From positions 1 through 41,015 of the forward strand of contig UQLR01000018.1 of the NCBI GenBank assembly GCA_900541975.1: a stretch of DNA of 41,015 bases, in the 5' to 3' direction. The notes beneath the pieces were generated by a model. That model saw nothing but the letters and a program-made list of their open reading frames with translations, had not been told where the DNA came from and ran no database searches. How positions within the stretch are numbered: the first letter of the stretch is position 1; the number at the start of each line of letters is the position of its first letter. Shown piece by piece: positions 1 to 41,015 of the stretch. Source of the DNA: an uncultured Oscillospiraceae bacterium (GTDB taxonomy: Bacteria > Bacillota > Clostridia > Oscillospirales > Acutalibacteraceae). The translations under genes and the position numbers were made by a program.

Positions 1-1
1 T

Positions 2-559
2 GAGCAGGAAGAACTTGATACGGCAAACACAGATAGTGACTTAATGATTTCAATTATTGAGTCTTTTGCACAAGCAGAAAATGAGTCTCGTAGCGAAAAT
101 ATAAAATGGGGCATTAAGCAGGGAGCAGCTTCAGGAATCTCGAAATTATATGATAGAAAGTGTTATGGGTATAAACATAATGAAGATGGCAAATTGATTA
201 TTGATGAAGAAACAGCAGAAAATGTAAAAATCATATTTGACTTGTATTTGAGAGGACAAAATGTATTGGGGATTATCAAGGAACTTGAGAAGCGGAAAAT
301 CCCTTCTCCTACAGGAAAGGAGAAATGGTGTAAGAGAACAATAGATGTCATGCTGAGTAATGAGAAGTACACAGGGGATGTCCGGCTATTGAAAACTGGT
401 AAAAGCGAAGTACATTATTTGGCAACGGGTAATAATCCGGCGATGATATCGAAAGAAACTTTTGAAGCGGTGCAGATTGAGAAAAGGCGGAGAAGTAATG
501 TAATAAGAAATGATAATGATATACAGAGAAAAAGTAAGAAATATAGTTCGAAACTATAA
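2..559 (+). CDS. Large serine recombinase, C-terminal part (cut by window edge)
   Basis: The frame is open from the first bases of the window, so the 5' part, including the resolvase catalytic domain, lies outside. What is visible is the end of the catalytic domain (MISIIESFAQAENESRSENI) and then a Recombinase domain with the typical pattern GIKQG...YGYKHNEDGKLIIDEE...IIFDLYLRGQ...GIIKELEKRKIPSPTG...W...I..ML.NEKYTGD. Proteins of this family cut and rejoin DNA to move transposons and integrative elements. The protein ends soon after the Recombinase domain (KKYSSKL) without the Cys4 zinc ribbon and coiled coil of the longest members; shorter relatives ending this way are known to me, so this need not be a truncation. 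A strong RBS follows at once for the Mrr-like gene. Confidence 0.88.
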   Translation, partial: EQEELDTANTDSDLMISIIESFAQAENESRSENIKWGIKQGAASGISKLYDRKCYGYKHNEDGKLIIDEETAENVKIIFDLYLRGQNVLGIIKELEKRKIPSPTGKEKWCKRTIDVMLSNEKYTGDVRLLKTGKSEVHYLATGNNPAMISKETFEAVQIEKRRRSNVIRNDNDIQRKSKKYSSKL

Positions 560-580
560 ATCTTACAAAGGAGGATTAAT

Positions 581-1333
581 ATGAAAGCAGGAGCAAGCCT
601 AGAAAGCTACATTCAATATGTGTATTCAAGGTTATTAAATTTGAATGACTATGACGAGGTTATTGTGTCAAAAAATGTTACTATTCTAGGAAAAAGTGGC
701 GCTACAAATGAGTTCGATGTTTTTTATCAATTTACGCATTTGAATATAGAGTGTAAGGTGGCGATAGAATGCAAAGATTGGAAAAATCCAGTTCCAATCG
801 CGCAAGTTAGGGATTTTGCAAGTAAAATAGAGGATGTAGGAATGGGGCAATTTTTAGGAGTAATGGTTTCTAAAAATGGATATCAAGAAGGAGCTGAAAC
901 TTATGCAAAATCAAAAGGAATTACGCTGCTAACAGAAAAGCAACTTCCAAGCATACCACAGTTAGTAGCGGGAGTAATACAAAAAGCTTTTCTTCCAAAT
1001 AGAAATACAAAAGGACAACCGTTTTGGACATTAATGGAAGTGAATAATGGAGAAACAACAGGAACATATTATGCATATAAAACACCTGAATTAACGGTTC
1101 CGTTGTTTTATTCCAAAACAATAGCCAGTAAAATGCTCTGTAATCTACCAAATGCTGAACGATTTGAAGTAAGAGGGGTATCCCAATACCAATTAAAAGG
1201 ATTTATTGCTCAAATGAAGCAATTCGATGTTTCTGCAGCCATTTACTATTCGCCGTATTGGGTTAAAGACACCAGTGAAGTATCATTGATTTCAATTAGT
1301 GCAGAGCAATTGGAAAAAGAATATATTTATTAA
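581..1333 (+). CDS. Mrr-like restriction endonuclease family protein
   Basis: 250 residues, started by ATG after AAAGGAGGATTAAT. The N-terminal half carries a PD-(D/E)XK nuclease core of the Mrr_cat / restriction-endonuclease-like type: Asp46 in the NEFDVF strand and Glu63-Cys-Lys65 in AIECKDWKNP, followed by the helix VRDFASKIEDVG and the strand FLGVMVSKNGY with QEGAETYAKSKGITLLT, all in the expected order. Members cut DNA, often modified or foreign DNA. The C-terminal ~110 residues are not recognised. It begins 21 bases after the recombinase stop and probably travels with that element. Function as a defence nuclease is inferred from the fold and position; the substrate cannot be told. Confidence 0.75.
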   Translation: MKAGASLESYIQYVYSRLLNLNDYDEVIVSKNVTILGKSGATNEFDVFYQFTHLNIECKVAIECKDWKNPVPIAQVRDFASKIEDVGMGQFLGVMVSKNGYQEGAETYAKSKGITLLTEKQLPSIPQLVAGVIQKAFLPNRNTKGQPFWTLMEVNNGETTGTYYAYKTPELTVPLFYSKTIASKMLCNLPNAERFEVRGVSQYQLKGFIAQMKQFDVSAAIYYSPYWVKDTSEVSLISISAEQLEKEYIY

Positions 1334-1475
1334 GGTATTTATTCGATTTAGAAATTTCAGAAACCTTGATAAATAGCCTAATTAAAAAACGGCAGTTAAC
1401 AGGTTATAATTGATGAAAAAGTAGAAAAATCAATGAAATTTTAGAGTCGATAAATTGTGTGGAATAGCCTAACTA

Positions 1476-1829
1476 TCACATGTTGAGACGGTAGTACTGC
1501 TTTCCCACAAAAAACCAGACAGTCATATCAATGTAAAAGTCGAGTTTGGTGAGGGAGAGGGCAAAGTGCCGATAAAGGCTATTTCCGAAAGAGCAGAAAC
1601 CTACAAGCCGAAAGAGCGAGTGACCTATAAGATGATACAGGAGTACATAGAAGCAAAATACGGCTTCAAAGCACATACCGCATATATTGCAGAGGTGAAG
1701 AGGGGGCTGGGCTTGCCGATGTATGATGCTCCTAATGCGGTAGAGGAATTGAAACAGCCGAGGAAACACCCGACAGTGGAGAAAGTGGAAGCAATTAAAG
1801 ATGCGTTGAAGCATTTTGAGATTATCTGA
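1476..1829 (+). pseudogene. Fragment of RumA/RlmD-like 23S rRNA methyltransferase C-terminus
   Basis: An open frame begins just after a stop at 1470-1472 and reads L-SHVETVVLLSHKKP and then about 100 further residues ending KDALKHFEII. SHVETVVLLS is the conserved C-terminal motif of uracil-5 RNA methyltransferases (RumA/RlmD). The extension after it, with an EYIEAKYGFK...YIAEVKRGLGL pattern, resembles the tail seen in related proteins of clostridial conjugative elements. The catalytic part is missing and there is no good start or RBS; an internal ATG at 1717 would give only the tail. I read it as the 3' remnant left after insertion or deletion. A second remnant with the same motif lies at 13635-13745. 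Confidence 0.6.
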
Positions 1830-1890
1830 TATGTATTTGGGAGAATAGAAACATGAGTATAGATAAACCAATTCCCTCATAACGGCTCTT

Positions 1891-2481
1891 TTGGGTTCCG
1901 AACAGGAAAAAGAAGCTCCCTTTTCCCGGAATGCTCCAAAATGGCGGTTGTTCTTAAAAATCAGCGACAGTCTGTATGTGCTCAGCAAGCAAAAGAACGG
2001 ACGGACGATTTACAGTCCTCTTGCAATTCACAGCTTTCAGTTTTTACGTCCGAAGAAGCTCACCGACGCCGAAAAGTTCAATATCCAGTACCCAAATCCG
2101 GCAATGCTCACGACAACAGCGGACAAGCTGCGGTACTACCGATATAAAAAATCCCTGCTCCAGCGGGAAGTCGCTGAATATGCAGGGATTAACGAGAGCA
2201 CCTATATTCATTATGAGAATCCGGAACACGACTACTACCCGATAGACAAGCTCAGCCGGATTGCGGAACTGCTGGAAGTGAAAATCACTGACCTGCTGGA
2301 CGAGTACAACCGATTTCTCTATGATGGACAGGACTGGCAGATACGGAAGATTCGTAAGAGCATGGGTTTGACACAGTACTAATTTGGAAAAGTGTACGGC
2401 GTGAGTGCCGGAGCAGTGAAACGGTGGGAAAGCGGAAAAGTGAGGGTGACAAAGGGGACGTGGGAGAGATTGAAATATTAG
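1891..2481 (+). pseudogene. Double-HTH (XRE-type) regulator interrupted by a TAA codon
   Basis: The frame is open from about 1891 (TTG, weak start) to a TAA at 2380-2382, then stays open to TAG at 2479-2481. From ATG 2104 the protein reads as an XRE helix-turn-helix (DKLRYYRYKKSLLQREVAEYAGINESTYIHYE) with a LSRIAELLEVKITDLLDEYN tail. After a linker a second HTH begins, RKIRKSMGLTQ, which is cut by the TAA and continues in frame as FGKVYGVSAGAVKRWESGKV. The second HTH is split in mid-helix by one stop, so this is a recent nonsense mutation, probably from GAA or CAA. The end overlaps the tail of the convergent NACHT gene by a few bases. Residues before 2104 are unassigned. DNA-binding regulator of a mobile element is inferred. 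Confidence 0.7.
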
Positions 2482-5400
2482 CTGTTTTCAGAGAAAAACT
2501 CTTTAATTTCTTTTAATGACCATGGCTGATCTTGCTCGTTATAGTATTGACTTTCAATATCTTTTAAAAGAATACTGCAAAAACACCGTATCTCGGAATC
2601 TTGCAAACTTTGTTCAAACAAACATTGTAGGAGTTCTTTTACTTGAAAATAATCATTTGAAGCAATCCCTTTTAATGCGGTAGATAAGCTATGATAAAGT
2701 CCAAAATCCTTCTTATCTTTAAAACCAGACTTGAATTCCAATTCAACTAACTTTTTAATCTGTGGTAATAAAGACGGACTATCAATTTCACAAATGGCCT
2801 CTGTTATAGTACAAATATTATTGCCTTCACTATAATCTGGAATAGACTGTTGCTTAGAGGCCAATTCATAATAAGTTTGCAGTCCGAACTCACTATTCAT
2901 TTTTATTAAAGTTGTTAGATAATTCGTCCTATCTGCTGACGATTCATTTTCAGAAATCAATCTGTTTTCTAAAACGGCATTTCGACTCTTATATAATGAA
3001 TCTGCAATAATTTTTAGCAAAACATCATCTGCTTGAGAAAGTATATCCTGATAGATAAAATCCTCACCCTTTAATTCTAAAAGGTATTCAAAAGCAGTCC
3101 TTTTGTCCCATTCTTTGCCTGATTCATGACAGACTTTTTGAGCTAATTCTAGCGCACCAAAAAGCTTCTTGGTCTTGCAGTATTTAATATGGGTACATGC
3201 AATTTGACCAACCAAATTTAAGTTTGCAATATTATGTGCAACTCTATTATTGATTGATTTTTCCGAAAGTTTATCAAGTATATACTTGGGAAAATCATTT
3301 GAAATGATAGTTTCTTCTGTAAAAAATGATGCTGGAACCATAAGCATATCCAATAATATGGATTCATTATAATCAAAATTAAAATAGGCGGAGAAAAAAG
3401 TCACATAAATTATATTCCAAGAGCAAGACCATCCTCCGTCAACACTATATTGTACTGCTGTATTGAAGTCAATATTTTTAATGCTCGTTTGACAATATTG
3501 ATATATAAATTCTTTTTGTCCTTCACTTACAAAAATAGCTTTATCTTCTTTGGACTCGCTTAATATATGATAAATACCATTAATCGAATAAAATTCCCAG
3601 TTTACATAATTTAAAAAAATTCGAGCAGTCCTATCTTTCAATTTATTGTGAGTAATCCCCCAGGCAAGTTCTTGCAAATCATGTCGGTACTGTGTAATTT
3701 CAAACGACTTTTCTTGCAATTCATCATATGTGATTTTGTCATTGCCGGATAAATTTATTAACTCATAAAGCAAGTTTTCAAATTCTTTTTTGCTAAACAA
3801 AGAGTTGAAATATTTTTGACGTCCTTCTTGTTCTAATTTTTTATAGTCAACAATTTTATGTCCTTCAATTTGAATGTCCTCTTTTTCATAAATCAATTTC
3901 TGATAATTCTTAAATTCCGATGACTCCATATCCATTCCGGAAACAAGAAATGAAAAAATCTCTTTATTGTGCAAATTGTTTTCTTTATATCTTTCTGAAA
4001 CAATATCCATATAATCGTGCAAGTCAAATTGATTCAGTAAAAATATTTTTTTATGATTATCTATATCTAAATCAATAATACGCATAACAGCTTTCTTTAT
4101 TGTATTTGTATTTTTAAAAAATTGCTGTAACGATTTTACGCACTCCCAATTATAGTTCTGAGAAAGAGACAACATACTACCAAAGACTAAATCAAATATA
4201 TCTTCAGGATTTTGCAAATAAACTGCTTCCAGTTTTATGCAGGCATCTGCCAATATCTCTTTTGCATGATAAAAACGATTATATTTATTGCTGCTGTAAA
4301 ACACAAATAACAATTTTATTGCTCTTATAGTGTAAAAGGCCTTTATTCCTTTTTCTAAAATAAAAGAGCAACTGATATCATGGTTTTTAAACGTTAAGTC
4401 TAAGTTAATGCCCCTAATAAAGTATTCTGCAAATTCATCTTGCAAATTTGCTTCCAAAAAATAGGTATATAAACCATAGCGAATCACTGCTTCGTTCGAT
4501 TCGCCTAAGCATTCATATAATTCTTGAGTAACTTCATTAGAATTTAACTTTAATTGTACCAGTGCAATTATAGCATCTTTCTTTTCATAAAAGCGGGTAC
4601 TATCATTTTTACAGCATGACAACAAAATCTTTTTGACATTTTCTTCTTGTCCAAAAAGATTTGTAAAGTTTTGTAGTAATTGAATTGCATTAGCCTGTGA
4701 ACGGAAATGTGTGGGATTCCTAATTTCGCACAATAAAAACATTAGAGTATTTTGGGTTTGCCCAAATCGAGCGAGGTCATTTTGATTGTTTCGACCCCAA
4801 GATATCCAAATGTTCTTTTCTTTACATTCATCAAAAATATTGTAGAACAGTTTCTCTCTGGTTGCTTCGTCTATCCGTGAAATTTCAAACTTGACTACAG
4901 AAGAGGGATCTGTTCTCTGAAGCCAGTCTAATAATTCTTGACCACTATATAATAAAGCTAAAAAGGATAGAACATTTTGCCAAGACTCTTTTATACGGGT
5001 TTTATCATTAGAATAGGTGATTAAGTTTTCAATAGTTGCAACTGGCTTATCAGCAAGATATTTAGCTGTTAAATACTCTCTGAAATTATTGTGTTCAAAA
5101 GACCACTTGCCTAACTCATCCTTTAACCAAATCCCAGAATATTTTAATAATTCTCTCTCTTCTGGTGTAGTTAACTGCTGGTACTCTAAACCTGTAATAC
5201 TAATCTTCTGTAAACATTGGAGCGAAAAAGAAATCTTTTGAAGAAGATTTAATAATTCAAATTCCATATCTTCTATATCTTTGGTATTTACATATTTGCT
5301 TTTGTCCCACTGAAATTTACTTTTAATTAAAAAATCCATAAGCTCTAGTCTGTTGGGTAGCTCCAAATCATTTTTATATAGCTCTAAAGTTTCAACGAGA

Positions 5401-6851
5401 TAAAACGGATTATGTAATAGTTCATTTAGCTCTTTTCTATTAACTGCATTCCAAAAATCAGAAGGAGAAAGTTTCATTTTTACTATATAACTATTTATGT
5501 CATCTGAAGATAAAGGGCATACACCATACTCTTTAAACCCATAAAATGTTCCACCTTTATTTGTATCTTCAAATTTATAAAAATTATTGCGGCAAGAAAT
5601 TAGTATACGCGTATCAGGATATGATTTCACAAAGGCATTTAGTTTTCTTGAAAAGAGAACTAAACTATTTAACTCAATTTCATCATACCCATCAAAAATA
5701 AGAAACAGCTTTTGTATGTCTAAGTCAGAATATTGTTTGGGAATTAGCTGACAAATATCTTCGTTTGTATAAGTGTCTAGCCTAATATATACGGGATAGT
5801 ACAGATATTTAGATTGAGAAAGCTGAAATGCTACACGCTTTAATTCTATTGATTTTCCACATCCTGCTTCTCCAAGTAATACAACATGTTTTACTTCTGT
5901 GCAAAGTTCGAATAAATTTTTCTTTAAACTGTTATCAAAATAAAGTTGAATACTCCTTTCTTGTATTAATGAGAAAAGGGCAACCTTTCGAGGAATATAA
6001 TTGGTTACATCAGAATAGTTCATCTTTTTATAAGTTTCAGTAACTACAGCCTTAGAAAAAGGGTAAAGTGAAGTCTTACGAAAACTATCATGATTAGCTT
6101 CAAAAGTAAAACGTTGTACAGCTTCAATTTTTTCTTTATTCAAACAAATAAGGTTAAATTGGTTATTAACATTCTTCCTTGCATAAAATATCGAACCAGC
6201 TTCTATCACCAGTCCACCACCAGCAAGAGGAATAATCTGATCTCCATGATAATGACCATGTAATATATAATAAGGGGTAGGGCAAAAAGAAGGTTCCAAT
6301 AATTTGATAGATTCCCTTATTACTGCCTCATCATTTCCTTTATTATCTTCGCTAAAGAGACTGTGGTGAAATACGAAAACATTATAATGTGATTTGTCTA
6401 TACAAGTCTTAATCTCTTCGTAATTGAGCTGACCAAAACGAAAATTTCCATTTTGAACTGAACTTGCATAGATAAAATTAACATTTTCTATTTGCTCACT
6501 ATAAGCTGATACTGTAGAATAATTTGTATGAAAATCACTATATTTCTGCGTAAAATTATCAAAATCAGTAAGACTGCTATTGCAAATATCGTGATTTCCT
6601 GGAACAAATCTAAATATGACATTTAGATCCGCAAATTTGTTTCTAATATGGTCAAATATTTGTTCTGCTTCATCAAATGATTCCGCACTTCCCATGTTAA
6701 TGATATCACCGCAAATGAGGATAATAATAATTTCCTTAATATCTAATTCAACACAAACAGCCTCATATGCTTTGTCGATAATATGGATTGCTTCATCTAT
6801 ATTAAAATCAATATTGTTAATATGAAAATCAGAAAACATTAAAATTTTCAT
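2478..6851 (-). CDS. Metallophosphoesterase-NACHT (STAND) NTPase, candidate anti-phage protein
   Basis: 1457 residues. The ATG at 6851 is chosen over the longer frame (to 6944) because GGAGG sits 5-6 bases before it and the protein then begins with the phosphoesterase strand MKILMFSDFH. Residues 1-~250: calcineurin-like metallophosphoesterase with D8-x-H10, G48-D49, GNHD (85-88), H162-H163 and HGHYH (198-202), a full metal-ligand set. Residues ~318-600: NACHT-type STAND NTPase with Walker A GEAGCGKS (327-334), Walker B LFLIFDGYDE (382-391), ILISCRN sensor (416-422), NPFYLVETL (481) and FEHNNFREYLTAKYLAD (585-601). Residues ~600-1457: long helical, repeat-like part with no recognised family, the expected sensor position. 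STAND proteins with N-terminal effectors commonly sense phage proteins and then fire the effector. Here the effector would be a phosphoesterase acting on nucleic acid or a nucleotide; that is inference. The gene is A+T-rich, monocistronic and intact inside a decayed mobile region. Confidence 0.9.
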   Translation of the reverse strand: MKILMFSDFHINNIDFNIDEAIHIIDKAYEAVCVELDIKEIIIILICGDIINMGSAESFDEAEQIFDHIRNKFADLNVIFRFVPGNHDICNSSLTDFDNFTQKYSDFHTNYSTVSAYSEQIENVNFIYASSVQNGNFRFGQLNYEEIKTCIDKSHYNVFVFHHSLFSEDNKGNDEAVIRESIKLLEPSFCPTPYYILHGHYHGDQIIPLAGGGLVIEAGSIFYARKNVNNQFNLICLNKEKIEAVQRFTFEANHDSFRKTSLYPFSKAVVTETYKKMNYSDVTNYIPRKVALFSLIQERSIQLYFDNSLKKNLFELCTEVKHVVLLGEAGCGKSIELKRVAFQLSQSKYLYYPVYIRLDTYTNEDICQLIPKQYSDLDIQKLFLIFDGYDEIELNSLVLFSRKLNAFVKSYPDTRILISCRNNFYKFEDTNKGGTFYGFKEYGVCPLSSDDINSYIVKMKLSPSDFWNAVNRKELNELLHNPFYLVETLELYKNDLELPNRLELMDFLIKSKFQWDKSKYVNTKDIEDMEFELLNLLQKISFSLQCLQKISITGLEYQQLTTPEERELLKYSGIWLKDELGKWSFEHNNFREYLTAKYLADKPVATIENLITYSNDKTRIKESWQNVLSFLALLYSGQELLDWLQRTDPSSVVKFEISRIDEATREKLFYNIFDECKEKNIWISWGRNNQNDLARFGQTQNTLMFLLCEIRNPTHFRSQANAIQLLQNFTNLFGQEENVKKILLSCCKNDSTRFYEKKDAIIALVQLKLNSNEVTQELYECLGESNEAVIRYGLYTYFLEANLQDEFAEYFIRGINLDLTFKNHDISCSFILEKGIKAFYTIRAIKLLFVFYSSNKYNRFYHAKEILADACIKLEAVYLQNPEDIFDLVFGSMLSLSQNYNWECVKSLQQFFKNTNTIKKAVMRIIDLDIDNHKKIFLLNQFDLHDYMDIVSERYKENNLHNKEIFSFLVSGMDMESSEFKNYQKLIYEKEDIQIEGHKIVDYKKLEQEGRQKYFNSLFSKKEFENLLYELINLSGNDKITYDELQEKSFEITQYRHDLQELAWGITHNKLKDRTARIFLNYVNWEFYSINGIYHILSESKEDKAIFVSEGQKEFIYQYCQTSIKNIDFNTAVQYSVDGGWSCSWNIIYVTFFSAYFNFDYNESILLDMLMVPASFFTEETIISNDFPKYILDKLSEKSINNRVAHNIANLNLVGQIACTHIKYCKTKKLFGALELAQKVCHESGKEWDKRTAFEYLLELKGEDFIYQDILSQADDVLLKIIADSLYKSRNAVLENRLISENESSADRTNYLTTLIKMNSEFGLQTYYELASKQQSIPDYSEGNNICTITEAICEIDSPSLLPQIKKLVELEFKSGFKDKKDFGLYHSLSTALKGIASNDYFQVKELLQCLFEQSLQDSEIRCFCSILLKDIESQYYNEQDQPWSLKEIKEFFSENS

Positions 6852-6902
6852 GGCAACCTCCGGATACAATTTGTTAATTTTGATTATACCATGGAGGTGA
6901 AC

Positions 6903-6941
6903 GAAAGAAAAGACGGTCAAGCCTAACCAGCCTGACCGTCT
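6903..6941 (-). terminator. Intrinsic terminator
   Basis: Arms AGACGGTCAAGC (6911-6922) and GCCTGACCGTCT (6930-6941) pair with one mismatch. Read on the minus strand the hairpin is followed by TTTTCTTTC. It lies just after the stop of the 54-residue gene and before the NACHT gene, so it separates the two minus-strand transcription units. Confidence 0.7.
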
Positions 6942-6953
6942 CATTTTATGTAC

Positions 6954-7118
6954 CTACTTGCCGTTCTTCAAATCTTCCTGAACGGCTTTCAGTAGCGCCA
7001 GCTTCTGCTCCTTGGGGCATGGCAGTTTATTGAGATACTGCTCTACCGCCTCAGCATGAACAGAAGCTATTCTTTTTTGCAGTTCGCGCCAGCCCTGTTC
7101 CGTCTTAGGGTAGTGCAT
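6954..7118 (-). CDS. Small hypothetical protein (54 aa)
   Basis: ATG at 7118 preceded by GGAGGTAATC, a strong RBS at good spacing. The protein starts MHYPKTEQGWRELQKRI and ends AVQEDLKNGK; it is soluble, helical and charged, with a single Cys-Pro. No family recognised. It sits downstream of the rep genes on the same strand and is closed by the hairpin at 6911-6941, which supports a real short gene. Probably a plasmid/IME accessory gene. Confidence 0.55.
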   Translation of the reverse strand: MHYPKTEQGWRELQKRIASVHAEAVEQYLNKLPCPKEQKLALLKAVQEDLKNGK

Positions 7119-7189
7119 GATTACCTCCACGCTTTACCAGGCCCCCTCCCTTCTAATAGGATATGCGTGAAGCATTGTCCAACATGATT

Positions 7190-7396
7190 TTACTTTTTGG
7201 CAGTACGCTTGTAACGTTCAAAATCCTCTAGAACCTCGTTTTGAATTTCGGAAAGCTTGGAGATATATTTTAACATAAAGTTCCAACGTTCCATTGACAT
7301 GAATCCTGTGCATTCAAGAGTGTCGATCAAATTGTTTGCCGACTGCATTTCTCGAAACAGCATATCTACTAAATCTTCATGTGTTACATTATTCAT
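7190..7396 (-). CDS. Small hypothetical protein (68 aa) coupled to rep
   Basis: The ATG at 7396 overlaps the last codons of the rep frame (…ATGAATAATG), with AAAGGAGAG upstream, so translation is probably coupled. The product begins MNNVTHEDLVDMLFREMQ and is predicted to be all helical (RWNFMLKYISKLSEIQNEVLEDFERYK). No family recognised. Position directly after a rolling-circle rep gene suggests a role in element maintenance or copy control, but nothing in the protein proves it. Confidence 0.6.
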   Translation of the reverse strand: MNNVTHEDLVDMLFREMQSANNLIDTLECTGFMSMERWNFMLKYISKLSEIQNEVLEDFERYKRTAKK

Positions 7397-8237
7397 GGCG
7401 CTTCTCTCCTTTTAAAATGTATTGTTCGTAAGTGATGGAGTTCAAAATTTTCCCGCTACCCTGTTCATCTCGAATGGTTGTCGTATGGGAATAGCAAGGT
7501 GGTGTTTCGCCAACGATTGCCTTTAACTTCTCGTATGTCATCGTGACAGGAACAGGTTTCTGAATCCCTCTGGAACAGCTATACAATCTGAAATGTTCTG
7601 GATAAAAAGCAACGCGAGTTCCTTTTTCATATGCTTTTGAAACAGTATCAGCAGGAGTGGTACTCTCTTTCAAAAACTTCGGACAAAAGTACGCTCCAAA
7701 ATTTTCGACAAAGGGTAACTTTTCAATCTATGCACCACCGTGTTCCCACATTTGTTTGAGTTTCTCGATTGGAACAAATAAACCTTGTTTGTCCATACGT
7801 TTCATCAGTACATGAAGATGGTAGCTGCCGTTACCCTGCGGTTCTATGATACGGATATACTCGCAAGATGGATAGGAGTACCGAAACCTGCTCCAAAATC
7901 TTTTAAAGTCCAGATTGACCTGCTTATAGTCCCTCATGACATTGAAATAGGTTAGTGTCAAGAACTTCTCAGAACAATGCCCTGTAAAGTTTAGATTGAT
8001 AATTCTTCTCAGCTCATGACAGGACTTTTTAAATCTCTTTTCTGTATCAATCGGACTTGCACGAGCTTTGCTCTCGATGTACTCTCCGGTTTCTAAATTG
8101 ACATAACCCTGCCTGCTCACCTTGCGATAACGTGCAATACCAGTACAACGTTTTTCAACCGTAATGGCTTCTACAATGTGATTGGTATGGGACACTTTTG
8201 TTAAATGCTCATTTTCAATTTGTTTCTTCTCTTCCAT
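7389..8237 (-). pseudogene. Rolling-circle (HUH-type) replication initiator with internal TAG
   Basis: The gene starts at ATG 8237 behind ATAGGAGGTAATCTG. Residues 1-169 contain the HUH endonuclease motifs FLTLTYF and YHLHVLMKR, typical of Rep proteins of small rolling-circle plasmids and mobilisable elements. At 7728-7730 the frame hits TAG in EHGGA-*-IEKLPFVENFGAYF; the frame then stays open for 112 more codons to 7389. In relatives I know, the position after GGA is usually tryptophan, so TGG to TAG is the simplest explanation. The lost part includes the GAYF segment where the catalytic Tyr region would be expected, so the short product should not nick DNA. The 276-base gap upstream to 8513 is A+T-rich and is the natural place for promoters or an origin, but I cannot identify a nick site. 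Confidence 0.8.
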
Positions 8238-8513
8238 CAGATTACCTCCTATATGTTCTAGTATTTAATAACGTTTTGGAAGAGAGAAAACATCAGGATT
8301 TTTTGAGTGTTAATAAAAAATTCATAAATGTACTTCTTTAATAAACTTGTTTTTCTTATCAGTAATAACGCAAAAAGTGTGTATATCACAGTGAAAAATT
8401 TATAGTTTTAGAAATTAGAACGGCAAAGATAAAATAAAGGGAACACAGGGACGTAATACATCTGGGTGGAATCTGCCTGAATTTCTGTGACAAAGCAGAG
8501 AGGAGGGGAAAAG

Positions 8514-8696
8514 ATGATACGCATTGTTAAAGAAAGTATTGATGTAACAAGCGGTTTGGAAAAGGCAAAACGTGAGATTCTTGCAATTCGTCGTCAACTG
8601 GTACAGGACGGAAAAGTAAGCAATCATCTCGGTATCAGCTTTACAGCGGTAGACGATACATTGGTAGCCATGATCGAAGAGCTTAGAAACCTTTAA
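8514..8696 (+). CDS. Small hypothetical protein (60 aa)
   Basis: The ATG at 8514 is chosen because GAGGAGGGGAAAAG lies directly upstream; a longer frame from 8487 has no RBS. The product begins MIRIVKESIDVTSGLEKAKR and ends VAMIEELRNL, a short helical soluble protein. It is divergent from rep, and a terminator hairpin for this strand lies at 8835-8868. Family not recognised; similar small genes next to rep genes are common on clostridial elements. Confidence 0.6.
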   Translation: MIRIVKESIDVTSGLEKAKREILAIRRQLVQDGKVSNHLGISFTAVDDTLVAMIEELRNL

Positions 8697-8780
8697 GCTT
8701 TAAGAACCTTTCTTTTTGTCTCAGAAGCGGCTAAGAAGTGTATAGAACAAAAAGAGATATGTTTTGCGGAAAGCTTGCCC

Positions 8781-8824
8781 GGAAAAAGAAAAAGCCCTCT
8801 ATGAGCCTTATAGGTTGCATAGAG
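8781..8824 (-). terminator. Terminator of the minus-strand gene pair 8875-10001
   Basis: Arms CTCTATG (8797-8803) and CATAGAG (8818-8824); on the minus strand the hairpin is followed by GGGCTTTTTCTTTTTCC. It lies just downstream of the stop at 8875. Confidence 0.55.
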
Positions 8825-8834
8825 AGCAAACAGA

Positions 8835-8868
8835 AAGACGCCCTGATTTTGTTTCAGAGCGTCTTTTT
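8835..8868 (+). terminator. Terminator for the 60-aa gene
   Basis: AGACGCCCTGA pairs with TCAGAGCGTCT with one mismatch and is followed by TTTTT on the plus strand. It is placed back to back with the minus-strand hairpin at 8797-8824, as expected between convergent genes. Confidence 0.65.
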
Positions 8869-8874
8869 CAATAA

Positions 8875-9285
8875 CTATTTCATAATTTCTTCTATAAGTT
8901 TTTGAATTATCCCCTTGTCATATTCTTCATAAAGAGAATTGTTATATATGTTGTTGCGATACATTTCTGGAGTAATACTAATTTCGATTACTTCTGTAAA
9001 CTCGTCTTTCCATTTTACCATAACTCCAGTTCCTAAATCCTCAGAATACTGTAGCTTATTGTCTATTACAATTCCCAAGGCCTTAATATACAAAGTTTTT
9101 GTCTTAGGAGAAAAGGACTTAATATAGATTATGTCGCCAACCTTTATTGATGTTAACATCTGATAAATTGCAGGTGCCTCTGGTTCTTTCCAACCTATAT
9201 ATGCAAAATTATTCCGAAGAAAATCCTGCGCTTTATCTTTTACTTTAGAATCATTGTAATATGCACCAATACCCCAAACAGCCAT
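8875..9285 (-). CDS. Putative PUA/EVE-like small protein (136 aa)
   Basis: Start at ATG 9285 (MAVWGIGAYYND), 8 bases after AGGAGG; the ATG six bases upstream is too close to the RBS. The protein has a leading W-G-I-G strand, a N-x-AYIGW segment and then TSIKVGDIIYIKSFSPKTKTLYIKALGIV, which looks like the core of PUA-like/EVE folds found in modified-nucleic-acid readers and McrB-type N-termini. This is similarity of pattern only, and I am not sure. It follows the zinc-ribbon gene by 62 bases on the same strand. A sensing or reader role in the surrounding defence-type island is inference. Confidence 0.6.
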   Translation of the reverse strand: MAVWGIGAYYNDSKVKDKAQDFLRNNFAYIGWKEPEAPAIYQMLTSIKVGDIIYIKSFSPKTKTLYIKALGIVIDNKLQYSEDLGTGVMVKWKDEFTEVIEISITPEMYRNNIYNNSLYEEYDKGIIQKLIEEIMK

Positions 9286-9347
9286 TTGCATTACCTCCTT
9301 TTGTTCTATTGTATCATGTTAAGGGGAAAAAGCAAAGTTTCATTCGT

Positions 9348-10001
9348 TTAGTTCTTTTGAACCTTACTTTCCCGCTGAATTTCTTTATGACCACACTTAC
9401 TGCACTGATAGGTAACATCATAGAAATATTCTGTTGCTGGAACGTCTACCTCATATTCATCATAATCAGGTGTTGCATTTATATAAGTTTTGCCATTTTT
9501 TCGTGTATGATAGATTTTGCGTGTCTCTTTTATGAATGTATTCCTTGTGCCCACTAATTCTGAATGAACTCTTTGCATGGTCTTCCTTCTTTGACAAGCA
9601 GGACACACGCTACCCCTTGTCAGCAGCCATGGTAAGAAAAGTAATACGCCGATTCCTGCAATAATCAATCCCACTATAAAGTCAATACTAAACATAAAAA
9701 TTATCCCTATAATGATAGGACCAAGTCCAAAACAGGCACAAAGACAACCGATTTTATCCCGATTGTCGTTTCTTAGTTTTCGTTCATCTCTTGTTAGTTG
9801 CTCTTGATTCAGTTGTCTCAAGTATTTTTTACAGAGTGTTCCCTCACGGATTTCTTTGTTACAGTTCCGGCAATGCTTTTTACCATCTGAATTTAGTTGT
9901 AGTTGTTCTCTGTTATCTACATGCTTAAAACATTTCTTCCCGCAATTTGGGCAAAAATTGCTCCCTTCCTGAATCACAGCACTACATTTAGGGCATATCA
10001 T
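9348..10001 (-). CDS. Zinc-ribbon membrane protein
   Basis: 217 residues, ATG at 10001 after AAAGGTGAGGAA. The N-terminus is a zinc ribbon (CPKC at 3-6, CPNC at 18-21), followed by a second Cys pair (HCRNC). A polar linker leads to two hydrophobic segments (around CLCACFGLGPIIIGIIFMF and IVGLIIAGIGVLLFLPWLL) and then CPAC and a final CSKCG pair near the C-terminus. The protein is probably membrane-anchored, with metal-binding ribbons facing the cytosol. Function unknown. Divergent from the XRE regulator at 10150; the 150-base gap between them probably holds both promoters. Confidence 0.75.
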   Translation of the reverse strand: MICPKCSAVIQEGSNFCPNCGKKCFKHVDNREQLQLNSDGKKHCRNCNKEIREGTLCKKYLRQLNQEQLTRDERKLRNDNRDKIGCLCACFGLGPIIIGIIFMFSIDFIVGLIIAGIGVLLFLPWLLTRGSVCPACQRRKTMQRVHSELVGTRNTFIKETRKIYHTRKNGKTYINATPDYDEYEVDVPATEYFYDVTYQCSKCGHKEIQRESKVQKN

Positions 10002-10149
10002 TTCCTCACCTTTTCTATATCTTGAATGATTTTGAGCATACTTTATATAGAACTATTTTAATCCTTGTTTTTCGTTTTGTCAATGATTATCTCGTTTTTA
10101 AGAGTGGAAAACTCGTTTCTCCTTTAGAATGAAAGGGGAGTTGATATTT

Positions 10150-10518
10150 ATGCCTTTTTGCGATACATTACGCAATTTAATAGATGAACGAGGACTTACA
10201 CAAAAACAACTGGCACAGGCCTTGGAAATTCCTGTGTCTACCCTTGGCGGATATGTGCAAGGAACAAGTGAGCCGGATTTTGAGACATTGAAGTTGTTTG
10301 CAAACTATTTTAATGTGTCTGCCGATTACCTGTTAAATCTCAAAATCGGAAACACTCAATCTCATTTAGAAAATGAGCTTTTGCGGATTTTCCGGTCATT
10401 GAGCACAGAACAACAGGAGCTATATTTAGAGCAGGGCAAAGCCTTTATCAGAATCAATGCGAAAGAAGATGTAAAATCATCAAAATCGACTTTACAAGGA
10501 AAAAATAACGAAGGATAA
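10150..10518 (+). CDS. XRE-family transcriptional regulator
   Basis: 122 residues. Start ATG 10150 (MPFCDTLRN) is preceded by AAAGGGGAG; the frame opens 21 bases earlier but with no RBS of its own. Residues ~6-60 form a Cro/C1-type helix-turn-helix: LIDERGLTQKQLAQALEIPVSTLGGYVQGTSEPDFETLKLFANYFNVSADYLL. The C-terminal half is helical (LLRIFRSLSTEQQELYLEQG). Single-domain phage-like repressor, placed between the zinc-ribbon gene and the serine recombinase, so probably the regulator of this mobile element. Confidence 0.9.
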   Translation: MPFCDTLRNLIDERGLTQKQLAQALEIPVSTLGGYVQGTSEPDFETLKLFANYFNVSADYLLNLKIGNTQSHLENELLRIFRSLSTEQQELYLEQGKAFIRINAKEDVKSSKSTLQGKNNEG

Positions 10519-10524
10519 TGAAAA

Positions 10525-10556
10525 ACCGTCTGCGGAAAACGTAGACGGTCTTTTTA
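10525..10556 (+). terminator. Intrinsic terminator after XRE gene
   Basis: ACCGTCTGCG (10525-10534) pairs with CGTAGACGGT (10540-10549) with one wobble/mismatch, loop GAAAA, followed by CTTTTTATT. Confidence 0.85.
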
Positions 10557-10668
10557 TTGAGAAAATGTTTTGTTTTTTAGGTGTATTCGGTTTATAATAA
10601 GGTTGTAAGGAAAAGCCGCTATGTGATGAATTAAAAAGTCACATAACTTAATGTGGAGGGTTAAGCTA

Positions 10669-11886
10669 ATGAAAGGACAGGATAACTGAAAATACGCTAT
10701 CTATTCGAGAAAATCAAAATTTACCGGCAAAGGCGAAAGCATTGAAAACCAAATTGAGCTTTGCCGTCAACATATCAAGCTCCACCATGACAATGTAACG
10801 GAAGAGGACATTCTCATTTTTGAAGACGAGGGATTCTCCGGTGGAAACGTCAATCGTCCGCAGTTTCAGGCCATGATGAAGCAAATCCGGGCCAATCAGA
10901 TTCAGGCTGTAGTCTGCTACCGCCTAGACCGCATCAGCCGTAATGTGGGAGATTTTGCCAAGCTCAAGGACGAATTTGATTACTACAATGTGGAGTTCAC
11001 TTCAATCCGAGATGATTTTGACACTACTTCCCCAAGCGGTAGAGCCATGATGATGGTTTCCGTCTTTGCACAGTTGGAACGGGAAACCACCGCAGAACGT
11101 ATCCGGGATAATATGCACGAGCTTGCCAAGTCTGGACGTTGGTTAGGCGGCACAACACCGACCGGCTATAAAAGTACGCAGATTGTTGGGAGCGTTACAG
11201 TGGACGGAAAAGAGCGAAAAGCCTATAAATTGGACATCATCAAAGAAGAAGCGGAAATTATCAGGCTGATTTTCTCGAAATTTATAGAAACCAATTCGCT
11301 TACCAAAACAGATACTCACTTGTTGCAGAACAATGTCACCACAAAAAACGGGAAGAATTTTACCCGGTTTTCCATTCGCTCCATTCTGCAAAATCCGGTT
11401 TATATGATAGCCGACCAGAACGCATGGGTGTATTTCGACAGCTTAGGCGTAGAGATTTACGCTGAACACTCGGAATTTGACGGCAAGCATGGAACTATGG
11501 CTTACAACAAAACCATTCAAAAATCCGGCAAGTCCAATCAAATGCGGGATATGGACGAATGGATTGTTGCTGTGGGAAAGCACAAGGGCTTGATCGCCGG
11601 AGCAGATTGGGTGAAAGTGCAGGATATGCTGAATCAAAACCGTTCCAAGTCCTACCGCAAGCCCAAGAGCAATGTGGCGTTGTTGTCCGGCCTGCTGTAC
11701 TGTGGGAACTGTGGCAGCTTTATGCGTCCCAAGCTCAGCCAGCGGACAAACGCACAGGGTGAGAAGATTTATAGCTATCTCTGTGAAACAAAAGAACGCA
11801 GCCGTTGTCAGCTCTGCAACAGCAAGAATCCCAACGGCAACGAGCTTGACAAGTCGAAACGGCAACTATTCGGAAATTCCGAATAG
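10669..11886 (+). pseudogene. Large serine recombinase with TGA at codon 7 and lost 3' end
   Basis: ATG 10669 follows GGAGGGTTAAGCTA. The frame reads MKGQDN, then TGA (10687-10689), then continues open as [25 protein letters not shown] for 398 more codons. The catalytic serine of the resolvase domain lies in YSRKS right after the stop. Later parts are the [16 protein letters not shown] and [15 protein letters not shown] segments, the Recombinase domain ([11 protein letters not shown]) and the zinc ribbon ([15 protein letters not shown] ... [11 protein letters not shown]). After NGNELDK the normal sequence stops abruptly, and 12 foreign codons follow to TAG at 11884-11886. The next usable ATG (10873) is past the catalytic Ser. 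The gene therefore looks inactive at both ends unless the TGA is read through. Confidence 0.85.
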
Positions 11887-12600
11887 TTCAAACGGAGGGT
11901 TCGAGACAGGTGAGTCGTGAAGTCATCCATTATAATTTACAGATGATAATTGCCGTGGGCTTTAAGGTGAACAATGATTGGGCAGTTCGTTTTCGTAAGT
12001 GGTCAGGACAAATTGTTAAAGATTATACAATTCAAGGTTGGACGATGGATAAGGAACGTCTGAAGAAAGGACATATGTTTACAGATGAATATTTTGAGCG
12101 GCAGTTACAGAATATTCGTGAGATACGCCTTTCTGAACGCAAGTTTTATCAAAAAGTTACTGACCTTTATGCTACCGCTTTTGACTATGATAAAGATGCT
12201 AAAACTACCAGACGATTTTTTTCAGACGGTGCAGAATAAAATGCATTGGGCCGTTCACAGGCATACGGCAGCAGAACTTATTGTTGAACGAGCTAATGCA
12301 GAAAAAGAACATATGGGATTGACCGCTTGGGAAGCGGCTCCAAATGGAAAAATTATAAAAGCAGAATTGCAAGCCGAACGTCATATTCCGATGAGTATGG
12401 AAGATTGGGCAAAGCGGTTAGATGGTTTTCTGGAATTTAACGGAAACGAGATACTTACAGGTCCAGGTAAGATTAGTGCAGAACAGGCAAAGCTTCATGC
12501 AGAAACAGAGTTCGAGAAATATCGCATTATTCAAGATAGATTGTTCGTATCAGACTATGACAGGTACCTGATTGAATTAGAGGAAAAGGCAAAGAAGTAG
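11850..12600 (+). pseudogene. RhuM-family gene, 5' truncated and frameshifted
   Basis: From about 11850 one frame reads [16 protein letters not shown], then SRQVSREVIHYNLQMIIAVGFKVNN and QFRKW-like VRFRKWSGQIVKDYTIQGWTMDKERLK, the core of RhuM (virulence/Fic-associated phage-like) proteins. It ends at 12239 after a T7 run (12216-12222). A different frame carries the rest: QTVQNKMHWAVHRHTAAELIVERANAEKEHMGLTAWE, then a C-terminal tail to 12600. Removing one T restores a single frame. The N-terminal ~100 residues (usual DNA-binding-like start) are missing, and the fragment begins exactly where the recombinase sequence stops, so a deletion joined the two genes. Family function is unclear; members are common in defence islands and prophages. 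Confidence 0.8.
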
Positions 12601-12657
12601 GCAATGGAAAATTTGAAGTTGACGGAGGTATTAAGGTGAGAAAACGAATTAAATACT

Positions 12658-12734
12658 CGGTGCAGTTTTAACTGACAGCAGATTGTATCGAGGTTAATTT
12701 AGGCAAATTGCTTATGTTGTCAGGGACTGCACCG
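12658..12734. repeat. Long imperfect inverted repeat
   Basis: CGGTGCAGT...ACTGACA (12658-12677) faces TGTCAG...ACTGCACCG (12718-12734), about 9 + 6-7 paired bases with a small internal loop around a 40-base centre. Upstream is an orphan RBS (GACGGAGGTATTAAGGTG) and a short frame starting GTG 12636 that stops at TAA inside the left arm. Not followed by a T tract, so not a plain terminator. It lies 42 bases before the methyltransferase start; it could be an attenuator, a terminator remnant or the end of a small element. Confidence 0.45.
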
Positions 12735-12775
12735 AATTATAAAATTTATCATTTTATTTGAGAGGAAGCAGTTTT

Positions 12776-13534
12776 ATGAATGAAGAATATTTAAGAAAGA
12801 TATGGAAACAGGAAGAAGAAATAGCACATATTCACGGTTGGGATTTTTCCCATATTCATGGAAGGTACGAAGTAGAAAATGATTTGCCTTGGAATTATGA
12901 GGAAATAGTCAGAGGGTATTTATCCAATGATATGCAAATGATGGATTACGATACAGGTGGAGGCGAGTTTTTATTATCGTTAAACCATCCATATGAAAAG
13001 ACATTTGCTACGGAAGGATATTCTCCAAATGTTGAAATTTGTAAAAGTAAGCTATTACCTCTTGGCGTTGGTTTTAAAGAGTGTCAGAATCCTAATAAAA
13101 TACCATTTGAAGATAACGTGTTTGACATTATGATTAATAGGCATGGAGATTTTGCACCGAAAGAGATATATAGATTATTACAAAAAAATGGTGTGTTCAT
13201 TACTGAACAAGTCGGAGGAGACAACGAAAGAGATTTAGTTGAAATGGTGCTGCCTGGTTTAGAGAAACCTTTTCCGGATTTAAACTTGAAAATACAACAG
13301 AAAAAGTTTGAGGAGGCAGGTTTTAAAATACTGAGGGCTGAAGAAGCATATAGACCTATTTATTTCTATGATGTTGGTGCATTTGTATGGTTTGCACATA
13401 TTATAGAATGGGAGTTTCCAAATTTTTTTGTTGATAAGTGTTTTAAACAGTTATTAAAGATGCAAGAAGACATTGATAAAAATGGGTTTGTTAAGGGTAC
13501 AATACATAGATATTTGATTGTAGCAACAAAGTAA
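12776..13534 (+). CDS. Class I SAM-dependent methyltransferase
   Basis: 252 residues from ATG 12776 after GAGAGGAAGCAG. SAM-binding motif I is the DYDTGGGEFLLSL segment, followed by an acidic/E position in FATEGYSPNVEIC, then IPFEDNVFDIMINRHGDF (motif IV-like) and EIYRLLQKNGVFITEQVGG (post-motif). This layout is the UbiE/SmtA-like Methyltransf_11 type acting on small molecules, not a DNA methylase. The C-terminal part, with KFEEAGFKILRAEEAYRPIYFYDVGAFVWF, matches methyltransferases often carried on clostridial mobile elements. Substrate unknown. A 9-bp hairpin without T tract follows at 13541-13564. Confidence 0.85.
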   Translation: MNEEYLRKIWKQEEEIAHIHGWDFSHIHGRYEVENDLPWNYEEIVRGYLSNDMQMMDYDTGGGEFLLSLNHPYEKTFATEGYSPNVEICKSKLLPLGVGFKECQNPNKIPFEDNVFDIMINRHGDFAPKEIYRLLQKNGVFITEQVGGDNERDLVEMVLPGLEKPFPDLNLKIQQKKFEEAGFKILRAEEAYRPIYFYDVGAFVWFAHIIEWEFPNFFVDKCFKQLLKMQEDIDKNGFVKGTIHRYLIVATK

Positions 13535-13540
13535 TAGGTT

Positions 13541-13564
13541 GTGGCAGGATGTATATTCTGCCAC
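13541..13564 (+). terminator. Weak terminator-like hairpin
   Basis: GTGGCAGGA and TTCTGCCAC pair over 9 bases with a 6-base loop right after the methyltransferase stop. There is no T run after it, so termination is uncertain. Confidence 0.4.
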
Positions 13565-13634
13565 GATTACTAAAATATAAGAATCTGAAAATCTCAGTTT
13601 CATTGACATATTCCCACAAACGGCAAAAGTGTAA

Positions 13635-13745
13635 AAAAGTCTGATGATGTATTCCCGTACTCGGAAAAATATCAAAGAAATCCAGCGTATCCAGACGAGC
13701 CATGTGGAGACGGTAGTTCTTTTGCGTAGGGAAAAATCGACATAG
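13635..13745 (+). pseudogene. Second RumA/RlmD-like C-terminal fragment
   Basis: Open from just after a TAA (13632-13634) to TAG 13743-13745. It ends IQRIQTSHVETVVLLRREKST, containing the RumA/RlmD C-terminal motif SHVETVVLL; the rest upstream (MMYSRTRKNIKE) is not clearly homologous. It shares 16 of 17 bases (CATGT-G/T-GAGACGGTAGT, 13701-13717) with the fragment at 1479-1495. Differences fall on third codon positions, as in two diverged copies of the same coding motif. Probably a scar of a methyltransferase gene used as an insertion site or carried on an element. Confidence 0.45.
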
Positions 13746-13905
13746 GAGAAATTCTATATTTCCCGCCTGGCGAGAGTGTGGTATTAACGTTGCAACTTTT
13801 ATTGAAGAAGAATAAAAAATGGATTTCATTTTATGAATAGCGACAGAAACGGCAACAGTTTGTTTTGGTAAATTATAAAAAATTTAGATGAAAAGTGGTG
13901 ACTGC

Positions 13906-14496
13906 ATGTACTTTGCGTTTGAGGACAGAAGAAGCATCCGAAAATACAAAGAACAGGATGTTCCAAAAGATATAATTGAAAAAATTCTTCAAGCCGGCAT
14001 ATTGGCTCCGTCTTCTAAAAACAGACAACCCTGGCGCTTTATTGTAATGACAGGCGCAACAAAAGCAGATATGGTTTCTGTAATGCGCTGTGGAATAGAA
14101 CGGGAAAAACAGGCGCCATTACTCCCAGACAGTAGCAAATATATCAGTGGAGCAGAATATACGGCCAAAATTATGCAACAGGCTCCGGTTACGATCTTTA
14201 TTGTTAATCCACTGGGAGCAGACCTGCAAAAACAGCTTACACCCGAAGAACGGATTTATGAAATCTGTAATGCCCAGTCGGTTGGGGCGGCAATTGAAAA
14301 TATGGCGCTTGCGGCAACCGGGCTCGGCCTTGGCAGTCTGTGGATATGCGACACCTATTTTGCTTATCCGGAACTAAAAGAATGGCTTGGGATCGATGGG
14401 GAGATTTTTGCGGCGTTAATCGTTGGATATGCCGATGAAGAGCCTGCGGCCAGACCAAGAAAAACTTTGGAAGAAGTAACCGAGTGGCGCGGGTAA
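13906..14496 (+). CDS. Nitroreductase family protein
   Basis: 196 residues. ATG 13906 (MYFAFEDRRSIRKYK) is favoured, with AGTGGTGA as RBS; an in-frame ATG at 13888 would add six residues. Features of FMN-dependent NAD(P)H nitroreductases: RRSIRKY near the N-terminus, LQAGILAPSSKNRQPWRFIV (flavin contact, with SSKNRQPW), and SVGAAIENMALAATGLGLGSLWI plus a C-terminal ALIVGYADEEP...PRKTLEEV. The enzyme reduces nitro groups, quinones or flavins; the physiological substrate is unknown. No partner gene is adjacent; it starts the region right of the island. Confidence 0.93.
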   Translation: MYFAFEDRRSIRKYKEQDVPKDIIEKILQAGILAPSSKNRQPWRFIVMTGATKADMVSVMRCGIEREKQAPLLPDSSKYISGAEYTAKIMQQAPVTIFIVNPLGADLQKQLTPEERIYEICNAQSVGAAIENMALAATGLGLGSLWICDTYFAYPELKEWLGIDGEIFAALIVGYADEEPAARPRKTLEEVTEWRG

Positions 14497-15068
14497 CCGA
14501 AAAATTCCAGAATTAAATTTGCCCGGAAAAAATCGGGTGCAGCCGTGTAATATGGAAATTGCTTGTTAAAGAATTATATTCTGCCAGTAAGGAAAAATGA
14601 TAGGAAGGTACAGTCTGAATGCTTAAAGGTTACATAAGACCCGCTAAAGAAAAAAGTAAAGTCAATGTGTGAACGATTGTGAAATGACATAATCAAATTG
14701 AAAGATTAGCCGCTGTTCTGAGAACTTTTTGATGGTAAAGGCGGATTACCGGATCAATTATATCTCCATGAAATTGCGTTTTATTATTTAATGAAATCTC
14801 GGGGAACACAAGAACTTGACAATAATAGCCACACGTTTGACGTAAAAGAAGAAATGCATTGAATCCCATTGAAGAGTGGGAACGGCATAAGGCATTTCCA
14901 TCCCGGATGAAAGACGATTTAAAGAAACCGCACGGTTTGTGCTTTTGAAAACTAGTATGAATTGTGTTTTATTTCTCTATGAAATATGAGAAATATTGAC
15001 TAAAGGTCACAGAAGATATATAATGCCTTTGGAAAAGGACAAATTTTGCAAAATGAAGGACAGCAGAC
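14497..15068. other. Gene-free stretch with coding remnant
   Basis: No intact gene on either strand. On the plus strand 14722-14862 is open without a start and reads ELFDGKGGLPDQLYLHEIAF and on to DVKEEMH; its composition looks like protein code, but I do not recognise the family. Flanking sequence breaks into several frames, so this is most likely decayed coding DNA. The last ~100 bases hold the leader of the TetR gene. Confidence 0.5.
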
Positions 15069-15671
15069 ATGGGGAAAATAGAAGAAAAGAAAAAAGCCAA
15101 GCGCGAGGCGCTTTTGGCTTCTGCGTTTACGCTTTTTACAGAAAAAGGAACAAACCGAACGTCTATTTCAGAAATTGTGGAAAACGCGGGCGTTGCAAAG
15201 GGTACGTTTTATCTGTATTTTAAAGACAAATATGATCTGCGCAATAAGCTGATCGCGTATAAATCGGGCGTGATCATCGGTAAGGCGACGCAGTCTATGC
15301 GGAAAAAAGCGTTTGCAGATTTTACGCAGGAAATCCTTTTTCTTGTGGATCATATCATACGGCAGTTTCAGACCGATCTTTCCCTATTGGAGTTTATATC
15401 CAAAAACCTCAGTTGGGAAATTTTGAAAAACGCCCTGCTCACAGAAACACTGGAAGGCGGCGTGGATTTCCGCCAGATGTACCTGAATATGATCGGGCGT
15501 TCAAAGCTGCACTTTGAACGCCCGGATATTATGCTGTATCTGATTGTAGAAGTGGTCAACGCAGTTTGCTATAATACCATTCTTTATAAAAATCCGGTCG
15601 ATATTGAAACAATGAAACCTTATTTATATAATACAATTGCAGGTATTATTAAAAATCATAGTGAAAAGTAA
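15069..15671 (+). CDS. TetR/AcrR-family transcriptional regulator
   Basis: 200 residues; ATG 15069 preceded by AAGGACAGCAGAC. Residues ~8-55 are the TetR HTH: KREALLASAFTLFTEKGTNRTSISEIVENAGVAKGTFYLYFKDKYDLRNKLIAYK. The C-terminal ligand/dimer domain is helical and ends NTIAGIIKNHSEK; its ligand is unknown. No efflux pump or other obvious target gene is adjacent; the upstream nitroreductase is the nearest same-strand gene (570 bases away). It converges with the trp operon, sharing the terminator at 15679-15722. Confidence 0.92.
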   Translation: MGKIEEKKKAKREALLASAFTLFTEKGTNRTSISEIVENAGVAKGTFYLYFKDKYDLRNKLIAYKSGVIIGKATQSMRKKAFADFTQEILFLVDHIIRQFQTDLSLLEFISKNLSWEILKNALLTETLEGGVDFRQMYLNMIGRSKLHFERPDIMLYLIVEVVNAVCYNTILYKNPVDIETMKPYLYNTIAGIIKNHSEK

Positions 15672-15678
15672 AAATTTA

Positions 15679-15722
15679 CGCTATAAAAACGTCCCCTTCA
15701 AAAGGGGGCGTTTTTATAGCGC
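15679..15722. terminator. Bidirectional terminator between TetR gene and trp operon
   Basis: CGCTATAAAAACGTCCCC (15679-15696) pairs with GGGGGCGTTTTTATAGCG (to 15722) around a short loop TTCAAAA. The A/T runs inside the stem give a U tract in both directions. It lies 8 bases after the TetR stop and about 54 bases after the trpA stop. Confidence 0.92.
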
Positions 15723-15775
15723 GTTTTTGCGGTTAAAGCTATGAGGGGTGAAAAATTCAGACAGGATTTAAAAAG

Positions 15776-16546
15776 TCAGGATATTGCAGCTTTCATTTCT
15801 TTAATATAGCAGCATACGGGTTCTATACAGTCTGTTCCATATTGTTCACAAAGGCGGACAATTGCGCTGCCTACAATCACACCGTCGGCATATTGCACCA
15901 TTTGTTGCGCCTGCTGCGGGGTCGATACGCCAAAGCCCACGGCCACCGGTATAGAAGAGGCCGATTTTGCAAGCGCTGTCATTTTACCTATGTCCGTATT
16001 TATTTTGCTGCGCATACCTGTAACGCCCATTGAAGAAACGCAATATAAAAAACCCTGCGCCTCTTTTGCAATTTTTAATATCCGTTTTTCGGAAGTGGGC
16101 GCAATCAGGGAAATAAGATCGACGCCGTATTTCTCACATAAGGGGCTTAATTCTCCTTTTTCCTCAAAGGGCATATCCGGCACAATCAAGGCGTCCATTT
16201 TACAAAGTACGCACTCGTTTAGAAATTTTTCAGGTCCGTATACATAGACCGGGTTACTGTAGGTCATAAAGGCCAGGGGAATATCGCATGTTTTTCGCAG
16301 CTGTTTGACCATGCTGAAAATGCGGTCGATTGTAACGCCGCCCTGCAAAGCGCGTATGTCTGCTCTTTGGATCACTTCTCCTTCCGCTACCGGATCTGAA
16401 AAAGGAATACCAATCTCTATCAGATCTGCGCCTGCGCGCGCCATGGCGGGGATTAGCCGCAGGGTTGTTTCAAGATTGGGATCCCCGGCGGTAATGAACG
16501 GAATAAACGCTTTTTTGTTTTGAAACGCTGCTTGTGTTTTACTCAT
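15776..16546 (-). CDS. trpA: Tryptophan synthase alpha subunit
   Basis: 256 residues; ATG 16546 ([11 protein letters not shown]) follows GGGGAGGATCTTT and overlaps the trpB stop by 8 bases; the longer frame to 16573 lies inside trpB. TIM-barrel enzyme that cleaves indole-3-glycerol phosphate to indole and passes it to TrpB. Visible signatures: [31 protein letters not shown] with the catalytic Glu in [25 protein letters not shown] (phosphate site) and [10 protein letters not shown]. The second catalytic acid, Asp60 in E. coli (LADG), is Glu here (VAEG), a variant found in many Firmicutes. Last gene of the operon, closed by the bidirectional terminator. Confidence 0.97.
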
Positions 16547-17723
16547 AAAGATCCTCCCCTCTGTAGCGGGCAATAGCGGCTACATCCTTGTCGCCCCTGC
16601 CTGAAAGGTTGACGACTATAATTTGGTCGCGCCGCATTGCGGGGGCAATCTTTTGCGCATATGCAACGGCGTGCGCACTTTCAATAGCGGGAATAATGCC
16701 TTCTGTTTTAGAAAGGTATTCAAATGCCTGAATCGCTTCTTGATCTGTAATCGGAACGTATTGCGCGCGCTGTGTGTCGTGCAGAAAGGCGTGTTCCGGC
16801 CCGATGCCGGGGTAGTCGAGCCCTGCAGATATAGAATACACCGGTGCGATCTGTCCGTCTGAGTCCTGGCAGAAATAGGATTTCATACCATGAAAAATAC
16901 CGACGGAACCGTTTGCAATAGTAGCGGCGTTTTGAGGCGTTTCCACACCCAGGCCGGCCGCCTCGCAGCCAATCAGCGCTACGCTTTTGTCGTCTATAAA
17001 TTCATAAAACGCACCCATGGCGTTGCTCCCGCCGCCTACACAGGCAACAACCATATCCGGCAGCCGTCCCTCCAGCTGCTGCAACTGCGTTTTGATTTCT
17101 TTTCCAATGACGCTTTGAAAATCACGCACGATGGTGGGGAATGGATGCGGCCCCATAACCGAGCCCAGCACATAATGTGTGTCGTGTACCCGAAGGGTCC
17201 ATTCGCGAAGCGTTTCGTTGACCGCATCTTTCAAAGTTTGCGTACCGCTTGTCACAGGGTGGACCTTTGCGCCAAGCAAACGCATACGGTATACATTAAG
17301 CGCCTGCCGCTTTGTATCTTCCAGCCCCATGTATATTTCACAGTCCATTCCCATTAGCGCGGCAACGGTTGCTGTGGCAACGCCATGCTGTCCGGCGCCG
17401 GTTTCTGCAATAACCCTTCTTTTTCCCATTTTTCTGGCCAGCAATACCTGCCCTAAAACATTGTTAATTTTATGCGAGCCGGTATGATTGAGGTCTTCCC
17501 GCTTTAAGTAAATTTTCGCACCGCCCAGGTCTTTGGTCATTTTTTCCGCATAATATAAAAGCGAGGGCCTGCCCGCGTAATCTTTCAACAACGAATGCAA
17601 CTGTGCAACAAACACAGGGTCTTTGCCATAGCGTGCATACGCCGTTTCCAGCTCATGCACGGCAGCCATCAAGGTTTCTGGAATAAACTGCCCGCCGTGT
17701 ATACCAAATTTACCGTTGTTCAT
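16539..17723 (-). CDS. trpB: Tryptophan synthase beta subunit
   Basis: 394 residues, the usual length. ATG 17723 overlaps the trpF end by 14 bases, with GTGAGGAGG inside trpF as RBS. PLP-dependent enzyme that joins indole and serine. The PLP lysine is in [15 protein letters not shown]. Other signatures: [10 protein letters not shown] at the N-terminus, [28 protein letters not shown] (phosphate cradle) and [10 protein letters not shown] at the C-terminus. This is the classical TrpB1 type that pairs with TrpA. Confidence 0.98.
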
Positions 17724-18339
17724 GTTCTGTCCTCCTCACGAAACGAATAATTTCCTTTATTTTTTCAGGATCTTTTTTTCCGTTTGTTTCCACGCCGCTG
17801 CTGACGTCCACACCGTAGGGGAAAACCGTCTGTACAGCCTGTACGATACAGTCGCTATTTAAGCCGCCCGCCAGAAAAAACGGTTTTGTACAGCGCGGTG
17901 GAATAATCCCCCAGTTAAATCGCGCACCGGTACCGCCATAGCTTTTTACATGGTAGGTATCAAAAAGCAAAAAATCACAGGGAAGCGCCTGCGCCTGCAA
18001 AATGTCGGCCTGGCGCCGTACGCGGATTGCCTTAATCACAGGGCTCCCCGTCTTTTCTTTAATCTGCGCAATATAGGAAGCGTCTTCATCCCCATGCAAT
18101 TGAATCCAGTCGATTACGCCGGTTTCTGTCAAAGAGCAAATTGTATCGACGGGTTCGTTTACAAAAACGCCAATGGCCAGAATATTTTTGGAAAGGTTTT
18201 TCTTCAGTAAAGCCGCCTGTTTTATTTGCACCTGCCTTTTGCTTTGCGAAAATACAAAACCCGCAAAATCCGGCTGATACAGATTGACCGCCGCAATATC
18301 TTCCAGGCTGCGCAGGCCGCAGATTTTAATTTTACTCAT
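17710..18339 (-). CDS. trpF: Phosphoribosylanthranilate isomerase
   Basis: 209 residues. ATG 18339 overlaps the trpC stop in an ATGA, so translation is coupled. TIM-barrel enzyme turning phosphoribosylanthranilate into CdRP. Signatures: [12 protein letters not shown] with the catalytic Cys, [29 protein letters not shown] with the catalytic Asp, and [11 protein letters not shown] near the C-terminal phosphate site, then [10 protein letters not shown]. Separate trpF and trpC genes, not fused as in enterobacteria. Confidence 0.97.
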
Positions 18340-19121
18340 AACGGCCCTCCATTCAGTGCGGCAAGGGCTGCTTTTTTATTTTCACTGCGCATAAGCGTTT
18401 CACCAATTAAAATACCATCAACGTGTGCCCGGCGCAGGGCGTTTATATCGTCTGGCGTTTGAACGCCGCTTTCTGCAACAAATAATACTTCTTTTGGGAT
18501 AAGGCTGCGCAGTGTCAGACAGGTTTGCAGATCCACCTTAAAGGTTTGCAGGTCGCGGTTATTAATTCCTATAATACGTGCGCCAGCCTTCAGGGCGGTT
18601 TTTACCTGCGGCGGCGTATGCGCTTCCACCAGTGCCGAAAGGCCAAGTTCCGAGCAAAGGCGTATACCTGCTTTCAGCGCCGCATAGTCCAGCAATGCGC
18701 ATATAAGAAGTACGGCTTGTGCGCCCAATACCTTTGCCTGGAAGATCTGGTAAGAGTCTAAAACAAAATCTTTTCGCAAAACAGGGACGGAAACAACCCT
18801 GTGAATTTCCTGCAGGTACAGATCGCTCCCCAGGAAAAACTGCGGCTCGGTTAAAACGGAAATTGCGCCCGCACCGGCATGCTCATATTCCTTTGCAATA
18901 GAAAGATAAGGAAAGTCCTTTGCAATCAGTCCTTTGGAGGGGGAAGCCTTTTTTATTTCGCAAATATATGTGATCCCCTGCTTTTGCAGAGCTTTTTCAA
19001 ATGGAAAACCAGTGTTGCAGGGGAGCGCTCTCGCAGCTGCTTCCATTTTTTCCGGGGACAGCTGTTTTTTTTCATTTTCTATACGCATTTTTGTAGCGCG
19101 TGCGATTGTGTCAAGTATCAT
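18336..19121 (-). CDS. trpC: Indole-3-glycerol phosphate synthase
   Basis: 261 residues; ATG 19121 overlaps the trpD stop in ATGA. Catalyses ring closure of CdRP to indole-3-glycerol phosphate. Signatures: YICEIKKASPSKG (catalytic Lys), ISVLTEPQFFLGS, VPVLRKDFVLD, LVEAHT, IGINNRDL and FVAESGVQT with the phosphate-binding ILIGETLMR. Full length, no anomalies. Confidence 0.97.
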   Translation of the reverse strand: MILDTIARATKMRIENEKKQLSPEKMEAAARALPCNTGFPFEKALQKQGITYICEIKKASPSKGLIAKDFPYLSIAKEYEHAGAGAISVLTEPQFFLGSDLYLQEIHRVVSVPVLRKDFVLDSYQIFQAKVLGAQAVLLICALLDYAALKAGIRLCSELGLSALVEAHTPPQVKTALKAGARIIGINNRDLQTFKVDLQTCLTLRSLIPKEVLFVAESGVQTPDDINALRRAHVDGILIGETLMRSENKKAALAALNGGPL

Positions 19122-20155
19122 AGCTTTTCCCTCACATTTAAGCCGCGGACGCGGTTTGTCGCTCGGATAAAATCCTGCATTTTCTTATAAGCGCTTCCGT
19201 CTGTAAGCGCCTTTTTTGCAAGCGTTATTCCATCCGCAATGCTTTTGCATTTATCTGCCAGGTACAGCACCACCGCGGCATTTAACGCAATAATATCGCT
19301 TTTCGGTCCTTTTTCGCCGCTTAGCACACGCTTTGCAATTTCTGCATTTTCCACGGCGCCCCCGCCTGTCAGTTGTGTACGTGAACAAAAGGAAAAGCCA
19401 AACGTACGCGGGTCAAGCGTGTAGCTTTTAAGCGTATCGCCATCTATTTCGCAAACAGCCGTTTTATCCGACATTGAAATTTCATCTAAGCCGTCCAGTC
19501 CGTGCACAACCATGCCGCGCCGCACGCCAAGGTTAAAAAGCACCTGGGCAATCGGCCTTACGAGGCTTTTGTCGTATACGCCGATCAAATTAATATCTGC
19601 GGCAGCCGGATTTGCAAGCGGTCCAAGCACATTGAAAATTGTGCGAGTTCCAAGTTCCTTGCGGACAGGAGCGGCATATTTCATAGAAGCATGGTATACC
19701 TGCGCAAACATAAAACACAGGCCGCTTTCCTTTAAAACGGTTTCGTTTTCCAAAGGAGAAAGCATAAGCTGCGCGCCGAGCGCTTCTAGAAGATCGGCCG
19801 CGCCGCATTTACTGGAAACGCTGCGGTTGCCGTGCTTTGCAACCGGCATGCCACAGGCGGCAATTACAAAACAGGACACAGTGGAAATATTAAAGGTATA
19901 AGCTTCGTCGCCGCCGGTACCAACAATTTCCGCCACCGGGAAATTGTGTCGGAGCCGGGCGCCTTTTTCACGCATGGCCATGGCGCAGGCGGTGATTTCT
20001 TCCGGCGTTTCGCCCTTCATGCGCAGCGCCGTAAGAAAAGAGGCAATTTGCGCATTTGTCGCCCTGCCGCTCATAATTTCATCCATGACTTCCTTGGTCA
20101 TTGTAAAGCTTAAATTTTGTTTTTGTATGGCAGTCTGTATGGCTTGTTGAATCAT
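19118..20155 (-). CDS. trpD: Anthranilate phosphoribosyltransferase
   Basis: 345 residues from ATG 20155 (MIQQAIQTAI), which fits the family start and a GGAAAGG 11 bases upstream; an ATG three codons earlier is only two bases from that RBS. Transfers phosphoribose to anthranilate. Signatures: the helical N-terminal DEIMSGRATNAQIASFLTALRMKG, PRPP-binding IVGTGGDEAYTFNIST, AKHGNRSVSSKCGAADLLEALG, FNVLGPLANP and VVHGLDGLDEIS. It is separate from trpG; about 48 bases lie between them. Confidence 0.97.
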   Translation of the reverse strand: MIQQAIQTAIQKQNLSFTMTKEVMDEIMSGRATNAQIASFLTALRMKGETPEEITACAMAMREKGARLRHNFPVAEIVGTGGDEAYTFNISTVSCFVIAACGMPVAKHGNRSVSSKCGAADLLEALGAQLMLSPLENETVLKESGLCFMFAQVYHASMKYAAPVRKELGTRTIFNVLGPLANPAAADINLIGVYDKSLVRPIAQVLFNLGVRRGMVVHGLDGLDEISMSDKTAVCEIDGDTLKSYTLDPRTFGFSFCSRTQLTGGGAVENAEIAKRVLSGEKGPKSDIIALNAAVVLYLADKCKSIADGITLAKKALTDGSAYKKMQDFIRATNRVRGLNVREKL

Positions 20156-20203
20156 TTTTCTCATATCCTTTCCAAAACGTTGGTATAATAAAATTTTTTC
20201 ATT

Positions 20204-20770
20204 TTATAAAGAGAGAAAGCTTTGCATAATCTGTCCGCCGCAGGAGGTCAGGATGGATTCGGGATGGAATTGCAGGCCGTATGTGGGGTGTTTTTTGTGC
20301 TGTACGGCCATAACGGTGCCGTCAGAGTCAAAAGCCGTAGCCATAAGCGGAGGGTGTAAGCTTTCAGCTTCGGCGGCCAGCGAATGGTAACGTGCAACCT
20401 CTGTCTTTGTCGGCAAGCCTTTAAAAAGCCTGCAGGCAGGGTCAAGCTTGACAACGCTTTGCTTGCCGTGCATAAGCACATTTGCATGAACAATTCTACA
20501 CCCAAAGGCCTGGCAAATTGCCTGATGCCCCAGGCAAATTCCCAAAATGGGGATGCGGCCTGTAAAGGCTGAAATTACATCTATGCAGATGCCTGCCTGT
20601 TCCGGGCGGCCGGGGCCTGGGGAAAGAATCATATGGGAGGGGTGCATTCCTTCCAGCTCTTTTATGGTAACGGCGTCGTTGCGTATAACACGCACGCCTG
20701 GCTTGATCTGTTCTGCCAGCTGGACCAGGTTGTAGGAAAAGCTGTCGTAATTGTCGATCAGTACAATCAT
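20204..20770 (-). CDS. trpG: Anthranilate synthase glutamine amidotransferase subunit
   Basis: 188 residues, a stand-alone class I amidotransferase that feeds ammonia to TrpE. The triad is complete: Cys79 in ILGICLGHQ, His169 and Glu171 in LQFHPES. The N-terminus IDNYDSFSYNLVQ and oxyanion LSPGPGRPEQAG are typical. ATG 20770 lies 13 bases after the trpE stop with AAGGAGG between. In some species the same subunit also serves folate synthesis (pabA); no pabB-like gene is seen here. Confidence 0.97.
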   Translation of the reverse strand: MIVLIDNYDSFSYNLVQLAEQIKPGVRVIRNDAVTIKELEGMHPSHMILSPGPGRPEQAGICIDVISAFTGRIPILGICLGHQAICQAFGCRIVHANVLMHGKQSVVKLDPACRLFKGLPTKTEVARYHSLAAEAESLHPPLMATAFDSDGTVMAVQHKKHPTYGLQFHPESILTSCGGQIMQSFLSL

Positions 20771-20783
20771 ACCTTTTCCTCCT

Positions 20784-22244
20784 TCAATATCTGTCTACGT
20801 CTGCGGCGCAGCGCACCGCGTCCATAACTGCTTTTGCTTTTTGAAAACTTTCTGCATATTCGTTTTCCGCAATACTGTCGGCAACAATGCCTGCACCGGC
20901 CTGTACATATACCCGGCCTTTATCCCTGACCGCCATACGGATGGCAATGCAGGTATCCATATTTCCTCCAAAGTCCACATATCCAATCGCGCCGCCGTAA
21001 ACACCTCTTGCGTGCGGTTCCAGCGTGTTTATAATTTCGCATGCGCGGATTTTTGGTGCGCCGGACAGTGTGCCGGCCGGCAACAGCGCTTCTATGGCGT
21101 TAAATGCGTCGAAACGGCTGCAAAGCTCTCCCTGTACTTCCGAGCATATATGCATGATTTTAGAATATTTGTGGATTTGCATATACTCTGTAACTTGAAC
21201 AGAGCCTGTTTTTGCAATTTTCCCAATATCATTTCTTCCCAGATCAACAAGCATATTGTGTTCCGCAAGTTCTTTTTCATCTTGTAAAAGCTCTGCTTCC
21301 AACGCATGGTCTTCCTCCTCGGAAACACCTCTGGGCCTGGACCCGGCGATGGGAAAGGTGGAAAGCCTGCCATCTTTTAGACGGATAAGCGTTTCAGGAG
21401 AGGTGCTTATGATTTCACGGCCGTTTATGGAAAGATAAACCATATAGGAGGAAGGATTTGTTGTGCGCAGAACCCGGTAAGCGTTTAAAAGGCTGCCCTC
21501 ATAGGGTGCTTCGAAACGGCGGGAAATCACCGCCTGGAAAATGTCGCCGTCATATATGTGCCTTTTGGTTTTTTCAATCATGGCACGGTATTGCTCAAAG
21601 GATACGCCGCAGGTGAACTGTACGTCTTTCGGCGTGTGCAATATGGGAGAGGGAGAAGACTCTGTAATCAGATCAATCATACGCTGTATATCGTCAAGCG
21701 CCTTCTCATACTGGGCGGTCAAATCGTCTGTTTTCATGTTGGCGATGACGGTAATCTTTTGTTTTAAATGGTCGTAGGCAATCACCTTGTCGGCCAGCAG
21801 CAGGTCGAAATCATTGCAGTCGCCGCTTTGCAGTTTTAAAGCGGGCTCGCTGTAGGTGATCATATGATAACCATAATAACCTACCAGGCCGCCGGTGAAA
21901 GGCGGTATATGATCAAGCTGCGGTGATTGATAGCGCTGCATATACTCGCGCAAAACCTCCAGAGGACGCAACGTTTTAAGGACGGCCGCGCCTTCGCCTT
22001 CAATGGTCACGACCGAATCCTTGCAGTAAATGCGCGCTTTGGGGTCAAAGCCCAAAAAAGAGTAACGCGCCCATTTTTCACCGCCCTCTATGCTTTCCAG
22101 AAGAAAAGCGTCCTTTTTATAACGTACAATTCTTCTTAAAAGTGTAATAGGTGTGGCAAGATCTGCGTAAATTTCCTTGCATATTGGAATTACACTGTAA
22201 TCTTTTGCAAATTTTTTAACTTCCTCAAAGCTTGGCGTGACCAT
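20784..22244 (-). CDS. trpE: Anthranilate synthase component I
   Basis: 486 residues. ATG 22244 (MVTPSFEEV) is chosen because AAAGGGTG lies 6-7 bases upstream; a GTG three codons earlier overlaps that RBS. Converts chorismate to anthranilate with TrpG. The feedback site LLESIEGGEKWARYSF (LLES at 48-51) is intact, so tryptophan inhibition is expected. The chorismate-binding half shows DIFQAVISRRFEAPYEG, SPETLIRL, TFPIAGSRPRG, HNMLVDLGRNDIG and FNAIEALLPAGTLSGAPKIRACEII. First gene of the operon, controlled by a T-box leader. Confidence 0.98.
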   Translation of the reverse strand: MVTPSFEEVKKFAKDYSVIPICKEIYADLATPITLLRRIVRYKKDAFLLESIEGGEKWARYSFLGFDPKARIYCKDSVVTIEGEGAAVLKTLRPLEVLREYMQRYQSPQLDHIPPFTGGLVGYYGYHMITYSEPALKLQSGDCNDFDLLLADKVIAYDHLKQKITVIANMKTDDLTAQYEKALDDIQRMIDLITESSPSPILHTPKDVQFTCGVSFEQYRAMIEKTKRHIYDGDIFQAVISRRFEAPYEGSLLNAYRVLRTTNPSSYMVYLSINGREIISTSPETLIRLKDGRLSTFPIAGSRPRGVSEEEDHALEAELLQDEKELAEHNMLVDLGRNDIGKIAKTGSVQVTEYMQIHKYSKIMHICSEVQGELCSRFDAFNAIEALLPAGTLSGAPKIRACEIINTLEPHARGVYGGAIGYVDFGGNMDTCIAIRMAVRDKGRVYVQAGAGIVADSIAENEYAESFQKAKAVMDAVRCAADVDRY

Positions 22245-22289
22245 GTTTTTCACCCTTTCTGTTTGTTTTTATGGTAAGGACGGTAGCAG

Positions 22290-22580
22290 AAATAAAAAAA
22301 GCTTTTGTCCCAAAACAGGGACAAAAGCTTATACTTCTGCGGTACCACCCAAATTGACGATAAATCGCCCGCCTTTACGTACTAACATACGCTCCTTACT
22401 GATAACGGCAAAGGAATTTGCCCGTCAGCGCCTACTGCGGAAAATCCGTTTCGGGCTGCCCTCGCAAGTCCATTCAAAAAAACTGCGCTGCCGTGCTCGC
22501 ACCAGCCGACGGCTCTCTGAAAGCGTTTTGGTCTTTTTTACTACTCTTGCTCAACGGTTTTACTATATAAAATTGTTTTT
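22290..22580 (-). promoter_or_regulatory. T-box leader (tRNA-Trp sensing) of the trp operon
   Basis: Read on the minus strand, the conserved T-box GGTGGTACCGC lies at 22349-22339, the segment that pairs with the uncharged tRNA acceptor end. Upstream is a long stem I region (from about 22565) with the sequence GAATGGACTTGC; the UGG at 22472-22470, in a GAA-UGG-A context, is the expected specifier codon for tRNA-Trp. Downstream is a strong terminator (22330-22294). The layout matches the T-box family: with uncharged tRNA-Trp the antiterminator forms and trpE is transcribed. Only tandem elements are absent; one T-box is seen. Confidence 0.94.
22294..22330 (-). terminator. T-box regulated terminator
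   Basis: AAGCTTTTGTCCC and GGGACAAAAGCTT pair perfectly over 13 bases around TGTTTT (minus strand), followed by TTTTTT. It lies just after the T-box sequence, so it is the conditional terminator. Confidence 0.95.
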
Positions 22581-22609
22581 AGTATACATCTGAAAAAACA
22601 GATTGTCAA
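22581..22609 (-). promoter_or_regulatory. Sigma-A-type promoter of the trp operon
   Basis: Minus strand: TTGACA (22609-22604), 17-base spacer, TATACT (22586-22581). It lies directly upstream of the T-box stem I, giving a leader of about 330 bases before trpE. Confidence 0.85.
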
Positions 22610-22679
22610 CATTTTTTTATTTTATTCTATTGTAAGCGTGTTGCATACAAAAAGTGCATAAAAAGTTTTAAGGAATCTA

Positions 22680-22709
22680 TTGGCAGACGTGGGTGTTATA
22701 CGCTATAAT
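22680..22709 (+). promoter_or_regulatory. Promoter of the protease/DUF3089 gene
   Basis: TTGGCA (22680-22685), 18-base spacer, TATAAT (22704-22709), about 90 bases before the start at 22801. It is divergent from the trp promoter. Confidence 0.7.
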
Positions 22710-22800
22710 TTTATTGCAGAAATGATACAAATTTTACGCAAAGGAAAATTTGGCAAGCACAAAAACGGCAGGGGCTTCCACCCCGCAAAAGGAGAAAAAT

Positions 22801-25800
22801 ATGCAGTATACAAAAAAATGGATTGGTTTTTGCCTGGCGCTTATTATGCTGGCTGGCGTCAGTTTTTCAACAGAGCTTACGGCCGGCGCGCAGGAAAACG
22901 CCCCCGGGCTTTCTGTTGCAGATGAAGTGCTGGACAGCGCATATACGCTGGTGGTAGAGGACGATGCTTCTGAAAGCGGGCTTTTACGCGCCGGCTTTGA
23001 AAACAAATACGGGCAGCAGCTGGATCCTGCAAAGGATGCGCCGGTGAAAACAGACGGTGCACAAACACTGCCGGCACAGTTTGACCTGCGCGAGCAAAAC
23101 AGGGTAAGCGCAGTACGTGACCAGGGTACAGAGGGCCAGTGCTGGGCCTTTGCATGCGACGCGGCACTGGAATCGAATATTCTTTCAAACAGTGAACTGC
23201 AAACCGATTTAACAGATGTTTTAGGGGAAAGTGCGTTAACCTTTGCACCTGCGCATACCTCCTGGTTTGCATTTACAGAGCCTGCAGACATGCAAAGCGG
23301 TACCTGCGGCGATTACATTTATGCTCCTCAAAAAGGTTCTGACGGGGGCTTTTCCTATTGGTTTGCCTCAGCTATAGCGGGCGGAAGCGGATTGCAGCTG
23401 GAGGTCAACACGCCCTATGAAAACTGGCAGTACGGTTTTTCAGAAGCAGAACGGGATGTTTCCTATTACCATCTGGATACGTTTAATCTGCTCGAACGCA
23501 TTTCCGGAGAGGAACGCAATATTGTAAAAGGCTGGGTTTATGAGGACGGCGCGGTAAACGTATCGTATTATTCTGAGTCGTCGCTTTATTACAACACGGG
23601 CGATCCGCAAGCGCAAACAGCCTATTATCAGAATACAAGAGACGACATTAACCATTCGGTTGCAATTGTAGGATGGGACGACGGTTTTTCAAAAGAAAAT
23701 TTTAATCCGGATTGCATGCCGCCCGGGGACGGCGCCTGGCTTATTAAAAACAGCTGGGGAGAAGGGATGTTTGACCAGGGTTATTTCTGGCTGTCTTATT
23801 ATGACCCCTCTTTGCAGGATTTTTCGCAGTTCCAGGCCGAAACAGCAGACAGTTGGGATTACAATTACCAATATGACGGCGTTGGTGGGAACAGTCTGCT
23901 GGCAGTCGAAGAAGCGGCCAACATTTTTACGGCTCCAAGGGACCAGTTGTTAAATCAGGTGGGATTCTGGACAGCTGAAAATGAGGTTGACTACCAGCTT
24001 TCCATTTATCTTCTTAACGATGGTTATCAAACGCCGCGCGAAGGGCAGCGTCTTCTTTTGCAAAGCGGCAATATAGACCTGCCCGGGTATCACACGGTAG
24101 ATTTAAAGCAGCCGCTGGCTGTTTCACAGGGGCAGCGCTTCAGCGTGGTGCTTTCCCTTAAAAACGCTGCCGGAGAGAATGCATTAATGACCATGGAAGG
24201 CGAATTTGGCGACAACAGATATGTTTTTTCCAGCAGGGAAGGGGAAAGTTTTATCTATGTCCAGTCCACCACCGGGATTCCATACTGGCAGGACCTGTAT
24301 GCGCTTTCCGGCTATGGAAACGTATGTATAAAGGCCATGGCGAAGGAGGCGGACGAACAGGTAGATAAGGCCGGTTTGGCACAGCTGCTCCAAACAGCCA
24401 AAAACATTAAAACGGACAATTTGCCGCAGGATATTAAAGAACAGCTTGCAAGACAGCTTGTCTTGACGGAAAATGTGTTGCGCAACGAAAGCGTGCCACG
24501 TTATATGGTGGAAAACGCAAAAAAAATGCTGCAAAGCGTGTTTGAAAGTATAGACGCCATAGACCTGTCTATTTCTTCAGCAAACGATTTTGCGGCTTTG
24601 GCGGCGGCTGTACAGACGCTGAATTTCCGTGCGCGGAACGTGTATCTGACGGACGATATCGTGTTTAACACGCCGGAGATGTTTACATACGACGAAAACG
24701 GGAATATCCTTTCGGCAAAAAGCGGCGCGCAGAAAATTGCGGTGCTTGGAGCAGATAGAGCCTTTTGCGCCAATTTTGACGGGCGGGGTCATACAATTTC
24801 CGGCTTTTATACAGAAGGCTCCAGCCAGGCCGGCATTTTTTCGGAATTACAAGATGTAACCGTGAAAAACTTAACGGTAAAAGACAGTTTGATCATCGGT
24901 AGCGGTGCCTGCGGCGGGATTGCAGGCATATTGTGGGGGGATTCTTCCATTGAAAACTGTCATGTGGAAAATGTGACGGTCCGCGCTGTTTCGGGAGAAG
25001 TCGATTTTGCCATAAATACCGGCGGTCTGGCAGGCGCTGTTTTTGCACCCGGGACGATATACGGCTGCTCTGTTAAAAATGCAAATATTCAGGGCAACGA
25101 AAGCGTAGGAGGATTTTCCGGAAGTGTGGATACAGCCAGCGTGCAGAATTGTACCATACAAGACAGCCTGATTGCAGGGAGCAATTATGTGGGGCTTTGG
25201 TCGGGCTCTCCGACAGCGGACGAACCTGGTAATTCCTTGGTATGGGTAAAAACCGTTGGGGAAGGAAAGCTTTCCATTACGCTGGACACGCAGCGGCGGG
25301 AAGCGTATGTACAAAATCTTTCCAATCAGATACTGCTGGAGCTGACCTCCCGGCAGGCGGATGTAACGTATGATAATGAAAGGGAACGCTATGTCTTCTC
25401 CATACCCAAAAGGAGTGTTATCCTGAACCCGGTTTTTGAAGAGCATTCTTTTGAAAGTGCAGAAATTGCCGCCACCTGTGACAGCGACGCCTGTACGCTT
25501 TATACCTGCAAAAACTGTGGTTATCAGTACAGGGAAGAAAAACCGTATACGGCGCTTGTGCACATATGGGAGCCGTGGCAGATCGTACGGGAGGCTACCC
25601 TGCAGGATGAAGGGCTGAAAACCAGAGTTTGCAGCGACTGTGGGGAAGTACAGGAAAAGACATTGCCGGTCGTTGCATATATCATGGGTGATACAGACGG
25701 CGACAACGAGGTAACTACGAAGGATGTGCTCCTTTTACAAAAGTACCTGGCCAACCTGGCGCAGCTGGAAGGCGACCGGCTTATGGCCGCGGATATAGAC

Positions 25801-26805
25801 AGCAGCGGGCGAGTGAATATACAGGACGTGCTGTACATACAGCAATATTTGGCGCATATGCTTAATAGCCTGCAGGAACTGCCCTCCATTTATATGAAAA
25901 AGGAAAACTGGGCTTGTGTAAATGACGGCCGGGCCAAAAAGGCAGACGTGTTTTTTGTGACGCCAACAGTATATATGGGAAGAGACGGCGGGATGAACAT
26001 GTCTTTGCAGGACGAAAAAACAAAAGAAAGCTTTTTAGGCGCTATCAATATGGAGCGTGGAATTTACGCCGAAGACTGCCGCTTCTTTGCGCCGTATTAC
26101 AGGCAGGCGTCTATCAAAGCGTATGAGATAAACTACAGCGACGCGCAACCTTATCTGGATATTGCCTATAAGGATGTAAAAGAAGCATTTGACTTCTATA
26201 TGGAAAATTATAACGATGGCAGGCCAGTGGTTCTTGCAGGCTTTTCTCAGGGCGCAGATATGATACTGCGCCTGACAAAGGATTATTATAACAGCGGGGG
26301 CGCCTACGGTGATATATTGGTAGCTTCTTATGTTATTGGGTGGCGTGTAACGCAGGAGGACCTGGAGGAGGCTCCCCGCATGTCTTTGGCGTATAGCGCA
26401 GAGGATATTGGATCGGTTGTTTCGTTTAATACAGAAGATCCGTCCGTTACACAATCGGTCATTGTGCCGGATGACGTTTACAGTTATTCCATCAACCCGC
26501 TTTCCTGGAGTACAGACCCGCAGCCCGTGTCCAGGGAGCAGAACAAAGGGGCCTGTTTTACCGATTACAGCGGGGCGGTCACAAAGGAAATCCCTGCGTT
26601 TACAGGCGCGTATATCGACCCGGTACGCGGAACGCTGAAGGTCACGGACGTAGACCCGCAGGAATATCTACCGGGACTGGATATTTTTGAAAGCGGCGTG
26701 TACCATTTGTATGATTACCAGTTCTTTTATCGTAACTTACAGGAAAATGTCGGGCAGCGCGTGGATAATTTCATTGCAATTCACAGCAGCGATGCAGTGG
26801 GCTGA
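22801..26805 (+). CDS. Secreted papain-like protease - GLUG - dockerin - DUF3089 hydrolase fusion
   Basis: 1334 residues. ATG 22801 follows AAAGGAGAAAAAT and starts a signal peptide (MQYTKKWIGF, hydrophobic core to about residue 30). Residues ~88-340: C1A cysteine protease with Cys114 in GQCWAFA, His285 in NHSVAIVGW and Asn317 in WLIKNSWG. Residues ~345-530: beta-rich domain. Residues ~600-830: beta-helix-like GLUG-type repeats (GGIAGILWGDSSIENCHV and similar). Residues ~880-955: two C-x2-C motifs (CKNCGYQY, CSDCGEV). Residues ~961-1024: type I dockerin with two Ca-binding repeats (GDTDGDNEVTTKDVLLLQ and ADIDSSGRVNIQDVLYIQQ). Residues ~1029-1334: DUF3089 alpha/beta hydrolase with nucleophile Ser1149 in GFSQG and FFAPYYRQAS. 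The protein is secreted and perhaps docked to a cohesin scaffold. Two different hydrolases on either side of an internal dockerin is unusual. Confidence 0.9.
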   Translation: MQYTKKWIGFCLALIMLAGVSFSTELTAGAQENAPGLSVADEVLDSAYTLVVEDDASESGLLRAGFENKYGQQLDPAKDAPVKTDGAQTLPAQFDLREQNRVSAVRDQGTEGQCWAFACDAALESNILSNSELQTDLTDVLGESALTFAPAHTSWFAFTEPADMQSGTCGDYIYAPQKGSDGGFSYWFASAIAGGSGLQLEVNTPYENWQYGFSEAERDVSYYHLDTFNLLERISGEERNIVKGWVYEDGAVNVSYYSESSLYYNTGDPQAQTAYYQNTRDDINHSVAIVGWDDGFSKENFNPDCMPPGDGAWLIKNSWGEGMFDQGYFWLSYYDPSLQDFSQFQAETADSWDYNYQYDGVGGNSLLAVEEAANIFTAPRDQLLNQVGFWTAENEVDYQLSIYLLNDGYQTPREGQRLLLQSGNIDLPGYHTVDLKQPLAVSQGQRFSVVLSLKNAAGENALMTMEGEFGDNRYVFSSREGESFIYVQSTTGIPYWQDLYALSGYGNVCIKAMAKEADEQVDKAGLAQLLQTAKNIKTDNLPQDIKEQLARQLVLTENVLRNESVPRYMVENAKKMLQSVFESIDAIDLSISSANDFAALAAAVQTLNFRARNVYLTDDIVFNTPEMFTYDENGNILSAKSGAQKIAVLGADRAFCANFDGRGHTISGFYTEGSSQAGIFSELQDVTVKNLTVKDSLIIGSGACGGIAGILWGDSSIENCHVENVTVRAVSGEVDFAINTGGLAGAVFAPGTIYGCSVKNANIQGNESVGGFSGSVDTASVQNCTIQDSLIAGSNYVGLWSGSPTADEPGNSLVWVKTVGEGKLSITLDTQRREAYVQNLSNQILLELTSRQADVTYDNERERYVFSIPKRSVILNPVFEEHSFESAEIAATCDSDACTLYTCKNCGYQYREEKPYTALVHIWEPWQIVREATLQDEGLKTRVCSDCGEVQEKTLPVVAYIMGDTDGDNEVTTKDVLLLQKYLANLAQLEGDRLMAADIDSSGRVNIQDVLYIQQYLAHMLNSLQELPSIYMKKENWACVNDGRAKKADVFFVTPTVYMGRDGGMNMSLQDEKTKESFLGAINMERGIYAEDCRFFAPYYRQASIKAYEINYSDAQPYLDIAYKDVKEAFDFYMENYNDGRPVVLAGFSQGADMILRLTKDYYNSGGAYGDILVASYVIGWRVTQEDLEEAPRMSLAYSAEDIGSVVSFNTEDPSVTQSVIVPDDVYSYSINPLSWSTDPQPVSREQNKGACFTDYSGAVTKEIPAFTGAYIDPVRGTLKVTDVDPQEYLPGLDIFESGVYHLYDYQFFYRNLQENVGQRVDNFIAIHSSDAVG

Positions 26806-26814
26806 TCAAAACAG

Positions 26815-26843
26815 TTGACAAGCAGGTACTTTTTCGCTATAAT
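26815..26843 (+). promoter_or_regulatory. Promoter of the folT transcript
   Basis: TTGACA (26815-26820), 17-base spacer, TATAAT (26838-26843): consensus sigma-A promoter, 9 bases after the previous stop and ~35 bases before the riboswitch. Confidence 0.9.
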
Positions 26844-26879
26844 AAGTACCATGCCTTACAGGGGCAGAAAATTTTATAA

Positions 26880-26998
26880 GTACAGAGTAGAATCTTGTGC
26901 GTGGCGCCCAGTGGCGTGCAGTGCCGTCTGAACGGGGAGTTGTCAGATGGACGAAACGGGTGGAAATCCCTGCGGTTCAAGGTTCGCATCCCGCTGTT
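26880..26998 (+). promoter_or_regulatory. Tetrahydrofolate (THF) riboswitch aptamer
   Basis: Between the promoter and folT lies a structured leader with the conserved blocks of the THF class: AGAGTAGA (26884-26891), GCGT, TGAACGGGGAGTTGTC, GGACGAAAC and finally GTTCGCATCC near 26985. The outer strands can close a helix. This class binds reduced folates and is normally found before folT or folate genes, as here. The terminator at 27047-27086 would turn the gene off when folate is bound (inference from the family). Confidence 0.85.
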
Positions 26999-27046
26999 AC
27001 ATAAGGGTGTAAGGGCTTTTATAAAAGCCTGCCTGATTAAACGTAG

Positions 27047-27086
27047 AAAGCGGAGTACGGCTTTTGGCTGTTTTCCGCTTTTTTTG
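27047..27086 (+). terminator. Riboswitch-linked terminator
   Basis: AAAGCGGA (27047-27054) pairs with TCCGCTTT (from 27074), followed by a run of T. It sits between the THF aptamer and folT, so it is probably the expression platform. A second hairpin, AGGGCTTTTATAAAAGCCT, lies just before it at 27012-27030 and may belong to the switch. Confidence 0.75.
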
Positions 27087-27134
27087 TTTCCCGCCTCCTT
27101 TATGTGACAACAGAAAGAAAAGGAGTGGAAACAA

Positions 27135-27695
27135 TTGAAGAACAACACAACGCTATGGAACATTAAGGCGTCCTGCGCAGAGCTCAAAAGCGTACAGGTG
27201 ATCGCGCTTTGCGGGATATTGCTTGCCTTGCGGGTGGTGATCGGCTTTTTAGAGATCAACATCGAAAGTATTTACCGCATTTCCTTTGCAGCGCTGCCGG
27301 TATCGCTTGGAGGTATGCTGTTCGGCCCGGTGGCCGGCGGTATATTGGGCGGCCTGGGAGACATTGTAACGCTGCTGATTAAGCCAATTGGCGCCTTGAA
27401 CCCTGGAATTGTACTGAGCAAAATTTTATCGGGCTTTATAATGGGGTTGTTTCTGTATAAACGGCCGATTTCCTTGAAAAGAACCGTTCTCGCCTGTACG
27501 GTGTCGGCTGTATTGTGCGATCTGGTTGTTACCACAGCCAGCCTTTACTGGATGTACGGTACGCCGCTTGCGGTTATGCTGCCATGGAGGATTGTAAATT
27601 ATATTTCCCTGCTTCCTGTCAACGCAGCGCTGCTGTACGGCGCGCAAAAGCTGGTCGTACGGATCCATTTGCCAGCACTGAAAAACAGAGGATAA
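27135..27695 (+). CDS. folT: Folate ECF transporter substrate-binding subunit FolT
   Basis: 186 residues; TTG 27135 start with AAGGAG and a spacer of ~10 bases. It is a six-helix membrane S component of ECF transporters: GILLALRVVIGF, then FAALPVSLGGMLFGPVAGGILGGLGDIVTLLIKPIGALNPG, SGFIMGLFLYKRP and ALLYGAQKLV. The R-I-S-F-A-A-L-P and G-x-L-F-G-P-V-x-G-G-x-x-G-x-x-G-D-I patterns fit the FolT group. It takes up folate together with a shared EcfAA'T module, which is not in this window. The THF riboswitch upstream confirms the substrate. Transcription ends at 27703-27733. Confidence 0.93.
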   Translation: MKNNTTLWNIKASCAELKSVQVIALCGILLALRVVIGFLEINIESIYRISFAALPVSLGGMLFGPVAGGILGGLGDIVTLLIKPIGALNPGIVLSKILSGFIMGLFLYKRPISLKRTVLACTVSAVLCDLVVTTASLYWMYGTPLAVMLPWRIVNYISLLPVNAALLYGAQKLVVRIHLPALKNRG

Positions 27696-27698
27696 GCA

Positions 27699-27735
27699 AA
27701 AAAGAGCAGACTGTCCAGTCTGCTCTTTTTTTGCT
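27699..27735 (+). terminator. Terminator of folT
   Basis: AGAGCAGACT (27703-27712), loop GTCC, AGTCTGCTCT (27717-27726) and a run of seven T. Strong terminator, 8 bases after the stop. Confidence 0.95.
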
Positions 27736-27850
27736 ATTTTATATTATAACACTGCACCGCAATTTTTACAAGCATAATATAGAACAAATGTTCCTGCTGT
27801 GCCATTTTTGAAACAACAAAAAGCGTTTAAGAAAAAGAAAGCTTTTTCGC

Positions 27851-27880
27851 CTTGAATCGAACATATATTCGTGTTAGGAT
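27851..27880 (+). promoter_or_regulatory. LexA (SOS) box inside a promoter
   Basis: CGAACATATATTCG (27858-27871) is a near-perfect Gram-positive SOS box (CGAAC-N4-GTTCG; one base off). It sits between a possible -35 TTGAAT and -10 TAGGAT with 17 bases between. A weaker copy, GAACAAATGTTC, lies at 27782-27793. Together they predict LexA control of the two small genes that follow. Confidence 0.75.
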
Positions 27881-27975
27881 TGCTTTATCAAAAGGATAAA
27901 CACAGTTACCCCAGGCATCTTGGTTTATCCTGCTGCAAATACGCTTTGTGGACAAGCAAAATCCGGGAGGAAAAG

Positions 27976-28206
27976 ATGGATTACAGCAAATGGGCTGCGG
28001 AATATTTTATGGAAGCAGAAAAAATTTACAAAAAACTTTATGTGCTAAAAAAACAGTACAGGGAGCAGAAAGAAGAAAACAACAGAGAGCTGGCCAGAAG
28101 AATCATGATTTTATACTCCATGTATCTGGACTGCAAGCATACTGGTGAAATTTTATCACGAAAAGGAGGGGAGAAAATTGCCTTCAAACCGGGTTCTTTC
28201 GCTTGA
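27976..28206 (+). CDS. Small hypothetical protein upstream of sigma-like gene
   Basis: 76 residues from ATG 27976, preceded by GGGAGGAAAAG; a longer frame from 27871 would overlap the LexA box and has no RBS. MDYSKWAAEYFMEAEKIYKKLYVLKKQYREQK... is a long, charged helix followed by LARRIMILYSMYLDCKHTGEILSRKGGE. Not recognised by name. It overlaps the next gene by about 29 bases, so the two are likely co-translated. The LexA box upstream suggests DNA-damage induction. Confidence 0.7.
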   Translation: MDYSKWAAEYFMEAEKIYKKLYVLKKQYREQKEENNRELARRIMILYSMYLDCKHTGEILSRKGGEKIAFKPGSFA

Positions 28207-28471
28207 TAATTTTACAGGCGATCTTTACAGTCTGCGGCAATATAATCTGCATGGCGGCAATGAAAAAGAAATTCAGCGGATGAAACGTTTTTTGGAAAAA
28301 GCTCTGCATGCGGAGCTGACGCCCAGACAACGCCAGTGCCTGACGCTGTATTATTTTGAGGGCCTTTCCATGACGGAAATCGGCAGGAAACTCGGGATCA
28401 GCACATCTGCGGTTTCACGCCATATAAAAAGGGCGTTGCGTTGCCTTCGGGCAAGGTCTATTTATTATTAA
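28178..28471 (+). CDS. Sigma-70 region 4-like HTH protein
   Basis: 97 residues. TTG 28178 is preferred because AAGGAGGGG lies 8 bases upstream; a GTG at 28145 in the same frame lacks an RBS. The C-terminal half is a sigma region 4 helix-turn-helix: AELTPRQRQCLTLYYFEGLSMTEIGRKLGISTSAVSRHIKRALRCLR. Region 2 is missing, so this is not a full sigma factor. Together with the 76-residue protein it may act as a small DNA-binding regulator. Under SOS control, by the upstream box. A 14-bp hairpin follows at 28478-28510. Confidence 0.85.
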   Translation: MPSNRVLSLDNFTGDLYSLRQYNLHGGNEKEIQRMKRFLEKALHAELTPRQRQCLTLYYFEGLSMTEIGRKLGISTSAVSRHIKRALRCLRARSIYY

Positions 28472-28477
28472 TAAAAC

Positions 28478-28510
28478 AACCAACGCAAGAGAGAGCCTCT
28501 TGCGTTGGTT
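28478..28510 (+). terminator. Terminator hairpin of sigma-like pair
   Basis: AACCAACGCAAGAG and CTCTTGCGTTGGTT pair perfectly over 14 bases with a 5-base loop; only a short TTG-rich tail follows. Confidence 0.7.
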
Positions 28511-28675
28511 TGTTGTAAAAGCATGTTCATTTTATAATGAGGAACGCTTTCACCTGCTGTGCAATATATTTTTGCAAATGCAATACGTCCACCGCGGCAG
28601 TTTGGTTGTTATAATCTGCATTGTCAGGCAGAATCAGGGCGTCTGCGGCGCAGCCTGCAAAGGGCAGAAGAGTTG

Positions 28676-28888
28676 TTACAGTTCAAAATCCTTTGGGTCG
28701 TATTTTGGAAGCGCAGGCGTCTGCTTTGGAACGCGAAGCAGGGGATTATACTGAAAGCGCCGGCATTTGCCGTTTTTAATTTCACGTTTTACCCTGCAGA
28801 TCTGTACATGGTCCTGTTCAAAAATGCAATGGTTGCAGTATGCGCAGTTTGGGTCAATGTGGTTTCCGAAAAGTCTGTAAAACTTCAT
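28676..28888 (-). CDS. Small Cys-rich conserved protein (70 aa)
   Basis: ATG 28888 (MKFYRLFGNHIDPNCAYC) is the most likely start; an ATG four codons upstream is equally open, but the family I recall begins MKF. Four cysteines (C-x2-C, C, C) around CAYCNHCIF ... ICRVKREIKNGKCRRFQYNPLLRVPK and a DFEL end. This is a widespread clostridial family of unknown function, probably metal-binding. It stands alone between two terminators/promoters. The region 28511-28675 upstream of its stop holds nothing I can name. Confidence 0.8.
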   Translation of the reverse strand: MKFYRLFGNHIDPNCAYCNHCIFEQDHVQICRVKREIKNGKCRRFQYNPLLRVPKQTPALPKYDPKDFEL

Positions 28889-28928
28889 GGCGTATAACAC
28901 CCCGCTTAGATAATATGACGTTTTCTGC

Positions 28929-28957
28929 TTGTATTATAGCATTATTGCGCTTATAAT
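28929..28957 (+). promoter_or_regulatory. Promoter of pgeF cluster
   Basis: TTGTAT (28929-28934), 17-base spacer, TATAAT (28952-28957), 53 bases before the pgeF start. Confidence 0.75.
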
Positions 28958-29010
28958 GTAAAGCAGCGATAGTGAAAGCCTTATCTATATTTTGATCTTG
29001 GAGGTGCTCC

Positions 29011-29841
29011 ATGCAGTTTCACAGCAATACCATGACTCTGCAAACGGAAAACGGCGTTTCCTTTTTAACCTATCCTGCTCTTTCGGCGTTGCCCTTTATC
29101 AGACACGCGTTTTCTACACGCCTGGGCGGGGTAAGCACGGGCGATTTTTACTCTATGAATTTAAGCTTTGGAAGAGGCGACCCGGACGAAAATGTGCTGG
29201 AAAATTACCGCAGATTTTGTATGGCGGCCGGTTTCAATTTTCAAAGCCTTACGGCATCGGCACAGGATCATCATACCTACGTGCGCTGTATAACAGAAAA
29301 AGAAAAAGGCATTGGTATTACAAAACCAAGGGATATGCAAAGTGTAGACGGGCTTGTTACCAACCAGAGGGGAATTACGCTTGTGACCTACTATGCAGAC
29401 TGCACACCGTTGTTTTTTGCAGACCCTGTTAAAAAGGTCGTAGCTTTGGCGCATGCAGGCTGGCGCGGCACAGCAGGCGGTATTGGAAAGCAGGCTATAA
29501 AGACGATGCAAGATAAATATGCATGTAACCCGGCGGATATCATAGCTGCCATAGGGCCGGCCATAGGAAGCTGCTGCTATGAGGTAGATGAAGATTGCTG
29601 CCGCCATTTCCTTGCAATGGATGCGCTGGATACGGCGCGTTTTGTTTTTCCAAAGGGCGGCGGAAAATATATGCTTGACCTTTTGGAAGCAAACCGGCAG
29701 ATTCTGCTTAAGGCGGGTGTAAAACAAACGCATATTACGGTAAGCGACGTATGCACCTGCTGCAACAGCCAGCTGCTTTGGTCACACAGGGCAACGCATG
29801 GAAAACGCGGCGGTATGGCGGCGTTTATTTGTATAAAGTAA
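29011..29841 (+). CDS. pgeF: Peptidoglycan editing factor PgeF (YfiH/laccase-domain)
   Basis: 276 residues, ATG 29011 after TTGGAGGTGCTCC. Family DUF152/Cu-oxidase_4. In E. coli PgeF corrects muropeptides by hydrolysing L-Ser that MurC wrongly attaches in place of L-Ala. The zinc ligand set is present: His in SAQDHHTY (87/88), Cys131 in YYADCTPLF and His148 in ALAHAGWRGT. Also typical are HAFSTRLGGVS, QSVDGLVTNQRG, AAIGPAIGSCCYEV and the C-terminal CTCCNSQLLWSHR. The following gene starts 22 bases later. Confidence 0.94.
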   Translation: MQFHSNTMTLQTENGVSFLTYPALSALPFIRHAFSTRLGGVSTGDFYSMNLSFGRGDPDENVLENYRRFCMAAGFNFQSLTASAQDHHTYVRCITEKEKGIGITKPRDMQSVDGLVTNQRGITLVTYYADCTPLFFADPVKKVVALAHAGWRGTAGGIGKQAIKTMQDKYACNPADIIAAIGPAIGSCCYEVDEDCCRHFLAMDALDTARFVFPKGGGKYMLDLLEANRQILLKAGVKQTHITVSDVCTCCNSQLLWSHRATHGKRGGMAAFICIK

Positions 29842-29862
29842 CAGAGCTTGGGAGGAACAGCC

Positions 29863-30618
29863 ATGCCGGTTTACAATATTGCAGGTTTGCATGTTTTTAT
29901 GGAGCCAAAAGGTGCGCTTTTACAGACGCGCGCAAAAAAATACCTGGAGCGCGGCAGACTTACAAAGGAACAGTGCGATATCATCATTGACGAACATTCA
30001 CCGGGATTTGCCGTATGGCAGGAAAAATATAAAGTGTACTCGTACGCGGCCAATGAATACGCCTGGTTTGGGTATCGGTTTTACAGCGCGCTGCCCGGAT
30101 ACGGCGGCTTTTTCCTGCATGCCTCGGCCATAGCGCTTGACGGCGTGGCCTACCTTTTTTCGGCGGACAGCGGAACAGGAAAATCTACCCACACAGGGCT
30201 GTGGATGGATTGTTTTGGCCAGGAGCGTGCACAGATCCTTAACGACGACAAACCAGCCGTTTTATATAAAAGCGGCACCTTTTATGCTTTTGGGACGCCG
30301 TTTTCAGGAAAAAACGATTTGAACACCAATATTGGCGCGCCGGTAAAAGCGCTCTGTTTTCTGGAGCGCGCCCAGGACAACCATATTGAAAGAATTGATG
30401 GAAAACAGGCAATCAATCGGATTTTTACACAAATGATTCACAGCGCGGACAGAGAAAACATGGAAACCATGCTTTCTTTGCTGGACATTTTTTTGCATAA
30501 AACGCCTGTTTATGTTCTGCACTGCAATATCAGCAGACAAGCGGTTTTAACAGCATACAATGCTATGCGCGCGGATGAAGAAAATGACAAATTACAACAA
30601 ACTATTGCAAAATTGTGA
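29863..30618 (+). CDS. HPr kinase/PqqD-like P-loop kinase domain protein
   Basis: 251 residues, ATG 29863 after GGGAGGAACAGCC, inside the pgeF cluster. The C-terminal ~170 residues look like the kinase half of HPr kinase: FFLHASAIALDGVAYLFSADSGTGKSTH (P-loop at 100-109), an acid pair in LNDDKPAVL, then FGTPFSGKNDLN. The N-terminus has no HprK N domain. Such stand-alone HprK-like proteins are found near peptide-modification or cell-wall genes; their substrates are mostly unknown. No precursor peptide or radical SAM gene is seen next to it. Confidence 0.75.
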   Translation: MPVYNIAGLHVFMEPKGALLQTRAKKYLERGRLTKEQCDIIIDEHSPGFAVWQEKYKVYSYAANEYAWFGYRFYSALPGYGGFFLHASAIALDGVAYLFSADSGTGKSTHTGLWMDCFGQERAQILNDDKPAVLYKSGTFYAFGTPFSGKNDLNTNIGAPVKALCFLERAQDNHIERIDGKQAINRIFTQMIHSADRENMETMLSLLDIFLHKTPVYVLHCNISRQAVLTAYNAMRADEENDKLQQTIAKL

Positions 30619-30682
30619 TTTGACAGGCGGTTAAAAACGCGATAGGATTTTTGATAGGAATAACGGAAAGGGGAACAGGGAT

Positions 30683-31270
30683 ATGAAGAAAACATTTGCT
30701 GTAGTACTTTGTATCGTGCTAGCGGCGCTTTTTTCCGGCTGCGGGCAGAAGGAATCTCCGCAGGAAACGACAAACCCGTCTTCTTCTGCCGGACGCTCCT
30801 CCAGTGCGCAAGAGGAAGCGCAGCACTCTACCACCGCGGCGACACAAGCGCCCACACAGGGAACGCAGCCGCGGCAGCCGGAAACCCCTGATACCGGGCC
30901 GGAGGTGGAGCAAAGCGCCACGGAGCAGGTAGAGGATATGGAAAACAAAACAGATCTTACAGGAAGCTGGGCGCCGGCCTTTGGTGAAAGCGTTGCGTCC
31001 GGCGCAGCGGCAAATCTTCAGGAAATTTACGGAAGTGGCTACGCCTATGGCGGGTCGCTTGACCTCAATACCGACGGAACATTTTCTGTCAGTGTGGGAA
31101 TTGTCAAGGATAATGACGCACATCAGGGTACTTACCGTATAGATGGCAACCTTGTATATGTCTCTTACAATAACGGGGAAGAAGACGTTTTTGAATATTT
31201 GAGCGATTATAACGGTGGGGAAGCCATAAAGGCAAGACAGGGAGACTATTATATTTATTTTTGCAGGTGA
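30683..31270 (+). CDS. Lipoprotein with low-complexity linker
   Basis: 195 residues, ATG 30683 after GGAAAGGGGAACAGGGAT. N-terminal lipoprotein signal MKKTFAVVLCIVLAALFSGC (Cys20). Residues 22-~85 are a Ser/Thr/Gln/Glu/Pro-rich tether. The C-terminal part (GSWAP...GGSLDLNTDGTFSVSVG...GTYRIDGNLVYVSYNNGEEDVFEYL) is a lipocalin-like beta domain of the type also seen in the next gene on the opposite strand. Surface-exposed, function unknown. Probably co-transcribed with pgeF (64 bases after the kinase). Confidence 0.85.
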   Translation: MKKTFAVVLCIVLAALFSGCGQKESPQETTNPSSSAGRSSSAQEEAQHSTTAATQAPTQGTQPRQPETPDTGPEVEQSATEQVEDMENKTDLTGSWAPAFGESVASGAAANLQEIYGSGYAYGGSLDLNTDGTFSVSVGIVKDNDAHQGTYRIDGNLVYVSYNNGEEDVFEYLSDYNGGEAIKARQGDYYIYFCR

Positions 31271-31318
31271 GTTAATTTGTCTTTTGCAAGAGGCGGTAAC
31301 ATCAGTATTTTCAGCAGA

Positions 31319-31351
31319 AAGGGGCGGCAGCATTCTTCGCTGCCACCCCTT
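31319..31351 (+). terminator. Terminator-like hairpin after lipoprotein gene
   Basis: AAGGGGCGGCAGC (31319-31331) pairs with GCTGCCACCCCTT (31339-31351), G-rich stem; followed by AAAAATT rather than T. The remaining sequence to 31490 shows no gene. Confidence 0.55.
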
Positions 31352-31490
31352 AAAAATTGCCTGTCTGTTTATCAGCAAAACCCGGCAGAACTGTCAGCGG
31401 CAGCGGGAGTATGCGCCGCTTATCCAACCATCGGCCGGTTTGCCGGGTATTTTATATAAGGTCGCCCTGAATCTTTTAAGAAATAGCTTT

Positions 31491-31526
31491 AAAAAAACGT
31501 AACCGGAAGGTTTTAAACCTTCCGGT
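31491..31526 (-). terminator. Terminator of the minus-strand membrane protein gene
   Basis: ACCGGAAGGTTT (31502-31513) and AAACCTTCCGGT (31515-31526) pair perfectly; on the minus strand the hairpin is followed by TACG and seven T. Confidence 0.8.
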
Positions 31527-31681
31527 CACACACGCACGCTTTTCTTTACGGCAATACCAGGCAAAGCCGTAAGAAAGTTTTTTGTTTTAATTTTGCTTTA
31601 CCAAAAGGCAATTGTTTCTGCCGGCAGAAATGCGTCTAGGCACAGATAGGGTTGTATGAAAATGCAATAAAAGCCGGAACG

Positions 31682-32626
31682 TCATTCTTTTTGATAGCCT
31701 ATACCGCTTATGACCAGTGTATCCCCGTCAAAGTAGTAGGCTTCTTCCATTGTGCCTTCCTGGCCGGAAAGCATATAGGTGGTAACGATCTGTCCGTCCT
31801 CCAGCGTATAAACCGCGTCTATGCGCATATTCTGGGATTCCATATACATTGTGCCGTCCGCGTTAAAGCAGTATACCATATCATATGCGCCGTCCAGCGT
31901 GCTCCATGTGCCAATGATCTTTTCATCGGTTTTTCTGTCTGCAGCAGGTTTGAGTGTGTTTTCAGGCAGAGAGGCAGAGTGCAGGTTCAATTGCGCGCCG
32001 TTGTCGCTGGAAATCACAAACGACTTGCCTGTAATCAGGTTGCCGGCTATCGAATAGTCAAAATCGCCTGAAATAGCAGTATAACCCACTGGAATATACA
32101 ACGTAATCTTACTTGGCGTATCCTGCGTTGCCTCTTTAAAGGAATATGTCCCTTTATACGAAACGGTTCCGTTCACCAGCTGCACATTGCCTTCGTTATC
32201 GAATATATAATAGCTTGCCGTCGTTTGACCATCCTGCGCCCAAACGCCTACCGGTGAGTTTGCAAAAAACAAGACGTACACAGCTCCGGCAACCACTGCG
32301 AGCACAAAAATCAGGATTGAAACGGTCACGCACGGCATCAGCAACCGTTTCTTTGTCGCTTTTGTTCTTTCCTGCAGGGCGGGAGCGTCTTCCATTTGCT
32401 CGGTCAGTTCGCTGAATTGCGCGGTGTATCCTTCATTTTCAGACAGGTCGTTATGTAAAAAGGCGCTGTCCTCATCTACAGGTGCTTCAGACAAAACGTC
32501 GGTTGTGTCCATAAAGGGCGTTTTTTCCTCATGAACATCTTCCGGCTGTACCTGCTCGGCAGCTTCCTGCATATTGCCTGTCTCTGCAACGCCGTCTGTA
32601 TTTTTTTTCTTCTGTGTTTCGTCCAC
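31682..32626 (-). CDS. Single-pass membrane protein with lipocalin-like outer domains
   Basis: 314 residues; GTG 32626 start with AAAGGAGGAACCGAC. Residues 1-~95 are acidic and cytosolic (EEKTPFMDTTDV ... SELTEQMEDAP), ending in a basic stop (RTKATKKRLL). Residues ~98-120 are a TM helix (VSILIFVLAVVAGAVYVLFF). Outside are two lipocalin-like beta domains, each starting with a G-x-W motif (PVGVWAQDGQ and IIGTWSTLDGAYDM) and ending in a beta strand (VQLVNGTVSYKGTYSF; GTMEEAYYFDGDTLVISG). Similar to the C-terminal part of the lipoprotein at 30683. Function unknown. Confidence 0.8.
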   Translation of the reverse strand: MDETQKKKNTDGVAETGNMQEAAEQVQPEDVHEEKTPFMDTTDVLSEAPVDEDSAFLHNDLSENEGYTAQFSELTEQMEDAPALQERTKATKKRLLMPCVTVSILIFVLAVVAGAVYVLFFANSPVGVWAQDGQTTASYYIFDNEGNVQLVNGTVSYKGTYSFKEATQDTPSKITLYIPVGYTAISGDFDYSIAGNLITGKSFVISSDNGAQLNLHSASLPENTLKPAADRKTDEKIIGTWSTLDGAYDMVYCFNADGTMYMESQNMRIDAVYTLEDGQIVTTYMLSGQEGTMEEAYYFDGDTLVISGIGYQKE

Positions 32627-32647
32627 GTCGGTTCCTCCTTTAAATAC

Positions 32648-32662
32648 GGTACAGCCTGTACC
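32648..32662. repeat. Perfect 7-bp palindrome in the leader
   Basis: GGTACAGCCTGTACC lies between the promoter and the RBS of the minus-strand gene; the arms are separated by one base. It could be an operator. No regulator is assigned. Confidence 0.45.
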
Positions 32663-32677
32663 ACTTTGCTTTTATTC

Positions 32678-32706
32678 ATTGTACAACATATTTTTTTTGC
32701 TTACAA
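32678..32706 (-). promoter_or_regulatory. Promoter of the membrane protein gene
   Basis: Minus strand TTGTAA (32706-32701), 17-base spacer, TACAAT (32683-32678), 52 bases before the GTG start. Confidence 0.65.
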
Positions 32707-32917
32707 GCCCAATTTAGGTATATCATAAGGATTTAAAAATATATTCACAAACCGTTTTATGCCGGCGGCGCATATTTCTTGCATTTGCAATTATATTTTT
32801 ATAAAATTGCAAAACTTTCTTGTTTTATATTACCAACCCTATGCGGTTTTTTTTAAAATTTTATTTTCATATTAGAATAATAAGCGAAATGTTTTTTGCT
32901 GTCTTTTTCTGTAAAAT

Positions 32918-32946
32918 TTGTAAACGTAAGAAAGTTGTGGTATATT
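32918..32946 (+). promoter_or_regulatory. Promoter of the phosphohexomutase gene
   Basis: TTGTAA (32918-32923), 17-base spacer, TATATT (32941-32946), about 95 bases before the start. Other TATA-like steps follow directly, so the exact start is uncertain. The A+T-rich stretch 32707-32917 shows no other feature. Confidence 0.55.
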
Positions 32947-33040
32947 ATATACTGTATCTTTATAAATGAAGAGAAATAAAGAAAGAAAATAATAGATAAG
33001 CAAGAACAGTACATCTTACTTTTGAAGGGGTGTTTTTAGA

Positions 33041-34762
33041 ATGGAAACAAAAACGCTTTATCAGCTGTGGCTTGAAAAAGCACTTGATGATAAGGACTTG
33101 ATGGATGAGCTGCAATCTATTGCCGGCAATCAAGATGAAATATACGACCGGTTTTACCGCAATCTTGAATTTGGCACAGCAGGACTGCGCGGCGTGATCG
33201 GTGCCGGCACAAACCGTATGAACATATATAACGTGCGCCTTGCAACTCAGGGCCTGGCAAATTATTTAAATAAAAAATATAAAGATAAAGACGCCGCCGT
33301 TGCCATTTCTTATGATTCCAGAATAAAATCTGCCCTTTTTGCACAGGAGGCGGCGCGCGTGCTTGCCGCAAACGGGATTCGTGCATATATTACAAGGGAG
33401 CTGCAGCCTACACCTGTGCTTTCCTTTGCCGTACGCCAGCTGCACTGCCAGGCCGGGATTATGGTTACTGCCAGCCACAATCCCGCCGCTTATAACGGCT
33501 ATAAATGTTACGGGCCGGACGGATGTCAGATGACAGATGACGATGCAAACGCCGTTTATGCAGAAATTCAGGCGGTTGACTGCTTCGAAGGCGTCAGACT
33601 GGCCGATTTTGAACGCGCTGTTGCAAGCGCCCGGATTGTTTATATAGACGACAGCCTGTATGAAACCTATTTACAAAAAGTAGCCCAGCAGGCGGTCACA
33701 CCCGGCATATGTGCCGGTGCCGGGCTAAAGGTTGTTTACACGCCGCTTAATGGTACGGGAAACAAGCTGGTACGCGAAATTTTAAAAAGAATAGGTATAG
33801 AGGACGTTTGCATTGTTAAAGAGCAGGAAAATCCCGACGGCAATTTTACAACTTGCCCGTATCCCAATCCTGAAATCAGGGATGCTTTGCAGCTGGGGCT
33901 GGCATTATGCCAGCAGGAGCAGGCGGATCTTCTGCTGGCTACCGACCCGGACAGCGACAGGGTAGGCGTTGCCGTCAAAGACAGCGGCGATTACCGCCTG
34001 ATTACAGGAAATGAAATGGGTATTATGCTGACCGACTACATTCTTTCGCGCCGCAGAGAAAAGAAAGACCTGCCGGAAAATCCCGTTGTTGTCAAGACGG
34101 TCGTTACAAGCATCCTGACCAACCGTATTTGTGAAAAATATGGCTGTCAGCTGATTAACGTGCTTACCGGGTTTAAATATATTGGGGAACAGATTCTGGA
34201 GCTCGAACAAAGGCGGGAAGAGAACCGTTATGTATTTGGGTTTGAAGAAAGCTATGGATATCTTGCCGGAACTTATGTAAGGGACAAAGACGCGGTCGTA
34301 GCCTCCATGCTGATTTGTGAAATGGCCGCATATTATAAGCGGCAGGGGAAAACGCTCGCCAACGTGATTGATTCCCTTTATCGGGAATATGGTTATTACC
34401 AAAACACCACGTTGAATTTTGGTTTTGCCGGTGCCGCCGGTATGGAAAAAATGAACGATATTATGACAAGCCTGCGCTATGACGCGCCGTCTTCCATTGC
34501 AGGCTTTGCCGTTATAAAGACAGATGACTATCTGCAGGGCGTTTCCAAGAATCTGGAAAACGGGAAAACAACGCCGATTACGCTTCCTAAGTCCAATGTC
34601 ATCGCGTATTCTCTGCAGGGCGGCCATTCTGTTATTGTACGCCCCAGCGGAACAGAACCCAAAATTAAGCTTTATATTACTGCGGTCGGAACCGACAAAC
34701 AAAATGCACAAATGTTGACCGAACGCCTTACAAAAGACAGCGAAAAAATCATGGGAGTTTAA
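33041..34762 (+). CDS. Phosphoglucomutase/phosphomannomutase (phospho-sugar mutase)
   Basis: 573 residues, ATG 33041 after GAAGGGGTGTTTTTAGA. Alpha-D-phosphohexomutase superfamily: the phosphoserine is in MVTASHNPAAYNGYK, the Mg2+ loop is ATDPDSDRVGVAV, the sugar-binding loop is FGFEESYGYLAG, and the C-terminal phosphate-binding loop is VRPSGTEPKIKLY. N-terminal FGTAGLRGVIGAGTNRMN is typical of the ~570-residue clostridial/PgcA-type enzymes. It interconverts glucose-1- and glucose-6-phosphate (or the mannose forms), which links extracellular starch use to glycolysis and wall sugars. Single gene with its own terminator at 34797. Confidence 0.95.
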   Translation: METKTLYQLWLEKALDDKDLMDELQSIAGNQDEIYDRFYRNLEFGTAGLRGVIGAGTNRMNIYNVRLATQGLANYLNKKYKDKDAAVAISYDSRIKSALFAQEAARVLAANGIRAYITRELQPTPVLSFAVRQLHCQAGIMVTASHNPAAYNGYKCYGPDGCQMTDDDANAVYAEIQAVDCFEGVRLADFERAVASARIVYIDDSLYETYLQKVAQQAVTPGICAGAGLKVVYTPLNGTGNKLVREILKRIGIEDVCIVKEQENPDGNFTTCPYPNPEIRDALQLGLALCQQEQADLLLATDPDSDRVGVAVKDSGDYRLITGNEMGIMLTDYILSRRREKKDLPENPVVVKTVVTSILTNRICEKYGCQLINVLTGFKYIGEQILELEQRREENRYVFGFEESYGYLAGTYVRDKDAVVASMLICEMAAYYKRQGKTLANVIDSLYREYGYYQNTTLNFGFAGAAGMEKMNDIMTSLRYDAPSSIAGFAVIKTDDYLQGVSKNLENGKTTPITLPKSNVIAYSLQGGHSVIVRPSGTEPKIKLYITAVGTDKQNAQMLTERLTKDSEKIMGV

Positions 34763-34796
34763 AGCTGGCCGTTTTTTATAAAAAATATAACTTTTC

Positions 34797-34827
34797 AGGA
34801 CAGATCTGTTGTGGTCTGTCCTTTTTA
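34797..34827 (+). terminator. Terminator of mutase gene
   Basis: AGGACAGA (34797-34804) pairs with TCTGTCCT (34815-34822), followed by TTTTTATTT. Confidence 0.85.
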
Positions 34828-34917
34828 TTTCCCGGAAAATAAATTCCTGCAAAAAGTACTGTTTTCGCTAAAAATTGCAACATTTTTTTATAACAAATTA
34901 AAAAACGAAAAAATTCC

Positions 34918-34970
34918 TTGCTTTATTCGAACAAAAGTTCTATAATATAACTAATAAAAACATTTGTTCG
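34918..34970 (+). promoter_or_regulatory. LexA-controlled promoter of dinB
   Basis: TTGCTT (34918-34923), 17-base spacer, TATAAT (34941-34946). An SOS box CGAACAAAAGTTCT (34928-34941) lies inside the spacer and a second one, CGAACAAATGTTTT on the minus strand (34970-34957), downstream of the -10. Both fit the CGAAC-N4-GTTCG consensus with one or two changes, so LexA repression is predicted. Confidence 0.85.
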
Positions 34971-34988
34971 ATCAGAGGTGCTGGTATT

Positions 34989-36239
34989 TTGTCCAGAGTT
35001 ATTTTGCATAGCGACTGCAACGCCTTCTATGCGTCGGTGGAATGCTGTTTACATCCATCCTTACAGGGGAAAGCAGTTGCCGTATGCGGAGATGCGGAAG
35101 CCCGGCATGGCATTGTTCTTGCAAAAAATGAAGCGGCTAAAGCATCTGGTGTAAAAACAGGAGAAACAATTTGGCAGGCAAAGAAAAAATGTCCGCATTT
35201 GGTTACGGTAAACGCACAGTTTGCACGTTATTTAGAATTTTCTGAAAAAGTGCGCGCAATTTATGCAGATTATACCAATCAGGTAGAACCATTTGGTCTG
35301 GATGAAGCCTGGTTGGATGTAACCGGAAGCCAACATCTGTTTGGAAACGGAATGCGTATTGCCGGGGAAATACGGCGGCGCGTCAAAAAAGAAGTCGGGA
35401 TCACCGTAAGCATAGGCGTCAGCTATAATAAGGTTTTCGCTAAATTAGGGAGCGATTACAAAAAGCCGGACGCGGTCACTTTGATTACAAAAGAAAATTA
35501 CCGGTCACTGCTCTGGCCTTTGCCGGTCGATGCGCTTCTGTATGTGGGTAAGGCCTTTAAGGAGAAACTGGCCCGCCTTGGTATTTATACCATTGGGGAA
35601 CTTGCAGCCTGCCGTTTAAATATACTTCAAAAAAATTTAGGAAAATGGGGAAATTGGCTTTATCTCGCGGCAAATGGGATGGAACACGCGCCTGTTTTGT
35701 CCCATGAATTTATCCGGCCTCCCCAATGGATTGGGAATTTCACCACTACTGTGCGCGATCTTCAGACAATGCAGGATATAAAAATTGTATTCAGCGCTCT
35801 TGCAGACAGCGTAGGCAGACGTATGCGCAGGCATAGGCTGTGCTGCCGGACAGTTTGCATTCATGTGCGCGACTGCGCGTTTACCACTTATACAAGACAA
35901 ATCAGGCTTTCTGTACCAACATGCATGACAGTAGATATTTTTCATACCGCTTTCTCGCTTTTTTGTGAAAATCATAAGGGAAAACGGGCGGTGCGCGCTC
36001 TTGGACTGCGCGTAGGAGATTTTCTTCCTGTAGAAACAGGTAGGCAGCTTTCTCTTTTTGAACAGGAGGAACAGCAGCGGACGCGCTGTGAACGTCTGCA
36101 ATGTGTTGCAGATACATTAAAAGACCGTTATGGAAGCGGCGTTCTGTTTCCTGCTTTGCATCTTGTTGATCAGCGGCTTTCCGGATTTGCGCATGAGGGA
36201 CTTTCTTCTGTACAGTGTAAAGATTCCAAATCAGAATAA
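34989..36239 (+). CDS. dinB: Y-family DNA polymerase (Pol IV type, translesion)
   Basis: 416 residues; TTG 34989 start after GAGGTGCTGGTATT. Palm motifs are complete: Asp9 in ILHSDCNAFYASVE and Asp105-Glu106 in EPFGLDEAWLDVTG; VSIGVSYNKVFAKLGSDYKKP follows. The little-finger domain starts near IRPPQWIGNFTTTVRDL. Close to the C-terminus RQLSLFEQ is a beta-clamp-binding motif. Copies damaged DNA with low fidelity. Two LexA boxes upstream put it in the SOS regulon. A weak hairpin with an A/T tract lies at about 36252-36305. Confidence 0.95.
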   Translation: MSRVILHSDCNAFYASVECCLHPSLQGKAVAVCGDAEARHGIVLAKNEAAKASGVKTGETIWQAKKKCPHLVTVNAQFARYLEFSEKVRAIYADYTNQVEPFGLDEAWLDVTGSQHLFGNGMRIAGEIRRRVKKEVGITVSIGVSYNKVFAKLGSDYKKPDAVTLITKENYRSLLWPLPVDALLYVGKAFKEKLARLGIYTIGELAACRLNILQKNLGKWGNWLYLAANGMEHAPVLSHEFIRPPQWIGNFTTTVRDLQTMQDIKIVFSALADSVGRRMRRHRLCCRTVCIHVRDCAFTTYTRQIRLSVPTCMTVDIFHTAFSLFCENHKGKRAVRALGLRVGDFLPVETGRQLSLFEQEEQQRTRCERLQCVADTLKDRYGSGVLFPALHLVDQRLSGFAHEGLSSVQCKDSKSE

Positions 36240-36360
36240 AAATCACATTTGAAAAATGTCGAAAAACAGAAAAAAGCGCAGGTGTACAAAACGACATTTT
36301 TTTATTTTTTTTTGAATATTTTTTAAAATAGTACCAAATATATAAAAAAATTAACATATT

Positions 36361-36401
36361 ATCACAAAACTATTGACTTTTTATAGCTTTGTGATTTATA
36401 T
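36361..36401 (+). promoter_or_regulatory. Promoter with overlapping inverted repeat (putative operator)
   Basis: ATCACAAAACTAT (36361-36373) and ATAGCTTTGTGAT (36383-36395) form an inverted repeat (12 of 13 pairs) around a 9-base centre. The likely -35 TTGACT (36373-36378) lies in the middle and a -10 TTATAT (36396-36401) directly after the right arm. Binding of a repressor here would block RNA polymerase. The regulator is unknown. Confidence 0.65.
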
Positions 36402-36456
36402 TCACTATATCCCCGGAATGTCTATTTCAATGAATATTAAAATTGGAGGGAAAAAC

Positions 36457-38232
36457 ATGATAAGCAAAAAGAAAAAAATTGCCAGTATTTTTATTGCGCT
36501 GTGTATGATGGCAACATGTGTATTTTCGTTTTCCATAAACACATTTGCAACAAGCAGCGATATGAGCGCTGCTGAGGTTGCCGCTGCTGCAAGTGAAAAC
36601 GGTCTGGCACAAAACATTCAAGACGGCGTTATTCTCCATGCGTGGAATTGGGACTATGACACCATAGCAGAGAATATGGCCGACATCGCCGCCGCCGGTT
36701 ACAGCGCCGTACAGACCTCTCCGGTACAGCAGCCCAGGGACTATGCGTCGTACTGGAATGAAGTAAGCACACAGTGGTGGAAATTTTATCAGCCGTTGAC
36801 GCTGTCCTTTTCGAACCAGTACACCTGGCTGGGGACAAAAAGCGATTTTGAGGAGATGTGTGATATAGCCGACTCTTACGGCGTGAAGGTCATTGTCGAT
36901 ATTGTCGCAAATCATATGGCAAATGTGAACGAAGATTACGGTAACTCTGCCAATAACCGTAACACAGGGATTCCGGCTTCTATTCGCAATAATGATAGCT
37001 ATTGGCATGTAAACAATATTTGGGCAAGCGATTCCAACCGCTATGATATGGTACAGGGCTCTATTGGCATGCCCGACCTGAACACCGGCAACAGCGAGGT
37101 ACAGGGCATGGTTATAGACCTGCTTGAAGAGTGCATTGATGCAGGCGCTTCCGGCTTCCGGTTTGACGCAGCCAAACACATAGAAGTACCGGAAGATACA
37201 TACGGTGCAGGCAGCAATTTCTGGCCTAATGTAATTGGCGCGGCGGAAAACTACGCTTCTGCACAAAAGGGAATTGACCTTTACTGTTATGGAGAAATTC
37301 TTTATACAGCATCAACAGCGCTGCATAATTACACAGAATATATGAGTATTACAGATAACCAAACCGGTGAAAATGTAAGAGACAACGTGATAAACTCCAA
37401 TGCTGCAGGCGCTGCCGCTTCAGGGTATGTTTTTAACGTGGGCGCTGACCACAGCGTCTTATGGGCAGAGTCTCATGACACATATGCGGACAATACCAGC
37501 AGAGGCGTTTCCGATGAAAATATTCGGCTTACGTGGGCAATCTTGGCTTCACGTAAAGATGCCACCTCTCTGTTCCTTGGGCGTCCAAGCAGTTGGAGCG
37601 GCGGTGTTATGGGGGAAAACGGAAACAACTCCTGGCAGCACAATGCTGTAAAAGAAGTCAATAAATTCCATAATAAATTTATTGGCAGCTCCGAATATTT
37701 AAGCTCCAGCGGCAGCGTAGTCATTAATGAACGCGGCAACCGTGGCGCAGTGCTTGTCAATCTTGGAAACAGCAGCGTTAACGTCAATGCAACGGCTCAC
37801 CAAATGCTTGATGGCACATACGCGGAACATGTATCCGGCGGAACCTTTACCGTTGAAAACGGTAGGATCAAAGGAACAATACCTGCAAAAGGTATAGCGG
37901 TTATTTATGACAGCGAACCCGTGTCCAATGCAAAAACCATTTATTTTTCAAATAATCTGCACTGGGACCAGGTTTACGCATATTGCTTTAAAAATACCAA
38001 CAGCAATGCCGCCTGGCCTGGGGTTACCATGCTTTATGAGAGTACAAACGAGTACGGAGAAGATATATATTCCTATACCTTTGACGGCACGCAGTATGAT
38101 TACGTCATTTTCAGCAACGGAAACGGTACGCAGACGGTAGACATACTGGTCGGAAGCAGTGGTACAGGTTACTATTGCACAACGCAAAACAGCCAGGGGA
38201 AATACCAGGTGGCTTCCTATACTTACGGGTAG
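36457..38232 (+). CDS. Secreted GH13 alpha-amylase with C-terminal starch-binding-like domain
   Basis: 591 residues. ATG 36457 after GGAGGGAAAAAC starts a signal peptide (MISKKKKIASIFIALCMMAT...); a frame from 36373 lacks an RBS. The mature chain has a GH13 barrel: region I DIVANH (148-153), nucleophile Asp237 in GFRFDAAKH, acid/base Glu280 in YGE and Asp341 in ESHD. The following beta domain ends near residue 485. Residues ~490-591 (KTIYFSNNLHWDQVYAYCF...AAWPGVTM...YDYVIFSNGNG) match CBM26/CBM25-type starch-binding domains. It hydrolyses alpha-1,4-glucan outside the cell. No dockerin is seen. Confidence 0.95.
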   Translation: MISKKKKIASIFIALCMMATCVFSFSINTFATSSDMSAAEVAAAASENGLAQNIQDGVILHAWNWDYDTIAENMADIAAAGYSAVQTSPVQQPRDYASYWNEVSTQWWKFYQPLTLSFSNQYTWLGTKSDFEEMCDIADSYGVKVIVDIVANHMANVNEDYGNSANNRNTGIPASIRNNDSYWHVNNIWASDSNRYDMVQGSIGMPDLNTGNSEVQGMVIDLLEECIDAGASGFRFDAAKHIEVPEDTYGAGSNFWPNVIGAAENYASAQKGIDLYCYGEILYTASTALHNYTEYMSITDNQTGENVRDNVINSNAAGAAASGYVFNVGADHSVLWAESHDTYADNTSRGVSDENIRLTWAILASRKDATSLFLGRPSSWSGGVMGENGNNSWQHNAVKEVNKFHNKFIGSSEYLSSSGSVVINERGNRGAVLVNLGNSSVNVNATAHQMLDGTYAEHVSGGTFTVENGRIKGTIPAKGIAVIYDSEPVSNAKTIYFSNNLHWDQVYAYCFKNTNSNAAWPGVTMLYESTNEYGEDIYSYTFDGTQYDYVIFSNGNGTQTVDILVGSSGTGYYCTTQNSQGKYQVASYTYG

Positions 38233-38320
38233 GCGTTCTCTATGATTTCTCATTGCAAAACGGCTGGTTGGTATAAAGGATAACGGCAAAGGAAAATGGA
38301 ATCAATCTATTCTATAAAGG

Positions 38321-38361
38321 AAAAGGCGGAACCATGGAATGATAAATGGTTCCGCCTTTTT
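38321..38361 (+). terminator. Terminator of amylase gene
   Basis: AAAAGGCGGAACCAT (38321-38335) and ATGGTTCCGCCTTTT (38346-38360) pair over 15 bases, followed by T. The stretch from here to 38560 has no gene that I can support. Confidence 0.9.
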
Positions 38362-38564
38362 GCAGCTTAAACAGATGCATTTCTTTCTTTTGTACAAATC
38401 CGCCCTTTGTACAAACAGAGACCATAGCACAAAGAAGATACATACGGAAAGGATGCAAAACGATGTTAAAATAAAAAATATTTGTTACAAACAGCAAAAA
38501 GAACACAGCAAAGTTTTTTGTCCATATAAAAATATTATCTAAAAAACAAAAATAAATAAAATTT

Positions 38565-38613
38565 CCGCTCTTTCCCGGTAAACCGTAAAGCCGGAAAAAG
38601 GGCGGTGTTTTTT
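38565..38613 (+). terminator. Second terminator-like hairpin
   Basis: CCGCTCTTTCCCGG (38565-38578) faces CCGGAAAAAGGGCGG (38591-38605), an imperfect 14-15 bp stem followed by TGTTTTTT. There is no obvious gene in front of it apart from the amylase, so it may back up the first terminator or end a small RNA. Confidence 0.6.
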
Positions 38614-38737
38614 AGAAAAAATATATTTGAAAAAAGGCATATAAAATTTTAAAAATAGTTTGTCCATTAGCACGTCCATTTTTATTTTATTGGGGATTAT
38701 TGATGCAACGCCGTCCTCCATTTTTATGAAAAGTGTA

Positions 38738-38766
38738 TTGACATATATGGAAAAATGTGGTATAAA
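38738..38766 (+). promoter_or_regulatory. Promoter of the small dockerin protein gene
   Basis: TTGACA (38738-38743), 17-base spacer, TATAAA (38761-38766). It is followed by a leader of about 190 bases before ATG 38961 that contains a second possible start (GTG 38853). Confidence 0.8.
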
Positions 38767-38960
38767 ATACGTAGAATTATTTTAAAAAATGTATATATTG
38801 TTCAAATTTCAGTGGATAAAAAGTAACAAAACCCAGTCTGTGCAGCCGGGAGGTGAAAGACACAAAAACAAAAAGACAGCGCAAAAGGCAAAAAGCAGAA
38901 GAGCTATGTATTTTATTTATGGAAACTGTTTTCACATGGGCGAGCGCATGTAAGGAGGGA

Positions 38961-39596
38961 ATGCAACATGAAACAATAAACAAGCCGGTTTGTTTTTTGT
39001 TAACGTGCCTGCTGCTGTGCAGCGTGTTTATGCTGCCGGCTGGCGCGCAGGAGCAGCCTGACCAAGCCTCGCTGTTGCAGGTGTTTAAAGAGTATTTGGA
39101 TGCAGAGGGGATAAAATATACTGATCCATCTATGCCGGAAGTAGAGACAGTATCCGTTACTTTTCAAACTTATTCAGAAGGCTGGACGATTTTTTTAGGG
39201 TTTTATGGTCCGATAATGCCAATGCCTACCTCAGACAGAATCGGTAAATATGTCTTTTATTCTGTTAATTGGTATGAGCCTTATCAAATCGGCCTGTATG
39301 CAGAAAAGGACGGGACGGTTTTAACGTTGAAAGAAGCCTATGAAGCAGGGGAGATAGATATAGCCTGTGTAGTAAACGATGGAACATTCAATGCATACCT
39401 TGCAGGGGACGCAAATACAGACGGCGTTGTCAATGTAAGTGATGTTTTAATGGTACAAAAGGTTATTGCCAACGAAATAGACGGTTCTATCGGGTCGTTT
39501 GACTCGTATGCAAGGCTGTGCGATTATAACGGGGATGGAGAGATTACCGTAAAAGACGTTTTAGCAATGCAAAAATATGTAGCAAAGGTGGCTTAA
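38961..39596 (+). CDS. Small secreted dockerin protein
   Basis: 211 residues from ATG 38961 with TAAGGAGGG just upstream (short spacing); a GTG at 38853, also with an RBS-like GGGAG, would add a very basic 36-residue leader. The chosen start gives a signal peptide (MQHETINKPVCFLLTCLLL...LPAGA). Residues ~30-140 (VETVSVTFQTYSEGWTIFLGFYG...) are unknown. Residues ~150-211 are a type I dockerin with two Ca-binding repeats (GDANTDGVVNVSDVLMVQKVIA and DYNGDGEITVKDVLAMQKYVA). It is followed 62 bases later by a subtilisin-like gene. Confidence 0.85.
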   Translation: MQHETINKPVCFLLTCLLLCSVFMLPAGAQEQPDQASLLQVFKEYLDAEGIKYTDPSMPEVETVSVTFQTYSEGWTIFLGFYGPIMPMPTSDRIGKYVFYSVNWYEPYQIGLYAEKDGTVLTLKEAYEAGEIDIACVVNDGTFNAYLAGDANTDGVVNVSDVLMVQKVIANEIDGSIGSFDSYARLCDYNGDGEITVKDVLAMQKYVAKVA

Positions 39597-39658
39597 AGCA
39601 AGACGGGAAAAAGGGGTTTAAAGACAAAAAATAAAGAAATGGAAAGGGTTTGAGGAGC

Positions 39659-41015
39659 ATGCGTAAACATAAAGTTATGAAAAAATGTCTCTCTATCTGT
39701 CTGGCGCTTTTGCTGTGCGCGCTACCCGTGAGCATCTACGCAGCCGGCGAAACGGCGCAGACGGCAGCTCCGGCGGAGCAGAAAATTTCCGATACTTTAT
39801 ACGAAGAGTTTGCACGTCTGGAAGCCCAAGGAAAAAATATGGCGGAAGAAAAAATCCCGGTCTGGGTCTGGTATAAAGACGTCAACCAAACGCAGGTTGA
39901 CAATATTACCAAGGCAAGAACAGGCCTGACGGTGGAAAATGCGGCGGTCGATTATGCCATGCCCAGCCCGGCACTGCTCAACAGCCTGCAAAACGAGGAG
40001 CCGGGCAGCCAGGCGCAGATGCAGGCCTATCTGGCGGCAACAGCGCAGGCAAGGGCGCTGGAAGCCCAAAGGGCAGATACCCTGATCATGACAAGGCGCG
40101 AGGTTGCAAGGGAACAATACAATACAAAAAGTGCCGCAATCATAGAAGAGACAAATTTGGATGAAGATGATATAATATTTAAAAGCCAGTATGCGCCGAT
40201 GATTATAGCAGAAATGACACAAGAAGAAATCGAACGCATGGTGGAAAGTACAAATATTGAAACGGTGGAGCTTTACGAGCAAGGAGAAGAGGAAGAATGT
40301 ACACTTGAGGTGGATCTGGAACAAATGGCATCTGTTAAACAGACGCTTGGTTTGGATAAAGTGTATAATGAAATCGGGCTGACAGGGCAAAATGTAAAGG
40401 TTGGAATGTTTGAAGTAGGGCCGCCAATCCCAAATTCAGAAATTACATTTACAATAGTAGGAACGGGGTTGGAGCAACAGGATCATGCAACCAATACTGC
40501 CAGGGCCCTTGCAAGCTCTGAAGTTGGCATTGCGCCCAACATTACGCTATATGCAACTAACGCTGATTATAGTAATATTGAGCAGATGATCAGTTCAGGT
40601 GTGAGAGTGATAAATGTCAGTTTCGGGTGGAGAGTAGCCGACACTCCTTATTCATCATATGATAAATGGTTTGATCATATTGCTGCACAACATCATATTT
40701 TATTGGTTTGTTCTGCCGGTAATAATGATTTAGAGAATGGAGTTCGTCCAAATCATCCCATTTTATCTCCCGCTATGGCTGATAATACGCTTGCTGTTGG
40801 AGCTTATAGCGATCAATATACAAGCACAAATTTTTCAGACGATATACTGGAAGATTATAGCAGATACAATAACAAGTCTGGATGCGCAAAACCAGATATC
40901 ATTGCCCCTGCAAACGTATTAGGAGGCGGTACCAGCACATCAGCGCCCATTGTCACCGGTATTGTTGCCTTAATGCTGGAGTTCAAGCCCTCCCTTGCCT
41001 ACCAGCCGCATCTCA
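39659..41015 (+). CDS. Secreted subtilisin-like (S8) serine protease, cut by window edge
   Basis: 452 residues visible from ATG 39659 (RBS TTGAGGAGC), still open at the window end. Signal peptide MRKHKVMKKCLSICLALLLCAL...; then an ~195-residue pro-region. The S8 domain begins near LGLDKVYNEIGLTGQNVKVGMFEVG. The catalytic His is in DHATNTARALA and Ser in GGGTSTSAPIVTGIVALML; the oxyanion Asn is in VCSAGNND. The usual catalytic Asp (V-x-V-I-D-S-G) is Glu here (VGMFEVG). Probably has a C-terminal dockerin or anchor outside the window. Likely secreted for protein breakdown. Confidence 0.9.
   Translation, partial: MRKHKVMKKCLSICLALLLCALPVSIYAAGETAQTAAPAEQKISDTLYEEFARLEAQGKNMAEEKIPVWVWYKDVNQTQVDNITKARTGLTVENAAVDYAMPSPALLNSLQNEEPGSQAQMQAYLAATAQARALEAQRADTLIMTRREVAREQYNTKSAAIIEETNLDEDDIIFKSQYAPMIIAEMTQEEIERMVESTNIETVELYEQGEEEECTLEVDLEQMASVKQTLGLDKVYNEIGLTGQNVKVGMFEVGPPIPNSEITFTIVGTGLEQQDHATNTARALASSEVGIAPNITLYATNADYSNIEQMISSGVRVINVSFGWRVADTPYSSYDKWFDHIAAQHHILLVCSAGNNDLENGVRPNHPILSPAMADNTLAVGAYSDQYTSTNFSDDILEDYSRYNNKSGCAKPDIIAPANVLGGGTSTSAPIVTGIVALMLEFKPSLAYQPHL

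Follow-up and report, generated by a model that had tools for sequence, protein, structure and literature searches.

A metallophosphoesterase-NACHT protein of an uncultured Oscillospiraceae bacterium as a candidate NLR-like anti-phage sensor

We describe a protein of 1457 residues that joins a metallophosphoesterase (MPE), a NACHT module and a helical solenoid in one polypeptide, and that is encoded in a window of 41,015 nucleotides, the whole stretch of DNA that we analysed. It is highly likely that this is a defence protein and, more specifically, it is probably an NLR-like anti-phage sensor that consists of a single protein and has a phosphoesterase as its effector. The architecture has already been proven in a distant relative, DS-8, a one-protein metallophosphatase-NACHT found with DefensePredictor in 2026 that blocks phages and loses defence upon mutation of either the metallophosphatase or the NACHT site (PMC13092281). 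Judging from sequence comparison, the window protein is a new branch of this architecture with an unrelated sensor region. Hence, the preliminary description of this DNA, which presented the protein as an undescribed defence STAND, has been overtaken on that point, and its statement that no STAND protein with a phosphoesterase effector had been characterised is out of date since DS-8.

The gene and its domains

The gene lies at positions 2478-6851 of the minus strand as one intact open reading frame, with an ATG at 6851 and a stop at 2480-2478. The reading frame, the domain searches and the predicted fold all confirmed the order of parts given in the preliminary description, namely an MPE, then a NACHT and then a helical region. 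On the same strand, the MPE effector domain covers residues 1-265 (6057-6851), the NACHT STAND module of the NBD-HD-WHD type covers residues 276-640 (4932-6026), and the helical solenoid, which is the proposed sensor, covers residues 641-1457 (2481-4931). The dN/dS ratio between this gene and its copy in the related locus L001 is 0.22. The gene is real, intact and under selection, as had been suggested from its survival within a decayed mobile island.

The preliminary description had proposed a Pfam search of the N-terminal and NACHT parts. This gave a match to PF00149 of 31.5 bits (cut-off 21.5), and one to PF05729, the NACHT family, of 26.3 bits against a cut-off of 26.7; a precomputed PF05729 assignment is given for many homologues, including P0002, which is 100% identical to the window protein. 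Besides, the window protein shows the Walker A motif GEAGCGKS (residues 327-334; 5850-5873, minus strand) and a Walker B region (residues 383-391; 5679-5705, minus strand), within a predicted fold of the NLR type. K333 of the former and D387, D390 and E391 of the latter are invariant in 47 of 47 fusion proteins. The C-terminal region of about 815 residues is predicted to be an all-helical solenoid, and the whole supports the earlier view of a STAND/NACHT protein of the defence type, enzymatic at the N-terminus and helical at the C-terminus. Among the Pfam matches reported for the window protein there was no NCH or SNaCT domain, which are the C-terminal domains of some bNACHT clades. Animal NLRs (NLRC4, NLRP3 and NOD2) have leucine-rich repeats, whereas the window protein has a helical solenoid, and they carry a CARD or PYD where it has an enzymatic effector. 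Regarding the structure matches, autoinhibited NLRC4 ranked top for one model and active NLRC4 for the other; we set this ranking aside as evidence on the activation state, since AlphaFold picks one conformation.

Upstream of the start codon, a TATAAT at 6888-6883 and a GGAGG at 6861-6857 (6857-6888, minus strand), read from the sequence, are a lead to possible expression signals of the gene's own; the promoter scan listed no promoter using this TATAAT as its -10 element. An intrinsic-terminator-like hairpin of 14 pairs followed by a T-rich tail (6910-6942, minus strand) comes after the upstream reading frames, and given this hairpin the gene may be transcribed alone. Two such hairpins were found in the region, compared with 2.5 expected from shuffles.

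The metallophosphoesterase domain

The two-metal site of calcineurin-like MPEs is built from the motifs D-x-H, GD, GNHD, H and GHxH, and all of them are present in the window protein (D8, H10, D49, N86, H87, H162, H200 and H202). We aligned 47 MPE-NACHT fusion proteins (alignment A1) and found D8, G48-D49, G85-N86-H87-D88, H162, H198 and H202 to be invariant, while H10 is kept in 46 of the 47 and H200 in 44, with an aspartate in the remaining three; this substitution counts against the phosphoesterase-effector explanation. In a profile alignment to DS-8-like proteins, H200 and H202 fall on the invariant histidines of the GHxH motif and H198 falls on a phenylalanine, so the last metal motif is G199-H200-x-H202. 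From the ligands previously listed, D8, H10, D49, N86, H87, H162 and H200 therefore stand, and H198 gives way to H202.

Among the matches listed, the closest folds to the predicted MPE are those of GpdQ, Rv0805 and SMPDL3A, which are phosphodiesterases or nucleotide hydrolases. GpdQ and Rv0805, class III phosphodiesterases, share 15-18% identity with the window MPE and are stand-alone enzymes. Because these are the nearest folds, we favour a phosphodiester-containing nucleotide, small or cyclic, over bulk nucleic acid as the substrate.

Homologues and exchange of the N-terminal domain

Residues 1-700 were used as the query and gave 128 homologues; the counts given here come from the best 120, which were listed. 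The MPE-NACHT fusion is present in 47 of them, 45 near full length and two (P0029 and P0089) shorter, and several homologues of this fusion clade come from named or binned Clostridia. In the remaining 73 the alignment starts between residues 211 and 321, i.e. they have the body without the MPE. Their replacement N-termini are joined near residue 276, beside the start of the NACHT module, and 69 could be grouped, leaving out P0043, P0091, P0110 and P0116, which may be cut short. In 47 of the 69 the N-terminus is one domain that we read as helical, other domains read as helical account for 5, 3, 2 and 1, and the rest are HNH-like (5), trypsin-like (3, in two groups), DUF4062-like (2) and SIR2-like (1). 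A Pfam scan of seven representatives assigned no family to the helical-read N-termini. In that scan SIR2_2 was clear in P0118 (1e-21), while HNH_2 in P0045 (0.0038), Trypsin_2 in P0117 (0.00097) and DUF4062 in P0115 (0.0024) were below their own cut-offs; the trypsin-like label of P0120 is a precomputed PF13365 that was absent from our own scan.

We then placed the N-termini on a quick tree of the 120 NACHT bodies, which gave long-branch warnings. On this tree, 12 changes are required for the ten N-terminal kinds, versus a mean of 53.8 after shuffling, and the presence or absence of the MPE needs 6 changes, 4 of them forced by strongly supported branches.

The phosphoesterase also occurs in trans. 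In L022 (Sphingobacterium, 10001-14718) and L040 (a Flavobacteriales MAG, 10001-14664), an MPE gene overlaps or abuts a NACHT gene of 1186-1196 aa that belongs to the same body family as the window protein. Taken as one profile, these two NACHT proteins match the window clade over the NACHT (E 1.3e-33) and the C-terminal region (E 4.2e-17). L012 together with 22 NACHT proteins, a set whose named members are Bacteroidota, matches it with E values of 2.5e-44 for the NACHT and 1e-47 for the C-terminus. L012 (Acidiluteibacter) has MPE and NACHT within one protein, for which we found no NCBIfam model match at E 0.001.

Related MPE domains were seen in other settings as well. P0147, P0149 and P0154-P0157 are six proteins with a length of about 885 aa. 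Five of them carry a precomputed PF13589, which we take to be a GHKL-type ATPase, in place of a NACHT; P0157 has the MPE alone. In L011 (9971-13722) and L013 (7799-10797), a stand-alone MPE (615 and 573 aa, respectively) is followed by a gene that we read as MazG-like and by one that we read as a radical SAM protein; the latter matches PADLOC viperin models (7.1e-12 and 1.2e-7, respectively). An extra gene in L011 matches PDC-M51B and VakA and was read as nucleotide-kinase-like. A nucleotide cluster of MPE and viperin is possible at these two loci.

Comparison with known antiphage systems

DS-8 and the window protein are alike in being single proteins with an N-terminal metallophosphatase followed by a NACHT. 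Homology between DS-8 and residues 1-601 of the window protein is distant and colinear (hhalign E 4.5e-28, 15% identity), and it holds for each domain taken apart (MPE E 1e-20, NACHT E 6e-14) when DS-8-like proteins are compared with the window clade. In contrast, the C-terminal region of DS-8 has no detectable homology to that of the window clade (hhalign probability 0.2%). For this comparison we used 19 DS-8-like proteins and, from among them, checked P0166 and P0146 against the DS-8 model NF053861. This model has 994 positions versus the 1457 aa of the window protein and a cut-off of 790 bits, and the window protein gave no match to it at E 0.1. We also scanned 34 clade members, namely P0171, P0174 and 32 of the 47 proteins aligned in A1, and 20 of the 34 match the DS-8 model at E <=0.01 (best 3.1e-21). 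The window NACHT is nearer to the mainly Bacteroidota NACHT set than to the DS-8-like NACHTs.

Two NCBIfam models of NACHT antiphage proteins, HyoA (NF058534) and EruA (NF058535), match the NACHT and the following region of the window protein with E values of 1.9e-12 and 5.8e-7. Their scores are 45.6 and 28 bits, below the cut-offs of 1200 and 1000, and the models are matched by 34 and 32 of the 34 clade members scanned, respectively. The aligned positions put the NACHT near the N-terminus of HyoA and EruA, which would leave no room for a preceding MPE. We found no literature on HyoA or EruA as antiphage proteins; an E. coli regulator also called EruA is unrelated and shares only the name. The MPE itself matches, over its N-terminal part, the DS-9A phosphoesterase model (NF053862) with an E value of 3.4e-7 in the window protein (29.5 bits; cut-off 420), and this model is matched in all 34 clade members scanned. 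DS-9A belongs to a two-gene system made of MPE plus HAD-phosphatase (PMC13092281), and no HAD family was found among the neighbours of our gene that were scanned, which were part of the ORFs of the window. The most fitting description of the window protein is a phosphoesterase, related to those of DS-8 and DS-9, carried by a large NACHT chassis that is broadly of the HyoA/EruA type.

Genomic loci and defence neighbours

Scanning GTDB contigs, we located 48 loci, and in ten of them (L001-L010) the match extends over all or most of the body. Eight of these carry the MPE, L004 has an HNH-like N-terminus and L009 has neither. The gene of L001 is 91.6% identical to ours. Beyond window positions 2477-6989 and a short HTH stretch the two contigs are not alike, which suggests that the gene moves as one unit.

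The preliminary description had proposed looking for homologues in other defence islands, and we found type I restriction genes beside three of the ten loci and McrBC beside a fourth. In L002 and L003, hsdR, hsdS and hsdM lie upstream, with 30 bp between hsdM and the gene, and in L009, the relative without MPE, hsdM and hsdS are directly upstream. McrBC is about 0.7 kb upstream in L006, AAA_21 plus RloB adjoin the gene in L010, and a DUF4062 gene adjoins it in L008. In the other four (L001, L004, L005 and L007) no neighbour was counted as defence; this includes a DUF3990 protein in L001 that matches the PADLOC candidate PDC-M13 and an AAA_15/AAA_21 ATPase in L004. The ten genes have 83 flank proteins at a distance of up to 5 kb, and type I restriction dominated the PADLOC tally of these; a null expectation was calculated for HsdS alone. 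HsdS stands beside three of the ten loci (L002, L003 and L009), compared with about 0.05 expected, or about 0.07 when adding the gene's own length. For this expectation, 39 HsdS matches in 10 genomes of 1.8-6.1 Mb were merged by eye to about 21 places, one of them (G006) below the cut-off, and places x 10 kb / genome size was summed by hand for a distance of 5 kb. L002 and L003 are one element, their DNA being 81-82% identical along some 12 kb, so the three cases amount to about two independent events. Other MPE loci were considered as a neutral flank control and dropped, as they mostly hold proteins of about 1000-2000 aa that are apparently DS-8-like and not housekeeping MPEs.

No close relative was found in phage, plasmid or viral records. 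A tblastn search of phage records gave one unannotated 5.3-kb 'Bacteriophage sp.' record (query 58-1450, 27% identity), the plasmid search gave six records matching the NACHT region only, with 22-26% identity, and the search of viral contigs gave one weak NACHT match. The window protein had no match in PHROGs at E 0.01, and PADLOC returned for it only a weak match to PDC-S10 (E 5e-4). Altogether, the varied N-termini, the MPE in trans and the restriction neighbours are consistent with an NLR-like body that senses phages and on which the effector can be exchanged.

Proposed function and alternative explanations

By analogy with STAND proteins, the helical solenoid would recognise either a component of the phage or a change that the phage induces. 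Nucleotide exchange in the NACHT would follow, and this module would open and oligomerise, which would gather the phosphoesterases and turn them on; these would cleave a phosphodiester-containing nucleotide, small or cyclic, and the infected cell would undergo growth arrest or death. The DS-8 precedent, the exchange of effectors, the defence neighbours and an Mrr-type endonuclease ORF in the window support the anti-phage explanation. Points against it are that the window protein itself gave no DS-8 model match, that no neighbour was counted as defence in four of the ten loci, and that our searches found no close relative in phage, plasmid or viral records and no phage-protection assay for the clade in open-licence papers. 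Earlier predictions had already assigned an effector role to calcineurin-like phosphoesterases, in STAND and TRADD-N proteins (PMC8195603) and in other conflict systems (PMC7159879).

One could argue that, within the same defence architecture, the phosphoesterase is an Mre11/SbcD-style nuclease that cuts DNA or RNA after oligomerisation of the NACHT. Many STAND effectors are nucleases, the nearest PDB chains by sequence alone are Mre11/SbcD nucleases (weakly, E 0.009-0.11), the SbcD model is matched by 8 of the 34 clade members scanned, and the split MPE of L040 matches the PADLOC model 'Effector', described as an endonuclease (1.4e-23). The best folds listed speak against this option, with GpdQ, Rv0805 and SMPDL3A ahead and no Mre11 among the 50 structure matches listed, beyond which an Mre11 likeness may lie, and we hold it to be possible and rather unlikely. 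The folds of Rv0805 and SMPDL3A would also suit a non-toxic enzyme that removes a nucleotide messenger made by phage or host, or else a protein phosphatase or other phosphatase. The DS-8 authors suggest cyclic-nucleotide degradation (PMC13092281), which points the same way; the HNH-like, SIR2-like and trypsin-like domains found at the same position suggest destructive effectors instead and make a non-toxic role improbable.

Further from our proposal, the protein could be a STAND protein that regulates something other than defence, for instance transcription or metabolism, and its phosphoesterase could be a metabolic enzyme. Regulators are known among STAND proteins, and we found no phage-protection assay for the window protein or its clade in the open-licence literature. 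This explanation is very unlikely in view of the repeated effector exchange on the tree, the restriction neighbours above expectation, the antiphage NACHT models matched across the clade, and the 91.6% identical gene in L001 amid mostly different flanks. As for an assembly or frameshift artefact that fused two genes, which the preliminary description had named as grounds for refutation, the same fusion in 47 of the 120 listed homologues and the dN/dS of 0.22 reduce its probability to almost nothing.

The anti-phage sensor with a phosphoesterase effector thus stays our preferred explanation. A broader and more tentative idea, which we consider doubtful, is that such proteins form a separate, widespread class of NLR-like immunity, in which one sensor-NACHT chassis had a phosphoesterase plugged in several times, in cis or as a neighbour gene, destroying a specific nucleotide. 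If true, this effector chemistry would differ from what STAND proteins are known to use, namely nucleases, NADases, proteases and pores. The clade supplies many natural homologues for the question, left by DS-8, as to what a STAND-linked phosphoesterase cleaves (PMC13092281), and it offers the same body with better-understood kinds of effector, together with a two-gene Bacteroidota version. Comparing relatives with a shared body and a different effector would part sensing from killing and bring the substrate question within reach of direct tests.

Surroundings of the gene in the window

The Xre-type HTH ORF at 1891-2382 faces the 3' end of the MPE-NACHT gene and looks broken: L001 has, on the same side, a 74% identical HTH stretch (14735-15001) in a longer frame. 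A restriction endonuclease ORF of the Mrr_cat type (581-1333; 3.4e-9, Pfam) lies 1.1 kb from the end of the gene and is adjoined by a serine-recombinase fragment (44-559). On the other side, a rolling-circle replication initiator (7389-8237) looks split in two frames, with REP_ORF2-G2P at 3.3e-12 on 7728-8237; we read 7389-7673 as its other part. Positions 10873-12600 hold a serine recombinase without its N-terminal part (Resolvase positions 55-145) and then a split gene of the RhuM family (frames 11910-12239 and 12085-12600).

Further along, an ordinary chromosomal flank is marked by a T-box leader (22314-22563), which precedes an anthranilate-synthase gene, and by a THF riboswitch (26881-26998). 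Finally, positions 22750-26805 encode a 1351-aa protein with papain-family protease, lectin-like, GLUG, dockerin and DUF3089 domains.
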